DNA of 64,000 bases from NCBI RefSeq assembly GCF_019654955.1, contig NZ_BPEV01000015.1, positions 1 to 64,000 on the forward strand, written 5' to 3'. Source of the DNA: Shewanella sp. KT0246 (lineage in GTDB: Bacteria; Pseudomonadota; Gammaproteobacteria; Enterobacterales; Shewanellaceae). The notes below the pieces were generated by a model. It did no database searches, was not told the DNA's origin, and was given only the letters and a program-made list of their open reading frames with translations. Made by a program: the position numbers and the translations under genes. Below, piece after piece: positions 1 to 64,000 of the stretch (position 1 is its first letter; the number at the start of each line of letters is the position of its first letter).

Positions 1-109
1 CGCCGCTCGTCAGCAAAGAAAGCAAGCTTTCTTCCTGTTACCGCTCGACTTGCATGTGTTAGGCCTGCCGCCAGCGTTCAATCTGAGCCATGATCAAACT
101 CTTCAATTA
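1..109 (-). rRNA. rrs: 16S ribosomal RNA, 5' end (partial)
   Basis: Read on the minus strand, this stretch carries the universal start of bacterial 16S rRNA: GAAGAGTTTGATCATGGCTC followed by the ACACATGCAAGTCGAGCGG segment. The mature 5' end is placed at about 109 by comparison with E. coli numbering. The gene runs off the left edge, so only about the first 109 nucleotides are present. It is transcribed away from secA, from the promoters at 379-540. Confidence 0.97.
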
Positions 110-304
110 AAGTTTTTTGAAACATTCGAAAATGCTTCGGCTCAATGAATTCTGATTACATTATGCAGACTCGGAAGAATCTACATCCTGTTTGTTACAT
201 ATTGCTATGAACACTCATCGTTACATTGATAATAATTTTGATTGCCACCTAAGTGACAATTTCGATTAACTCAACACCTGTGAGTGTCCACACAGATTAC
301 TTGA

Positions 305-320
305 TAAATTGTTAAAGAGC
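305..320 (-). promoter_or_regulatory. rRNA leader boxA antitermination site
   Basis: The minus strand reads GCTCTTTAACAATTTA, matching the boxA element of enterobacterial rrn leaders that recruits the Nus-factor antitermination complex. It lies about 195 nt upstream of the mature 16S end and downstream of both rrn promoters. Confidence 0.85.
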
Positions 321-378
321 GTGGAATCAATTTTTCAGACTCCGCCAGTAGACGCTAGGTCGTTGGCTTGGGATGCGT

Positions 379-406
379 ATTCTACGCAATTCCCTTTTCG
401 CGTCAA
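379..406 (-). promoter_or_regulatory. rrn P2 promoter
   Basis: The minus strand has TTGACG, a 16-bp spacer and TAGAAT, the layout of the second tandem rRNA promoter. It lies about 110 bp closer to the 16S gene than P1. Confidence 0.75.
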
Positions 407-512
407 GTCATTTTTAAACTTATTTAAAAACTATTTTCAGCGTCACTTTACAGTGAACTGATTTGGCGTGTAACCCATGCTAGTGCGTGGTTTGCCGTGT
501 CAGTGGATGCGC

Positions 513-540
513 ATTATAGGCAGATTCTGAAACACCGCAA
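513..540 (-). promoter_or_regulatory. rrn P1 promoter
   Basis: The minus strand has TTGCGG, a 16-bp spacer and TATAAT. A GC-rich discriminator and start region (GCGCATCCACTGACACGG) follows and closely resembles E. coli rrn P1, where it confers stringent control. An A/T-rich stretch upstream (about 541-600) fits an UP element. Confidence 0.85.
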
Positions 541-671
541 GGGCTTTTTTCAATTAATTTCATTTATTTTAAAAGTTTCTATTTAGCCACAAGCTAACCA
601 CTATTAATCCACAATGTTATCCACAAACCAATCCCTAACGCTTGTTTCTTATACTATTTTGCAGATATAAA

Positions 672-697
672 AAAAGCAGCTATTGATAGCTGCTTTT
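672..697 (-). terminator. Rho-independent terminator after secA
   Basis: The stem is 11 bp (672-682 with 687-697) with a 4-nt loop. On the minus strand a run of T follows. It lies 26 bp beyond the secA stop and would end secA transcription before the rRNA promoters. The rest of 541-671 is A/T-rich with no gene seen. Confidence 0.85.
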
Positions 698-722
698 AGA
701 AAATGCGCTTAGGAAAGCTAAA

Positions 723-3443
723 TTAAGTTAGTTTGCCATGGCATTGCTTGTACTTTTTACCTGAACCACATGGACAAGGATCATTACGTCCAACTTTTTC
801 CCCATCACGAATAACCGTTCTTGGAGCTGCCGCTTCGGATTCAGTGTTATCAGTTAATGCTTCTGACGCTGCATGTTGATAATCGCGTTGAATTTTAGCT
901 TCTTCATCGCGACGGCGCTGCTCCATTTCGTCAACATCTGATTGAGCCTGTACTTGAACCTTAGACAATACACTGATGACATCGAGTTTAAGTGACTCTA
1001 GCATTTGCTGGAATAATTCAAAAGATTCACGCTTATACTCTTGCTTAGGATTCTTTTGCGCATAACCACGTAAATGAATACCTTGACGTAAATGGTCCAT
1101 CGCTGCGAGATGCTCTTTCCAAAGGCCATCTAGCGTTTGCAACATAACCGCTTTTTCGAATTGGCGAAGTACTTGTGCACCGACCATTTCTTCTTTAGCT
1201 TTATATGCATCACTCCAACTCGTTACAATTCGCTCACGTAACGTCTCTTCATGTAAGTCATCTTCAGTATCTAACCAATTCTGAATTGTCAGTTTAAGAC
1301 CGTACTCTTGTTCAAGGCGTTGCTCTAGACCTGGAATGTCCCATAACTCTTCAACTGATTGTCGAGGAATGTACTGATCGATTACAGTGCTAACAACATC
1401 TTGCTCAATGTTTGAAATAGTATCTTCGATACTTTCTGCATCCATCAACTCATTACGTTGTGAGTAAACAACTTGGCGTTGGTCATTTGCAACATCATCA
1501 TATTCAAGTAATTGCTTACGAATATCGAAGTTACGCGCTTCAACTTTACGTTGAGCATTTTCAATAGCACGTGATACCCATGGATGCTCGATGGCTTCGC
1601 CTTCTTCCATACCCAGTTTTTTCATCATGCCCGTTACTTTATCTGATGCAAAGATACGCATTAAGCTATCTTCCATTGATAAGTAGAAACGTGAAGAACC
1701 CGCATCACCTTGACGACCAGAACGACCACGTAATTGGTTATCAATACGACGCGACTCATGACGTTCAGTACCAAGAATATGCAGACCACCAGAAGCGATT
1801 ACAGCATCATGACGCACTTGCCATTCAGCTTTGATACGCGCTATTTGATCTTCAGTTGGGTTATTAAGTGCTTCGACTTCAACTTTCCAGTTACCGCCTA
1901 ACACGATATCGGTACCACGACCTGCCATGTTAGTTGCAATCGTTACCGTACCGGCACTACCAGCATCAGCAACAATTTGCGCTTCTTTCTCATGGAATTT
2001 CGCGTTTAGTACAGAGTGTGGGATCTTAGCTTGCTTTAATAACGTTGCTAATAGCTCCGACTGCTCAATCGAAACTGTACCCACAAGTACAGGCTGACCA
2101 CGCTCACGACAACCTTTAATATCGGTAATAATAGCATTGTATTTTTCAGTAGCAGTTAGATAAACCAAATCAGCCATGTCATTACGAACCATCGGCTTAT
2201 TAGTTGGTACTACTACTGTATCAAGTCCGTAAATGTGCTGGAACTCAAATGCTTCAGTATCAGCGGTACCTGTCATACCAGCTAACTTCTCGTATTGGCG
2301 GAAGTAGTTTTGGAATGTAATAGACGCTAACGTTTGGTTTTCGTTTTGAATGTTTACACCTTCTTTAGCTTCTACAGCTTGATGTAAACCTTCAGACCAA
2401 CGACGACCTGGCATTGTACGACCAGTGTGTTCGTCAACAATAATCACTTCACCATCTTGAACAATATAATCTACATCGCGTTCAAACAATGTATGAGCGC
2501 GAAGTGCTGCATTAACGTGATGTAATAAAGAGATGTTGGCAGCCGAATAAAGTGAATCACCTTCGTTTAATACGCCAATATCGATAAGTAGTTGTTCTAC
2601 CTTTTCTTGTCCACGTTCAGTGAAGTGAACTTGTTTTGCTTTTTCATCAACGCTGAAGTCACCTTCACCAATCTCATCTTCGGTGTCTTCTTTCTCTTGG
2701 ACAATAAGATTTGGAATTAGCGTGTTTACTTTGATGTATAGCTCAGAACTGTTTTCAGCAGCGCCTGAAATAATTAGCGGTGTACGCGCTTCATCAATCA
2801 AGATTGAATCGACTTCATCGATTAGTGCATAGTGAAGTGGACGCTGAACTCGCTCTTGTGGCGAAAACGCCATGTTGTCGCGAAGGTAATCAAAACCAAA
2901 CTCGTTGTTAGTACCATAAGTAATATCTGAGTTATACGCTTCTTTCTTTTCAACTTGGCCAAGACCTGCGACGTTAATGCCGACAGTTAAACCTAGAAAT
3001 TCAAAAAGAGGACGGTTATTTTCAGCATCACGGCCAGCAAGATAGTCATTCACTGTAATAACGTGAACACCTTTACCCGTTAAACCATTTAAATATGCAG
3101 GAAGTGTTGCGGTAAGTGTTTTACCTTCACCCGTTCTCATTTCAGCGATACGGTTACTATCTAGCACCATACCACCTAATAATTGGACGTCGAAATGACG
3201 CATTTCGAATACACGCTTTGATGCTTCACGAACTGTAGCAAATGCTTCAGCCATAATAGCTTCTAATGTTTCACCATTTTCTATGCGCTGACGAAACTCT
3301 TCTGTTTTTGCTTTTAGTTCGTCATCAGTCAGCTTTTCATATTCAGCTTCTAATGCATTAATCTTAGTTACAACTTTACCAAGGCCTTTCAAGGTACGGT
3401 CGTTACGACTGCCGAATACTTTTGTCAGTAATTTGCCTAACAT
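723..3443 (-). CDS. secA: Preprotein translocase ATPase SecA
   Basis: SecA is the motor ATPase that pushes unfolded preproteins through SecYEG at the inner membrane. The 906-residue product is the usual size for the family. Visible landmarks are the Walker A segment MRTGEGKT (about residues 102-109), the [11 protein letters not shown] Walker B region (about 210), the [11 protein letters not shown] and NMAGRGTDI helicase motifs, and a C-terminal SecB/zinc-binding [13 protein letters not shown]. The reading frame continues three codons upstream to a GTG at 3452. I prefer the ATG at 3443 because it gives the [13 protein letters not shown] start typical of the family. Neither start has a strong ribosome site. 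The gene is monocistronic, between the M23 gene and the rRNA operon. Confidence 0.97.
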
Positions 3444-3501
3444 CTTAATCACTTATCTCTTGTAGGTTGAGCTCAAATGAGCGACTTAACCGAAAATGTT
3501 A

Positions 3502-4401
3502 TTAACTAGCCTTGCGATACACGAACTTTCTTGGATCTATTTGCTGTCCGTTTCGCAACACTTCGTAATGCACGTGGGGACCGGTCGACCGGCCTGTGCT
3601 ACCCATACTGGCAATTTTATCGCCTTTGGCAACGACGTCACCTAGGTTTACTGACATAGATTTATTGTGCCCATAACGAGTGCGAAGACCATTTCCATGA
3701 TCAATTTCCACAAGCCCGCCATAACCAAGCATATTTCCTGACCATGTAACTACGCCTGCAGCAGTAGCAATCACATCGCCGCCTTCCTTGCCCGCAAAAT
3801 CAATGCCTTTATGCAATGTTCTACGACCATTAAAAGGGTCATTTCGTAAACCGTAGGGCGAAGATAACCAACCTTTAACGATTGGTCGCCCTGATATATA
3901 ACGTTCTTTATCTATATGGAGATTAGTTGCCACTGTTTCAAGTAGTGATAACTGAACATTATTATTATCAATTCTGGAGGCCAACTGTGACATGTCATCT
4001 AACAGTTGGTTTAATTCAACACCTGCGCCTATTTCACTTAACCCACCGACACCCACTTCGGTAGAAAAATCGAACTGATCTTCAAGTAAATTATTTTCGG
4101 CAACTTGCTGGCCTAACGCCTCAAGACGAGTAACGTTAGCTTGCATACGCGCGACGTGGGCAACTAAGGTGCTTAATTGTGTTTCTGTCGCTTTTTTGAG
4201 ATTAATGACTTGTTGTTTTTGCTGTTCGCGCAATTTCTGATTTTCATCAACTTTGGTTTGCTGCGCAGCAAAACGATCAGCACTCTGCTGGTAAAGACCA
4301 GTTCCTGCCGCCACTAAAAGGATAGGTAGAAGTAACCAACGTTTGCTAGGATGCCAACGCGTTACTCCATTTCGACCTTGAATAAAAACTGTTACACTCA
4401 T
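3502..4401 (-). CDS. M23-family membrane-anchored metallopeptidase
   Basis: This is a 299-residue LytM/M23 peptidase, probably a periplasmic peptidoglycan endopeptidase or an activator of amidases. It has a short cytoplasmic start and one membrane segment (about 21-36). A heptad-rich coiled coil follows (about 45-105), then the M23 domain (about 165-295) with HKGID (H197, D201) and the HVHYE box (H276, H278). All zinc and catalytic histidines are present, so it should be active rather than a degenerate EnvC-type protein. It lies just upstream of secA on the same strand and diverges from dciA, with only 27 bp between their starts. Confidence 0.88.
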   Translation of the reverse strand: MSVTVFIQGRNGVTRWHPSKRWLLLPILLVAAGTGLYQQSADRFAAQQTKVDENQKLREQQKQQVINLKKATETQLSTLVAHVARMQANVTRLEALGQQVAENNLLEDQFDFSTEVGVGGLSEIGAGVELNQLLDDMSQLASRIDNNNVQLSLLETVATNLHIDKERYISGRPIVKGWLSSPYGLRNDPFNGRRTLHKGIDFAGKEGGDVIATAAGVVTWSGNMLGYGGLVEIDHGNGLRTRYGHNKSMSVNLGDVVAKGDKIASMGSTGRSTGPHVHYEVLRNGQQIDPRKFVYRKAS

Positions 4402-4428
4402 AGCCTAACTCAGCCATCTTATTATCAT

Positions 4429-4881
4429 ATGAAAAAGCCCCCTCAAGATCTCAGTAGATTACTACATCAATCGGGAACATTACCGGAACTCGCTGAGAAA
4501 GCAGAACTGTTAAACCAACTGAATAACTACGTTAAGCAGTGCTTAAATGGTCCTGTTAGTGAACAGCTAAAAGTCGCTAATCTTCGTCAGGGTGTTCTTG
4601 TTATTGAAACTACTTCGGCTGCATGGGCTGCTAGAATAAATTTCCAAAAGACCAAACTACTGCAACAACTTCAGGAAGAAACGCTTCCAATGCTTACCGC
4701 TATAGAGGTTAAAGTCAACCCAGGGATAGCAATTACGCCAAGTAAAGCACCAACTAATTATGCAAAAATCAGCCCTGCAGCTGCACAACACCTGCAGTCA
4801 TTGGCTGATCACGTAGAAGGTTCTCTTGGCGAAAAACTAAAACGGCTGGCTGCATTAGCCAGCCGTAATAGGCAATCTTAA
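4429..4881 (+). CDS. dciA: DciA-like (DUF721) helicase-loading protein
   Basis: This 150-residue DUF721 protein belongs to the family renamed DciA, which helps load the replicative helicase DnaB in bacteria lacking the phage-derived DnaC loader. The fold lies in the first ~110 residues (LLNQLNNYVKQCL through the WAARINFQKTKLLQQL stretch). The tail from about 105 looks flexible. The frame is open back to 4351, but the ATG at 4429 is chosen because upstream codons overlap the divergent M23 gene and do not resemble the family. It converges on lpxC with a 5-bp gap. Confidence 0.85.
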   Translation: MKKPPQDLSRLLHQSGTLPELAEKAELLNQLNNYVKQCLNGPVSEQLKVANLRQGVLVIETTSAAWAARINFQKTKLLQQLQEETLPMLTAIEVKVNPGIAITPSKAPTNYAKISPAAAQHLQSLADHVEGSLGEKLKRLAALASRNRQS

Positions 4882-4886
4882 TATTT

Positions 4887-5807
4887 TTACGCTAAAGATA
4901 CAGCGCCTGGCACCATGAAACTAAGTGGTACATCAACTTCATTCTCAAAGCTGACCAATTCCCAAGCTTCTTGTTGTGCAAGTAATGCTCTAACCAATTG
5001 GTTATTTAAAGCATGACCTGTTTTATATGCACAGAACTCACCAACAATGGCATGTCCTGCTACATATAAATCACCAAATGCGTCAAGAATCTTATGCTTA
5101 ACAAATTCGTCCTCATATCGCAGACCGTCAGGGTTAAGGACACGATATTCATCAAGCACAACAGCATTTTCCATGCTGCCACCTAATGCTAAATTGTTAG
5201 CACGCAGGTATTCGATATCTTGCATAAAGCCGAACGTTCTAGCACGACTAATATCTTTAACAAAAGCAGATGTTGAAAAATCCATCACCATATGTTGTTG
5301 ACTGCGCGAAATTTCAGGGTGATTAAAGTCAATTTTGAAATCAACTCTGAAGCCTTTGAATGGCTTTAACTCTGCCCACTTATCACCGTCTTCAACGCGA
5401 ATAGTTTGATTGATTTTGATATATTTTTTAGCTACCGATTGTTCTTTTATACCCGCGCTTTGCAGTAAAAAAACAAACGGACTTGCACTGCCATCCATAA
5501 TCGGGATTTCAGGAGCATCAACTTCGATAACAGCGTTATCTATGCCAAGGCCTGCAAGTGCTGCAAATAAATGTTCGATAGTAGAAATGCGAACACCTTC
5601 ATCATTAACTAATGCCGTACACATAGTTGTTTCACGAACAAGATGAGCCTTTGCAGGAATTTCCACTGCAGGGCTTAAATCTGTACGTCTAAGTACGATA
5701 CCAGTGTTGACAGGTGCGGGCATAATGCACAGAGTTACCTTGTTGCCGGAATGCAATCCGACACCAGTACTCTTCACCATTTTTTGAACAGTTCTTTGAA
5801 AAATCAT
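4887..5807 (-). CDS. lpxC: UDP-3-O-acyl-N-acetylglucosamine deacetylase LpxC
   Basis: LpxC carries out the committed step of lipid A synthesis, removing acetate from UDP-3-O-acyl-GlcNAc with a catalytic zinc. The 306-residue length is typical. The zinc ligands are visible as the histidine in [12 protein letters not shown] and the histidine and aspartate of [10 protein letters not shown], with a GHAIVGEF strand nearby. It is the last gene of the dcw cluster. The 205 bp between it and ftsZ could hold its own promoter, as in E. coli, but I cannot place one firmly. Confidence 0.97.
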
Positions 5808-6012
5808 TCAGTTACCCGTTTTAATCACTTTTAAATAAACATTCTTGAGCTATATATACTGAGTATACCCAGTAAGCTGAGGCGGTATACTACCATAAAA
5901 TTGTCTTTTCACAAAAAAACACCCTTTACAGTCTTTTTATCCGCCTCTACTTACATAAGCAACATTTTATCAACATCTTAGGCTTTCTAGATTTTCATTT
6001 TACTATCAGCAA

Positions 6013-7194
6013 CTAATCAGCTTGCTTACGTAAAAATGCTGGAATATCTAAGTAATCACCGTCAACTCGTGCTGCAGGTTGCGCTGCTTGCTGAGGAGCA
6101 GGAACAGCGTTGCCTGTAGGTGCAACATAGCTTGATGCTACATTTTGCTCTTCAACTGGCTCAACTTTTGTCTCAACAACTGGAGCAGGCTCTGGGCGTG
6201 AAACAGGCTTAGTCACTAATTGGATATCAGGCTTTTTCTCAGCGCCAATACCTGTAGCAACAACTGTTACACGTAACTCTTCACTCATTTCTGGATCAAT
6301 CACAGCGCCAACAACCACTGTTGCATTATCAGATGCATAAGCTTTAACGTGATTACCCACAGTTTCTAGCTCTTCAATACTGATGTCCATACCTGCTGTG
6401 ATGTTAACTAATACGCCGCGCGCACCAGCTAGATCAATATCTTCAAGTAATGGACTTGCAACAGCCGCTTCAGCAGCTTCTTCAGCACGGTCATCACCAG
6501 TAGCAACGCCTGTGCCCATCATGGCATTACCCATTTCAGACATTACCGTTTTAACGTCGGCGAAATCCACGTTGATTAAACCAGGACGAGTAATTAACTC
6601 AGCAATACCCTGCACAGCGCCTAATAAAACATTGTTGGCTGCAGCAAACGCATCCAGTAGCGAAGTACCACGACCCAATACTTTTAGTAACTTTTCATTT
6701 GGGATAGTGATAAGCGAATCAACATGCTTTGCAAGTTCAGCAATACCTTGATCGGCAAATGTCATGCGCTTCTTGCCTTCAAAAGGAAAAGGCTTAGTTA
6801 CAACTGCAACGGTTAAAATACCTTCTTCACGAGCAATCTCAGCAACGACAGGTGCAGCACCAGTACCAGTACCACCACCCATGCCTGCAGCGATAAAGAC
6901 CATATCCGAGCCTTTAATTGCAGCGCGGATATTTTCTTTATCTTCAACAGCAGCTTGGCGACCTACATCAGGGTTTGCTCCAGCACCTAGACCTTTAGTG
7001 ACATCACGTCCTAATTGAATCGTAGAGCCAGCACCTGACTTGCGTAATGCCTGAGCATCCGTATTCGTTACGATAAACTCAACACCTTCGATGCTGTGTT
7101 TAACCATATGTTCGACAGCGTTACCGCCACCACCACCGACGCCGATGACCTTGATCACCGCTTCGTCATTATGTGTGTCCATGATCTCAAACAT
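6013..7194 (-). CDS. ftsZ: Cell division protein FtsZ
   Basis: FtsZ is the tubulin-like GTPase that polymerises into the division ring. The 393-residue product has the GTP-binding signature [16 protein letters not shown], the N-terminal [14 protein letters not shown] loop and the T7-loop region. A Pro/Gln-rich linker (about 315-380) ends in the conserved C-terminal peptide [14 protein letters not shown], which binds FtsA, ZipA and SlmA. ACGGAG lies 8 nt before the ATG. It is 26 bp downstream of ftsA in the same operon. SlmA, a negative regulator of FtsZ, is encoded at 41304. Confidence 0.98.
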
Positions 7195-7220
7195 TGTCTG
7201 ATCTCCGTTAGTCTGCGTTA

Positions 7221-8456
7221 TTAAAATTCACCCTTAAACCAGCTTTTGACCCGATTCAAAAGACTGGTAACCCCTTGACGTTCAGGACGTTCGAACTGAC
7301 GTTCGATAACACGTCTGGCGCCATAATGAAGCAGCCCTATTCCAGTAGAATAGACAGGCTGATCCACGTATTCATTTAACCCTTTTACTGGTAGCGGTGA
7401 GGCTACCCTAACTGGCATGCCGAAAGTCGCTTCAGCAATATCAACAGCACCTGTTATAGATGCTGTACCGCCTGTTAATACTATGCCTGCGGCTATTTGA
7501 TCTTCTAAACCACAGTCAGTTAATTCTTTTAATACCAGTTCAAATAATTCCTGATATCTTGGCTCAACCACTTCCGCTAATGTATGACGAGACATACTCC
7601 GTGATGGTCGCCCACCTACTGAAGGCACTTCAATGCTGTCTTCACGGCTCACCATTGAGCTTCTTGCACTGGCAAATTGCACTTTTATCTGTTCAGCATG
7701 AGTTAATGGTGTTCTAAAAATCTTAGCGATATCACTGGTCACTTGATTACCAGCAACCGATATCACGGCACAATGTCTCAATGCACCATTGGTATAAACA
7801 GCAATATCAGTGGTTCCGCCACCAATATCGACAATACACACACCTAAGTCTTTTTCATCATTGGTCAATACTGAATCAGCAGAAGCAATACCAGAAAAAA
7901 CTAAGTCATCTACTGTTAAGCCACAACGCTCAACACTCTTGGTGATATTTTTTGCCATATCATTGGCACAGGTGACAATATGAGCTTTCGCTTCCATTCG
8001 CATACCTGACATACCGATAGGGCTTTTAATACCATCTTGAACGTCAATTGAATATTCTTGCGGTAACACGTGTAAAATCCGTCTTTCTGTCGGAATTTTT
8101 ACCGACCGCGCAGTATGAATAACATTATCAACGTCTTCTTGTGTCACTTCCTCATCGTTAATAGACACCATGCCATTTTCGTTCTGACATGCGATGTGCT
8201 TACCTGAAATACTTAAATACACTGATGATACTTGGCAATCGGCCATTAACTCAGCTTGATCTAGTGCTCGTTGCACACTTTTAACGATAGAGTCCAAATC
8301 ATTCACGCCACCTTTGTCCATCCCACGTGAAGGGTGATTGCCTAAACCGACCACGCTAATCTCACCATCAGGCAGTACTTCACCAATGATCACTGCGACC
8401 TTGGACGTACCAATGTCTAAGCCTACGATAAGATTTCTTTCCTGATTCTTGGTCAT
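7221..8456 (-). CDS. ftsA: Cell division protein FtsA
   Basis: FtsA is the actin-like ATPase that tethers FtsZ filaments to the membrane and recruits later division proteins. The 411-residue product starts [19 protein letters not shown] (phosphate-1 motif) and has the [13 protein letters not shown] phosphate-2 motif and the GIVLTGGTA adenosine motif. It ends in an amphipathic tail ([14 protein letters not shown]) for membrane binding. The ATG follows the ftsQ stop directly, implying translational coupling. Confidence 0.98.
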
Positions 8457-9269
8457 TTAGTGTCGACTCTCTGTTTTAGTATCGTCCCAGCCAACGGCGA
8501 CTCCGGTGTCATAGCGCAAATCGATGGTTGCTATTGGCTTTTGATTGCGTGTTATTTCAGGGTAAACATTAATAAATCTTTGTATTCTAGACATTTTATC
8601 TTCTCTACCTAGTTCAAGCAGAATGCCGTTATCTAACGTTGCATGCCATGCATGCCTTGGGCTTAAACTTAAACTTGCTAGCTTAAATCCATTAATACTT
8701 AATAAATCAGACAATTGCTGATAACTAGTTAACACTTCAGAAGACATTTCTTCTGGGCCTGAAAGGAGTGGCAAACGCTCGATACTTTCATGAGGTTGCG
8801 CCACAAAAACTTCACCATTAATGTTTAACCAATCATCGCCATTCCAATGAGCTACAGCATGTTGCTCTTGCAAAGTAACCTTAAGCTTTGCAGGCCACTC
8901 TCGTCTTACAGAGGCATGATAAACCCAAGGTAACGCCTCTAATGCTTGCTGCACTTCACCTACATCGGCACTAAAAAAACTACGTTCCATCAATGCCTGC
9001 AAAGCCGCTTGAATTTCAGCATCTGAGGTATAAACTCGCTCACCTTTTATCGCGACAGCATCTATTGGCAATGCATCGGCATCATTAAGCAGTACATTTA
9101 ACTTCAAACCTGCCCAAACTATTGTGAGCAATACCGTCAATAAAAACAGCAAACCTGTATACAAGTACCAATTGACTTCACTCAAATGGCCTTTCAGTTG
9201 GCGAGCTTTATCACTCCACGCCACAGTTAATGCAACTCCAAACTGTACACTGTCACTTTCATTGGGCAA
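8457..9269 (-). CDS. ftsQ: Cell division protein FtsQ
   Basis: FtsQ is the bitopic division protein that bridges early and late divisome components through the FtsB/FtsL complex. This 270-residue frame has a membrane segment (about 36-55), a POTRA domain beginning near VAIKGERVYTSDAEIQAAL, and the FtsQ domain with PWVYHASVRREWPAKLKVTL. The start is uncertain: 9269 is a TTG without a clear ribosome site, and a GTG at 9224 would remove 15 residues. The 103 bp separating it from murC is where many relatives carry ddl; none is present here. Confidence 0.92.
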   Translation of the reverse strand: MPNESDSVQFGVALTVAWSDKARQLKGHLSEVNWYLYTGLLFLLTVLLTIVWAGLKLNVLLNDADALPIDAVAIKGERVYTSDAEIQAALQALMERSFFSADVGEVQQALEALPWVYHASVRREWPAKLKVTLQEQHAVAHWNGDDWLNINGEVFVAQPHESIERLPLLSGPEEMSSEVLTSYQQLSDLLSINGFKLASLSLSPRHAWHATLDNGILLELGREDKMSRIQRFINVYPEITRNQKPIATIDLRYDTGVAVGWDDTKTESRH

Positions 9270-9372
9270 TCCACCATTATATCTAGCATACTGACGGTAT
9301 TAAAGCTTATATTTACAAACAGTTATAATATAAAATTCATTCATCAATTATTAGCATCCGCCAGTTTGACAA

Positions 9373-10815
9373 TTACTTATCGAAGCCTAAATTACTCGAT
9401 GACAATAACTTCGACAATGCACCGATATTACCTGCACCTTGGGTCAGCAATAAGTCACCCTCTTGCAGCACATCTGGCAATACATCAGCTAATAGTTCAG
9501 GTGATGCCACAAAAATCGGGTCGACCTGCCCACGTAATCTAATTGAGCGACACAAGGCTCGACCATCTGCGCCAGGTATAACGCTTTCGCCTGCAGCATA
9601 AACATCTAGCAACAATAGGCCGTCAACTTGCGATAACACTTCAACAAAGTCTTCGTACAAGTCACGTGTTCTACTAAAACGATGTGGTTGATATGCCATA
9701 ACTAAGCGTTTATCAGGCCAACCAGCTCTAGCCGCTTTAATCGTTGCTAATACTTCGCTTGGGTGATGGCCATAATCATCAACCAACATCACCTTGCCAT
9801 TCGGAGTATCAAACTCACCAAGATGTTGGAAACGTCTGCCAATACCCTCAAACTCTGCTAACGCAGCAACGATAGCGTCATCAGCAATATCATCTTCACT
9901 GGCAACAGCAATGGCCGCTAATGCATTTAACACGTTATGCTCACCAGGAAGATTCAATACAATATCTAAATCTTCACGGTTTTTACGGCGAACACTAAAC
10001 TGACTCTGATGTCCCACTTGTTTAAAGTTAAGTGCTTGAACATCAGCAATATCACTAAAGCCATAAGTGACAACTTGTCTGCCCACTCTTGGCATTATCT
10101 CTTGAATGACTTCATCATCGATACACATCACAGCAACGCCGTAAAAAGGCAAGTTATGTAAAAAGTCCACAAAGGTGGTTTTCAACTTTTCAAAATCGCC
10201 ACCGTACGTGTCCATATGATCAGCTTCGATGTTAGTGATAACACTAACCATTGGCTGTAAGTGCAAAAAACTTGCATCGCTCTCATCTGCTTCGGCAATC
10301 AAATAACGACTGGTACCTAAACGTGCGTTGGTACCTGCACTATTTAACAAACCACCAATAACAAACGTAGGATCGCGCTCAGCTTGACCATAAACGCTAG
10401 CAATTAAACTGGTTGTCGTTGTTTTACCGTGAGTACCAGCAATAGCTACACCATGACGATAACGCATCAACTCTGCTAACATTTCAGCACGGCGAACGAT
10501 TGGAATTCGGCGCTCTTTTGCTGCAATAATTTCAGGATTTTCTTTATCAATTGCGGTCGAAACCACGACAACATCAACGTCTGCAACACTTTCAGCCTGA
10601 TGACCAATAATGATCTTCGCACCTAAACTTTCTAATCTTTCGGTAACACTGTTAACAGCGATATCTGAGCCACTGATCTGATAACCTTCGTTAACTAATA
10701 CTTCGGCTATCCCGCCCATACCAGCTCCGCCTATGCCGACGAAATGGATTTTCTTTATCCTTCTCATCTCTGGGATCATGGTGCGTAATTGGGCATACTT
10801 TTCTGTTTTAGTCAT
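9373..10815 (-). CDS. murC: UDP-N-acetylmuramate--L-alanine ligase MurC
   Basis: MurC adds the first amino acid, L-alanine, to UDP-MurNAc in the cytoplasm. The 480-residue protein has the N-terminal UDP-binding Rossmann loop ([17 protein letters not shown]), the ATP-binding [13 protein letters not shown] and the Mur-ligase C-terminal domain ([14 protein letters not shown]). The ATG is preceded by AAAGGA at 5 nt. It starts one base after the murG stop and is probably coupled to it. Confidence 0.98.
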
Positions 10816-10816
10816 T

Positions 10817-11917
10817 TCAATCCTTTCGTGCTAATTCAGCACAAATACTCGCTACACGTTGGGTTGCATCTAACACTGCAACACTTCTGGCTTGTTGCGC
10901 CATCTCTAAAACAACGTGTCTTTCTTCAGCAAAAAGGGTTAACTTCTCGGCTAAATTATCTGCGTTTAATATGGTTTGCGGTAATAAAAATGCCGCACCG
11001 GCTTCTACTAATACTGAAGCGTTTTTTGTTTGATGATCGTCAACCGCATGGGGATATGGCACCAAAATACTGGCTCTACCCACTGCAGCTAATTCAGAAA
11101 CGGTTAATGCTCCTGAGCGACAAACCACAACATCGGCCCAGCGATAAGCGGCTTCCATGTCATCTATAAATTCTGCCACATTGACACTGGCCGCTTGACC
11201 CTTGTCTTGATAGTGACTTTTCACGGTAGGCTCATTTCCTTTACCTACCTGATGCCATACCGTAATCGAGTGTTGTTGGCTAAGTTGCCCTACAACATCA
11301 GGCATCACATCGTTAAATATCTTTGCACCTAAGCTGCCACCCACCACTAATACTTTTAATGCGGTGTCGTCACATACCTTTGCAGTTTGCCCTAACTCGA
11401 TTAACTCTTGTCGAATCGGATTACCCACTACCTCGGAGTTCGTCGCTGGTAAAAAGGTATTCGGAAACGCACATAGCACTTTGCTAGCGATTCTTGATAA
11501 CAACTTATTTGTCATCCCCGGTATCGCATTTTGCTCATGCAATACTAATGGGATGCCTGAAATTCTTGCTGCGACTCCACCTGGACCACTAGCAAAGCCA
11601 CCCATGCCTAAAATTACGTCCGGCTGATATTCATTGATAAAAGCCTTAGCTTGCATGATGGAGCGTAAAATTTTATATGGCGCAGCGAGCTTTCTAATGA
11701 TGCCATTGCCACGCACGCCCTTAATATCAATGAACTCAATATCAAAACCGTGTTGAGGCACTAAACGCGCCTCCATTCTATCTGCTGTACCTAACCAGCG
11801 TACTTGCCAGCCTTTTTTAGCTAGCGCTTTTGCTACAGCTAACGCCGGGAATACATGTCCACCCGTGCCGCCAGCCATCACCAATAATTTAGGTGCATCT
11901 GTCATATTAGGGCTCAT
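10817..11917 (-). CDS. murG: Lipid II synthase MurG
   Basis: MurG is the membrane-associated GT-B glycosyltransferase that moves GlcNAc from UDP-GlcNAc to lipid I, giving lipid II. The 366-residue sequence has [16 protein letters not shown] at the N-terminus, [13 protein letters not shown] in the middle, and the UDP-GlcNAc site [17 protein letters not shown] in the C-terminal half. Its ATG overlaps the ftsW stop as ATGA, with AGGGAG about 8 nt upstream. Confidence 0.98.
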
Positions 11918-13128
11918 TTTTTTACTCTCCCTTGCACCGCTTGTGTCAAACTTAACCGCCTTTCATAATCTATGCGTATCAACAGCATCACCGCTGCAGT
12001 CATTACCCACAAGCTACTGCCGCCATAACTAATAAAAGGTAAAGTCAGTCCCTTTGTCGGCAACATGCCAATACTTGCGCCAACGTTTACAACGGTCTGA
12101 AAACAAATCCAAATCCCGATACCGTAAGCTAAATAACTTTCAAATGGACGCTGAATACTCAAACATAAATTGCCCAGTCGAATCGCTCTAAACGACACAA
12201 AAAACAACACAGTTAATACACAAACAATGCCTACAAAACCTAACTCTTCGCCTATCACTGCAAAGATAAAATCAGTGTGAGCCTCAGGCAGGTAAGACAG
12301 CTTTTGAATACTGTTACCCAAACCTTGACCAAATATATCACCGCGTCCATAAGCCATAAGAGACTGTGTTAACTGATAACCACTACCAAATGGATCTTCC
12401 CACGGGTCTAAAAATGACGTGACCCTTCGCATACGGTAAGGCTCAAACACCACTAAGAATATAAAAGAGCCAACACCAAAAATCATCAAGACTAAAAAGT
12501 CTAAAATTCTTGCCCCAGCAAGGAACAACAAGCTGACTGTACACACAAATAATACAACGACTGTTCCCAAGTCTGGCTGTGCCAAAATCAATAAAGCAAA
12601 CAGCGTAAAGACAATAATAGGCTTAATAAAACCCCTGCTATTTTCTCTAAGCTCACCATGTCGGCGAACTAAATAGCCGGACATATAAATAATAAAAACA
12701 AACTTGGCTATTTCAGCTACTTGGATTCTAACGGGTCCAACAGACAACCACCGTGTTGCACCGTTTACCGTTGTGCCGACCACTAACACGGCAACCAACA
12801 TGAGTAATACCAGCAACACTAAATAAGCGCTGTAACGCTCCCAAAACTTCAACTCTATGTTCAGTACTGCGTAAGCAATAATCCCGCATCCCATTAGATA
12901 TGCCACATGGCGATAAATAAAATGAAACGGGTTCTCTGTCAGCTTTTGAGCTTCTGGCATAGAAGCCGACATCACCATCACAAAACCAAAGGCAATAAGT
13001 CCTACAACTGCTACAAACAAGCTGCGGTCATAAAGCTGATCGCCTGGCGACGTTTCAGATAATATATCTGGCCAAGACCTCTTTAGGACTTGTTGGAATA
13101 AGCTCAGTTGCTGCTCACCCCTCGCCAT
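11914..13128 (-). CDS. ftsW: Peptidoglycan glycosyltransferase FtsW
   Basis: FtsW is the SEDS-family polytopic membrane protein that polymerises lipid II at the septum with its partner FtsI. About ten hydrophobic segments are visible over 404 residues. Motifs include QPDLGTVVVLF and the SEDS signature near the C-terminus, GMLPTKGLTLPFISYGGSS. Either TTG at 13134 or ATG at 13128 could be the start. GGAG lies 4 nt before the TTG and 10 nt before the ATG. Both overlap the end of murD. Confidence 0.95.
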   Translation of the reverse strand: MARGEQQLSLFQQVLKRSWPDILSETSPGDQLYDRSLFVAVVGLIAFGFVMVMSASMPEAQKLTENPFHFIYRHVAYLMGCGIIAYAVLNIELKFWERYSAYLVLLVLLMLVAVLVVGTTVNGATRWLSVGPVRIQVAEIAKFVFIIYMSGYLVRRHGELRENSRGFIKPIIVFTLFALLILAQPDLGTVVVLFVCTVSLLFLAGARILDFLVLMIFGVGSFIFLVVFEPYRMRRVTSFLDPWEDPFGSGYQLTQSLMAYGRGDIFGQGLGNSIQKLSYLPEAHTDFIFAVIGEELGFVGIVCVLTVLFFVSFRAIRLGNLCLSIQRPFESYLAYGIGIWICFQTVVNVGASIGMLPTKGLTLPFISYGGSSLWVMTAAVMLLIRIDYERRLSLTQAVQGRVKK

Positions 13129-14440
13129 CTTCAATCTGCTCCACTAATTGTTTAAAGTGATGACCTCTTTCCATGAAGTTCTTGTACATATCTGTACTGG
13201 CACAAGCTGGAGATAATAAAACGATATCGCCTGAAAAGGTGATTTCAACCGCTTTAGCTACTGCCTCTTCAAGACTGTTAACTGAAATACTATCTGCTTT
13301 TAACGCTGCGATTTTAGGGCCGTCTTTACCAAAGGTAATAACTTGCGTGACATTGCTTAATGAAGATTCCAGCTCTTTAAAGTCTGCGCCTTTACCTTCA
13401 CCACCGGCGATTAAAATCAAATCACCTAAGTGATCACTTAGTCCATTCAATGCAGCAACGGTGGCGCCAACATTGGTTGCTTTAGAATCATTAATATAAG
13501 TGACACCTTGCTTAAGGCCTACCATTTCACATCGGTGCTCTAAACCAACAAAGTTTGATGCAATCTCAATCATGAAGCTCTTATCAATGCCACAAGCATC
13601 TGTTAATGCCATAGCTGCTAACAAGTTAGCTTGGTTATGGCTGCCGATTAAGCTGACTTCATGTAAATTCATGATTTCGCTTTCACCATGCAATATCTTG
13701 CCGTCAGCAATGCCCCACTCATCTCCTTCAGGAACACCTAAACCAAAAGTGTTTTGGTTTGTTGGTTCATCAGGAAACGTCAGCTGATCGTCACGGTTGA
13801 ACATGACAAAACGGCTTTGCTGATACAAACGTAATTTTGCAGCGCGATAGGAATGGATGTCGTGGTACCTATCCATATGGTCTTCGCTTATGTTCAAGCA
13901 AGTGGCAGCGATACAGTTCAAGCTATGGGTTGTTTCTAATTGAAAGCTCGATAGTTCCAAGACAAAGTATTCTGCGTCAGTCGTTAATAAATCCAATACT
14001 GGGATACCAATATTGCCGCCGACAGCAACTTTTTTACCTGCTGCTTCCAATATGTCGTAAACAAGCGTAGTCACAGTGGTTTTACCGTTTGAGCCGGTAA
14101 TTGCAACAACACAAGGCGCTCTATCTGCTACTGCTTGCGCAAACAGCTCCACATCCCCAATAACTTCAATACCCATATCAATCGCAGCGCGAATTTCTGG
14201 AGTATCAACTGCGATGCCTGGGCTTACAATAATTTGTTTCGCTTGCACTAAGTAACGACATACAAATCCGCCTGTAAGCAACTCAACATCAGGAAAATCC
14301 TGCGCTAACGTTTCTTGTCCAGGTGGCGCTCGTCTGCTATCCATCACCAATGGTGTAATACCTTGGGACATCAGATAACGCACAACAGATAAACCTGTTG
14401 CACCTAACCCCAAAACAATATGTGAATAGCTTGATTGCAT
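13115..14440 (-). CDS. murD: UDP-N-acetylmuramoylalanine--D-glutamate ligase MurD
   Basis: MurD adds D-glutamate to UDP-MurNAc-L-Ala. The 441-residue protein begins with a Rossmann-like UDP site (VLGLGATGLSVVRYL), then has the P-loop AITGSNGKTTVTTL and the lysine-bearing central region (NISEDHMDRY). The C-terminal Mur domain contains VLLSPACASTDMYKNFMERG, a diagnostic MurD stretch. It starts 6 bp after mraY ends. Confidence 0.98.
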   Translation of the reverse strand: MQSSYSHIVLGLGATGLSVVRYLMSQGITPLVMDSRRAPPGQETLAQDFPDVELLTGGFVCRYLVQAKQIIVSPGIAVDTPEIRAAIDMGIEVIGDVELFAQAVADRAPCVVAITGSNGKTTVTTLVYDILEAAGKKVAVGGNIGIPVLDLLTTDAEYFVLELSSFQLETTHSLNCIAATCLNISEDHMDRYHDIHSYRAAKLRLYQQSRFVMFNRDDQLTFPDEPTNQNTFGLGVPEGDEWGIADGKILHGESEIMNLHEVSLIGSHNQANLLAAMALTDACGIDKSFMIEIASNFVGLEHRCEMVGLKQGVTYINDSKATNVGATVAALNGLSDHLGDLILIAGGEGKGADFKELESSLSNVTQVITFGKDGPKIAALKADSISVNSLEEAVAKAVEITFSGDIVLLSPACASTDMYKNFMERGHHFKQLVEQIEDGEG

Positions 14441-14446
14441 TGCTTA

Positions 14447-15529
14447 CTACCTTAACTTAAGGGTTGCCAGTCCTAGCATTACTAGGAATAACGAAATAAT
14501 CCAAAAGCGAACAATCACTCTTGGCTCTGGCCAACCTTTCAATTCGTAATGGTGGTGAATCGGTGCCATTCTAAAAATACGTTGTCCACGTAATTTATAA
14601 GAACCCACTTGTAGAATCACCGACACCGTTTCCATAACGAAAACACCGCCCATAATCACTAATAACACTTCTTGGCGAACTAATACGGCAATAGCACCCA
14701 GGCCAGCGCCAAGCGCTAACGATCCAACATCACCCATAAACACTTGTGCTGGGTAGGTGTTAAACCATAAAAATCCTAAGCCAGCACCAACAATCGCGGT
14801 ACACACAATCACTAACTCACCTGCATCTGGCAGGTGCGGAATATGCAAATAACTAGCAAACTGAGCATGACCTGATAAATAGGCAATCAGTGCAAATGCT
14901 GCTGCAACCATGACTGTAGGCATGATTGCTAAACCATCTAGGCCATCGGTTAAGTTCACAGCGTTACTGGCACCCACAATAGTGAAGTAGGCCAACACGA
15001 TATAAAGCAAACCTAGTTGTGGCATCACATCTTTAAAGAATGGTACGACTAACTGAGTCTCACCCGGAATTGTCGCTGAGCTATATAAGTAAAAAGCAAC
15101 GGCTAAAGCGGCAATTGATTGCGAAGCATACTTCCAACGGGCAATCAGACCTTTAGAGTCTTTCTTGACTACCTTTAGGTAATCATCGAGGAAACCAATA
15201 CCACCAAATGTACCCAGTACAAATAGCATCACGAGGACATATCTATTTGATAAATCGCCCCATAATAAAACGCTGACAAAAATCCCTGCGAGGATCAGCA
15301 AACCGCCCATTGTCGGTGTGCCACGCTTACTGAAATGTGATTCTGGACCGTCATTACGAACGACTTGTCCAATTTGAAGTAACTGCAAACGTTCAATTAA
15401 CTTAGGGCCAAACCATAAGCTAAAAATCAGACCTGTCATAAGCCCTAAAATGGCTCTTAAGGTCAGATATGAAAATACATTAAACCCACTATAAAACTGG
15501 GTTAAATACTCAGCTAAATAAGCCAGCAT
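14447..15529 (-). CDS. mraY: Phospho-MurNAc-pentapeptide translocase MraY
   Basis: MraY is the inner-membrane enzyme that transfers phospho-MurNAc-pentapeptide to undecaprenyl phosphate, making lipid I. The 360-residue length is exactly typical. About ten membrane segments are visible, with the aspartate-rich [10 protein letters not shown] loop, [27 protein letters not shown] and [12 protein letters not shown], all family-defining cytoplasmic loops. Its ATG immediately follows the murF stop. Confidence 0.98.
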
Positions 15530-16903
15530 CTAAACAAACTCCCCACGCCTATTGGCACTTAATAACTCTTCGACCACAGTTTCCATCGCTGCGCTTCGAG
15601 AGCCTTTCACTAAAATAGTTACATCATCCGGTAACAGATTTATCTTTTTCATTAATGCTTGAGCAAGTGAGCCTGAGTCACTAAAGTGCTCAGAACCAAA
15701 CGCTTTACTAGTCGATTCAGTGAGTTGTCCGCAACAAAACAGGTCATCGATTCCAGCGAGTTTGGCTTGTTGACCAACCTCAAAATGCAAAAGGGCGCTA
15801 TTGTCACCTAATTCGCCTAAATCTCCCAGCACTAAACATCGAAAACCACGAGTTTGTTTTAACCAACTGATCGCGGCATCAACAGAAGTCGGATTGGCGT
15901 TATAGCTGTCATCAACCAATAAAATTCGTCCTAACTTGTGCGGCACCATTCGCCCCTTAACAGGCGTTAACGTACTTAGCCCCGTTACAATATCTGTAAC
16001 AGGGATATTCAGAGCGATACAAATGGCGCTAGCAGCTAATGCATTACTCACTTGATGCAAGCCCGCTAATGGAAGTTTTACAGGGTAAGACTGACCTAAA
16101 ATGACTAAATTAAATTGATAGCAACCGCTATCGTTAGCAACAATATCAACTGCTTTAATATCAGCGTCGATAGTTTCAGAAATTGAAAATGTCAGTTGCT
16201 TAAAGGCCGATGCTTTTTTTACCATGAAATCAGCAAAATCATCATCAGCATTAATAATGGCAGTACCGTCTTTACTTAGATGATTAAAGATTTCAGACTT
16301 TGCCTCAGCAACGCCTTCAATTGAACCAAAACCTTCAAGATGAGCACGGCCGACATTATTCACTAATGCCACCTGAGGCGTCACTAAAGATGAAGTATAA
16401 TTAATTTCACCCTGATGATTTGCGCCTAACTCAAACACACCATACTCATGGCCTTGCTCAAGTCTTAATAGTGTTAATGGCACACCGATTTCATTATTAA
16501 AGTTGCCAGCAGTAAACAACACTTTATGGTGCTGAGATAAAATTGTCGCAACGATTTCTTTAACCGTCGTTTTACCATTAGAGCCAGTCAGAGCTATTGA
16601 AAGTGGGTTAACTTGCTGGCGAATATAAGCACCAATAGCGCCCATGGCTTTTTGCGTGTTCTCGACAACAAGCTGTGGAATATTGACATCAAGTTGTCGC
16701 TCTACCAGTAAGGCTTTTGCACCATTTTCAATTGCTGTTTCAGCAAAGCTATGGCCATCAAAACGTAAACCTTTTAAGGCAACAAACAAACTGCTATCCA
16801 GCATTTTCCGGCTGTCACTGGTTACATCATTAATGGTGATGTCAGCGCCGATGAGTTGAGCGTTAAGCTCAGCAGCTAAAGTTGATAATTTAATCTCTAT
16901 CAT
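15530..16903 (-). CDS. murF: UDP-MurNAc-tripeptide--D-Ala-D-Ala ligase MurF
   Basis: MurF adds the D-Ala-D-Ala dipeptide, the last cytoplasmic step of the stem peptide. The 457-residue protein has the ATP site ALTGSNGKTTVKEIVATIL, the FELGANHQGEI motif and the MurF-typical LVDDSYNANPTSVDAAI. The start overlaps the murE stop by one base. Confidence 0.98.
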   Translation of the reverse strand: MIEIKLSTLAAELNAQLIGADITINDVTSDSRKMLDSSLFVALKGLRFDGHSFAETAIENGAKALLVERQLDVNIPQLVVENTQKAMGAIGAYIRQQVNPLSIALTGSNGKTTVKEIVATILSQHHKVLFTAGNFNNEIGVPLTLLRLEQGHEYGVFELGANHQGEINYTSSLVTPQVALVNNVGRAHLEGFGSIEGVAEAKSEIFNHLSKDGTAIINADDDFADFMVKKASAFKQLTFSISETIDADIKAVDIVANDSGCYQFNLVILGQSYPVKLPLAGLHQVSNALAASAICIALNIPVTDIVTGLSTLTPVKGRMVPHKLGRILLVDDSYNANPTSVDAAISWLKQTRGFRCLVLGDLGELGDNSALLHFEVGQQAKLAGIDDLFCCGQLTESTSKAFGSEHFSDSGSLAQALMKKINLLPDDVTILVKGSRSAAMETVVEELLSANRRGEFV

Positions 16904-18459
16904 CAGATGCCTCCTGTTTTGACAAGAGATTGTTCTGCATCTGGACTGGTTAACATCATGGCTAATGCACGTTCATCGTAATCAATTTTGCTACCTGCGA
17001 CTTCTTGGTAGGTTTCATGTCCCTTACCCGCGAGTAAGACAATATCACCCGCTTTGGCGAGTTTAGTCACGGCTTTAATCGCTTCAACCCTGTCAATTTG
17101 AGTCAATGCCAACTCAGGGTGAGTTAATCCAGCAACCACATCATTGATAATACTCATCGGCTTTTCACTGCGAGCATTATCACTGGTCACCATGACTTTA
17201 TCAGCAAATTGCTCAGCAGCTTGCGCCATTAAAGGTCGCTTACCTGTATCACGGTCACCACCACAACCAAACACACACCACAAGGTGCCTTGGCAGTGAA
17301 TTCGCAGCGCTTTTAAAGCATGTTCGATGGCATCAGGCGTATGGGCATAATCAACCACTAAGGTCGGGCCATTAGCTTGATTAAATCGCTCCATACGACC
17401 GGCAACAGGGGTCAAATGAGGTACTAACGTAAGCAACTCATCCATTAGGTTTACGCTGCTATCCTGTGCCGTTAACGTACCTTGCAAATACAGTGCACCT
17501 AGCGCAGCAACAAGATTTGATAGATTAAAATCACCTAAAAGCGGTGATGACAACTGACCTTTCAATAATGGTGAATCTTGATGATGAATATCAGCAGGGT
17601 AATAGAAATCACACGTCACCCCTGCATCATTGAAATGCATGTTATCAGTGTAAAAGCGCGCTAAAGGATGCTTGTTAAGGCTAAACCCAAACATACTTGC
17701 CGATTTCAGCTCATCAAACCATCTTTCACCTACGGCATCATCAAGATTTAATAAGCCATTTTTGATGCAAGAAAAAGTAAATAAACGCTTCTTTGCCGCG
17801 CCATAAGCATCCATGTCACCATGATAATCAAGGTGATCACGACTTAAATTGGTAAACACTGCCGTACTAAAAGGCACAGCTTCTACTCGGCCTTGCACTA
17901 AACCATGGCTTGAGACTTCGATCGCGCAAGTATTAACATTTTGCTGCTGAAACTCATGTAATTGACGGACAAGCGTAATGGCATCAGCGGTTGTATTGCC
18001 GCTATCGATTAAACTGCCCCAAACACCATTACCTAACGTGCCCATAACAGCGGCTTTTTGCTGTTTAAGGGTCACCAACTGTGCAATCAACTGACTGACC
18101 GAAGTTTTACCGTTAGTCCCTGTTACCCCAATAATCGCCATATCGGCGTTGAATAAAGGATATAGCTGCGCAGCAACGGCCGATAACTGGCGGCTTAATT
18201 GAAAAAAAGACACCAACACGGCACCAGAATCATGATAATTAACTTGGCCATGTTCCTCAGGGTTATCAGTATGAATTAATGCACCTAAGGCGCCCGCTTC
18301 AACGGCTTTATTAATAAATTTTCGACCATCAACTTGATGGCCAGGTAAAGCAACGAACAAACATCCTTGGCTGACTTCACGGCTATCTAACGTCATTGAA
18401 GAGACTGACTCACGGCCAGCATAATGAAACCAAGGTGCTAATAAATCACTAAGAAGCAT
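16903..18459 (-). CDS. murE: UDP-MurNAc-dipeptide--2,6-diaminopimelate ligase MurE
   Basis: MurE adds the third residue of the stem peptide, meso-diaminopimelate in gram-negative bacteria. The 518-residue product shows [17 protein letters not shown] (ATP), [12 protein letters not shown], and the dibasic-amino-acid motif near [11 protein letters not shown], where most DAP-type enzymes read DNPR. The Pro-to-Ala change is unusual, but context and the [10 protein letters not shown]-terminal motif leave the identity firm. It overlaps ftsI by one base. Confidence 0.97.
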
Positions 18460-20195
18460 TATTCTGCCCTCCTAGCGATTGCTGCCAATTCAACTTTCTC
18501 TTTCTCATTTAATGGTTCTACATTGAGCATCTGTAATGCTCCAGACATAATTTTTGCAAAAGCAGGGCCAGCCACATCGCCGCCATGATATCTATCGCCT
18601 TTTGGCTCATTAACCACAATTGAAATCGCTAAACGTGGATTATGTACTGGCGCAACGCCCGCAAACAATGAAACATAATCATCTCCGTAACCTCCTGCAA
18701 TGGACTTACGGCTAGTACCAGTTTTGCCTGCAATAGGGTAGCCATCGATATGTGCTTTAGTTGCTGTGCCACCCCTTTCGGTTACACCTAACATCATTTC
18801 CATCACGTCTTTGGCAGTTTGTTCAGAGATAACTTGCTCACCGCGAGGGGCTTGCTTTAACTTAAGAATCGAAACAGGGTATAGAATTCCGCCACTGCCC
18901 AATGTTGCGTACATTCTCGCTAATTGAAGCGGCGTGGCAGTAAGGCCGTAACCATAAGACAATGTTGCACGTTCAAAGTCAGACCAACGGCGACGGTCGT
19001 GAATAAGACCTGCACTTTCACCCGCTAAATTAATACCTGAGTAATTACCTAAACCCATCGATTGATAAGTCCCCAATAACTCTTGCACTGGCATCGATAA
19101 AGACACTTTGCTGATCCCAACGTTACTGGATTTCACCAAAATCTTATCCAAGGTCATATTGCCGTAGTTGATAGTGTCACGCACTTGGCGTCCACCCACT
19201 CGCATCCAGCCTGGGGAAGTATTAATTAAGTCATCTCGCTCAACCGTGCCAGCCTCTAAAGCCGCAGCAACCACAAACGGCTTAACTGTAGAACCCGGCT
19301 CAAAGGTATCGGTTAATGCGCGATTTCGCATACGATAGGATTGCAAGTTTTCACGAGAATTGGGGTTATAAGATGGCGTATTGACCATCGCCAGTACTTC
19401 ACCGGTTTTCACGTCTAGCACAACAACAGAGCCTGACGTCGCTTGGTTGATTTCAGTCGTACGTTTTAACTCACGATACGCTAATTGCTGGATACGTTGA
19501 TCAATGCTGAGCACCAAGTCATTTGAACTTTCGCCTTCTTCAACAATATCTAAACGCTGCACCACTTTACCATCGCGAGATTTTCGCACTTTTTGCTTTG
19601 AAGGTGTTCCAGTTAGCCAGCTGTCGTAAGCATTTTCGATACCTTCAATACCAACATCATCAATGTTAGTTAATCCAACTAGCTGCGCTGCAGTTTCACC
19701 TGCAGGATAATATCGACGAGATTCAGACTTTAAATAAATACCCGAAATCTTTAATTGCTTAATGTATTCAGCAACAGCAGGAGTAACTTGGCGTTTTAAA
19801 TAGATAAAGCGACGTTTAGGATCGCGCTGTACTTTGTTTACTATCTCATCAACAGGCTCATGCAATACATCCGCAAGCGCTTTCCAGCGGCGCATGTCTT
19901 TAAAGGCATCTTTATCATGGGAAATTTTAGGGTCTGCCCAAACGGCACGAACAGGGACACTGACAGCGAGCATTTCGCCATTACGGTCGGTGATCAAGCC
20001 ACGTTGCACCTGATTACTGCTGGTACGTAAAGTACGCATATCACTTTCGTGACGTAATTTGTCGGGTTCTATAATTTGAATATAGGCGGCACGTGCAATC
20101 AAAGCCGTAAATAAAAGCAACACAAAACCAACCACAACGAATAATCGCCATGGGATCAGCTCTGGGTTTAACTTACGTTTGGCTTGTCTGCTCAT
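18459..20195 (-). CDS. ftsI: Septal peptidoglycan transpeptidase FtsI (PBP3)
   Basis: FtsI is the class B penicillin-binding protein that crosslinks septal peptidoglycan with FtsW. In 578 residues it has a short cytoplasmic tail, one membrane anchor (about 17-38), a pedestal domain and the transpeptidase. All three active-site motifs are intact: STVK (in [11 protein letters not shown]), SSN (in LVKSSNVGI) and KTG (in [11 protein letters not shown]). It is followed by murE with a 1-nt overlap. Confidence 0.98.
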
Positions 20196-20253
20196 CGTTT
20201 AAACTTGAGTTAGTGACTCAACAATCCTTATTAATTTAACCGCTTATATAATT

Positions 20254-20568
20254 TCACTGTAACCGAATGACCACTTCTTCTTTCGGTAATGGACGCATCA
20301 TTTTTAAATCTTTAGTCGCAATCCGTGTCACCCGACTATGTTCTGACTTAGATTGCTCTTCTAACAACAAATTGCGCCATTCAATGTCCAATCGATCGCG
20401 CTCTTGTAATAAATGATCCATTTGCGAGGTTAACTTTCGCGTCGCATGACTGGTATAAACCACGCCTACTGCATTGACGAGTACAACCACCGACATTAAT
20501 AAAATCCACTTATGTCGCCAGATATCGGCAAGCACAATACGTGATAATTTTATCGATGATTGCCCCAA
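20254..20568 (-). CDS. ftsL: Cell division protein FtsL
   Basis: FtsL is a small bitopic division protein that forms the FtsQLB complex and stabilises FtsWI. The 104-residue product has one membrane helix (about 22-40, WILLMSVVVLVNAVGVVYTS) followed by a leucine-zipper-like coiled coil (HLLQERDRLDIEWRNLLLEE). Translation starts at a TTG, with GAGG placed 5 nt upstream. It lies between rsmH and ftsI, as in other gammaproteobacteria. Confidence 0.93.
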   Translation of the reverse strand: MGQSSIKLSRIVLADIWRHKWILLMSVVVLVNAVGVVYTSHATRKLTSQMDHLLQERDRLDIEWRNLLLEEQSKSEHSRVTRIATKDLKMMRPLPKEEVVIRLQ

Positions 20569-20625
20569 GTTAACCTCATCTATTGTTCTTTTAAGGTCTT
20601 TAAATAAGACCGTTAATTTCGTTCT

Positions 20626-21567
20626 TTAATAATCAAGACGCTGCGCAACACGAAGTACTGAACTGCGTGCACGAGGGTTTTGCTCAATTTCAATATCAGA
20701 AGGCTTCATTGCCTTGCCCATTGCTTTTAATTTTTTTGACTTATTGATTTCAGCTTCCGTAATAGGCAAACCATGCGGCACGCTCGCACCTTGGCTGTAT
20801 TTACGAATAAAACGTTTCACCATTCGGTCTTCTAAAGAATGGAAACTGATCACCGATAAACGCCCTTCTGGCGCAAGTACAGCAACAGCACCTTCTAATG
20901 CTTGCTCTATTTGTTCTAATTCACTATTGATATAAATACGAATAGCTTGGAACACACGCGTAGCAGGATGTTTATTACGTTCTTTATTTTTAGTAATACG
21001 TGCAATTAACTCAGCTAAATCTTTGGTTCTTAAAAATGGCTTTTCATCGCGGTCTGCGGCAATACAACGGGCAATATGCCGAGAATTTTTCTCTTCACCA
21101 TAGGTTTTAAATACCCATGCCATATCTTCAATTTCAGCTTTAGCAATCCACTGCGCAGCTGTTTGACCTTGGCTATTATCCATCCGCATGTCCAAAGGGC
21201 CATCACGCAGGAAACTAAATCCGCGTTCAGCATCATCTAACTGAGGTGAAGACACACCTAAATCCAATAACACCCCATCGATCTTGCCTTTAAGGCCGAG
21301 CTCTGTAACGTATTGTTCTATCTGACCGAAACCACCGTGAACAATCTGAAAGCGCGGATCGTCGGCAAACTGTTTTGCCGCTTCAATAGCTTGAGGGTCG
21401 CGATCGATAGCAATCAAGCGGCCATTTTCACCAAGTTGACTCAGCACATGCCTAGAATGACCACCACGTCCAAAAGTGCCATCGATATAGATGCCATCTT
21501 CATGGATGTTCAAACCGTCAACGGTTTCTTTTAGTAGTACAGATAAATGGGCAAATTCTTGGCTCAT
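20626..21567 (-). CDS. rsmH: 16S rRNA (cytosine-1402 N4)-methyltransferase RsmH
   Basis: RsmH (MraW) methylates N4 of C1402 in 16S rRNA at the ribosomal P site. The 313-residue protein opens with [13 protein letters not shown], then the SAM-binding [34 protein letters not shown], and the C-terminal [17 protein letters not shown]. These are all RsmH signatures. It lies 22 bp downstream of mraZ. Confidence 0.98.
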
Positions 21568-21589
21568 CAGACTCTTCTTAATTGGTTAT

Positions 21590-22054
21590 TTATAATGAAA
21601 AATTAGCTAATCTTTCATGGCTAGCGAGATCTTCAGCTTGGATCAGCTCATGGCTTTCATCCATTTGCGTCTGCCAAGCGGCTTCATCCCACAATTCAAA
21701 CTTGTTTAATAAGCCCACCAGCATGGTTTTCTTTTGTAACCCTGCATACTGTCTTAATGCTGGAGGAACTAGCGCACGCCCATTACCATCTAACTCACAT
21801 TCATGAGCGTGGCCTAATAATCTTCGTTTCATGGAACGTTCAACTTTGTCGGTGTCTGATAATTGCAACAATTTAGCTTCTATCAATTCCCACTCGTGGA
21901 TCGGATAGATCAATAAACAATGTGATTGGATGTCCACAGTAATAACGACAATGCCATCGTGCTCGGTGCGTAAGGATTCGCGGTATCGCATTGGAATAGC
22001 GATCCGTCCTTTTGCATCCATATTTATCGCACTAGCACCCCGAAACACAGCCAT
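21590..22054 (-). CDS. mraZ: Transcriptional regulator MraZ
   Basis: MraZ is an AbrB-fold DNA-binding protein that represses the division and cell-wall operon from its own promoter and binds the nucleoid. The 154-residue protein contains two tandem repeats of the fold: the first around FRGASAINMDAKGRIAIPMR, the second around HECELDGNGRALVPPALR. The conserved DxxGR and PxxxR surfaces are present in both. It is the first gene of the dcw cluster, with its probable operator 24 bp upstream of the ATG. Confidence 0.96.
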   Translation of the reverse strand: MAVFRGASAINMDAKGRIAIPMRYRESLRTEHDGIVVITVDIQSHCLLIYPIHEWELIEAKLLQLSDTDKVERSMKRRLLGHAHECELDGNGRALVPPALRQYAGLQKKTMLVGLLNKFELWDEAAWQTQMDESHELIQAEDLASHERLANFSL

Positions 22055-22077
22055 CGATCCCTATTAATTGTTATTAA

Positions 22078-22107
22078 AATTCCCACAAATATCCACAATT
22101 CCCCACA
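22078..22107 (-). promoter_or_regulatory. Probable MraZ operator, three 10-bp repeats
   Basis: On the minus strand three consecutive 10-mers occur just before mraZ: TGTGGGGAAT, TGTGGATATT and TGTGGGAATT. MraZ is known to bind direct TGGG-type repeats at 10-bp spacing in its own promoter region. Two copies keep TGGG and the middle one reads TGGA. The position fits autorepression of the whole cluster. Confidence 0.75.
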
Positions 22108-22114
22108 ACCCTTA

Positions 22115-22144
22115 AGTTTAGGGATACAACACAAGTATTGTCAA
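22115..22144 (-). promoter_or_regulatory. Probable mraZ/dcw promoter
   Basis: The minus strand has a perfect TTGACA and, 18 bp on, TAAACT. The latter lies 61 bp upstream of the mraZ start and immediately before the MraZ repeats. The -10 is a 4/6 match, so the exact placement is tentative. Confidence 0.5.
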
Positions 22145-22604
22145 GCGATGAGAACATTAATTAAATCCAGTTCTGAAGCGGGTTAGCAGCAAATTATAAT
22201 TACGCTCTTCGAGGTGGAGAAAAGTGGTTTATAGACGGGTAAATGAACGAAACCATAGACATAACAGCACTAATAACAGTAATAAATGTGGGGAATTTGA
22301 TCCAAGTTGTGACTATTTTCATATAAAAATAACAATAAGGATCGATTTCAGCTTGTATTTTTATTCAGAAATATCCACCCAATGTGTGATGGGTCTCTTT
22401 ATAGAAATAATGTGTACCGTGAATTTCAGAAATCGAATTCAAAGTGAAACAAGCAAACGAGACTAGATAATTGTGATTAAAGGCTGAACTACATACAATG
22501 AAATAGATTAAATATTAATCAGCCATTGCCGATATAGTAATAACTTAGGTTATTAACGCTAAATCTACGGATGAGATTCGATAAGATGATTATTGCCGAG
22601 AGTA

Positions 22605-22619
22605 AGTTAATAATTAACT
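22605..22619. repeat. 15-bp perfect palindrome
   Basis: AGTTAATAATTAACT reads the same on both strands about a central A. It lies 16 bp before the 7-bp tandem repeat and about 108 bp upstream of the small gene at 22727, so it could be an operator. The rest of the 22145-22726 gap holds no convincing gene. Confidence 0.4.
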
Positions 22620-22634
22620 GCTAACAGTTCAAAG

Positions 22635-22693
22635 CTAGAAACTAGAAACTAGAAACTAGAAACTAGAAACTAGAAACTAGAAACTAGAAACTA
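22635..22693. repeat. 7-bp tandem repeat, 8.4 copies
   Basis: The unit CTAGAAA is repeated eight times without a mismatch, followed by a partial CTA. The array ends 21 bp before the ribosome site of the small gene at 22727. Perfect short arrays like this change copy number by slipped-strand pairing. Confidence 0.95.
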
Positions 22694-22726
22694 ACAGTAT
22701 CGTTCAATGTGATTAAGGAGGTCAAA

Positions 22727-22963
22727 ATGAGTTTAGACAGTATTTACGCCATTGTAGCCAGGCCGCCTAGGCAAGTTGATGGAGTTAAAAGAAATGTCAA
22801 AAAAGTCAGCGACAGTGAATCGATATCTGCTGATAGCCATGAAGCGCCTCAATCTCAATTACCACCAGAAACCAAGCTAACGCCAAAAGACACTAGCGCT
22901 AACAAAGCTTCCCAGCACACTGACGACAATTCAAAAATAAAACACATCGACATAGAAGTTTAA
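22727..22963 (+). CDS. Small hypothetical protein
   Basis: I do not recognise this 78-residue product. It starts MSLDSIYAIVARPPRQVDG and continues as a polar, low-complexity stretch rich in Ser, Lys, Pro and Asp. There is no signal peptide or membrane segment, and it is probably disordered. A strong ribosome site (AAGGAGGT) lies at the right distance before the ATG, which supports a real gene and this start over the upstream in-frame codon at 22709. It converges on glpK and stands behind the 7-bp repeat array. Confidence 0.65.
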   Translation: MSLDSIYAIVARPPRQVDGVKRNVKKVSDSESISADSHEAPQSQLPPETKLTPKDTSANKASQHTDDNSKIKHIDIEV

Positions 22964-23005
22964 TCACAGCGACTGTGACTCACTTTATTACTTTGAAAAA
23001 GACTG

Positions 23006-24490
23006 TTAGTTTGAAATAGTCTGTTGAACCGCTTTCTTCCAGCCGGCATACAAATCACTTCTTACCGAATTGTCCATTTGCGCAGTAAACTGCTTATCTG
23101 TCGCAGCAATATTTTTAAGCTCGTCTGTTGACTGCCAAAACCCTACCGCCAGTCCAGCCAAATAAGCTGCACCCATCGCTGTGGTCTCAGTGACTTGAGG
23201 GCGAATTACATCGACATCACTAATATCAGCTTGGAATTGCATCAAAAAATCATTGGCAACTGCGCCGCCATCCACTCTAATTTGTTTTAGCGCAACACCA
23301 GAGTCTTGGCTCATTGCCTCAAGTAAATCTTTACTTTGATATGCGATTGCTTCTAAGGCGGCACGAATAATATGGCTTCGGTTAACACCTCTGGTTAAAC
23401 CAACAATCGCACCTCGTGCATCAGCATCCCAATAAGGTGCCCCTAAGCCTACAAAAGCGGGCACCAAATAGACGCCATTAGTGTCTGAAACTTTATTGGC
23501 AAAATATTCAGTATCTTGTGCATCTTGAATTAAACCCATTTCATCACGTAACCACTGGATCACCGCACCGCCCATAAATACCGCGCCTTCCAAAGCATAG
23601 TTAACGGATAAATCGCTACCAATACCTATGGTAGTTAACAAGCCATGGGTCGATAAAACGGCTTTTTCACCTGTGTTCATCAATAAGAAGCAACCTGTGC
23701 CATAGGTATTTTTAGCCATACCGGGTTCAAAGCATAGTTGACCAAATAGTGCAGATTGCTGATCGCCAGCCATGCCTGCCACGGCTATCTCGCCACCCGC
23801 AATAGTCGTCGTGCCGTAAACCGCACAAGAAGGCTTAACTTCAGGCAACATAGCACGAGGAATATCAAAAGCGGCTAACAACTTTTCATCCCATTGTTGC
23901 TGATGAATATTAAACAACATTGTGCGTGAAGCGTTAGTTGGCTCGGTAACATGCACCTTACCCTTAGTCAGCTTCCAAACTAACCAAGTATCAATAGTGC
24001 CAAACAGTAAATCACCAGCCTCGGCTTTTTCTCGAGCACCTTCAACATTATCTAATAACCATTTAATTTTACTTGCTGAAAAATAAGGGTCTAACACTAA
24101 ACCTGTGGCCGATTTTATATACTCTTCTAGACCATCAGCTTTAAATTTCTGGCATATTGCTTGGCTGCGACGGCATTGCCACACAATAGCATTGTGAATT
24201 GGCTTGCCGGTATTTTTATCCCACACAACGGTTGTTTCACGTTGGTTAGTGATACCAATTGCGGCAACATCATCACAACTGATCCCCGCTCTGGCTAATA
24301 CTTCAATTAACGATGAACTTTGGGAAGACCAAATTTCCATAGGATCATGTTCAACCCAACCAGCTTGTGGATATATTTGGCTGAACTCTCGCTGGGACAC
24401 CGCCACCATATTAGCTTTATGATCAAACACAATTGCTCTTGAACTGGTGGTGCCTTGATCGAGCGCGATAACATATTTCTTTGAATTCAT
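23006..24490 (-). CDS. glpK: Glycerol kinase GlpK
   Basis: GlpK phosphorylates glycerol with ATP to glycerol 3-phosphate. The 494-residue protein is a full FGGY-family kinase. It begins [18 protein letters not shown], has the substrate-binding [29 protein letters not shown], a [11 protein letters not shown] loop and [20 protein letters not shown]-type C-terminal signature sequence. It is not next to glpF or glpD here, so it appears to be a single-gene unit. Confidence 0.97.
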
Positions 24491-24694
24491 TACTGGCCTA
24501 TCTACTTATTACTGACGAAAACTTGGTTATAAATTATTTATCGAAGCAAAAGGTAAAGCTGAAGCTCTCTTCGCCCGAGCTTTTTCATTATTAATACTGC
24601 ATGATAATAAGGTAAGACGGATATGGCTTAATCACAAGTCAGTAAATAGGGCTAAAGCATGTTATCCAGATAAAATAAGATTTTTGAACATAAA

Positions 24695-24718
24695 AAAGCC
24701 CCGCATCAGCGAGGCTTT
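24695..24718 (-). terminator. Terminator after fadL
   Basis: A 10-bp stem with one C-A mismatch and the loop ATCA is followed on the minus strand by TTTTTTATG. It begins 30 bp beyond the fadL stop. The remaining ~200 bp up to glpK should contain the glpK promoter; I cannot place it. Confidence 0.8.
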
Positions 24719-24747
24719 AATCTAAATTGGCAAACAAAACCAATAGA

Positions 24748-26091
24748 TTACATTTTGTAGCTAACCTGAATACCCGCTAACCATACGTCAGCTTCAACGT
24801 CACCGCTGAAGTTAACTGATGCCAAACCCAATAAATCTTGAGTTTCGTTAATCGGAGCATCACCTACACCTTTAATGTAAGTCACTGCAAAATCGACCGT
24901 TAAGTTTTGAGTCGCTTGGTAACCAGCACCCGCACTGAACCATAAACGGTCAGAATCAGGAATTGTAGTTGAACGATACTCGTCCTGCGCAGCGCCTTTA
25001 TCTAACGCTACACCACCGCGTACTAACCACTTATCATTAAGCTGGTAAGTCGAACCGACAGCAAAGCGCCAGTTATCTTTAAAGTTCTCTTCTTTAACTA
25101 GATCGGACTCAAGATCGCCAGTTGGCTTATTTTCACCAGGGAAATACGCCACTAACTCTTCAAATACACTCCATTGAGTCCAGTTGACACTAGCGTGCAT
25201 TGCCCAGTTATCAGTGAACTGATGATGCGATGCTAGTTCTGCAAACGCTGGTAATTCGATCGGTAAATAGCCTTCAATGTAAACATCTTGGCCGCCATCA
25301 TAAAGTAAACCAGATGCATCGCCGTCTAGTTCTAATTCAACGCCACTATGATAAGCAAAGCCTAAACGGTGAGTGTCGTTTATTTGCCAGCTAGTACCTA
25401 ACTGCCAACCGAAAGCAATATCATCACCTTCCATATATTTAAGGCTTGCACCAGCATCCGGTAACATTGGCGCTAAGTCTGGCACCGCTTGCTTAACACC
25501 ATCAATCCAACCCGGCATAGATGCACCGACATGGCCTTCACCATAAACAACACGTAAGCCAGCACCGACACTGAATGCTTCATTCACCTTGTAGGCAATA
25601 TTCGGATTGAACTCAATTGTGGTGATACCAGTTTCGCTACCAAATATAGCAGCTGCATGGCTAGCATCTAGCTCTGTCGCTAAACCATAGTTAGAGTTAA
25701 CTGCTAAACCCCAAGTCCACTGGTCGTTCAATTGATTCGAGTAATAGAAATTAGGTACTACCGCGCTGTCAGCAATATCAATTGCATCGGCAGGTACCAT
25801 CACAGGATCGGCCCCTAATAATGGAGAAGAAATACTAACGTCACCAAGTACATCAACATTTGGCATGACATAAATAGCACCACCAGAAAGCTGACGGCCT
25901 TCAAGGTACGTTAGCATTGCAGGGTTTCTAGCTTGCGCTGCTGCGTTATCTGCCATTGCAGCTTCACCAGCAAAAGCACGGCCTAAACCAGTCGAAGAAT
26001 ATTCAGCTAACTGGAAACCAGCCGCATTTACTTGAGTCGTTGCCCCGAAAAGCATGGCACTAACTGCCACAGTCAATATTGTCTTTTTCAT
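24748..26091 (-). CDS. fadL: FadL-type outer-membrane long-chain fatty acid transporter
   Basis: This 447-residue outer-membrane beta-barrel protein probably passes long-chain fatty acids or similar hydrophobic molecules. The first 23 residues are a signal peptide ending QVNA-AGFQ. The mature N-terminus has the FadL pattern AGFQLAEYSSTGLGRAFAGEA and the NPAM motif of the hatch domain. The barrel strands end in an aromatic/hydrophobic-rich C-terminus (VSYKM). Bacteria of this type often carry several paralogues, so the exact substrate is open. Confidence 0.9.
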   Translation of the reverse strand: MKKTILTVAVSAMLFGATTQVNAAGFQLAEYSSTGLGRAFAGEAAMADNAAAQARNPAMLTYLEGRQLSGGAIYVMPNVDVLGDVSISSPLLGADPVMVPADAIDIADSAVVPNFYYSNQLNDQWTWGLAVNSNYGLATELDASHAAAIFGSETGITTIEFNPNIAYKVNEAFSVGAGLRVVYGEGHVGASMPGWIDGVKQAVPDLAPMLPDAGASLKYMEGDDIAFGWQLGTSWQINDTHRLGFAYHSGVELELDGDASGLLYDGGQDVYIEGYLPIELPAFAELASHHQFTDNWAMHASVNWTQWSVFEELVAYFPGENKPTGDLESDLVKEENFKDNWRFAVGSTYQLNDKWLVRGGVALDKGAAQDEYRSTTIPDSDRLWFSAGAGYQATQNLTVDFAVTYIKGVGDAPINETQDLLGLASVNFSGDVEADVWLAGIQVSYKM

Positions 26092-26513
26092 TATTAGTCT
26101 CTGTTTATAGCAAATCTTATGTTTGCCTAATCTCTTACATCATTAGAGCAATTGCTCAATTTGAAATCGCGGCAAGTTTACTGATGCAGAATAAATTTAC
26201 AACTAAAAGACTTAAATCAGAGTAAATAACTAGCAAAAGACTGATATCAAACATTTTAAGTGACCCAAGTCACACCGCAATTACCCAAATAAGCGTTTTT
26301 TCAAGAAATCATTCGCTAAGACTTACATCAAACATATCCAATACAAAGATTAAATACATATTTATCATATAGATATAAGGTTAAAAATGTTAAACACCAG
26401 TACGCTAAAATTGATAGTGATTTAAACTAAGTTTTTATCAAACAGAAACCAATAATAGATTTACCATTTAAATTCATAACCTTATTGCGATATCATTTTC
26501 TTAATTCAATAAA

Positions 26514-26543
26514 AAAGCCTCTACTGAAACCAGTAGAGGCTTT
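26514..26543 (-). terminator. Terminator of the leuABCD operon
   Basis: A perfect 13-bp stem (26514-26526 with 26531-26543) with a 4-nt loop is followed on the minus strand by a T-rich run. It stands 136 bp beyond leuD. The flanking 26092-26513 stretch is A/T-rich, contains the fadL upstream region and shows no gene. Confidence 0.9.
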
Positions 26544-26679
26544 AACTAATATAAACTTGGTACAGGTGTACGCTAAACCCTATAACTTAAATAAGGATGT
26601 ATTTGCGAATCAAAAAATAGCTTAACTCGACACTCTCAGTAAGCTAATAAATGACACTCTATTTATCTACTATTCGCTA

Positions 26680-27285
26680 TTAAGCTCGCCAAGCAGGAAT
26701 GCTTGTTTCATAGTCGCTAATGGCCGCCGCATATTCAAGCGTTAACCCAATGGCATCTAAGCCGTTTAATAGCTTGTGTCTTGCAGATTCCGCGATAGTA
26801 AAATTAAATACACTACCTGATGGAGACGTCACAGTAAGCGACTCTAAATCGACAGTAATGTTAGCGCCTTCAGTTGCTTCAACTTCCGCCATAAGCTTTT
26901 TAACTTGCTCATGGGTTAGTTTTACTGGCAATAAACCGTTATTGATCGAGTTGCCATAAAAGATATCGGCAAACGTTGGGGCAATCACGACTCGTAAACC
27001 AAAATCAGCTAACGCCCATGGCGCATGTTCACGGCTTGAGCCACAGCCAAAGTTTTCTTGCGCCAATAAAATTGAAGCGCCTTTATAGCGAGGTAAGTTT
27101 AAAGAAAACGTTGGGTTATCTTGCTCACCAGCTTCATCTAGGTAACGCCAGTCATGGAATAAGTGAACCCCAAACCCATCACGGGTGACTTTAGATAAAA
27201 ACTGTTTAGGAATAATTTGGTCGGTATCGATATTCGCGCTGTCAATCGCAACCGCTAGACCAGTATGTTTTGTAAAAGCTTGCAT
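26680..27285 (-). CDS. leuD: 3-isopropylmalate dehydratase small subunit LeuD
   Basis: LeuD pairs with LeuC to isomerise 2-isopropylmalate to 3-isopropylmalate in leucine synthesis. The 201-residue product has the small-subunit aconitase swivel domain, with [20 protein letters not shown] and [19 protein letters not shown] (substrate and cluster-facing loop). It is the last gene of leuABCD, 23 bp after leuC. Confidence 0.98.
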
Positions 27286-27308
27286 CTGATTTTCCTTTTG
27301 GTTGTCGG

Positions 27309-28726
27309 TTAATAAGGCTTACGAATATCAACAAAGTGGCCTGCAATGGCAGCTGCTGCTGCCATTGCAGGGCTCACTAAGTGAGTGCGACTGCCACGGC
27401 CTTGTCTGCCTTCAAAGTTACGGTTACTGGTTGATGCGCAGCGATCGCCCGCTTCTAAGCGGTCATCGTTCATTGCCAAACACATAGAACAACCTGGTAA
27501 ACGCCACTCAAAACCCGCCTCTAAAAAGACTTTATCTAGACCTTCCGCTTCTGCCTGCAACTTCACTTGGCCAGAACCTGGAACCACAATGGCAACGACG
27601 CCATCTGCGACTTTACGGTTTTTAGCGTGATGGGCTGCTGCACGTAAATCTTCGATACGCGAATTAGTACACGAGCCAATAAACACTTTATTGATTGGAA
27701 TATCGACCATCTTAGTGCCAGAAGTCAGGCCAATGTATTCAAGCGCTTTTTCCATGCTGCCACGGACGGTAGCATTAGATTCAGTCTCAGGATTTGGCAC
27801 TTCTGCATCAATCGGAACCACCTGCCCTGGATTTGTGCCCCAAGTCAATTGCGGCGCAATATCGGCAGCCTCAAGCACCACTTCTGCATCAAACGTTGCA
27901 TCAGGGTCAGTTTTAAGTGCAGTCCAATCTTTTACAGCTTGCTCCCAGTCATCGCCTTTAGGAGAAAACTCACGACCTTCTAAATAATCAAATGTAGTTT
28001 GATCTGGTGCAACCATACCCGCTTTAGCGCCCATTTCGATGGCCATGTTACATAAGGTCATGCGGCCTTCCATTGATAATGCTTCAATGGCTTCGCCACA
28101 AAACTCAACCACGTAACCTGTACCGCCATCCATACCTAAACGACCAATAATCGCCAGTACGATATCTTTTGCAGTAATGCCTTCGGCGACATTACCACGC
28201 ACTTCCACTTTCATGGTTTTGGCTTTTAATTGACGTAAAGTTTGGGTAGCTAAAACGTGCTCAACTTCAGAGGTACCAATACCAAATGCTAACGCGCCAA
28301 ATGCACCATGTGTTGCAGTATGTGAATCACCGCAAACAATGACCGTACCAGGTAAAGTAATACCCAGCTCTGGGCCCATTACATGGACAATACCTTGATT
28401 AGGATGATGAATATCATAAAGCTTCACGCCAAACTCTTTACAGTTTTGCGCTAGAGTTTCAACCTGAATACGTGCCATAGGGCTCATTGCATCAAGGCTC
28501 GCGCTCAATGTAGAGATATTATGATCCATAGTGGCAAAGGTTTTTTCTGGTGCACGTAGCTTTCTGCCCGCCGTTTTTAAACCGCTAAACGCTTGTGGCG
28601 AGGTCACTTCATGAACAAGGTGACGGTCGACATAAATAATCGGCGCCTCCGCTTCGGGCGATGCTAATACATGAGCTTCCCATACTTTTTCATACAGGGT
28701 TTGAGCAGCACTTACTTGAGTTGCCA

Positions 28727-28727
<1 letters not shown>
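27309..28727 (-). CDS. leuC: 3-isopropylmalate dehydratase large subunit LeuC
   Basis: LeuC is the aconitase-family [4Fe-4S] large subunit of isopropylmalate isomerase. The 472-residue sequence shows [20 protein letters not shown] and the cluster cysteines in [13 protein letters not shown] and GCSMCLAMN. The start overlaps the leuB stop by one base. Confidence 0.98.
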
Positions 28728-31386
<2,659 letters not shown>

Positions 31387-31540
31387 CAGTTTTCTCCATC
31401 GAACCTATTGTTCACGTAAAAGTTTGCTCGCCTAACTAACGATTTACTGCTGCATTTTGGTACCGCTTAAATCCATTTCGTTAGCTGTATTTGTTCATTT
31501 AATTTGTTTGTTCAAAAATTTAATCGGTTGTAGAAACAAA

Positions 31541-31568
31541 AAACCCCGCGGCTGTTAGCGCGGGGTTT
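31541..31568 (-). terminator. leu operon attenuator terminator
   Basis: A perfect 10-bp GC-rich stem (31541-31550 with 31559-31568) is followed on the minus strand by TTTTTTGTTT. It lies between the leader peptide and leuA, 155 bp before leuA, as expected for a transcription attenuator that forms when leucyl-tRNA is plentiful. Confidence 0.88.
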
Positions 31569-31584
31569 GTGAATGCCAGTAAAC

Positions 31585-31674
31585 TTATTTAGCAAGTAAC
31601 ACAAAGGACTCCGCGCAAATATTGCGTAAGAGAAGAAGGAGACCTAGGAGAATGTTACCACTATAAATATTCAT
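31585..31674 (-). CDS. leuL: leu operon leader peptide LeuL
   Basis: This 29-residue open frame on the minus strand contains ILLGLLLLLR, five leucine codons in a row within seven of eight residues, then LL near the end. The ATG at 31674 follows the leu promoter, and the TAA stop falls 17 bp before the attenuator stem. This is the classical layout in which ribosome stalling at Leu codons controls transcription into leuABCD. The ribosome site is weak, so the exact start is inferred. Confidence 0.85.
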   Translation of the reverse strand: MNIYSGNILLGLLLLLRNICAESFVLLAK

Positions 31675-31718
31675 TAAAGTTAACTAATTATTCTTAAATT
31701 AAAATTTTCTATACCCAC

Positions 31719-31747
31719 TTTTTAACGTGACCAGCCTGCTGTGTCAA
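31719..31747 (-). promoter_or_regulatory. leu operon promoter
   Basis: The minus strand has a perfect TTGACA, a 17-bp spacer and TAAAAA (4/6). It ends 45 bp before the leader peptide start. The stretch from 31748 to recQ at 32169 (about 420 bp) is A/T-rich and shows no gene or clear terminator. Confidence 0.65.
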
Positions 31748-32168
31748 CCCCAATTTATTCATCTTTTAGCCATTGGCAAACATAATGCTGTAGGTTTGCT
31801 CTTCATAAATTGAGTTAAACCAATTCATTTGAGCTATGTATCGTGCCGTAAAGCTTGATATACACTGATTTAAGCATTTATTTTCACTCAATTTTACCGT
31901 GGTTGAAAACAGTCACTTCAATGGATAAAACTTGCATAAAAAAATTGAAAACAACTAAACAAAAATTGTTATATCAAATATGAAATAAGCTTAATGTGAT
32001 TGCAGTATCTGCAAACGAAAGAGAGGAATTATTTAGAAATGATGATTGTTCGAAATTAGGGACATAGCACTCAGTGAATACTAAACTTAGTTACTCCTAT
32101 TGGATTCTTGGCAACAAGAGCTGTAACTAGAGTCTGTGATGACATTGATTAACAACAGTTAGAACAAT

Positions 32169-34049
32169 TTAGTTTTCAATCAGGTATTGGCTGATTTCAT
32201 CTAAAAATGCATTACCAAAGCGACTCAACTTACGCTCACCAACCCCATTCACTGCCAACATTTCACCTGCACTGGTAGGCACCATAGCTGACATTTCAGC
32301 TAAGGTTGCATCATTGAATACCAAATACGGTGGTACATCGTGCTCTTCAGCCAACTCACGGCGCAGTAGTTTAAGACGAGCAAACAGTTTGCGGTCATAT
32401 TGCTGCGGCGCACGAGATGAACTGGTGCGGCGCTTGGTGGTCACTAATTGAATTCGCGGTTCTGCCAGCTTTAACTTAACGTCACCCCGTAAAACTGGTC
32501 TGGCAGATTCATTTAACTTAACTGACGAGCCACGGGTAATGTCTTGGCTTGCTAAACCTAAATGGATCAGCTGACGAGTGACCGATAACCAATACTCATG
32601 GCTCTGATCTTTGCCAATGCCCCAAGTGGATAATTTATTATGGCCACGATCCATCACGTTAGCGGCTTTTGAACCACGCAATACATCAATGACCTGATTC
32701 ACGCCAAAATACTGCTTAAGCCTAAAGATGCAAGAAAGCACCTTTTTAGCATCTTCAGTGCCATCATATTTCTTAGGAGGGTCGATACACACATCGCAGT
32801 TACCGCAAGGCTTATCTGCACTCTCATCAAAATAATGCAGCAATACCTGACGGCGGCAAGTTTGCGCTTCAGCGAAGGCTGCCATGGTATTCATTTTGTG
32901 AAACTCTACATCTTGTTGCGGCCCAGGTTCTGACTGCTCGATTAAGTGCTTCACTCGACCGATATCAGCAGGGTCAAACAGCATATAAGCTTCAGCATCT
33001 AACCCATCACGGCCAGCACGACCCGTTTCTTGGTAATAAGACTCGACGCTTTTAGGGATATCGTAATGCACCACAAAGCGCACATTGGACTTGTTAATTC
33101 CCATACCAAAAGCAACCGTCGCCACCACAATGTCGATTTTGTCTTTTAAAAACTTATCCTGAATATCAATGCGTTCTTCTTGGGTCATACCAGCATGGTA
33201 CGCCGCAGCACTGAATCCTTGTAGTTTCAGGCGATCAGCCACCTCATCAACGCGTCGTCGACTACTGCAGTAAATGATGCCATTGCTGCCTTTTTGAAGT
33301 TGTAAAAACTGCTTTAATTGATTCGCAGCATTGAGCTTTTCAACCACCGTATAACGAATATTAGGTCGATCAAAACTGGATAATAAGCAAAATGGATTAA
33401 TGCTCAAACGCTGGCAAATGCTATCTCGCGTAGCCTGATCGGCCGTTGCAGTAAGCGCCATTAGCGGAATATACGGGAATATTTCTTTCAATTGACCAAG
33501 CGCTGCATATTCAGGTCTAAAATCATGACCCCATTGGCTGATGCAATGCGCTTCATCAATAGCAAATAATGACACATGAAGCTCGTGCAATCGTTCAATA
33601 AAATCAGGTCTTAATAATCGCTCAGGTGAAACATAAAGCAGTTTAATCTCACCTTGATGCAGTCGGCGCAAAATCGACACTGTCTCGTCACGTGGCAAAG
33701 ATGAATTCAAATAAGCCGCTGCGACACCAGATTGAGTCAAGCTGTCCACTTGATCTTTCATTAATGAAATTAACGGCGAAACCACTACGGTAAGACCCGG
33801 TAAAATTAAGGCTGGTAGTTGGTAGCACATACTCTTGCCACCACCAGTAGGCATGATCACCAAAGTATCTTGGCCACTCAATGTCTGCTCAATAATTTCA
33901 CGCTGCCCTTCACGGAAGTCTCGATAACCAAATATCTGTTGTAACTGATGCCCAAGCACATCCTGCGCCTCTTGTTGAGTCGCGTTGGGTGCAGAGTCGA
34001 TTTGATCAACTGTTTGGCTTGAGCTTGAACTGGAAATAGGACTGTCCAT
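32169..34049 (-). CDS. recQ: ATP-dependent DNA helicase RecQ
   Basis: RecQ is a 3'-5' SF2 helicase acting in recombinational repair and fork maintenance. The 626-residue protein has a poorly conserved N-terminal ~30 residues. The helicase core follows with MPTGGGKSMCYQLPALI (motif I), AIDEAHCISQWGHDFR (motif II), VATVAFGMGINK and ETGRAGRDG. It also has the zinc-binding cysteines (CRRQVLLHYF through CGNCDVC) and a C-terminal HRDC domain (about 545-620). It is transcribed alone. Confidence 0.97.
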   Translation of the reverse strand: MDSPISSSSSSQTVDQIDSAPNATQQEAQDVLGHQLQQIFGYRDFREGQREIIEQTLSGQDTLVIMPTGGGKSMCYQLPALILPGLTVVVSPLISLMKDQVDSLTQSGVAAAYLNSSLPRDETVSILRRLHQGEIKLLYVSPERLLRPDFIERLHELHVSLFAIDEAHCISQWGHDFRPEYAALGQLKEIFPYIPLMALTATADQATRDSICQRLSINPFCLLSSFDRPNIRYTVVEKLNAANQLKQFLQLQKGSNGIIYCSSRRRVDEVADRLKLQGFSAAAYHAGMTQEERIDIQDKFLKDKIDIVVATVAFGMGINKSNVRFVVHYDIPKSVESYYQETGRAGRDGLDAEAYMLFDPADIGRVKHLIEQSEPGPQQDVEFHKMNTMAAFAEAQTCRRQVLLHYFDESADKPCGNCDVCIDPPKKYDGTEDAKKVLSCIFRLKQYFGVNQVIDVLRGSKAANVMDRGHNKLSTWGIGKDQSHEYWLSVTRQLIHLGLASQDITRGSSVKLNESARPVLRGDVKLKLAEPRIQLVTTKRRTSSSRAPQQYDRKLFARLKLLRRELAEEHDVPPYLVFNDATLAEMSAMVPTSAGEMLAVNGVGERKLSRFGNAFLDEISQYLIEN

Positions 34050-34239
34050 CTTTTAGGCTGAAGATAAGAAGCGTCATTTTAAAGCACTGCCACGCATATG
34101 TCTCGACCCAATGTCAGCCTGCAATCTTTAACTGCTCAAATATGCAGCATTGATTTTATAAAGCTAATTAAGTTAGATTAAATACTCTAGCTAGTTTGCC
34201 CATGCCACTCGACCTCAAATAACAATAAAAAGGTTAACT

Positions 34240-34704
34240 ATGACAACGGAAGTTCAATTAAACGCACTAAAGCAAGTCGCTGAAATTTTTGATAAACATG
34301 TACCATTTCATAATCTATTGGGATTAGAAATTAAACGCTATGACACCGAAGGCGTTGAAGTTGTTATTCGTATGAAACCCGAACTTATCGGTAACATCCA
34401 CCAAAACATTCTCCATGGCGGCGTAACAGCTACTTTATTGGATGTGGTTGGAGGATTAACCGCATTTGCAGGGTTAGTCTCAAGTCGAGAAGATTGGACA
34501 ATCGAGCAATTAGAAAAACGCTTAACCACCTTAGGAACTATCGACATGCGTGTAGACTTTTTACGTCCAGGTCGTGGTGAAGTATTTACTGGCACAGGTT
34601 GTGTTATTCGCTCAGGTAATCGTGTTTCAGTTTGTCGCATGGAGCTACATAACGAGCAAGGGACACATTTAGCTTTTGGTACTGGCACTTATATGGTTGG
34701 TTAA
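34240..34704 (+). CDS. yigI: YigI-type hotdog-fold thioesterase
   Basis: This 154-residue hotdog-fold protein is most like YigI and the PaaI family of acyl-CoA thioesterases. The core IGNIHQNILHGGVTATLLDVVGG carries the HGG motif near the catalytic centre, and the strand RVDFLRPGRGEVFTGTG is typical. AAGG lies 6 nt before the ATG. It sits divergently from recQ. Its physiological thioester substrate cannot be told from sequence. Confidence 0.88.
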   Translation: MTTEVQLNALKQVAEIFDKHVPFHNLLGLEIKRYDTEGVEVVIRMKPELIGNIHQNILHGGVTATLLDVVGGLTAFAGLVSSREDWTIEQLEKRLTTLGTIDMRVDFLRPGRGEVFTGTGCVIRSGNRVSVCRMELHNEQGTHLAFGTGTYMVG

Positions 34705-34726
34705 TATATTGAGCTAAGCGTTAATT

Positions 34727-34760
34727 TGATGAACTAGGGAAATTTTGCACTAGTTCATCA
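34727..34760. repeat. Inverted repeat, 11-bp arms
   Basis: TGATGAACTAG (34727-34737) is perfectly complementary to 34750-34760 across a 12-nt loop, 23 bp after the thioesterase stop. It may end that transcript, but no T-run follows on either strand. Confidence 0.5.
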
Positions 34761-34895
34761 CATACCAGTTAAATCCTTACCTGCTAAATTCTTATTAGTT
34801 AATCAGAATGAAACAAATGATTACGCTAATAACTTGAGTGATCATCACCAGCAACCTACAATCGCCCTTTCTCTATTTCCGTGCAGTTGGTTCCC

Positions 34896-35792
34896 ATGCA
34901 AGATCTTGAACACCGTAAAGGCATCGCCCTTGCCATTTGTGCCTATTTCCTTTGGGGAATTGCGCCTCTTTATTTTAAATTACTCAGCGATGTCTCGGCG
35001 TTTGAAACCTTGGCTCACCGAGTGCTGTGGTCATTTTTCTTCATCATTATTTTAATGCAGTTTATTGGCGGATTTTCGCGCCTTAAATTGGTGCTGAAAA
35101 AGCCCAAACAACTGTTAGTGCTAACGGTTACTTCAGTACTGATTGCCGTTAACTGGCTTATTTTCATTTGGGCGATTAATAACGACCATATGCTAGATGC
35201 AAGCTTAGGCTATTTTATTAACCCATTATTTAATGTGTTACTGGGAATGGTATTTTTATCTGAGCGCTTACGGAAACTACAATGGCTGGCAGTGGCACTC
35301 GCAAGTATTGGTGTGTTAGTTCAACTTATCTCGTTTGGCTCAATTCCATTGGTATCGCTAGCTTTAGCCTGCTCTTTTGGTTTTTACGGTTTACTGCGTA
35401 AAAAGGTCAACATTGATGCTAAAACCGGTTTACTGGTTGAGACCGCGATACTATTACCCGTAGCTTTAGGCTATTTGCTGCTGACATTAGATACGGCAAC
35501 AGCAAACATCTTCACCAACAATATGACGATGAACTTAACGCTCATCGCTGCCGGTATTGTTACCACTGTGCCGCTATTATGTTTTGCGGGGGCGGCGATG
35601 CGTATTCCCTTGTCAATGTTAGGATTTTTCCAATATATTGGCCCGAGTATCATGTTCATATTAGCGATTTTTTTATATAACGAACCCTTCGATATTGAAA
35701 AAGGCATCACCTTTGGCTTTATTTGGAGTGCGTTAATTATCTTTACTGCGGATATGGCATTGCAACGCAGACGCCGCATCAAGCAAACATAA
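34896..35792 (+). CDS. rarD: RarD-family EamA transporter
   Basis: RarD is a ten-helix inner-membrane protein of the drug/metabolite transporter superfamily; its substrate is not established. This 298-residue protein has two EamA repeats and begins HRKGIALAICAYFLWGIAPLYFK, the RarD hallmark. Further matches are HRVLWSFFFIIIL, LDASLGYFINPLFNVLLG and FFQYIGPSIMFILAI. The frame extends to a GTG at 34881, but the ATG at 34896 better matches the family start; neither has a strong ribosome site. Confidence 0.9.
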   Translation: MQDLEHRKGIALAICAYFLWGIAPLYFKLLSDVSAFETLAHRVLWSFFFIIILMQFIGGFSRLKLVLKKPKQLLVLTVTSVLIAVNWLIFIWAINNDHMLDASLGYFINPLFNVLLGMVFLSERLRKLQWLAVALASIGVLVQLISFGSIPLVSLALACSFGFYGLLRKKVNIDAKTGLLVETAILLPVALGYLLLTLDTATANIFTNNMTMNLTLIAAGIVTTVPLLCFAGAAMRIPLSMLGFFQYIGPSIMFILAIFLYNEPFDIEKGITFGFIWSALIIFTADMALQRRRRIKQT

Positions 35793-35810
35793 ACTGCTAG
35801 CCCATCTCTC

Positions 35811-36335
35811 TTATTCCTGCAAAGCAGCAATCTTATTCATTGTTGCTTGCGGGTTTTCCACCGATAACAGCAACGTATATCCTCTCTTTGTTGGCACGAG
35901 TAATACAGCTTCATTAGTTGTCACCGACACTAGGGCTTTATCGCCATTTTTAAGCGTAAACCAACCTAAAAAGTATCCTGTTAGGCCCAATCCATTAGTT
36001 CGCCTGCTAGGCGTGTATTGAGGCTCTTCTAAAAGGTTTATCACCTTAGCTTGCTGCCAATCGACCTCACCAGCCTCAAAATGTTGACCATACAATGGAA
36101 TATTCACCTCAACAGCGCCCGACTGACTCACAGATACCCTTGATTGGCTCGATTGATACATGGTCAGCGAAAACAAAGCGAATACCGCAATAATGATCCC
36201 TAAGCTTGAATAAAACGCCGCACTTGGTAATTTTTTCACTTTCAGCAGTATCGTTAACAGCACTAAGCCAATTAACAAGCCAATAAAATTCGCCATGGCA
36301 TTACTAGAGAGTCCTGCAAGTTCAATATTCATCAT
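35811..36335 (-). CDS. Membrane protein with bacterial PH-like domain
   Basis: This 174-residue protein has two membrane helices (about 15-34 and 42-60) and then a soluble C-terminal domain. The pattern GYFLGWFTLKNGDKALVSVT followed by LLVPTKRGYTLLLSVENPQ resembles bacterial pleckstrin-like domains of the bPH_5 type. Such domains often sit at the membrane, but no function is known for this one. It converges on rarD with 18 bp between the stops and is in the same direction as argA downstream of it. Confidence 0.65.
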   Translation of the reverse strand: MMNIELAGLSSNAMANFIGLLIGLVLLTILLKVKKLPSAAFYSSLGIIIAVFALFSLTMYQSSQSRVSVSQSGAVEVNIPLYGQHFEAGEVDWQQAKVINLLEEPQYTPSRRTNGLGLTGYFLGWFTLKNGDKALVSVTTNEAVLLVPTKRGYTLLLSVENPQATMNKIAALQE

Positions 36336-36391
36336 TTTTCCAAAGGCTTAAAAGTGCTAATAGTGAGCTGATAGATTTGTCGAGCATAACA

Positions 36392-36428
36392 AAAATGCCA
36401 CCCATGTATGACCATGAAGTGGCATTTT
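36392..36428 (-). terminator. Terminator after argA
   Basis: A 10-bp stem (36392-36401 with 36419-36428) continues inward through CATG/CATG pairs and is followed on the minus strand by TTTTTG. It lies 21 bp beyond the argA stop. Confidence 0.8.
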
Positions 36429-36448
36429 ATTACGCTAAATTTTTAGGA

Positions 36449-37774
36449 TTATAAATCTAACGCAAGAATTTTAGATTTACGTTGGAAGTTATATAACTGC
36501 TTTTTCACATTCGGTAAGGCATCCACTTCAACGATATTAAAGCCATGCTCTAAAAACCAATGAATACTACGTGTGGTTAACGCAAATAAGCGAGAGTAGC
36601 CACGCACGCGAGCCTGACCAATAATATTATTGAGTAGCACACTGCCACGATCTGCATCGCGATAATCAGGATGCACCACTAAGCAGGCAAATTCACCGGC
36701 GTTATCTTCTTCAAATGGATACAGCGCCGCACAGCCAATTACTAGGCTATCGCGTTCAATCAGCATGAACTGCTCAATTTCCATTTCAAGCTGTTCACGC
36801 GAGCGACGTACTAAAATGCCTTGCTCTTCTAATGGACGTATTAAGTCCAGTACCCCACCAATGTCACCAATATTAGCGCGTCTTAAACGTTCTGCGCTTT
36901 CGGTAACGATTTGAGTACCAATACCCTCACGGGAGAATAGCTCTTGTAGCAAGGTGCCATCTTCTAAATAACTCACTAAGTGACAGCGTGGCACCCCATT
37001 TCGGCATGCATCGATACTGGCTTTTAAAAATGCCATCGTCCCAACACAAGGTTGGTCTGCTTGGTTCATCTCATCCCAAATGGTTTGCGCTTCATTAGGC
37101 ATAAGCTCAGCAATCACTTCACCCACTTGGTCTAAAATACCGTGGGTGCTACTGAAGCCAATAATTTTGTCTGCTTTCAGTTTTATAGCAACTTTGGTGG
37201 CAACCTCTTCCGCAGTTAAGTTAAAGCACTCACCAGTCACTGAGACAGCCATAGGCCCCATCAATACAATACAGTTATTGTTTAACTGACGCTCAAGCCC
37301 TTGGGTATCAATACGACGCACTTTACCCGTCAGGCAAAAATCTACACCATCATCAATACCAAGCGGCTGAGCAATGACAAAGTTGCCACTGACTAAGTTG
37401 ATTTGTGCATTTTGCATTGGCGTATTACCAAGGCTCATCGACAACCGAGCGGTAATATCAAACTGGACTGCACCTGCTACTTGTTTAATGACCTTTAGTG
37501 AGTCTTCATCAGTAACACGCACGCCATTGTGATAACTAGGTTCAATGTTTGCGTCATGAAGCGCTGCATCAATCTGCGGCCTCGCGCCATACACCAGTAC
37601 CACTTTGATACCAAGCGAATGCAACAGGGCAACATCATTTAAAATGCCGCGAAACTGATTATGCAATAACGCTTCGCCGCCCAACATGACAACGAAGGTT
37701 TTCCCCCTATGTACATTGACATACGGTGCTGAATGACGAAAACCATCAACAAGCTCTGTGGTTCTTAAAGGCAC
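36449..37774 (-). CDS. argA: N-acetylglutamate synthase ArgA
   Basis: ArgA acetylates glutamate with acetyl-CoA in the first step of arginine synthesis. The 441-residue protein has an amino-acid-kinase-like N-terminal domain ([30 protein letters not shown]) and a C-terminal GNAT acetyltransferase domain ([19 protein letters not shown]). The frame stays open to 37828. I take the GTG at 37774 because AGGGG lies just upstream and the protein then starts like the E. coli enzyme ([16 protein letters not shown]). A possible ARG-box pair lies about 57-95 bp upstream. Confidence 0.95.
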
Positions 37775-37830
37775 ATTAACCCCTACACAAATAAATATAT
37801 CGGTATTAAGTCTCGTTGCGAACAACAAGG

Positions 37831-37869
37831 TTAATATAATTAATCAATATTATTGCATTTAAATTCACT
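37831..37869 (-). promoter_or_regulatory. Possible tandem ARG boxes (ArgR operator)
   Basis: The 18-bp site at 37852-37869 matches the ArgR palindrome TGAAT-4-ATTCA with one mismatch (TGCAT-TTAA-ATTCA on the plus strand). A second, weaker A/T-rich copy occupies 37831-37848, exactly 3 bp away, which is the usual spacing of paired ARG boxes. Both lie upstream of argA. The remaining 37870-38190 shows no gene. Confidence 0.45.
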
Positions 37870-38190
37870 TTAAAAGGCTTTTATTGGGTTTTTTATGGCT
37901 TTTTAGTATTTAACTATTCAAAAATGGTATCAAAACCACCCAAGAGTGACATTCCAATAAATTATTGCAGTGACAATTACTTAGTGAAACTCACAGTAAA
38001 ACCCAACAACATTGAAAAGTATGCGAAGACATAAGCAAAAATACAATATGTGACAGCCTAGTGGCCAAATATGACAGATTTAATGAATAAGCCAATTTAT
38101 AAGCTGTGTAACTGTAAAGATTTATTGCTAAAAGGTAGGAGCGATAAATGTAATCATTATTGTCAGCGAATACTAAAAAAAGGCCAAAAA

Positions 38191-38212
38191 AAAGCCCCAA
38201 TAAAGGGGCTTT
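38191..38212 (-). terminator. Terminator of rpmBG
   Basis: An 8-bp stem (38191-38198 with 38205-38212) with a 6-nt loop is followed on the minus strand by eight T. It begins 18 bp after rpmG. Confidence 0.88.
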
Positions 38213-38230
38213 TCAAAAGAACAAAATCAA

Positions 38231-38404
38231 TTACTTGATTTTAGCTTCTTTGTACATAACGTGCTGACGAATAACTGGATCAAATTTCTTGATTTCCATT
38301 TTTTCAGGCATGTTACGCTTATTTTTTTCAGTAGTGTAGAAGTGACCAGTTTTAGCACTAGATACTAATTTGATCTTCTCACGATTACCTTTAGATTTAG
38401 CCAT
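38231..38404 (-). CDS. rpmG: 50S ribosomal protein L33
   Basis: The 57-residue product [20 protein letters not shown] continues through [20 protein letters not shown] to YKEAKIK and is a complete, typical L33 of the cysteine-free form that does not bind zinc. It starts 6 bp after rpmB, the conserved rpmB-rpmG order. Confidence 0.97.
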
Positions 38405-38410
38405 TTTCTA

Positions 38411-38647
38411 TTATACCTTCTCGCCGCGGGCACGAAGTTCTTTAACTACAACTTCAATACCTTTTTTGTCGATGATACGGATACCTTTAGTAGATACACG
38501 TAGTTGCACGAAGCGTTTTTCTTCTTCTAACCAAAAACGGTGGTTTTGTAGGTTAGGTAAAAAACGACGACGAGTCGAATTTTTAGCGTGCGAACGGTTG
38601 TTACCAACCATAGGCTTCTTGCCAGTTACTTGGCATACTCTTGACAT
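38411..38647 (-). CDS. rpmB: 50S ribosomal protein L28
   Basis: The 78-residue L28 begins [20 protein letters not shown] and has [16 protein letters not shown], as in E. coli. The frame runs 25 codons further upstream, but these do not resemble L28, so the ATG at 38647 is used. It is the first gene of rpmBG, with a good promoter at 38734-38762. Confidence 0.97.
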
Positions 38648-38733
38648 GTCAATCTTCTCCAAAAACAATTTTAAAACGCTCGAGCATTTATGTGCCTCGT
38701 GTGGCCGTCGCCCGAGGCACAAAGAGGGCGCAT

Positions 38734-38762
38734 TTTATACACGATAACAAAACTAAGATCAA
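38734..38762 (-). promoter_or_regulatory. rpmBG promoter
   Basis: The minus strand reads TTGATC, a 17-bp spacer and TATAAA. It ends 86 bp before rpmB, in the gap after radC. Confidence 0.65.
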
Positions 38763-38769
38763 GTATTGT

Positions 38770-39447
38770 TTATAATAACCATCCGCGTTCAGCGAAGGAA
38801 ACTATCTCCTGATCGCCTACAACCATATGATCCAAAAGGGAAACATCGATGGTTGAAAGGGCTTTTTTTAATCTGTCAGTAATTTGCCGATCTGCCTGAC
38901 TTGGCTCTGCAATGCCAGACGGGTGATTGTGACACACTATGACTGCCGCAGCCTTTTTCTCCAGCACTAGTGTCACCACTTCACGTGGATAAACTGATGC
39001 CGAATTAATCGTTCCGCGGAATAATTCTACAAACTGAATCACTCTATGTTGGCTATCCAACAATAATAATGCGAACACTTCATAGGATCGGTCTGCTAAT
39101 TGTCTCATTAAATAGTCCCGAGTTAAATCAGGATTTATTAAAATTTGTCCTCGATGCATGTTTTCTTGAAAAATTCGCTTCGAAATCTCCGATGCAGCCT
39201 GTAATTGGGCATATTTTACCGGCCCAATACCCGCCAATTGACACACCTGAGATTTAGGCGCTGCAAATAATGGTCTTAAGCCGCCAAATTTGCTGATCAT
39301 CCCACGGGCTAAATCCACCGCATTGTGCCCTGCTAATCCATTGCGTAATAAAACCGCTAATAGTTCTGCATCAGATAAATGCCCTGCGCCATGCTTTAAT
39401 AATTTATCTCTTGGTCCTTCGCCGTCAGGCCAATCTTTAATTACCAT
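38770..39447 (-). CDS. radC: RadC-family JAB/MPN protein
   Basis: This 225-residue protein has an N-terminal helix-hairpin-helix-like domain (HLSDAELLAVLLRNG, LAGIGPVKYAQLQAA) and a C-terminal JAB metalloprotease-like domain. The latter has ASVYPREVVTLVLEKKAAAVIVCHNHPSG and a later LLDHMVVGD. RadC was once linked to DNA repair, but its biochemical role is unsettled. The ATG at 39447 follows GGGAG by 5 nt and is preferred over the in-frame GTG at 39453. It diverges from coaBC. A truncated paralogue lies in the island at 56409. Confidence 0.93.
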   Translation of the reverse strand: MVIKDWPDGEGPRDKLLKHGAGHLSDAELLAVLLRNGLAGHNAVDLARGMISKFGGLRPLFAAPKSQVCQLAGIGPVKYAQLQAASEISKRIFQENMHRGQILINPDLTRDYLMRQLADRSYEVFALLLLDSQHRVIQFVELFRGTINSASVYPREVVTLVLEKKAAAVIVCHNHPSGIAEPSQADRQITDRLKKALSTIDVSLLDHMVVGDQEIVSFAERGWLL

Positions 39448-39620
39448 AAACACTCCCTTGTTTATTACCTATATATTGCTAATTAATACATCCTTGTGAC
39501 CTGATATGGCCATTTGCAACTACAAGAGTATGGTCTAAATTTTTAATTTCGGATCATCCCCATTTAAGTGGATTGTGATATCGTAGCGGCAATAAAGCGA
39601 ATAGCAGGATTGAGCCAAAC

Positions 39621-40814
39621 ATGCTGACAAATAAAAAAGTCCTTTTAGGAATTGGTGGCGGTATTGCAGCGTATAAAAGCGCTGATTTAATTCGTCGTCT
39701 TAAAGAACGCGGCGCAGATGTTCGTGTGGTCATGAGCCAAAGCGCGATGGAATTTATTACTCCCCTAACCATTCAAGCCTTGTCAGGCCACCCTGTCGCC
39801 TCCGATTTACTTGATCCAGCAGCAGAAGCAGCAATGGGACACATCGAGCTTGCACGATGGGCGGATGTGGTTATCGTGGCACCTGCCACCGCCAACCTTA
39901 TTGCCCGCATTAATGCAGGCATGGCAGATGAGCTATTAACCACCACCTGTTTAGCCACTGAAGCACCTGTGATCATCTGCCCAGCAATGAATCAGCAGAT
40001 GTACCGCAATCAAGCCACCCAAGAAAACCTCGCCAATGTAGCCCGCAAAGGCATTACAGTGTGGGGGCCGGCGAGTGGCGACCAAGCCTGTGGCGAAGTC
40101 GGCCCGGGTCGTATGCAAGAGCCATTAGTCATTGCTGAGCAGCTGGTGCAATTCTTTGGCCCTAAACCGTTAACAGGCCAAAAACTACTGTTAACTGCAG
40201 GCCCAACGCGCGAAGCGATTGATCCCGTGCGTTATATCTCTAACCATAGCTCAGGTAAAATGGGCTTTGCTTTAGCAGCGGCAGCAACTCAAATGGGCGC
40301 CGAAGTCACCTTAGTCACAGGTCCTGTTAACTTAGCGACGCCACAAGGCGTAAACAGAATTGATGTAGAATCAGCGCAAGACATGCTTAATGCGGTAATG
40401 GATAATGTCGATAACCAAGATATCTTCATTGGCTGCGCTGCTGTAGCGGATTATCGAATTGCCGAAGTTGCTGAGTCAAAAATTAAAAAGTCGTCAGAAA
40501 ATATGCAGCTTGCGCTTGTCCGTAACCCTGATATCTTAGCCAGCGTTTCTGCCCTGACTAAACGACCTTTTACTGTAGGTTTTGCCGCTGAGACCGATAA
40601 CGTAGAAGAATATGCCCGCGGAAAGCTTGAACGTAAAAAGTTGGACTTAATTGCCGCTAACGACGTATCAATCGCTGGCCTTGGCTTTAATGCCGATGCC
40701 AATGCATTACATGTTTTTTGGCAAGATGGTAGTCAACAACTGCCTGCAACCGATAAACTGACGCTTGCAAAACAATTACTTACTCTAATAGCGACCAAAA
40801 TAAAAACATCATGA
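39621..40814 (+). CDS. coaBC: Bifunctional PPC decarboxylase / PPC synthetase CoaBC (Dfp)
   Basis: CoaBC makes 4'-phosphopantetheine: the C-terminal half joins phosphopantothenate to cysteine and the N-terminal flavoprotein half decarboxylates it. The 397-residue protein has [20 protein letters not shown], the CoaC catalytic/FMN region ([10 protein letters not shown]) and the CoaB start [20 protein letters not shown] with [10 protein letters not shown]. It overlaps dut by 4 bp (ATGA). Confidence 0.97.
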
Positions 40815-41269
40815 AAACACCTGTAGAACTGAAGTTACTCGACTCTCGCATTGGCGCTGAGTTCCCATTACCAAGCTATGCCACACCAGGCAGTGCTGGA
40901 ATGGACCTACGCGCAATGATCGACACCACAATGGTCATTGAGCCAGGTAAAACTGTATTAATCCCTACAGGGATTGCAGTGCACGTTGCTGACCCAAGTC
41001 TTGCAGCCGTGATTTTGCCGCGTTCAGGCTTAGGCCATAAGCACGGTATTGTATTAGGTAACTTAGTTGGATTGATTGATTCTGACTATCAAGGGCCGTT
41101 AATGGTGTCTTGTTGGAACCGCAGCGATAAACCATTCACATTAGAAATCGGTGACAGACTAGCTCAGCTGGTATTTGTCCCTGTCGTACAAGCACAATTT
41201 ACCTTAGTCGATGAGTTTGATACCTCAGATCGTGGTGAAGGCGGATTTGGTCACTCAGGTACCAAGTAG
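40811..41269 (+). CDS. dut: Deoxyuridine triphosphatase Dut
   Basis: Dut hydrolyses dUTP to dUMP, keeping uracil out of DNA and supplying thymidylate synthesis. All five trimeric dUTPase motifs are present in 152 residues: [43 protein letters not shown] and the C-terminal [11 protein letters not shown] lid. Translation is probably coupled to coaBC. Confidence 0.98.
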
Positions 41270-41303
41270 CCTTTACAAGTAGTCACAAGCCTAGGAATAA
41301 CAA

Positions 41304-41897
41304 ATGGCGGCTAGCCCCAAAATAAATCGTCGTGAGCATATTTTACAATGCCTTGCGCACATGCTGGAAACCAGCCCTGGCCAACGTATTACCACTGCTA
41401 AATTGGCAGCGGAAGTTGGTGTTTCTGAAGCGGCGCTTTATCGTCACTTCCCAAGTAAAGCTAGAATGTTCGAAGGCTTAATCGAGTTCATCGAAGATGC
41501 GATTTTATCTAGATTAAACATCATCATGGATGAAGAAAAAGACACCATGAAACGCTGCGAATTAGTATTGCAGCTGTTATTGGTCTTTTCTGAGCGTAAC
41601 CCTGGAATATCACGTGTTTTAAATGGCGATGCGTTATTAGGTGAAAATGAGCGTTTACGTAGCCGCATCAGCGGGTTATTTGCCAAAATAGAAACCCAAA
41701 TCAAGCAAATACTACGTGAAAAAACCTTACGTGAAGGCCATGGTTTTAATTTAGATGAAGCCATTTTAGCTAACTTATTATTAGCTATCGCCGAAGGCAG
41801 AATCGCCCAATTTGTTCGTAGTGAATTTAAACAAAAACCTACCGAGCACTTTGACGAGCAATGGCAGTTTGTGCAGCAGCAATTGTTACGCAGCTAG
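41304..41897 (+). CDS. slmA: Nucleoid occlusion factor SlmA
   Basis: SlmA is a TetR-family DNA-binding protein that blocks FtsZ polymerisation over the nucleoid. The 197-residue protein has the N-terminal helix-turn-helix ([20 protein letters not shown]) with [20 protein letters not shown], a SlmA hallmark, and the FtsZ-binding helical body. It follows dut, as in many gammaproteobacteria. Confidence 0.96.
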
Positions 41898-41973
41898 TAA
41901 ATCTCTCAGTTACTGAGAGCGTAGTTAATAAAAAGCCTAGCTAATAAATATCTGAGCTAAACAGCAATAATTT

Positions 41974-41995
41974 AAAGCACTCAACTGAGTGCTTT
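41974..41995 (+). terminator. Terminator after slmA
   Basis: A 9-bp stem (41974-41982 with 41987-41995) with a 4-nt loop is followed by TTTTTT. A smaller hairpin (CTCTCAG...CTGAGAG) lies at 41904-41920. The rest of 41996-42239 is the folE upstream region, with no gene seen. Confidence 0.85.
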
Positions 41996-42239
41996 TTTAT
42001 GCTAAAAATAAATATCTCATTCGTCGCCAAACCAACCAAATTAAACATAAAACAAATACTTGACTAAAAGGGTCGGCTTTTTTTTATTTCAATAATATTA
42101 ATTTGACTCAAATCACGCTATTATCCCCGTCCCTTATGATTGCGACGCATGAAGCACAAGTTAATTTGCTGCATCAGCAACAAGGCGATTTTTAACATAC
42201 ACTCAGTAAAACGCACTACCCCTGTGGTTGGAGGATAAG

Positions 42240-42893
42240 ATGGCATTAAGTGAAGCTGCATTACAGGTCAAAACAGCACTGACTGAGCAAGGGCTCGAAA
42301 CCCCAATGCTGCCGCAAACTCATACTCCAGAAGAGCGTAAGCAAAAAATTGAGCATCACATGAAAGAAGTGTTAACGCTAATGGCGTTAGACCTATCAGA
42401 TGACAGCTTAATGGATACGCCTCGCCGCATTGCTAAAATGTATGTTGATGAGATTTTCTCAGGGCTTGATTACCAAAACTTCCCTAAAATCACTGTCATC
42501 GACAATAAGATGGGCGTTGATGAAATGGTGCGTGTGCAAGACATAAGCCTAACCAGCACCTGTGAGCATCACCTAGTCACCATTGATGGCTATGCCACTG
42601 TCGCCTATTTGCCTCGCACTAAAATTATCGGTTTATCAAAAATAAACCGCATCGTGCGCTTTTTTGCCCAGCGCCCACAAGTACAAGAAAGGCTGACCCA
42701 GCAAGTCTTAGTTGCATTGCAAACCTTGCTTGAAACCAAAGATGTGGCCGTTAAGATGGATGCGGTGCATTACTGTGTTAAATCTCGCGGCGTGATGGAC
42801 TCCACCAGCTCAACCACCACCACGGCATTAGGCGGGATTTTTAAATCAAACCCAGCCACCCGTGCTGAGTTTTTACACCAGTCTAAGTGTTAG
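42240..42893 (+). CDS. folE: GTP cyclohydrolase I FolE
   Basis: FolE converts GTP to dihydroneopterin triphosphate, the entry to folate synthesis. The 217-residue protein contains the zinc-binding TCEHH and [14 protein letters not shown], plus [24 protein letters not shown] lies 5 nt before the ATG at 42240; the TTG at 42228 in the same frame would overlap this site and is rejected. Confidence 0.97.
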
Positions 42894-42933
42894 TTAGCAA
42901 TCATTAACCCTGCTCACTGAAAAACAAACACAA

Positions 42934-42960
42934 AAAAGCCAGACATTAAGTCTGGCTTTT
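42934..42960. terminator. Bidirectional terminator between folE and pyrE
   Basis: A perfect 10-bp stem with a 7-nt loop has an A-run on the left and a T-rich run on the right. It can end both the folE (plus) and pyrE (minus) transcripts. Confidence 0.88.
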
Positions 42961-42978
42961 GTTTTTAACGAAGATGGA

Positions 42979-43620
42979 TTAAATACCGTATTGCTCACGG
43001 TAAGCGCTCACTGACGCTAGCTCTTTTTCCATTCCTGGTTTTTCAGATAAGTAATTGATTAAATCACCTAGCTTAATGATAGATACGATAGCGCAGCCAA
43101 AGTCACGTTCAACTTCTTGAATCGCTGATAACTCGCCCTTGCCTTTTTCTTGTCTATCAAGTGCGATTAACACACCTGCTAAGCTTGCATCGTGGGCTGC
43201 GATGATTTCCATCGACTCGCGAATAGCAGTACCTGCGGTAATCACGTCATCCACTAGCATCACTTTGCCCGCCAGCTCGCTACCCACTAATGAGCCACCT
43301 TCACCGTGATCTTTTTTCTCTTTACGGTTAAAGCAGTAAGGCACATCTTTATCATGGTGATCGCAAAGCGCTACAACAGTCGTTGTCGCAATAGGGATAC
43401 CTTTGTAAGCCGGACCAAACACTAAATCGTAGTCAATACCAGAATCAACCAATGCAGCAGCATAAAAACGACCTAAACGTGCTAAATCACGACCCGTATT
43501 AAATAAACCCGCATTAAAAAAGTAAGGGCTAGTACGGCCTGATTTTAAGGTGAACTCACCAAAGCGTAATACCTGACGCTCAAGAGCGAATTCAATAAAC
43601 TCACGTTGATATGCTTTCAC
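42979..43620 (-). CDS. pyrE: Orotate phosphoribosyltransferase PyrE
   Basis: PyrE makes OMP from orotate and PRPP in pyrimidine synthesis. The 213-residue protein has the PRPP-binding loop [35 protein letters not shown] and a flexible-loop region ([19 protein letters not shown]). It lies downstream of rph on the same strand, with a terminator hairpin between them that probably serves as its attenuator. Confidence 0.97.
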
Positions 43621-43686
43621 ATTATCTCCTTAACACTGTTATCTGTTTTTATTTAATGACGACTAAGCCTAAATAAAGCTTAAAAA

Positions 43687-43713
43687 AAGGGGCTCTTATT
43701 AACAGAGCCCCTT
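43687..43713 (-). terminator. rph-pyrE intercistronic terminator / attenuator
   Basis: A perfect 10-bp stem (43687-43696 with 43704-43713) with a 7-nt loop is followed on the minus strand by seven T. It lies 14 bp after rph and 67 bp before pyrE, the position of the pyrE attenuator known in E. coli. Confidence 0.85.
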
Positions 43714-43726
43714 AATCAAATACGTT

Positions 43727-44440
43727 TTAGCTTAATGCTGCTTTTTGCGTATCCACGATTTCGCGAATACCATGTTTAGCAAGCTCAAGTAAGCTTAATA
43801 ACTCTTCGTGGCTGAACGGCTCACCTTCGGCAGTGCCTTGGATTTCAATCATCTTGCCAGTTTCAGTCATGACTACGTTCATGTCTGTTTCAGCAGCGCT
43901 ATCTTCGATGTATTCTAAATCGCAGATTGGCTCACCTTTGTAAATACCAACACTCACTGCCGCAATTAAGAACTTAAGTGGGTTAGTTTTTAAAATGCCT
44001 TTACCGCGCGCCCAGTTAAGTGCATCAACAAGTGCAACACATGCACCAGTAATTGCAGCGGTACGAGTACCACCATCAGCTTGAATTACGTCACAATCGA
44101 TAACGATAGTGTTCTCACCTAACGCTTTCATGTCTACAGCAGCACGTAAAGAACGACCGATTAAACGTTGGATTTCTTGAGTACGACCAGATTGTTTGCC
44201 ACGGGCAGCTTCACGTTGCATACGGCTATGAGTCGAACGAGGAAGCATGCCGTACTCAGCAGTTACCCAGCCTTGGCCTTGGCCTTTAAGAAAACGCGGC
44301 ACGCCTTCTTCAAAGCTTGCGGTACATAAAACTTTAGTGTCACCAAATTCAACCAACACCGAACCTTCAGCATGAGCTGTAAATTGACGAGTAATCGTAA
44401 CTGGACGAGATTGTGCAGGTGTTCTGTCGCTTGGGCGCAT
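43727..44440 (-). CDS. rph: Ribonuclease PH
   Basis: RNase PH is a phosphorolytic 3'-5' exoribonuclease that trims tRNA 3' ends. The 237-residue protein has the typical start [37 protein letters not shown], the RNA-binding [14 protein letters not shown] and the phosphate-site sequence [16 protein letters not shown]. Unlike the well-known defective K-12 allele, the frame is complete. Its 3' end feeds into the pyrE attenuator. Confidence 0.97.
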
Positions 44441-44478
44441 ATGAATTTCCTATTTGTGGAATCGATGACAAATTCTGT

Positions 44479-44522
44479 ATCTAATATTTGAATCTAGACT
44501 CAGCATCTAATATTTGAATCTA
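44479..44522. repeat. 18-bp direct repeat pair
   Basis: ATCTAATATTTGAATCTA occurs at 44479-44496 and again, exact, at 44505-44522. The pair lies between the divergent rph and ketopantoate-reductase genes, 26 bp start to start, so it could be a regulator site or a short slippage array. Confidence 0.8.
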
Positions 44523-44670
44523 AGCTTATGCAGTTTAATTTCGTGCATATTTGGCTGCACATTATAGTGACTTGTTTGCGCGGATGCCACGCTAAACAAA
44601 ACCCTTATTGGATTTTTATTAACAAAAAGGCACACTGGGTTAGGATTCGGTGCAAAGGTTAAGGAAAATA

Positions 44671-45666
44671 ATGAACATTGCCATATTTGGAGCTGGCTCT
44701 ACCGGTTGCTACCTCGCAGGCGAACTACTGATGGCAAAGCAGAATGTGAGCCTCATTTGCCGCGAGCGAATTAAGCACAGCATTATTGATAACCAAGGCA
44801 TCACCCTCACCAGTTACCAAGGTTTGCATCAAAAAGTGATGCCGACAGCCCTTATTACCGAAATTGAAGCCAACACACCAACATTCGACCTAATTTTTGT
44901 CACCTTAAAATGCCACCAGCTGAGTAATATTACTGAGCAACTACTGCAACTAACTCATAAGCAAAGCACCATAGTATTAATGCAAAACGGTCTAGGCAGT
45001 TTTGATGAGATAACACAGGCATTATCTAAATACCCAGAGCAATCAAGATTCGTCATCCAAGGCATAACGCCGTTTAACGTGCTGCAAAAAGAACTTGCCA
45101 CCTTTCATAAAGGCACCGAAGGCGAATTCATATTTGCCAACACGCCCCATACGCAGACAGTTCATCAAGCAATGATTTCTAATGGTTTAAGCTGCACCTT
45201 GGTCGATGATATGGCGCCAATCATTTATGGCAAATTACTGCTGAATCTCAATAACGCACTTAATGCGATTACTGACGTGCCCATTAAGCAGCAGCTTAGC
45301 CAAGCACCGACTCGCAAACTATTAAGCCTTGCGATGAAAGAGTGGCTAAACGTATGTAAAAAAGCTCACTTACCTTTAGCGCAATTCACCAAAGTTAAGC
45401 CCCAATGGTTGCCGCTGATATTGTCCTTACCCGACAGCCTGTTTACAGTGCTCGCTAAACAAATGCTCGATATCGACCCCGAGGCGCGCTCTTCCATGTG
45501 GGAAGATATACAGGCTAATCGCAAAACCGAAATAGAATACTTAAACCAAGCCGTGGTTAAACTTGGGCAACAACATCAGGTTGCGACACCCGTTAATGCC
45601 GCCATAGTCACAGCGGTTAACAAACTAGAACAAGGCCAGAAGGTCGACATTCACACATTACTTTAA
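44671..45666 (+). CDS. 2-dehydropantoate 2-reductase family protein
   Basis: This 331-residue NADPH-dependent reductase is of the ketopantoate reductase (PanE/ApbA) family. It begins with the Rossmann motif MNIAIFGAGSTGCYLAGELL, has FVTLKCHQL and LMQNGLGSFDEI, and a helical C-terminal domain with KLLLNLNNALNAITDVP and SSMWEDIQANRKTEIEYLN. The last matches the family's substrate region (SMxxDxxxxRxTEI). Paralogues of this family are common, so pantoate synthesis is likely but not certain. AAGGA stands 5 nt before the ATG at 44671. Confidence 0.85.
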   Translation: MNIAIFGAGSTGCYLAGELLMAKQNVSLICRERIKHSIIDNQGITLTSYQGLHQKVMPTALITEIEANTPTFDLIFVTLKCHQLSNITEQLLQLTHKQSTIVLMQNGLGSFDEITQALSKYPEQSRFVIQGITPFNVLQKELATFHKGTEGEFIFANTPHTQTVHQAMISNGLSCTLVDDMAPIIYGKLLLNLNNALNAITDVPIKQQLSQAPTRKLLSLAMKEWLNVCKKAHLPLAQFTKVKPQWLPLILSLPDSLFTVLAKQMLDIDPEARSSMWEDIQANRKTEIEYLNQAVVKLGQQHQVATPVNAAIVTAVNKLEQGQKVDIHTLL

Positions 45667-45689
45667 GCAGTCTTAATTAGAGCAAAAAA

Positions 45690-45717
45690 AGGCCGCGACT
45701 TTATCAAGTCACGGCCT
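45690..45717 (-). terminator. Terminator after lgt
   Basis: A 10-bp stem with one mismatch and an 8-nt loop is followed on the minus strand by seven T. It also lies 24 bp after the converging reductase gene and may serve both. Confidence 0.8.
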
Positions 45718-45748
45718 GTTATCGATTCATATTAAACCAATCTAGCGT

Positions 45749-46531
45749 TTACTTTTGCTTTCTCACAAACGGTAAAATCAGTAAGGCTACGCCTACCACT
45801 AAAAATGGAATACTCAATAACTGCCCTGCACTCATGGTCCATTCAGTGGCATAAGCTGCTTGCTTCACTTTCACCATTTCGATGGCCCAACGCGCACTGA
45901 ACACACTGCACAAGAACAAGCCAAAAATCACGCCGTGCTTTTCTTTTAGGTTAGTAAACTTGTACACCGCATATAGCGTAATAAAGATAACTAAATAACT
46001 AATCGCTTCGTATAGCTGCGCTGGGTGACGCGGCAGCATATCCACACGCTCAAAAATAATGCCCCAAGGTTTAGTGGTCGGTAAGCCTAATATTTCTGAG
46101 TTGGCGAAGTTGGCCATACGCACAAAAAAACCAAATATTGCAGTCGCAATAGCCAGTCTGTCTAACAAAAACAAAAACGGCATATCGGTTTTACGCTTGT
46201 AATAATACAGCGCTAAAATGGCACCTAACCCGCCGCCATGGCTGGCTAAACCGCCTTCCCAAATAGCTAAAATTTTCATCGGGTTGGCAAAATAGTAACT
46301 TGGATCGTAAAAGAAGCAGTGCGCTAAACGTGCGCCAACAATAATGCCGACCACACAGTACATCAGTAGATTATCGAGCGATTCAACATCTAAGCCTTCT
46401 TTTTTATACATGCGCTTCATTACCTGAAACCCACTCGCAATGGCCAAGGCAAACAAGGCACCATACCAATGTACTTTAAGACCCATAAACGAAATTAACA
46501 CAGGGTCGAGATTCCACACAAAATGGTCCAA
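45749..46531 (-). CDS. lgt: Prolipoprotein diacylglyceryl transferase (Lgt), unusual type
   Basis: Lgt attaches diacylglycerol to the lipobox cysteine of prolipoproteins in the inner membrane. About seven membrane segments are visible, with the Lgt landmarks WYGALFALA, IWEGGLASHGGGLGA, RMANFANSEILGLPTTKPWG and RHPAQLYEA. The C-terminal part (GLFLCSVFSARWAIEMVKVKQ, then MSAGQLLSIPFLVVG) reads like enzymes of Bacteroidota rather than the usual proteobacterial form. Translation probably starts at the TTG at 46531, since GGAG lies 7 nt upstream and MDHFVWNLDP then matches the family. The frame itself extends to 46576. Confidence 0.85.
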   Translation of the reverse strand: MDHFVWNLDPVLISFMGLKVHWYGALFALAIASGFQVMKRMYKKEGLDVESLDNLLMYCVVGIIVGARLAHCFFYDPSYYFANPMKILAIWEGGLASHGGGLGAILALYYYKRKTDMPFLFLLDRLAIATAIFGFFVRMANFANSEILGLPTTKPWGIIFERVDMLPRHPAQLYEAISYLVIFITLYAVYKFTNLKEKHGVIFGLFLCSVFSARWAIEMVKVKQAAYATEWTMSAGQLLSIPFLVVGVALLILPFVRKQK

Positions 46532-46767
46532 TTGACTACTCCAAAATAATAAAACAGCTAAACCTTTTAGGCACAAGCAGCAGATGTAGGCTTACTATAA
46601 ACAATTCAATCGTGTAATTCGATGCTCATTGCCAACAACACGTTAATTACCAGTAACAAGCAGCCATGATAAATCCATTCGCCCGCACATATGTAGCCAA
46701 TATGACCTAAAAAGTCGGCGTAAGTTGCATATTAATGTAAAAGCTAGTCCATAAGCTTTTGTATACT

Positions 46768-46795
46768 TTGACCTTCACTGCTAGCAGACTATAAT
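46768..46795 (+). promoter_or_regulatory. yicC promoter
   Basis: TTGACC, a 16-bp spacer and a perfect TATAAT, ending 41 bp before the yicC ATG. The rest of the 46532-46836 gap contains no gene. Confidence 0.7.
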
Positions 46796-46836
46796 CGACA
46801 CAATACAATTGCCGCTAACTTAATTAGGGTTCAAAC

Positions 46837-47700
46837 ATGATCCAAAGTATGACCGCCTACGCTCGCATTGAGCACAAAGCCGAATGGGGCACTGCCTCTT
46901 GGGAACTCCGCTCAGTCAATCAACGTTACTTGGAAACTTACCTACGTTTACCAGAGCAAATGCGTAGCCTTGAACCCGTATTACGTGACCGCCTGCGTAA
47001 GCGATTAAACCGCGGCAAAGTAGAAGTAAACCTACGTTACGAATTATCAGAGTCTGGCAGCAGTGAAATGCGCCTAAACCAAGACTTAGCCAAACAACTG
47101 CTGAATGCTGCAGATTGGTTAAAGAAAGAATCTAGCCACGGTGAGCTTAACTTAGCAGACATACTACGCTGGCCTGGTGTGATGTCGGGCGCAGAGCAAG
47201 ATATGGACGATATCAACAAAGACCTGCTGGTCGCTTTTGATGGCGCAGTAGCGCAATTTATTGAAGCCCGTGGCCGTGAAGGTGAAGCCATCAACACTAT
47301 GTTACAAACTCGCCTAGACCAAATTGTTGAGCAAGTCGCAATCGTACGTGAACACATGCCAGCGGTTATGCAGTGGCAACGTGACAAGCTCACCAACCGT
47401 TTAGCAGAAATCACCGGCGAACTTGATCCAGCCCGAATGGAACAAGAAATGGTGCTACTTGCACAAAAGATGGATGTCGCAGAAGAGATGGACCGCCTTG
47501 ACGCACATGTTGCTGAAACGCGTTTAATCCTCAAAAAAGGTGGTGCACAAGGCCGCCGTTTAGATTTCATGATGCAAGAGTTTAACCGCGAATCTAACAC
47601 CCTAGCCTCTAAATCAATCAGCGCAGAAGTCACCGCCGCAGCGGTAGAGCTTAAAGTGTTGATTGAGCAGATGAGAGAACAGATCCAAAACGTTGAATAG
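46837..47700 (+). CDS. yicC: YicC-family endoribonuclease
   Basis: YicC proteins are conserved endoribonucleases linked to small-RNA turnover in E. coli. The 287-residue protein begins MIQSMTAYARIEHKAEWGTA, has the SVNQRYLETYLRLPEQMR motif, and ends with GRRLDFMMQEFNRESNTLASK and SISAEVTAAAVELKVLIEQM. It is intact. Its last ~105 bp occur again, diverged, at 57430, showing that the following island is inserted at the 3' end of this gene. The present 3' end was probably supplied by the island. Confidence 0.96.
   Translation: MIQSMTAYARIEHKAEWGTASWELRSVNQRYLETYLRLPEQMRSLEPVLRDRLRKRLNRGKVEVNLRYELSESGSSEMRLNQDLAKQLLNAADWLKKESSHGELNLADILRWPGVMSGAEQDMDDINKDLLVAFDGAVAQFIEARGREGEAINTMLQTRLDQIVEQVAIVREHMPAVMQWQRDKLTNRLAEITGELDPARMEQEMVLLAQKMDVAEEMDRLDAHVAETRLILKKGGAQGRRLDFMMQEFNRESNTLASKSISAEVTAAAVELKVLIEQMREQIQNVE
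47596..47700 (+). repeat. Left copy of yicC 3'-end repeat (island attL side)
   Basis: The first 81 bp (47596-47676) match 57430-57510 with 9 differences by my alignment, about 89%. After that both copies diverge but still end in a stop. Insertions at a gene's 3' end usually leave such a duplicated end. Confidence 0.8.
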
Positions 47701-47780
47701 CATCCAATAGAGTCCAAATAAAACCTTTGACCACTGATTTTAAACGCTTTAATTAAACCTCAGTCCAAAGAGGTCCATTA

Positions 47781-47870
47781 GCACCCACTACTTTCCAACG
47801 TTAAATGGTGGGTGATATGGTGAGTAACTTAGTATATAGCCAATGCATGGTGGTGGGTAAATAACCCACC
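47781..47870. repeat. Cluster of TGGTGGGT motifs before the integrase gene
   Basis: TGGTGGGT occurs at 47806 and 47851, a variant TGGTGAGT at 47818, and reverse-orientation ACCCAC copies at about 47783 and 47864. Repeats like these beside an integrase gene are often arm-type binding sites. One further TGGTGGGT lies at 55886. Confidence 0.55.
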
Positions 47871-47898
47871 CTTGTATTTGACTGGAGACTAAGGGCTT

Positions 47899-49086
47899 AT
47901 GGGAAAGTTAACCGCAAAGGAAGTTGCAGCAAAATCCAAAGGAGTGCCTTGCCGATTCGCTGATGGTGAAGGTTTATATTTTGTCGTTCCCAAATCCGGC
48001 AAACCATTTTGGATGCTCCGCTACACCGCCAACAAAAAACGCAAAGAGATGACTTTGGCTAAGTACAGTGATCTTTCATTGGCAGATGCTCGCGCAGAAG
48101 CCGCAATTAAAATGAAGCAGTTTCGTGATGGTCTAGATCCTCTCGTTGCCAAGAAACGCGCCGAACAAGCCGAAATTAAAACCGTTGATGATCTGTTTGC
48201 CGATTGGCATTTAGGTAATATCAAAAGACTAAAACATCACGAAATCCCCGAACGTATCTACCGTAAAGACATTGCTCCACATATAGGTAGCTTCAGCGTC
48301 GATAGCGTCACAGCCAGAGACATAAGAGCAGTATTACAAGCCATCGCAGCCACTAACCGCCCAGCAATCGCTAACGATGCTCTGATGTACAGCAAGCAAC
48401 TTTTCAATCACGGCATAAAACTGGATCTGCTTAGCGCAAATCCAGCGAGTGCATTTTCGGTTACGGATGCTGGTGGAGTAGAAAAGAGTAAAGACAGAGC
48501 CTTAACCATCGAAGAGCTCACCCATTTCTTTCATACAGCACGTGACAACAGCGACAGCTTTAGCCGTGATAATTATCTCGCTTGTGCATTGCTGGTGGTA
48601 TTAAGTGTAAGGAAAGGGGAGTTAACAGAAGCGTTATGGCAGGAATTTGATTTGGAAGAGGCTAAATGGAGCCTTCCTAAAGATCGCAGTAAGTCCGGTG
48701 TCGGCATTGTTATACCGTTACCTGAAACAGTCTTAGAGTGGCTTAAAGAGCTTCAGATCAGAGCATGTGGATCAGACTATGTTTTCCCTAGTCGCAGAAG
48801 AAGCAAGCGGCCCTGTATGGGCAAAGATACGCTTAATCGCGCTATTACTAAGTTGTTTGGTCATGAGGCAGGCAAGAAGAAACAACCAGCTAACCAAATG
48901 GGTGACATGGCACATTTCACCGTACATGATTTAAGGCGCACTTGCAGAAGTCTATTAGCGGCACAAGGAACGCCCGGCCATGTCGCCGAGCGCTGTTTGA
49001 ATCATAAATTGAAGGTGTTGAAGGGATTTATGATCGGTATGACTATTTTGATTAGCGAAGTGATGCCTTATACATACTCTCTGTAA
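47899..49086 (+). pseudogene. P4-type tyrosine integrase, frameshifted before the catalytic tyrosine
   Basis: This belongs to the P4/CP4 family of site-specific recombinases. It has the DUF4102 arm-binding domain (about residues 1-85), core-binding domain (about 95-185) and catalytic domain. R238 (SVRKGE), H343/R346 (HDLRR) and H369 (CLNHK) are present. After LNHKLK the frame changes at about 49012. The expected GVEGIYDRYDYFD, carrying the catalytic tyrosine, is found in another frame at 49014-49052 and is followed at once by TAG. The product as read ends in unrelated residues (KGFMIGMTILISEV) and should not recombine. A base deletion is the simplest cause; a sequencing error is possible. Confidence 0.85.
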
Positions 49087-49121
49087 ATTTGAAGACCATT
49101 ATTAATAAATAGGTTGTGCAT

Positions 49122-49424
49122 ATGAAATTATTGAATACATATGAAGACAAAGATGAAGCTGAAAAAGCAGAAAGTTTAATTTTAGGGGATAAAAGGTTAG
49201 CGAGTGAACGGGATGGTACAGAATTAATTTATAATTTATTTGGTGAACCAAATTGGAGTAATTTATATAAGTTAGGGATGTTTAACTTACCGCTTTTAAA
49301 GAAATTACTTGAGCAGAGAGGTTCATCCGAAGGATATGACGAGGCTAAGCATAAAGAGGTCATATCAATGCTTAGGCATGCTGCTAATACGTTTGAATTA
49401 GAGATACCTAAGCATTGGTTTTAA
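49122..49424 (+). CDS. Hypothetical protein of the island
   Basis: I do not recognise this 100-residue acidic, soluble protein. It has no signal peptide or membrane segment, contains GEPNWSNLYKLGMFNLPLLK and ends ELEIPKHWF. The ATG at 49122 is preferred over a GTG at 49116. AGG lies 8 nt upstream. It follows the integrase gene by 35 bp, and its stop overlaps the stop of the converging methyltransferase gene by 4 bp. It could be cargo with an immunity or accessory role, but nothing shows this. Confidence 0.55.
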   Translation: MKLLNTYEDKDEAEKAESLILGDKRLASERDGTELIYNLFGEPNWSNLYKLGMFNLPLLKKLLEQRGSSEGYDEAKHKEVISMLRHAANTFELEIPKHWF

Positions 49425-50782
49425 TTTAAATCAGGTTTTTTAATTGTAACTATAGTTTCTCTAAGCAAATCTTTAAGATAGGGGTATTGTTTCATTTGTT
49501 GGCCTGATGTATTTGCTTTTCTGCATTTGAGTATTTCAATTACCTCATATCCCAGTTCATTTGCAATGAAAGCGAAAATTGTATCGGTTGGAATTGCGAC
49601 ACCAACATATGCGCTTTGGTCAATGACAATATGCATATGCCCACCAGCTTTGAGGAGGTGCATTCCTTTGTTAATTACTTCTCCCATATCTGCAAAGTAG
49701 GCTCTTAGCATGTTTGGAACAAGTCTTGTTCTCCCATCTCGTTTGCCTGTTAGTTTTTCCTTTTGTGGTATTTTTTTCCATAATTCATCACAAAGAAGTT
49801 CAACGATAGGCAGTTTTGAAATTAGGTCTTCTTTGTAACTTAGGCGGAAATTCCTTATAAGAAGCTTTCTTTTTTCTTTAATTTCATTTGCTTTACTCCA
49901 TTCACCAAAAATTAATTCCATTTTATATGATTCAAAATAATCAAAAGAATTAGCATAAGGAGGGGAAAAAATAATAGACCCAACTTTTTGTTTATTGAGA
50001 GCCTGCTTTATATCTGGCTTATCCAAATTTATAGCGCTGGTTAATATTGCTTTTGATAAATTATTTTGAAGGTGAGGAGTTATTTGGAAGTCTTGAAGCA
50101 TTATTTCTATTTGGTTAGAAAATGTAGAGAAGCAATCAACAATTTTGGTTTCTCGTGTTGCTAGTCCATTCCCATCTTTTTTACGGTTGGAGCAATCTTC
50201 GATAATAGAAAGTAACGCCATAAAGAAAAAATCAAAATATCTCTCTGTGCATAATTTTTTTATAGAGGATTTAATCGCTATCAGTTGATTTAAGTTACTG
50301 TAATTAAAATATTTTGAGATGCTTTCGTCATATTCATTGGCTGTTACTTCCATATCTGTAGCTACCAATAAAATATTTTCAGTATATTTTTTAAGATCAA
50401 TGATTTCCTGTGTTGTAAATTTATATCCTTTAACTTTTGTCGATAGAACTGCATATGGATTAACATCCAGCCCTAGTGAAGCTATATTTAATTCATTACA
50501 AGCGACCATCGTTGATCCTGAACCACACATGGGATCAATTACGTAATCAGACTTATCGACTGGAAATCGCTTTAATAGCTCTTTAACTAGGTCTCCAGCA
50601 TACCCTTCCCTATATCTCATCCAGCGGTGGTAAGGTTGTTTTTTTGATATAGATGTATTAACTAAACTTGAAAAATAACCCGTCTCATCTCGGCCATGAA
50701 ATTGTGATTCCATATTTTCTAGTGTTTGTTTTAGAATGGGAGAGTTGTACGCATCTTTTAGCGATAGCCATGAGTATGTCAT
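49421..50782 (-). CDS. DNA methyltransferase, SPPY type (second of two)
   Basis: This 453-residue SAM-dependent DNA methyltransferase has motif I DPMCGSGST at 83-91 and the catalytic motif IV SPPY at 273-276, about 180 residues later. SPPY is typical of N4-cytosine enzymes, though some N6-adenine enzymes have it. The intervening helical insert may be target recognition. The C-terminal part (AGGHMHIVIDQSAYVGVAIP) completes the Rossmann fold. Its ATG overlaps the preceding methyltransferase stop by one base. It is the last gene of the restriction operon and should modify the host's own sites. Confidence 0.85.
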   Translation of the reverse strand: MTYSWLSLKDAYNSPILKQTLENMESQFHGRDETGYFSSLVNTSISKKQPYHRWMRYREGYAGDLVKELLKRFPVDKSDYVIDPMCGSGSTMVACNELNIASLGLDVNPYAVLSTKVKGYKFTTQEIIDLKKYTENILLVATDMEVTANEYDESISKYFNYSNLNQLIAIKSSIKKLCTERYFDFFFMALLSIIEDCSNRKKDGNGLATRETKIVDCFSTFSNQIEIMLQDFQITPHLQNNLSKAILTSAINLDKPDIKQALNKQKVGSIIFSPPYANSFDYFESYKMELIFGEWSKANEIKEKRKLLIRNFRLSYKEDLISKLPIVELLCDELWKKIPQKEKLTGKRDGRTRLVPNMLRAYFADMGEVINKGMHLLKAGGHMHIVIDQSAYVGVAIPTDTIFAFIANELGYEVIEILKCRKANTSGQQMKQYPYLKDLLRETIVTIKKPDLN

Positions 50783-52671
50783 TATTTATTTCCCCGTACT
50801 TGCCAGCGATTACCATCTCTATTTAGAGTTGCTTGAGTGTCGAGAAATTTTTCTATGAGTTCATGCGAAAACTCTTCATTTATTTCAGCAGTACTTTTAC
50901 CTTCTGTAACTTGCTTAATCAGGCAAAGTGTTGAAATAGCAAAGAGTTTTATGTAGAACTCTCCTAAGGTGAATGTTTCCTGGTTATTTTTTATTTCCTT
51001 AAGAGTCCGCTCTAAACATTGTGAAAATGAATCCTGAACCATACTGAAATCTATAGTTTTATCTGTTTTCTTAAATGAGTATATGAAGTCACCTTGGGGT
51101 GTTCCATCGAAACGTAAATGTGCAGTGTCTCGATATGCATCTATACCTTCTTGGTAAAAAATAGCACTAGGTTCAATGTAAAATCCAGCGTCAATTGCGG
51201 CCTTTATTACTGAATGCCATGCTCGTATATCTTTGTTATTAAATGTGAATGCCATTATTCCATTAGGTTTAAGCACTCGGTAGCAGTTCTTAAATACTTT
51301 GTTCAATAATAAATAATAATCATTAAAATCTTTTGAGTACTCCTCTGATTTTGTTCTTCTATGGACAACCGCCTCTGCTTTCAGTAGTTTATCGTGAGAT
51401 GTAAATGGTGACTTTTTATTAAGCCAAACATCCCAAAATCTGCATAGCTCACCATATTGAACATTACTGCCATATGGAGGATCTGTGAGGACAAAATCAA
51501 CAGAATTTTCCGGTAAGCTAACTTCTGATGAATCCCCACAGTTGATGGAATAATCTGCCTCTTGATTAAGAACATCTTGCAGGTTGAGTGAGTACTTAGT
51601 ATCAGTGAATCTAGAATTCCTATCTTTTATTGATGAATTGAAAGCTTTAACTCTATTGGAAAAATACTCAATAGGATTCACCTCTATGAATTGGTTAGGT
51701 GTCCAATAGGCATGCTTAGACCACGCAACAGGTCTACCATCCATCCATGAGGAGGTGGAAAAATTCATGTTATTTGTATATCTGAGTAATGAGCTAATTA
51801 AAAATAAAAGGTATTGGTACTCATCTTCTTTTAGCTCGTCTTTGATACGTTCGATACAAGAGAAATAAAGCCCACAAGTAATAAGGTTTCTCTTTGTAAA
51901 AAGGTCAGATAATTTATGAAAACCTTTTCGGTGGAGGCAATCCTCTTGCTGTCTATCCCAGTCTTCAGGTATTTCATCATCTGGGATATCAATGTTAAAT
52001 TTCTCAACTAACTTGCTCAAATTCTCTACGAAATATTTTGCCTTTTCAATATCTGCTTGTTCCGGTTGTTTGCTATCTTGCGTACCGCAACTAGAGCATT
52101 TGAAACGAATATTTAAAATTTCACTGTTAATTCTAGGGCTATTAACTGCTCTGAATTCATGTTTACAATGATTGCAAAGGTAAACCCCATTCTTTGGTTT
52201 TCCAGTTTTACCTATAGCTTTTGATTTATGGTCAATACAGGTTGAAACTGAGCATGAAGGGCAGTGGACATTGTAAGCGTGTTCGTACCATCTTACGTGA
52301 GAGTCTTCTTGGCATTCAGTGCAACTAGTTGAGTAAAATTCTCCCAATTTTTCGATAACTTCTTTATTGATCTTATTAGAAAGAATTTTAAAGCGCTCTT
52401 CATTAATTTCAGATACTTGATTAAGCTGAATAAAAGAAGCTATTGGATTAATATCAGAGATGATAATCCTTCTTTTCTCTGTAAGCCCTTCCACTAATGT
52501 CACTCCGCCTCCACCAAAGGGGTCAAAAATCACATCACCTTCCTGAGAATAATGTTTTATAAGCTCTCGGAATACATTGTGTGGCCGGCGCGCAAAGTAT
52601 TTGTGTGTCTTATATATAGGGGTGTGGCCTAAAGATTTTATTGTTTTGTTAAAATATGAAACGTTATTCAT
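50782..52671 (-). CDS. DNA methyltransferase, DPPY type with zinc-ribbon insert (first of two)
   Basis: This 629-residue DNA methyltransferase has motif I DPFGGGGVT (50-58) near the N-terminus and motif IV DPPY at 397-400, suited to N6-adenine or N4-cytosine. Between them is an insert with four CxxC pairs (C117/C120, C137/C140, C166/C169, C192/C195), which looks like two zinc ribbons. The N-terminal YKTHKYFARRPHNVFRELI stretch resembles DUF1156-type methylases. It overlaps the nuclease-helicase gene by 4 bp (ATGA) and the next methyltransferase by 1 bp, so all three are coupled. Confidence 0.85.
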   Translation of the reverse strand: MNNVSYFNKTIKSLGHTPIYKTHKYFARRPHNVFRELIKHYSQEGDVIFDPFGGGGVTLVEGLTEKRRIIISDINPIASFIQLNQVSEINEERFKILSNKINKEVIEKLGEFYSTSCTECQEDSHVRWYEHAYNVHCPSCSVSTCIDHKSKAIGKTGKPKNGVYLCNHCKHEFRAVNSPRINSEILNIRFKCSSCGTQDSKQPEQADIEKAKYFVENLSKLVEKFNIDIPDDEIPEDWDRQQEDCLHRKGFHKLSDLFTKRNLITCGLYFSCIERIKDELKEDEYQYLLFLISSLLRYTNNMNFSTSSWMDGRPVAWSKHAYWTPNQFIEVNPIEYFSNRVKAFNSSIKDRNSRFTDTKYSLNLQDVLNQEADYSINCGDSSEVSLPENSVDFVLTDPPYGSNVQYGELCRFWDVWLNKKSPFTSHDKLLKAEAVVHRRTKSEEYSKDFNDYYLLLNKVFKNCYRVLKPNGIMAFTFNNKDIRAWHSVIKAAIDAGFYIEPSAIFYQEGIDAYRDTAHLRFDGTPQGDFIYSFKKTDKTIDFSMVQDSFSQCLERTLKEIKNNQETFTLGEFYIKLFAISTLCLIKQVTEGKSTAEINEEFSHELIEKFLDTQATLNRDGNRWQVRGNK

Positions 52672-55487
52672 TCATTAATCCAAATTTTTTCGCCGTACAG
52701 TTCAGGGGATAAGAATGCACCAGACCTAGATAATATTTCGCTAATTTTCTCTTCACCGCCATCTTTCAATAGAATACACTTATTTGAAAAAGTAAATATT
52801 TCATCGAAGATAATTAAGTCATTCTTTAAGTAGCGGTATTGGTTTCCAACAGTAGTCCTATCAGTCCAGACATTTGCAAAGGAAAAGTTGCAATTATACG
52901 CTTCATTTAACTCATTTAGAATGCCTTGCTTGTTAGCTTCGCTTGTGAGGTGAATGTTTGGGTAATTTTGGTTTATTTCTTGAGCGTTAGATATTGCTTT
53001 CTCAATGTTAGGTTTATCATCATCATCAAACTCAATAGAGTAAATCCCATAAACAAATTGAACGAAGTTAATTGACTTCAGCCTTTTAAGAAACAGAAAA
53101 ACTTCTCTATATGGGAATAGTGTAGATCCATCTTTGTCCTGAGAAAATAACATCATTTGATTTTTAAACATGTCGTTGAAATCATGCTGGTTACTTTTTA
53201 TTTTTTCACCTATTCCAGTGAGTTGGAATTGAGCTTTTGCTACTTTTTTAATAATCCCTAATCTTTCACAATGAGAAACATTATTATTACTAGGTCTATT
53301 ATTTTTTGTATAAATTATTAAGTCTTTTCTAGTATAAGTTTGATTGGGTAGCATCAAGTTTAAGGTAGGTTCTACCAGATTTTCTAAACATACGCTTGCG
53401 GTGAAATCCACAGCTGTTTTAAATACCCGAGTTATGCTTCCCTTACGCTCTGATTTTCCTAACTGTCCTCCAACACCAATCGTTCCTGTTGGATCTTTGT
53501 TTACATCTGCGATTCTAATGGCTAAGGATTCTTCAAATTGGGATATATCAATTTCTTTCGGGAGTATTACATCAATTTTCCCTAAGTTCCCCTTGGACTG
53601 CTTTCGGCCTCTTACTTTGTCTGAATTTATAGAATCAATCCACTCTGATAACTCTTGATCTTGATCTCGTAACGCTTGAATTAAATTAAATAGTGATTCA
53701 AAGCCTTGCCCGGTACAAATGTCAGATGATTCATCATCAATTAGTACAGGAATTATTATGTAAGCGGTCTTATTTTCCTGTCCAAATTTTTGCCTAAGAG
53801 CTCGACCTATAGCTTGCACAATATCTATAAGAGAGCCTTTAGGGTCTGCAAAGAATACGGCATCAATTAACGGGATATCTATCCCTTCCGTAAGGCAGCG
53901 GACATTGGATATCACTCCTATGTCTGAGGCTTCAAAATCATTAATTATTTCACACCGAGCTTGTGAACTCATCTGCCCATTAATATGGCTTATTGCGATA
54001 TCATCTTTTGGATCATTACTTATAAGCTCTTCATTTAGTTTTTTTGAAAATTCTACAGCTTCACTTATTTTTGAATGGAAAGTAATTACCTTTCTCACGC
54101 CAAGGTCCAATATTGTTTTCTTTAATATGGTTCGTTTGAACAAATTATGTATGGCTTCTGTCTGCTGCTCATCTGAAAGTTCATCTTTGATGTATTGGTT
54201 ATTTGAAATTATTCTTGAAAGGTCGGAATTGGTTATACCCGAAAAAACTATTCGATAGTCTGAAATTATTTTTTTATGAATTGCTTCACCAAATGTAAGT
54301 CTACTGAAGGTAGGCCCATATACATTTGCATCATTCATGGAGAAAACTGCTTTCCCTAGTTCATTAGCGGCGTTACTGAGTCTTGGTCGTATTAAGCGTT
54401 CGGTAGCTGTTAAAAATAATTTTTTTCTTGTGGGGATTAATGCATCTAAAAGAGCTTTTGAAAATTTTGAGTCAGCTCCAATTCCAGCGGTTCGGTGAGC
54501 TTCATCATACACTGCTAAATCAAATGTCCAGTCATCTAATGACTCTATAGCCGTCCCAATTACTTCTGCGGACTGGTAAGTAGAGAAGATATATACGCAT
54601 TCTTCTTGGTTTTTTAATGAAAGAAAATTAGCAATTTCTTTAGGGTTTGTAGTGACTGGAATATCAATGTCATCCAGGTCAATATTATTTTTATCTATAT
54701 CAGAATCTACTGACTGATCACTACAGACGCATAGATAAGAAAAAGTGCTTGATGATTCAAAGGACCATGCTTCAAGTGTTTGTCTTACAAGTTGAAGGCT
54801 TGGAGCAAAGAATATAACCCTTTTAGCTTTAACTGCTTCTGCTGACCATATTGAAATAAGAGTTTTACCAATTCCACAGGCTGCTATCACTTTGCCTTTA
54901 TTGCTTGTAGAAAAACCCTCTCGGATATCTTCTACGATTTTTTCTTGATAGTCTCTAGGTACTTTTTTATCTATTACTATTTTTTTGTTCTTTGTAGTAA
55001 AAAAATCATGAAGTTGAGTAAAAAAGTGCTCATCTAGCACTTCAAATTTGTCAGACAATAATGATAGGTGGCCTGATTTTTTATTTGCTACTTTTGTTAG
55101 TTTTTTACTGTTAGAAATTATCAACCGATGATCTGCATATTCTGCCTCAGCCCAAAATGTTGATAATTCAGTTGCTGTTAATGCGGCCCTTTTTGATCTG
55201 AACTTTGCTTGCCACGCTATATATTCGCCTTTGTTATTTATATATACCCCATCAACACCATTATCTGTATTTTCAAGTTTAAGTTTGTTTATAACTTTAG
55301 CGGGAAAGCTCTTCCCGTCTACTATTGGGCAATAGATTTCATCAATTGCGTGAAGCTTAGAGAAATACTTTAAATAGAAATATGTAAAATACTCAAAAAG
55401 ATCCCCTTTTTGTTTATTACTATCAATTGCTTCAAGGTGCTTTTCAATGGCAACCCAAGAAGAATTATTAAAGGCTGTTAAATTCAT
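52668..55487 (-). CDS. Mrr-type nuclease / SF2 helicase fusion (restriction subunit)
   Basis: This 939-residue protein has two parts. Residues 1-150 look like a PD-(D/E)xK Mrr-type nuclease (E32, GVDG with D79, WQAK with Q93 and K95). Residues 175-600 are a DEAH-family translocase: Walker A ACGIGKT (203-209), YDEAHR (326-331), TAT (359-361) and QAIGRALRQ near 580. The C-terminal ~300 residues are unassigned and might recognise DNA or contact the methyltransferases. The nuclease-translocase order matches the front half of type ISP enzymes, but here methylation is on separate proteins. Role inferred: ATP-dependent restriction of unmodified DNA. Confidence 0.82.
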   Translation of the reverse strand: MNLTAFNNSSWVAIEKHLEAIDSNKQKGDLFEYFTYFYLKYFSKLHAIDEIYCPIVDGKSFPAKVINKLKLENTDNGVDGVYINNKGEYIAWQAKFRSKRAALTATELSTFWAEAEYADHRLIISNSKKLTKVANKKSGHLSLLSDKFEVLDEHFFTQLHDFFTTKNKKIVIDKKVPRDYQEKIVEDIREGFSTSNKGKVIAACGIGKTLISIWSAEAVKAKRVIFFAPSLQLVRQTLEAWSFESSSTFSYLCVCSDQSVDSDIDKNNIDLDDIDIPVTTNPKEIANFLSLKNQEECVYIFSTYQSAEVIGTAIESLDDWTFDLAVYDEAHRTAGIGADSKFSKALLDALIPTRKKLFLTATERLIRPRLSNAANELGKAVFSMNDANVYGPTFSRLTFGEAIHKKIISDYRIVFSGITNSDLSRIISNNQYIKDELSDEQQTEAIHNLFKRTILKKTILDLGVRKVITFHSKISEAVEFSKKLNEELISNDPKDDIAISHINGQMSSQARCEIINDFEASDIGVISNVRCLTEGIDIPLIDAVFFADPKGSLIDIVQAIGRALRQKFGQENKTAYIIIPVLIDDESSDICTGQGFESLFNLIQALRDQDQELSEWIDSINSDKVRGRKQSKGNLGKIDVILPKEIDISQFEESLAIRIADVNKDPTGTIGVGGQLGKSERKGSITRVFKTAVDFTASVCLENLVEPTLNLMLPNQTYTRKDLIIYTKNNRPSNNNVSHCERLGIIKKVAKAQFQLTGIGEKIKSNQHDFNDMFKNQMMLFSQDKDGSTLFPYREVFLFLKRLKSINFVQFVYGIYSIEFDDDDKPNIEKAISNAQEINQNYPNIHLTSEANKQGILNELNEAYNCNFSFANVWTDRTTVGNQYRYLKNDLIIFDEIFTFSNKCILLKDGGEEKISEILSRSGAFLSPELYGEKIWINE

Positions 55488-55533
55488 AATTAGTATTACC
55501 CCCCAAATTTAAATTTTGATGATGAGAAATGTT

Positions 55534-55800
55534 CTATTTATCAGAGTTGTGTTGGTTGAGTGTTTGTTCTGATTGGATGTGATTTTTTAATGAGTCAAGG
55601 AAGTCAAGTAGGTCTATGTCTAAGCCATCAACGATGGCCTCGAGTGATGATAGGGTTATGTTTCTTACCCCTCTTTCAACGCCAGAAATATATGTCCTGT
55701 CTAGGTTTGCTTTTTCTGCTAGTTCTTCTTGGCTGATTTGATTAGCATTTCGGAGTGTTTTCAATGTTTGCGAAACACCTAAGACAAGTTTTTTGCTCAT
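55534..55800 (-). CDS. Restriction-modification controller (C) protein, XRE family
   Basis: This 88-residue Cro/C1-type helix-turn-helix regulator (LRNANQISQEELAEKANLDR, TYISGVERGVRNITL) has the size and pattern of C proteins, which bind their own operator and time expression of restriction genes. It is the first gene of the operon, 46 bp before the nuclease-helicase gene. A C-box-like operator lies 35-61 bp upstream of its ATG, which strongly supports this role over that of a generic repressor. Confidence 0.85.
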   Translation of the reverse strand: MSKKLVLGVSQTLKTLRNANQISQEELAEKANLDRTYISGVERGVRNITLSSLEAIVDGLDIDLLDFLDSLKNHIQSEQTLNQHNSDK

Positions 55801-55834
55801 ATTTACAACCTAAATTCTCAAGATGCCTTTGTGA

Positions 55835-55861
55835 GACGTATAAGTCTACGGACTATTAGTC
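55835..55861 (-). promoter_or_regulatory. C-box operator of the restriction operon
   Basis: On the minus strand: GACTAATAGTC, then CGTA, then GACTTATACGTC. The first unit matches the C-box GACT-3-AGTC perfectly. The 4-bp gap and the second GACT half-site follow the known tandem arrangement, with a degenerate last half-site. It stands directly before the C-protein gene. Confidence 0.75.
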
Positions 55862-55893
55862 ACATTTATGATGGGTGGTTTTTTCTGGTGGGT

Positions 55894-55901
55894 GGGGGGG
55901 G
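55894..55901 (+). repeat. Homopolymer of eight G
   Basis: An uninterrupted G8 run within a G-rich stretch, about 94 bp upstream of the C-protein start and just beyond its C-box. Runs of this length are prone to slippage. The surrounding gap 55862-56021 shows no gene. Confidence 0.85.
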
Positions 55902-56021
55902 TAAAGGTATCGTGCTAGAAAAGTGTTGAATGAATAATGTAGGTGAAGGAGGTCTACTTTTTGCCTATTAGTTTGTATTTCAGCCTTTTCTAATATATTT
56001 CAAGATATCATTAAAACAGGG

Positions 56022-56058
56022 CATAAAGACAAGGAACCAGTAGCCCCTTGTCTTTATG
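56022..56058 (-). terminator. Terminator after the alpA-like gene
   Basis: A perfect 13-bp stem (56022-56034 with 56046-56058) with an 11-nt loop lies 7 bp after the alpA-like stop. On the minus strand the tail is only weakly T-rich (CCCTGTTTTAATG), so termination may be partial. Confidence 0.65.
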
Positions 56059-56064
56059 TCTTAT

Positions 56065-56268
56065 TTATCCGGCAATCTGTAACTCTGCGTCATCACGTTG
56101 TTTAATCTTATCCAATATCCACTCTTGCACTTCACCTTCTACCCAAGCTACTGATTTGCCTATTTGTGTAACAGGCTTTGGGAATAATCCTTCTTTCATA
56201 TATTTGTAAATGCTCGAACGGCCTAATGCTGTTTGCTTCATTACTTCTGCTAGCTTAATTAATCGCAT
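56065..56268 (-). CDS. AlpA-family phage/island regulator
   Basis: AlpA-type proteins are small MerR-like helix-turn-helix factors that activate or assist excision of P4/CP4-type islands. This 67-residue protein, MRLIKLAEVMKQTALGRSSI, continues with YKYMKEGLFPKPVTQIGKS and VAWVEGEVQEWI, a textbook AlpA pattern. The ATG at 56268 follows AAGGA by 8 nt and gives the standard family start; an upstream ATG at 56292 is in frame but less likely. The start region lies in an inverted repeat. Confidence 0.9.
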   Translation of the reverse strand: MRLIKLAEVMKQTALGRSSIYKYMKEGLFPKPVTQIGKSVAWVEGEVQEWILDKIKQRDDAELQIAG

Positions 56269-56301
56269 GGTTTGAATCCTTATTGTGTTCATTCAAACCA
56301 T
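56267..56301 (-). repeat. Inverted repeat over the alpA-like start
   Basis: Perfect 11-bp arms (56267-56277 and 56291-56301, ATGGTTTGAAT and its complement) flank a 13-bp spacer. In the minus-strand transcript the AAGG of the ribosome site falls in the loop, and the lower arm reaches the first base of the start codon neighbourhood. It could be an operator or a translational hairpin. Confidence 0.7.
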
Positions 56302-56408
56302 TGGTTGAGCGAGTAAAAATTCACCGAAAGTAATTCGATTCCAGATTATTTCAGATATATATCACTTATGTGCATAAGCCCACTAACGGGTTACATAAGG
56401 AGTTTAAT

Positions 56409-56792
56409 ATGCACACAAAATCTACCCACAGTTACGCATTGTGCAGACCAATGACAGAACACCAGATACTTGAGAAAGCCGCAGAGATCATTGCTGATAA
56501 ATTCATTAAAGGAGATGCATTTAGTACCGCTAAAGCAACCAAAGAGTATTTAACTTTTAAACTAGGAAAATATGAACGGGAAGTGTTTGCGGTAATGCTG
56601 TTGAATACTCAGCATCAACTGATTGAATACCGGGAGTTATTCTTCGGTTCAATTGATAGTGCAAGCATATATCCGCGAGAGGTGGTTAAAGCGGTACTTG
56701 AGGTTAACGCAAGTGCGGTAATCTTTGCGCATAACCACCCGTCAGATAATGCCAATTGGGAAATACAAAGCATTATCTGTCACCCGCTTTGA
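56409..56792 (+). pseudogene. Truncated RadC-like JAB protein of the island
   Basis: The first ~115 codons match the RadC JAB domain found on many islands, including KYEREVFAVMLLNTQHQLIE, SIDSASIYPREVVKAVLEVN and AVIFAHNHPS. After HNHPS the sequence leaves the family and ends in DNANWEIQSIICHPL, so the rest of the metal site is missing. AAGGAG lies 6 nt before the ATG. The break coincides with the start of hipA-like sequence, indicating an internal deletion. Confidence 0.85.
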
Positions 56793-57426
56793 TCGCCTCT
56801 ATGACGCTAAGCATCATAGAGTGATGCGTCGTCACCAAATCGATGCACGTCAGGCTTTAGGCTATTCCGTTGCAAGAAAATATGAGCGACATCTTGGTAG
56901 TGGTCGTGATGAGCAAGATATTCGTGAAGGAGTGAGTCTAGTAAAGCTGTTTAGCATCGCTGAGCACTGTGCTAATCCTGCTCAAGCCAAGTTCGACATG
57001 CTTCGTTGGACAATCTTTAACTTGCTCGTATGCAATGCTGATTCACATGGTAAAAACTATTCATTCTATGTCACCGCTAAAGGCCTTGAAGCGACGCCAT
57101 GGTATGATCTTGTCAACGTGAAAATGTACCCAGACTTTGATCAAGAACTGGCGATGGCAATTGGTGATGAATTTGAAGCCAGTAAGATCCACGCCTATCA
57201 ATTAATGACATTGGCAGAAGAATGTGGAATTAAGCCAAACATACTTGAATTAACCCTCAAGCAACTAGCAAAAGCCATCCTCGATAATCTAGATGAAGTG
57301 GCAAAACAAGCTGGTGAGCTTACGGAAGCAGAATCTGAGTATGCTGAACGATATAAACAGTCCATTAAAACACGATGTGAATACTATCTTGCTCAAGCTG
57401 AAGAAATGAAACATATCAAGTTGTAG
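56755..57426 (+). pseudogene. HipA-like kinase, C-terminal fragment
   Basis: From about SVTRFDRLYD the frame reads as the C-terminal half of a HipA-type Ser/Thr kinase: MRRHQIDARQALGYSVARKY, LLVCNADSHGKNYSFY with the catalytic NADSHGKN loop, and WYDLVNVKMYP. The N-terminal half and any HipB antitoxin are missing, so no intact toxin is expected. The frame opens at 56725, but those first codons belong to the radC remnant. It is a relic joined to the radC fragment by deletion. Confidence 0.85.
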
Positions 57427-57429
57427 CTG

Positions 57430-57543
57430 AACACCCTAGCGTCTAAATCAATCAGCATAGAAGTCACCGCCGTAGCGGCAGAGATTAAAGTGTTAATGGA
57501 GCAAATGAGAACAAATACAGAACGTAGAGTAACGTCTGAATAG
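57430..57543 (+). repeat. Right copy of yicC 3' end (island attR side)
   Basis: This stretch encodes NTLASKSISIEVTAVAAEIK then VLMEQMR and a stop, the C-terminal tail of YicC, with no start of its own. It is about 89% identical to 47596-47676 over 81 bp. It is probably the displaced original end of yicC, left behind when the island integrated. Confidence 0.85.
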
Positions 57544-57551
57544 GACAAACT

Positions 57552-57578
57552 AAAAGCCCTGTTAATGCAGGATTTTTT
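57552..57578 (+). terminator. Terminator-like hairpin after the displaced yicC end
   Basis: AAAAGCCCTG pairs with CAGGATTTTTT around a 6-nt loop, with one mismatch and one G-T pair, and ends in a T-run. No such hairpin follows intact yicC at 47700, so this may be the original yicC terminator, separated from its gene by the island. Confidence 0.6.
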
Positions 57579-57615
57579 GATATAACTGTACAGATAAGCT
57601 TTAGTAATAAGGTAT

Positions 57616-58914
57616 TTATACGTTTAGGATTTCTTCTGCTTGCCTTTGTTTTAATCGCGATGGATAGTCTTTATCCATCGAGACTAAAAAGTCATTAACA
57701 TCCCCAAACTCTTCACTCTCATAAACAATTTTAGCGACTTCTTCTGCCACTCTGCGACCATGAATCAAGATGATGGGATATTTATCCTCAATCACTTCCC
57801 GTTGTACCGAATCAGAGAAATAACTAGTCGTCACATAGACACCTAGCCAGCCGCGCTTTAGGCGAGCGACGGTTCGAGCAATATGGTTGCCGCCAGTAGG
57901 CGATTTTAATGCTTCACACTTTGCTTGGCCTAATACAATTAACTCAACTTTGGAAAAGCCACTGCCTAATATGACTTTACCAATAAAGTCAGCACCACCG
58001 TCACTCGAGCCTTGTGTGACCCAACCTTTTTGATAGATGCCATGTTCCCGATCAATAACGCGGGCTGCAATAACTTCTGCTAATGCCTCAAATCGGTGCT
58101 TTTTGTTAGCGTAGTAATTATAAATTTCATTGAGGACACGCTCAGAATCAGATCCCGGAATCGGTTTTTGATTAATAGTTTTTTCAAGACTTAACTTAGA
58201 CACTCTGCGACGAAGTTTATTAAGTGAGTTGCTGCCCTCAGTTAACCATTTTCGCCAACTACTAGGGGCTGTGTTATTGGTTAAATTGAGTGAAAAACCT
58301 ACCTTACGCCGGTTGTTAATCCAATCCCATTCAAACGCTTCGTGCTCATTCGCTATGCAAAGCACGGTAAAATCAAAAGCGTAATTAGTAAATGTTCGTT
58401 CTAGCTTGTTATCCCATTGCGTCACTAACTCAACAGAATTAATAATCCCCAGTCCATGAAACTGCGGATAACCTTTAGCGACACCATTAACGGTTGCACG
58501 TTTAAAAAACAATATTGGCGGGGTTAATGATCTTTGCTCAACACAATGGGAGTGCGATAAACGAAAAGCTTCCAGTAACGCTTTATTACCTAATGCTGTA
58601 GCCGGATCTTTACCGGGTTCTTTGTTGTCACCAAAATAGCGAATATGACCATTATCCACATCATAGAAATCTTCCCATGGTGTTTCTGCTGAACCTTTCT
58701 TATTAGGACTACTAGAAATGAGAATAGCAGGACGAACTGATTCACCAGAGCAGTTTTTTATTTTAGCGGATGGGTTAATGCCCTTCTCCAGTTGCAATCT
58801 TTTTACTTCTGGAGACTTAGTTAAAAAATGAAAGTTAAGATACCCACCTTCATAAAGATTCTCTGCACATGCAGGCTTTTTATATCTAAGAACATCACCA
58901 ATTTGAATTTTCAT
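57616..58914 (-). CDS. AspBHI-like modification-dependent restriction endonuclease
   Basis: This 432-residue protein resembles the AspBHI type of enzymes that cut DNA bearing modified cytosine. The N-terminal ~250 residues contain RPAILISSSPNKKG, TPWEDFYDVDNGHIRYFGDN and LTPPILFF, typical of the SRA-like recognition domain. The C-terminal Mrr-type nuclease has FEALAEVIAARV (E276), SDGGADFIGK (D309) and VLGQAKCE (Q330, K332), an intact catalytic set. It lies 73 bp outside the second yicC end and is transcribed alone. It was probably acquired separately from the island, or with a neighbouring insertion. Confidence 0.82.
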   Translation of the reverse strand: MKIQIGDVLRYKKPACAENLYEGGYLNFHFLTKSPEVKRLQLEKGINPSAKIKNCSGESVRPAILISSSPNKKGSAETPWEDFYDVDNGHIRYFGDNKEPGKDPATALGNKALLEAFRLSHSHCVEQRSLTPPILFFKRATVNGVAKGYPQFHGLGIINSVELVTQWDNKLERTFTNYAFDFTVLCIANEHEAFEWDWINNRRKVGFSLNLTNNTAPSSWRKWLTEGSNSLNKLRRRVSKLSLEKTINQKPIPGSDSERVLNEIYNYYANKKHRFEALAEVIAARVIDREHGIYQKGWVTQGSSDGGADFIGKVILGSGFSKVELIVLGQAKCEALKSPTGGNHIARTVARLKRGWLGVYVTTSYFSDSVQREVIEDKYPIILIHGRRVAEEVAKIVYESEEFGDVNDFLVSMDKDYPSRLKQRQAEEILNV

Positions 58915-59110
58915 TTAGCCTACTAACAACAAAGCTTGATAGCAGCTAATATTACAGAGACGATATAACAACACAATGTTATTGTTACTCTTTATTGATT
59001 TTCATCAAAACTGAAAAGTATGTATAAAACGGATAGTTTGATCTTTGCAAATGAGAGCAATCGTTAAATTTTAGCTACTCAACTTAACCATTTAACGGAA
59101 AGGACTTCCT

Positions 59111-59743
59111 GTGAAAACATCAATAACTCATATTGCTCTAACCACCGCACTCTCTGCCTTAGCTCTAGTGCCAATCACCTCTCAAGCGACTGAACAAGAC
59201 AAACAGGCTTTGTTACTTGAGTGGATGCAGGGACATTTCGATAGTCAGCAGCAATCAATCGACGATAAAGATTTTTATAATATTCACCTTAATATGGTGC
59301 AGATTTGGCCTAAAGATAACTCGACGTGGCTTTACGTAGAGCAAGCTGCTGCAACGCATTTAAATAAGCCATATCGTCAACGCGTTTATGAAGTGACGGC
59401 ATTGTCTGACACTAAATTTGCCAGCAAGGTTTACACCTTTGAAAATGATAAGCGCTTTGCGGGTGCTTACAAAAATGAGGCGCCGCTTAACGAGCTCACA
59501 CCAAGTGACTTAACTGAAAAAGCAGGGTGTACGGTCTTTTTAACTTGGTCTGAGGCAGAGCAGCACTTTGCAGGCTCCACCGATGAGAAAACCTGTTTAA
59601 GTCAGCTGCGCGGGGCAACCTATGCCACATCTGAAGTGACCGTAACCAAAGACAGTATTGTTAGTTGGGATCGCGGCTATGACAGCGAGGATAAGCAAGT
59701 GTGGGGCGCAGAAAAGGCTGGCTATATATTCTTGAAGCATTAA
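59111..59743 (+). CDS. CpcT/CpeT-family (DUF1001) secreted protein
   Basis: This 210-residue protein begins with a signal peptide (about 1-26, ending TSQA-TEQ). It then matches the CpcT/CpeT family: LLEWMQGHFDSQQQS, WLYVEQAAATHLNKPYRQRV and YEVTALSDTKFASKVYTF. Cyanobacterial members attach bilins to phycobiliproteins; proteobacterial members have no known chromophore role, so only the fold is inferred. Translation starts at a GTG with AAAGGA 6 nt upstream. Confidence 0.8.
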   Translation: MKTSITHIALTTALSALALVPITSQATEQDKQALLLEWMQGHFDSQQQSIDDKDFYNIHLNMVQIWPKDNSTWLYVEQAAATHLNKPYRQRVYEVTALSDTKFASKVYTFENDKRFAGAYKNEAPLNELTPSDLTEKAGCTVFLTWSEAEQHFAGSTDEKTCLSQLRGATYATSEVTVTKDSIVSWDRGYDSEDKQVWGAEKAGYIFLKH

Positions 59744-59776
59744 TCCGCTTTATCACTTCTAGTGCAATTGCATGTT

Positions 59777-59839
59777 AGCGAAGCTGTCGTTTTTATCAAA
59801 GCTGGATTTTTATAAAAACGGCATTCTGGCAGCTTCGCT
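59777..59839. repeat. Long interrupted inverted repeat
   Basis: AGCGAAGCTG (59777-59786) pairs perfectly with 59830-59839, and CGTTTTTAT (59788-59796) with 59812-59820, leaving a bulge of 9 nt and a 15-nt loop. It falls between the CpcT-like and MscS-like genes, in a 267-bp gap with no other feature. Confidence 0.75.
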
Positions 59840-60010
59840 TTCATTTACTTTTCTGCATTTTAACGCTATTACCACAGCTAATTTGTCCTTCTTACAGCGA
59901 AAGATTTTTCCATTAAAATCACTGGTCAAAGCTGACTTAATCTATGGCTATGTTACAGTGAGCCTTATATCTGAATTCATCACCAAGTTATCGTTATTAA
60001 AGAAGGTTTT

Positions 60011-60859
60011 GTGGAACAAGTTACTATCGTCATTGATTTTTTAGCAACTTATAAGTTGTTTGTTACTGTACTAATTATCCTACTGCTGTCGATGCTTAAA
60101 CGCTTTGTGGTGTCTAAGATCCGTGGTGATGTGGCTTTTGTGAGTGAAGGTCAACGTAAATGGATGTCTCGTACTAAAAACGGCACCTTTATTTTAATCG
60201 TCATGGTGTTGTTTTTACTGTGGCAAACCGAGATTAATAAGTTTGCGCTGTCTGTTACCGCTATTGCGATTGCCTTTGTGGTGGCGTCAAAAGAAATCAT
60301 TTTGTGTTTTACCGGCTCGATTCAACGGGCGAGTTCGCGCTCATTTGTGATTGGCGACTGGATTGAAGTGGGCAAGCTGTGTGGTGAGGTCATCGAGCAC
60401 AATCTAATGGCGACGGTGATCCAAGAGATTGATTTACACCATGGTCAGTACCATTACACGGGGAAAACGGTCACCTTCCCTAATAGTATGTTCTTTAGTT
60501 ATGCGGTGAAAAACCTCAACTTTATGAAGCGCTATGTTTATCACAGCTTTAATATTACGGTCGTTGAGTTTGTAAACCTGTATCCGCTGTTCCCAGATTT
60601 AGTTAAAAAGATTGAAGCACACTGCGAAGACTTTCTAGAAGTCGCGACCCGATATAATAATATTATTGAAAGGCACGCGGGTGTTGACCTACCAGGGCCT
60701 GAGCCACACATTCATATTCACAGTGGGCCTGCTGGCGAACAAGTCGTCCATATTATGATTTTTTGCCCCACTGAGCGCGCAACGCATTTAGAGCAACATA
60801 TCAGAAAAGACTTTATGGTGGCTTACCATGAGGCTTTCCCTAAATCGGATAAAGCTTGA
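60011..60859 (+). CDS. MscS-family mechanosensitive channel
   Basis: This 282-residue small-conductance channel family protein has membrane helices at about 14-32, 57-72 and a pore-lining helix near 76-105 (ALSVTAIAIAFVVASKEIIL). The MscS beta-domain follows (FVIGDWIEVGKLCGEVIEHN; VTFPNSMFFSYAVKN) and an alpha/beta C-terminal domain. Translation starts at a GTG with AGAAGG just upstream. It probably releases solutes on hypo-osmotic shock; a more specialised role cannot be excluded. Confidence 0.88.
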   Translation: MEQVTIVIDFLATYKLFVTVLIILLLSMLKRFVVSKIRGDVAFVSEGQRKWMSRTKNGTFILIVMVLFLLWQTEINKFALSVTAIAIAFVVASKEIILCFTGSIQRASSRSFVIGDWIEVGKLCGEVIEHNLMATVIQEIDLHHGQYHYTGKTVTFPNSMFFSYAVKNLNFMKRYVYHSFNITVVEFVNLYPLFPDLVKKIEAHCEDFLEVATRYNNIIERHAGVDLPGPEPHIHIHSGPAGEQVVHIMIFCPTERATHLEQHIRKDFMVAYHEAFPKSDKA

Positions 60860-60904
60860 TGCGTTAACCTCAATATCCAATGCGCTTCTAATGCAATAAC
60901 ACCA

Positions 60905-60932
60905 AAAAAGCCACTCAATCGAGTGGCTTTTT
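60905..60932. terminator. Bidirectional terminator between the MscS gene and yjjG
   Basis: A perfect 12-bp stem with loop AATC has A-rich and T-rich ends, so it can stop both the plus-strand channel gene and the minus-strand yjjG transcript. Confidence 0.9.
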
Positions 60933-60999
60933 GATGTGTCATTTTAAACGCTGTGCTACTCAAACCTTAAAAATTCTATTTGTTAAGATAAGAGAAAAC

Positions 61000-61680
61000 T
61001 TACTTAGCTGAATGCAGTAAATCGTGCAATTGATGTAAGTCTTTTACTTCAAACGTGGGGGTAATGCCGTCCGTGGTTTGTTTGCCATGGTGGTTAAGCC
61101 AGCAAGTATCAATACCTGCATTTACGCCGCCTAGAATATCCGAGTGTAGGTTATCACCCACCATCAATACGGTGTTTTTGTCTGGGTTACCCATTAACTC
61201 GAAGGTGTGCTCAAAAATACTCACATCGGGCTTGGCTTTGCCAAACTGCTCTGAAATCACCACATGTTCAAATGATGCTTTAAAGCCTGTGCGTTCTAAA
61301 CGAACATTTTGCAGCTCAGTAAGACCATTGGTAATAATGCCAAGGCTCGCTTTACCTTTAAGGCTTGATACCAATTGTTTAGCACCCGGCAGTGGCTGAC
61401 AAATATCAGCCATGGCGGCTAAAAAGTCACTGTTAAGACGCTTTGTGGTTACGCCAAGTTTTTGCGCCCAATGTAAAAAACGTGTGTGTTGCAGCTCAGC
61501 GGCATCGATTAAGCCTTGCTGATAATCTACCCAAAGTTGTTTGTTTACCGACTGATAGAATGCGTAATCAGTAGTATCAAAGTCGATATCAAAACGGGAA
61601 AACATTAACTTTAACCCTGCAAAAATATCAAAATCAAACAAGGTTTCGTCGGCGTCAAACAATATCCATTGGTACTTCAT
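61000..61680 (-). CDS. yjjG: HAD-family pyrimidine 5'-nucleotidase YjjG
   Basis: YjjG dephosphorylates noncanonical and pyrimidine nucleoside monophosphates. The 226-residue HAD hydrolase has motif I WILFDADETLFDFD, motif II LGIITNGLTELQ, motif III lysine in FGKAKPD and motif IV VLMVGDNLHSDILGG. The YjjG-like cap lies between motifs I and II. It is 41 bp downstream of the kinase gene and may be cotranscribed. Confidence 0.92.
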   Translation of the reverse strand: MKYQWILFDADETLFDFDIFAGLKLMFSRFDIDFDTTDYAFYQSVNKQLWVDYQQGLIDAAELQHTRFLHWAQKLGVTTKRLNSDFLAAMADICQPLPGAKQLVSSLKGKASLGIITNGLTELQNVRLERTGFKASFEHVVISEQFGKAKPDVSIFEHTFELMGNPDKNTVLMVGDNLHSDILGGVNAGIDTCWLNHHGKQTTDGITPTFEVKDLHQLHDLLHSAK

Positions 61681-61721
61681 TGCTAGCCCTTATGGGGGTT
61701 ATATCAAGATACTAAAAAGCG

Positions 61722-62801
61722 TTATTCAAATAGGGTTTTAAGGCTTGATTCTTGCGCCACTAAACTCTTGAATACCGTAAGCTGGTTAGCTGCTCGGTCT
61801 AGGTTATGGCCTTCACGATGGATACCAAAGTACACATCACCGTTTAAGTGGTCGGTTAAAAAGCGCGAACCCAGCATGAGCGCCATGACTTTAAGGCCTA
61901 ACCATAAACTGCGCTTTTCAATTGGCGTTAAAATATCGGCCAATTGCTCGGTATAAGCTTCACACGCGGCGGCAATAATTTCAGGACGAGCAACGACTTT
62001 ATCAAGTGCGGTTGAGTCCTCTTCCTCTGGTGAGCAAAAAGCGCGAACCATGTCACCAAAGTCATACATCAAGTAGCCTTTCATGCAGGTGTCGATATCT
62101 ATCACGGCCATGCTCGACATGTCGCGTTTATCAAACAGCATGTTGTTGATTTTGGTGTCATTATGGCAAATACGTAGCGGTAATTGGCTTTCAACTTTTG
62201 CAAGTTCATCAAACAAGCTTTGTTGCGACAAGGCTAATTCGGCCCACTCGCGACAGTCAGCCAGTCTGCCCGATTTGTCATCGGCAACCGCTTGCTTAAG
62301 CTGCTCTATACGCTGAGGAAGGTTTAAAAAGTTAGGGATAACATCTTCAAGGCTATTGGCATCTAGATCACTTAATGCATGAGCAAAGTGGCCAAAAGCA
62401 CTGGCTGCCATTTTAGCTTCATCTTGATTTGTGACCACTTCAATGGTGTGACTGTTAGCCAAATAGCGGATTGCACGCCAAAAGCCTTTGTCGCCTAAAT
62501 TGACAGACAAGCGGCCGTCTTTTAACACCACAGGGGAAATCACGTCGAGCTGGTATTCGCCATTATTGGCTTTTTGAATGAGGTGATGGCTGACTTTTGC
62601 GGCATTGTCGATTAACACTTCTGGCTTAGTAAACACCGTCGTATTAATTTTTTGTAGCACTATGTGGCCTGTTGACCACCTTACTAAGTAAGTTTGGTTA
62701 ATATGACCATTGCCTAACGGCGAAACACTCGCATTTTCATCAATAATTCCATACAAAGGCAAAATTGTTTGCCTAATAAACTCAACCACCCAACTCTCCA
62801 T
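61722..62801 (-). CDS. APH-family phosphotransferase (possibly N-acetylhexosamine kinase-like)
   Basis: This protein kinase-like small-molecule phosphotransferase has about 359 residues. The nucleotide loop is near SPLGNGHINQTYLV. The catalytic loop is LRICHNDTKINNMLFD and the metal-binding AVIDIDTCMKGYLMYDFGD. The HNDTKxxN pattern and length are like the N-acetylhexosamine 1-kinase branch, but the substrate cannot be assigned from sequence. The frame continues to a GTG at 62849. I chose the ATG at 62801 because the family core begins soon after; neither start has a clear ribosome site. Confidence 0.82.
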   Translation of the reverse strand: MESWVVEFIRQTILPLYGIIDENASVSPLGNGHINQTYLVRWSTGHIVLQKINTTVFTKPEVLIDNAAKVSHHLIQKANNGEYQLDVISPVVLKDGRLSVNLGDKGFWRAIRYLANSHTIEVVTNQDEAKMAASAFGHFAHALSDLDANSLEDVIPNFLNLPQRIEQLKQAVADDKSGRLADCREWAELALSQQSLFDELAKVESQLPLRICHNDTKINNMLFDKRDMSSMAVIDIDTCMKGYLMYDFGDMVRAFCSPEEEDSTALDKVVARPEIIAAACEAYTEQLADILTPIEKRSLWLGLKVMALMLGSRFLTDHLNGDVYFGIHREGHNLDRAANQLTVFKSLVAQESSLKTLFE

Positions 62802-62911
62802 ATCTTTTTGTTGCGAGCGAGACAGTTTAATACGATTGATATAAACCACAACACTTACAATGCTAATTTACTGAGTATCGCCCAGTTTGGCGTAATACTC
62901 AGTCGTGAACA

Positions 62912-63997
62912 TCATAATCCTTTGATATATTTTGCAAAGGCTGGCTGACTTGATAGCGTTGCCTGGCTGCCTTTTAAGCTAAAGTTATAACCACAAAGCT
63001 TAAAGCTGCCCCGCATGGCCACATTATTGATAATTTGATTGTTATCTAGTGGTGAGAACCTCGCCTCTGTGCCACTGTCAGCCATTAAATCGACCTGCAT
63101 TGGGCGGAATTTGCTGCCATCGTTAAAAGTCAGTTCAGCGCAGCGTTTGTCACCTTTGGCGGTGTCTAAACGCCAAATAGGCTGGGCATCGCCTTCATCA
63201 CCTAACCAACGAAGCACTAATACATCTTGCTGGAGTATCAGCCAAAAACCATCTGGCAGTTTAACCCTTGCGGTTTCGTTAATAGTTTCTGGTTGGGCTA
63301 TTGGCGCGATTTCGACAGGTTCCTGCTCTACTTCACCACCTGTAAATAACAGGCTAATGAGGTAAATAAACAAGGTAATGGCTAATACGATGCCTAAACC
63401 TTTAGCCACCATCAGCAATACTTTTTGATTGCTTTGGGCCCAAATAAGCCAAGACTTTAATAGTTCCGATAACGAACCTGACTCTAACGCACCGCGATCG
63501 ACCCGATATGTGGGTTTATCATCGGCGGCATAATGTGACTCACCATCTTGCTGACTTTGGCCTAAATGGTTAACTTTTGAGTGGTTAGCAGAGTTATCTG
63601 ACTCTTCTCTATAAACGGTTTCTTGCTGATATCCCGGCTCAAAATTTTGTTCGTATGTTTGCGCTTCATCAAATTCAGCATCAAAGTGTTGATGACTATG
63701 CCCAGACTCGCCAATGGTTGGCTCTCGTCTGCGACGCGCTTGTCCTGAGGCCTCACCTGCTTTTATGTGCGGGCCGTTATAACCCATCACATAAATGGTT
63801 TTACGTTGATTAGTTTTTGGGGCAGGAAGCCACGCAAAACCAGCACTCACAATCGCGGCAAGTATAAATAAAATGCTAGTGACAACGGCAGGAAAGCTTA
63901 AGCTCAACGATAAACTGAATAGCAATAATAAGGTTAACGGGATAGCAATTATCGAGTTTGGTTTTGCAGCGTCTTTAACACGGCGCAAGCTGCTCAA
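62912..63997 (-). CDS. Hypothetical membrane protein (5' end may lie beyond the window)
   Basis: I do not recognise this protein. The visible 361 residues have two adjacent membrane helices (about 18-37 and 39-57). A polar, Gln/Glu/His-rich linker follows (about 70-185), then a third membrane helix (about 194-217) and a small C-terminal domain with two cysteines (KRCAELTF, FKLCGYNF). The first available start is a TTG three bases from the edge, so the true start may be outside. It lies 62 bp or more upstream of the kinase gene on the same strand. Confidence 0.6.
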   Translation of the reverse strand: MSSLRRVKDAAKPNSIIAIPLTLLLLFSLSLSLSFPAVVTSILFILAAIVSAGFAWLPAPKTNQRKTIYVMGYNGPHIKAGEASGQARRRREPTIGESGHSHQHFDAEFDEAQTYEQNFEPGYQQETVYREESDNSANHSKVNHLGQSQQDGESHYAADDKPTYRVDRGALESGSLSELLKSWLIWAQSNQKVLLMVAKGLGIVLAITLFIYLISLLFTGGEVEQEPVEIAPIAQPETINETARVKLPDGFWLILQQDVLVLRWLGDEGDAQPIWRLDTAKGDKRCAELTFNDGSKFRPMQVDLMADSGTEARFSPLDNNQIINNVAMRGSFKLCGYNFSLKGSQATLSSQPAFAKYIKGL

Positions 63998-64000
63998 ACC

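What the first reader, a model, noticed from the sequence alone, without database searches (positions are those of the whole stretch)
49421..55861. Unusual restriction operon: C protein, Mrr-helicase fusion and two separate methyltransferases
Four genes run in one direction with overlaps of 1-4 bp between the last three. The restriction subunit has the nuclease-translocase order of type ISP enzymes but no methyltransferase or target-recognition part. Two unrelated methyltransferases (DPPY and SPPY) supply modification in trans. I know no standard class with exactly this set under a C protein. Two methyltransferases might modify the two strands of an asymmetric site, or one might recognise DNA for the nuclease. 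Placing the nuclease before both methyltransferases is also unusual for timing.
Basis: partly seen in the sequence, partly recalled or inferred. Interest (0 to 1): 0.8.

Follow-up and report, generated by a model that had tools for sequence, protein, structure and literature searches.

The report
Motor-driven restriction enzyme with two methylases
A rare but widely scattered bacterial and archaeal defence cassette seems to join a DNA-translocating cutting motor to the site-reading part of an ordinary shifted-cut restriction enzyme, and probably protects its own DNA with two separate methylating enzymes, one for each strand.

Summary
The four genes, order and overlaps are real. The three-gene core (motor, M1, M2) recurs as a unit: M2 follows M1 in 31 of 32 distinct loci and the motor is beside them in 25 of 32 (five of the seven gaps are contig ends), in bacteria, archaea and phage surroundings. 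Gene order and regulator vary; M1 and M2 are fused in one lineage, but in none of the 25 to the motor.

The motor's C-terminal 255 residues are predicted to fold like the recognition domains of Type IIS/IIT enzymes Nt.BspD6I (Z 16.5) and BpuJI (Z 11.7). So the motor probably reads its own asymmetric site and the two methylases each protect one strand. From the motor side, 9 of 68 relatives carry this domain and 8 of the 9 have M1 and/or M2 beside them (the ninth is cut); of 58 without it, none has either.

Best reading: an ATP-dependent restriction-modification system joining a Type ISP nuclease-translocase to a Type IIS reader, here under a C protein with an Esp1396I-like operator. No activity is shown; I saw no description in the open papers searched. 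New variant of a known kind.

The parts
55534..55800 (-). C (controller) protein gene, 88-aa HTH protein
   Evidence: HTH_3 E 9e-14; PADLOC Control_protein models, best E 1.3e-17
55848..55864 (-). C-box-like operator OL, TGTGACTAATAGTCCGT, ending 47 bp upstream of the C start codon
   Evidence: sequence; only copy in the 4.85-Mb genome at up to 1 mismatch, backwards control 0; resembles the C.Esp1396I OL oligo printed in PMC3758141. The short core GACTNNNAGTC alone is expected 0.48 times in the window
55835..55846 (-). possible second, imperfect operator OR, GACTTATACGTC
   Evidence: sequence; the half-sites are one base further apart than in OL, so weaker
52668..55487 (-). restriction subunit (nuclease-translocase-recognition protein), 939 aa
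54978..55487 (-). Mrr-type nuclease part of the restriction subunit, about aa 1-170; D79, Q93 and K95 invariant in 19 of 19
   Evidence: Mrr_cat_2 E 1.6e-6 at aa 68-137; LlaBIII match from aa 22
53775..54977 (-). SF2 helicase-like ATPase, about aa 171-571; GKT, DE(A/S)H, TAT and QxxGRxxR present in 19 of 19
   Evidence: ResIII E 1.5e-18, Helicase_C E 1.1e-15
53436..53774 (-). linker, about aa 572-684; its first part is homologous to LlaGI/LlaBIII just after the ATPase
   Evidence: profile of the C-terminal region matches LlaGI chain 441-542, E 2.2e-8
52671..53435 (-). Type IIS/IIT-like DNA-recognition domain, aa 685-939 (predicted)
   Evidence: AF2 model, pLDDT blocks 81-97 from about aa 692; Foldseek and VIA-align Z 16.5 to Nt.BspD6I residues 3-299; 2 of 19 relatives match a 591-aa PADLOC Type II REase model
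50782..52671 (-). M1 DNA amino-methyltransferase, 629 aa, DPPY, with cysteines of a possible zinc ribbon
   Evidence: N6_N4_Mtase E 4.7e-23; C137, C140, C166 and DPPY invariant in 28 of 28
49421..50782 (-). M2 DNA amino-methyltransferase, 453 aa, SPPY
   Evidence: N6_N4_Mtase E 1.3e-10; PADLOC MTase_II E 2.2e-62; SPPY invariant in 26 of 26

Best explanation
An ATP-dependent restriction-modification system. Shown by sequence and by a structure model: the restriction subunit is an Mrr nuclease plus SF2 ATPase of the Type ISP kind, joined to a domain with the fold of Type IIS/IIT recognition domains; M1 and M2 are two distinct amino-methyltransferases with complete signature motifs; the three genes travel together. 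Inferred: the recognition domain binds an unmodified asymmetric site, ATP hydrolysis releases the protein from the site and drives translocation, and the nuclease cuts when motors meet or stall, as in LlaGI. M1 modifies one strand and M2 the other, so after replication each site still bears a mark on one strand and the host is safe. In this host a C protein bound to a C-box operator times expression of the operon.
For: Linkage in 31 of 32 (M1-M2) and 25 of 32 (helicase) distinct loci, across bacteria and archaea. From the helicase side the recognition domain and M1/M2 go together: 8 of 9 with the domain (7 with both methyltransferases, 1 with M2 before the contig ends; the ninth cut by a contig end) against 0 of 58 without it, within the flanks held (L029). 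Distances over 19 systems correlate: helicase-M1 r 0.70, helicase-M2 r 0.65, M1-M2 r 0.92; none of 2000 shuffles reached any of these. Recognition fold: Foldseek ranks 1-12 are all Nt.BspD6I or the BpuJI recognition domain, E 4e-4 to 4e-2, rank 13 unrelated at E 1.1; VIA-align Z 16.5 and 11.7. M1-M2 fusion of 1128 aa in L031, as PMC4081073 describes for AlwI and some Type IIT systems; that review says Type IIT enzymes are in general accompanied by two methyltransferases, one per strand (passages). Core nuclease, ATPase and methyltransferase residues are invariant. L063 keeps M1 and M2 but only a remnant of the helicase, the loss that a host could survive.
Against: No activity, methylome or site is known. 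The recognition domain is a fold match on a predicted model at 10-15% identity, with Foldseek TM-scores of only 0.32-0.44 by query length (the query includes about 113 residues outside the domain); Pfam and PADLOC find no recognition family in the window's own C-terminus. The helicase-side test is not fully independent: its profiles were built from systems found through M1, and 6 of the 9 contigs had been found from M1 before; of the 3 new ones one has both methyltransferases, one M2, one is cut. The distance correlations do not correct for common descent, and helicase-M is weaker than M1-M2, so partners may be exchanged. Eleven of 20 loci found from the M2 side are divergent M2-like genes without M1 or helicase in the held flanks, two of them at a contig edge. 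L064 has a helicase with no recognition domain next to M1-M2. In the 1128-aa fusion model the domain arrangement is uncertain (pTM 0.59). The second C-box is imperfect.
Confidence: 0.7

Rival explanations
1. Type I/III-like complex: the restriction subunit is brought to DNA by M1, M2 or an M1-M2 dimer, and its C-terminal domain is a docking module, not a reader.
For: M1 has about 347 residues and M2 about 190 between motif I and motif IV, room for DNA-reading parts; M1 and M2 distances correlate closely; such helix-turn-helix-type folds can also bind protein (general knowledge).
Against: The fold match is to whole recognition domains of enzymes that read DNA without their methyltransferases, over 238 residues and far above unrelated rows. 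M1 and M2 are fused to each other in one lineage but to the restriction subunit in 0 of 25 loci.
Confidence: 0.17
2. Two overlapping modules: the restriction subunit with one methyltransferase forms the system, and the other methyltransferase is a passenger with its own motif.
For: M2-like genes without M1 or helicase in the held flanks in 11 of 20 loci found from the M2 side; distant M1 relatives stand beside DUF2357 and ATPase genes on plasmids.
Against: M2 follows M1 in 31 of 32 distinct loci and is fused to it in one lineage; M1-M2 distance correlation 0.92.
Confidence: 0.08
3. A decayed or split Type ISP enzyme with no present restriction activity.
For: Neighbouring island genes look degraded (integrase match ends at 157 of 172; RadC fragment).
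Against: All genes of the operon are open and their core catalytic residues invariant among relatives; the C-terminus is not a Type ISP methyltransferase-TRD but another fold; Type ISP methyltransferases are gamma-class (PMC4872093, passages), and M1 and M2 match other methyltransferase models.
Confidence: 0.05

Closest known systems
Type ISP enzymes LlaGI and LlaBIII
   Same: Mrr nuclease, SF2 ATPase and the stretch just after it in the same order, homologous over about 660 residues
   Different: No methyltransferase or TRD in the chain; a Type IIS-like reader instead; two separate methyltransferases, while Type ISP enzymes modify one strand (PMC5737866, passages)
Type IIS/IIT systems (BspD6I/BstNBI, BpuJI, FokI, AlwI)
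   Same: Predicted fold of the recognition domain (FokI alone, Z 7.8, would not convince); two methyltransferases, sometimes joined in one chain (PMC4081073, passages)
CglI (and NgoAVII, recalled)
   Same: NTP-dependent restriction at an asymmetric site with a helicase-like ATPase (PMC5737866, abstract and passages)
   Different: CglI has separate R (PLD nuclease + B3-like domain) and H (Z1) subunits; none of these families was found in this operon
LlaJI
   Same: Two methyltransferases and nucleotide-binding restriction machinery for an asymmetric site, four genes in one direction (PMC1459862, abstract and passages)
   Different: McrB-like GTPase-domain subunit plus a separate nuclease subunit; 5mC methyltransferases
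BREX-related Type-1 BR systems (DUF499 ATPase, MTase, helicase)
   Same: A helicase-nuclease plus an N6 methyltransferase of the DUF1156/PglX kind, to which M1 is distantly similar (section 29 of PMC12839542)
   Different: BR has a DUF499 ATPase, a Swi2/Snf2 helicase with C-terminal nuclease, and one methyltransferase
SauUSI (Type IV)
   Same: ATP-dependent endonuclease without its own methyltransferase domain (PMC7913695, start of abstract in listing; domain make-up recalled)
   Different: Acts on modified DNA; no accompanying methyltransferases (recalled)

Membership tests
Type ISP restriction-modification | N-terminal Mrr nuclease followed by SF2 ATPase | tested here: met
   Profile match to LlaBIII 10-707, E 4.7e-116; D79, Q93, K95 and ATPase motifs invariant in 19 of 19
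Type ISP restriction-modification | Methyltransferase and TRD in the same polypeptide | tested here: not met
   939 aa; sequence match to LlaGI ends soon after the ATPase; C-terminus has another predicted fold; methyltransferases are separate genes
Type IIS/IIT restriction-modification | Recognition domain of the BspD6I/BpuJI fold | tested here: met
   On a predicted model only: Z 16.5 and 11.7; no Pfam or PADLOC match for the window's own copy
Type IIS/IIT restriction-modification | Two methyltransferases for one asymmetric site | tested here: inconclusive
   Two methyltransferases are paired in 31 of 32 loci; that they act on one asymmetric site was not testable
Type IIS/IIT restriction-modification | Restriction without an ATP-driven motor | tested here: not met
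   SF2 ATPase motifs in 19 of 19; ATP use itself not tested
Type III restriction-modification | Res with helicase first and nuclease at the C-terminus (recalled) | tested here: not met
   Nuclease match at aa 68-137, ATPase after it
C-protein-controlled R-M systems | Small HTH controller gene upstream of the restriction gene | tested here: met
C-protein-controlled R-M systems | C-box operators upstream of the C gene | tested here: met
   OL at 55848-55864; OR imperfect; binding not tested
CglI/NgoAVII systems | PLD nuclease with B3-like domain and Z1 ATPase subunit | tested here: not met
   None of these among the Pfam matches of the operon's proteins
LlaJI / McrBC | McrB-like GTPase subunit | tested here: not met
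   No such family among the matches listed for the operon's proteins
BREX and BREX-related systems | BrxC or DUF499 ATPase (with PglZ in BREX) | tested here: not met
   None among the 9 proteins scanned in and around the operon

The most novel reading that the evidence does not exclude
A separate class of ATP-dependent restriction-modification: a self-reading, self-propelled nuclease that recognises a short asymmetric site through a Type IIS-type domain and is balanced by two strand-specific methyltransferases. Because both strands are marked, no site would be fully unmethylated after replication, so the class would be freed from the head-to-head site rule of Type ISP and Type III enzymes and could cut DNA with sites in any orientation.
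Probability: 0.5. Interest if true: 0.82.

Novelty: new variant of a known kind. Interest (0 to 1): 0.7.

Why it matters
That makes an open question directly testable: whether the head-to-head site rule of translocating restriction enzymes comes from one-strand methylation, as PMC5737866 proposes for Type ISP and III (passages). It also points to a natural case of a Type IIS-type reader steering a translocating nuclease.

Tried and rejected
Scans of viral contigs with single window proteins found no relative for M1 and helicase and one for M2; alignments were needed. E. coli genomes gave no match by megablast, which sees only near-identical DNA. No plasmid or phage record has one place covering 80% of the helicase (723 plasmid and 16 phage records with partial matches). 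M1 was seen only in the host itself: 1 of 129 genus genomes (E up to 1e-20), 1 of 369 of the class and 1 of 398 of the phylum (E up to 1e-60). Of the 12 of 394 order genomes with a helicase match only the host's own covers the whole protein.

A first mixed alignment of the fused protein showed columns shared by M1 and M2 rows and was not used (A11); A13 was checked row by row. Fold searches on the fused M1-M2 model showed general methyltransferase folds (Dam, Trm11, RsmH and many others) and gave no clue to the target base; I do not claim 6mA or 4mC. The promoter scan found fewer sites (13) than shuffles (26.6) and was not used.

I considered BREX, BR, LlaJI and CglI and rejected membership for lack of their ATPase or nuclease families. 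That the system is undescribed rests on titles and starts of abstracts listed (91 listed 10 of 18; 50 and 86 found none) and on passages of the papers named in the report, in an open-access library; one search concerned C proteins. REBASE and most subscription papers were not available.

Rows dropped before counting: L040 and L044 gave the same profile scores and ORF lengths as L030 and L031 and were counted once; L029 is the same contig as L027. For the alignments only full-length copies were used (19 helicases, 28 M1, 26 M2). Contigs added by the later scans (those of L068/L089, L072/L086, L091, L092) were not added to the 32. Only some upstream genes were scanned for regulators (10 proteins, one).
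Full report
Observation. C is an 88-aa HTH protein of the controller kind. The helicase has an Mrr_cat_2 domain, ResIII and Helicase_C and matches LlaBIII residues 28-661 at E 1e-63; as a family profile the match covers LlaBIII 10-707. M1 and M2 are N6_N4 amino-methyltransferases with DPPY and SPPY.

Regulation. Directly upstream of C stands TGTGACTAATAGTCCGT, followed by GACTTATACGTC. The C.Esp1396I OL oligo printed in PMC3758141 begins ATGTGACTTATAGTC, and the paper describes GAC/GTC half-sites with a TATA spacer and a TG outside them (passages). The 17-base operator occurs once in the 4.85-Mb genome at up to one mismatch; the backwards control gives none. The short core GACTNNNAGTC alone would be unremarkable, 0.48 expected in the window. 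The second box is imperfect.

The three-gene core is a unit. A scan of viral contigs with an M1 alignment gave 7 loci, and one of the genome collection (84,980 species) gave 26. With the window and after removing two duplicates there are 32 distinct loci. In the profile map M2 follows M1 in 31 of 32 (some cut by contig ends or broken); the exception, L061, has a truncated M1. The helicase is present in 25 of 32. In five of the other seven the contig ends within M2 or within about 400 bp after it (L032, L042, L047, L048, L057); L063 keeps only a 3' remnant of the helicase, and L061 has none. Some of the 25 are cut or broken (L050, L053, L056, L062, L064 among them). The order is helicase-M1-M2 in 7, M1-M2-helicase in 5 and convergent in 13. 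The record titles name Bacteroidota, Bartonella, many Clostridia, Gastranaerophilales, Cloacimonadota, a Thermoguttaceae bacterium, Methanobrevibacter, a Poseidoniaceae archaeon and another euryarchaeote; many are metagenome bins. Two short peptide patterns were used, so this is a lower bound; still, the system is rare: only the host itself in samples of 129 genus, 369 class and 398 phylum genomes. Several copies lie in phage surroundings: transposase, terminase and portal genes in L033, phage-type DNA polymerase in L032 and L035, endolysin and tail genes in L027.

Regulators differ while the core stays, in the few loci looked at: C in the window; WYL-domain proteins upstream of the helicase in L027 and L034; an HTH_17 protein in L040 and an HTH_3 protein before M1 in L055; an M78-peptidase-domain protein with an HTH protein in L035.

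The missing part. The C-terminal 368 residues were predicted with an alignment of 19 sequences (mean pLDDT 83.7; blocks of 81-97 from about aa 692 on). Foldseek's first twelve matches in the PDB are all Nt.BspD6I or the BpuJI recognition domain, E 4e-4 to 4e-2, TM-score 0.32-0.44 by query length; the thirteenth is unrelated at E 1.1. VIA-align gives Z 16.5 (238-240 residues, rmsd 3.6-3.7) to Nt.BspD6I residues 3-299 and Z 11.7 to the BpuJI recognition domain; FokI residues 9-374 have Z 7.8, but an unrelated regulator has 7.6 over 70 residues, so FokI by itself would not be convincing. By sequence two of 19 relatives (L046, L051) match the first third of a 591-aa PADLOC Type II REase model at E 4.9e-7 and 1.9e-6; the window's own copy matches nothing. 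Sequence homology to LlaGI/LlaBIII ends near aa 660. So the restriction subunit looks like a Type ISP nuclease-motor whose methyltransferase-TRD half is replaced by a Type IIS-type reader.

Reciprocal test. A scan from the helicase side gave 68 viral loci. Nine carry the recognition domain (L029; L084-L090, L092): seven have both M1 and M2 beside it, one (L089) has M2 before the contig ends, one (L092) is cut at the contig end. One further helicase is cut before the domain (L091). Of the remaining 58, 57 with a helicase profile match and 37 of them on ORFs of 1538-1797 aa, the size of Type ISP enzymes, none has M1 or M2 in the flanks held, which are short in a few. Two cautions: the profiles came from systems found through M1, and 6 of the 9 contigs had already been found from M1. 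A scan from the M2 side gave 20 loci (L027): the 9 with M2 scores above 450 all have M1 or helicase or both; the other 11 are divergent M2-like genes (domain scores 108-346) without them, two at a contig edge, so M2's wider family serves elsewhere. Distance matrices over 19 systems correlate: M1-M2 0.92, helicase-M1 0.70, helicase-M2 0.65, stronger between the methyltransferases than with the motor; common descent was not corrected for.

Methyltransferases. DPPY and motif I D and glycines of M1 (28 of 28) and SPPY and motif I D, P and glycines of M2 (26 of 26) are invariant, while other motif I positions vary, so both are probably active. In L031 (and its duplicate L044) they are one 1128-aa chain. 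The model of this chain has mean pLDDT 86 but pTM 0.59, and fold searches show only general methyltransferase folds, so the target base and the mutual arrangement stay open. PMC4081073 (passages) says that Type IIT enzymes are in general accompanied by two methyltransferases, one per strand, sometimes joined, and that AlwI has two in one chain; PMC12898733 (passages) shows a fused pair, MhoVII, at GATG/CATC. This is the closest precedent for M1-M2.

Mechanism. Shown: anatomy, conservation, linkage, fold match of a model. Inferred: binding of an unmodified asymmetric site by aa 685-939, ATP-driven translocation, cleavage on collision or stalling, protection by one mark on each strand. PMC5737866 (passages) explains the head-to-head preference of Type ISP and III by one-strand methylation. 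If M1 and M2 mark both strands, that rule is not needed here, which is a clear experimental prediction.

Place among known systems. It works like Type ISP in its motor and like Type IIS/IIT in its reader and methylases, and by the tested features is a full member of neither. CglI and LlaJI are nucleotide-dependent or nucleotide-binding systems for asymmetric sites but with other proteins. The BREX-related Type-1 BR systems (section 29 read) share a distantly similar methyltransferase and the general idea of a helicase-nuclease, but need a DUF499 ATPase. The paper searches listed no title or abstract start describing this set; REBASE was not available. I therefore call it a new variant of a known kind, and interesting because the change of reader and the presence of two methyltransferases go together.

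Noticed in passing
window 57616-58914 (-): Restriction gene of the AspBHI kind (RE_AspBHI_N E 8.5e-33, PADLOC methyl-directed mREase_II E 5.5e-152) about 1.8 kb from the operon; since it stands beside two methyltransferases, their marks are presumably not its target.
   Followed up: partly
window 47899-49086 (+), 56370-56792 (+), 56725-57426 (+): Integrase whose Phage_integrase match stops at 157 of 172, a RadC fragment and a HipA_C fragment, with an AlpA-like gene at 56065-56292: the operon seems to sit in a decayed mobile island.
   Followed up: partly
window 56022-56058 (-): A 17-pair terminator-like hairpin between the AlpA-like gene and the C operator.
   Followed up: no
L031 6647-6835; also the N-termini of M1 in L032 and L035: These M1 proteins carry an extra N-terminal excisionase-like HTH (HTH_17 E 1.2e-5 in L031, just under its cut-off; L032 and L035 by eye), perhaps autoregulatory.
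   Followed up: partly
L063 7367-7960 and L064 11133-13142: L063 keeps M1-M2 but only the recognition-domain end of the helicase; L064 has a helicase without the recognition domain abutting M2: partial losses that leave the methyltransferases.
   Followed up: partly
L021 7947-11093 and 11074-12360: On a Natranaerobius plasmid a Type ISP-like motor (3147-bp gene) and a protein annotated 'type ISP restriction/modification enzyme' are separate overlapping genes: another split of the Type ISP plan.
   Followed up: no
L024 8031-9416, L025 7770-9377: Distant M1 relatives stand near DUF2357 and ATPase genes, in L025 also a cytosine methyltransferase, possibly McrBC- or LlaJI-like systems.
   Followed up: no
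L075-L079: Divergent M2-like genes followed by a second methyltransferase-like ORF with weak M1 and M2 profile matches, and no helicase match: perhaps another two-methyltransferase system.
   Followed up: no
window 49116-49424 (+): 102-aa ORF without a family match above cut-off, convergent with M2 and overlapping its end by 4 bp.
   Followed up: no
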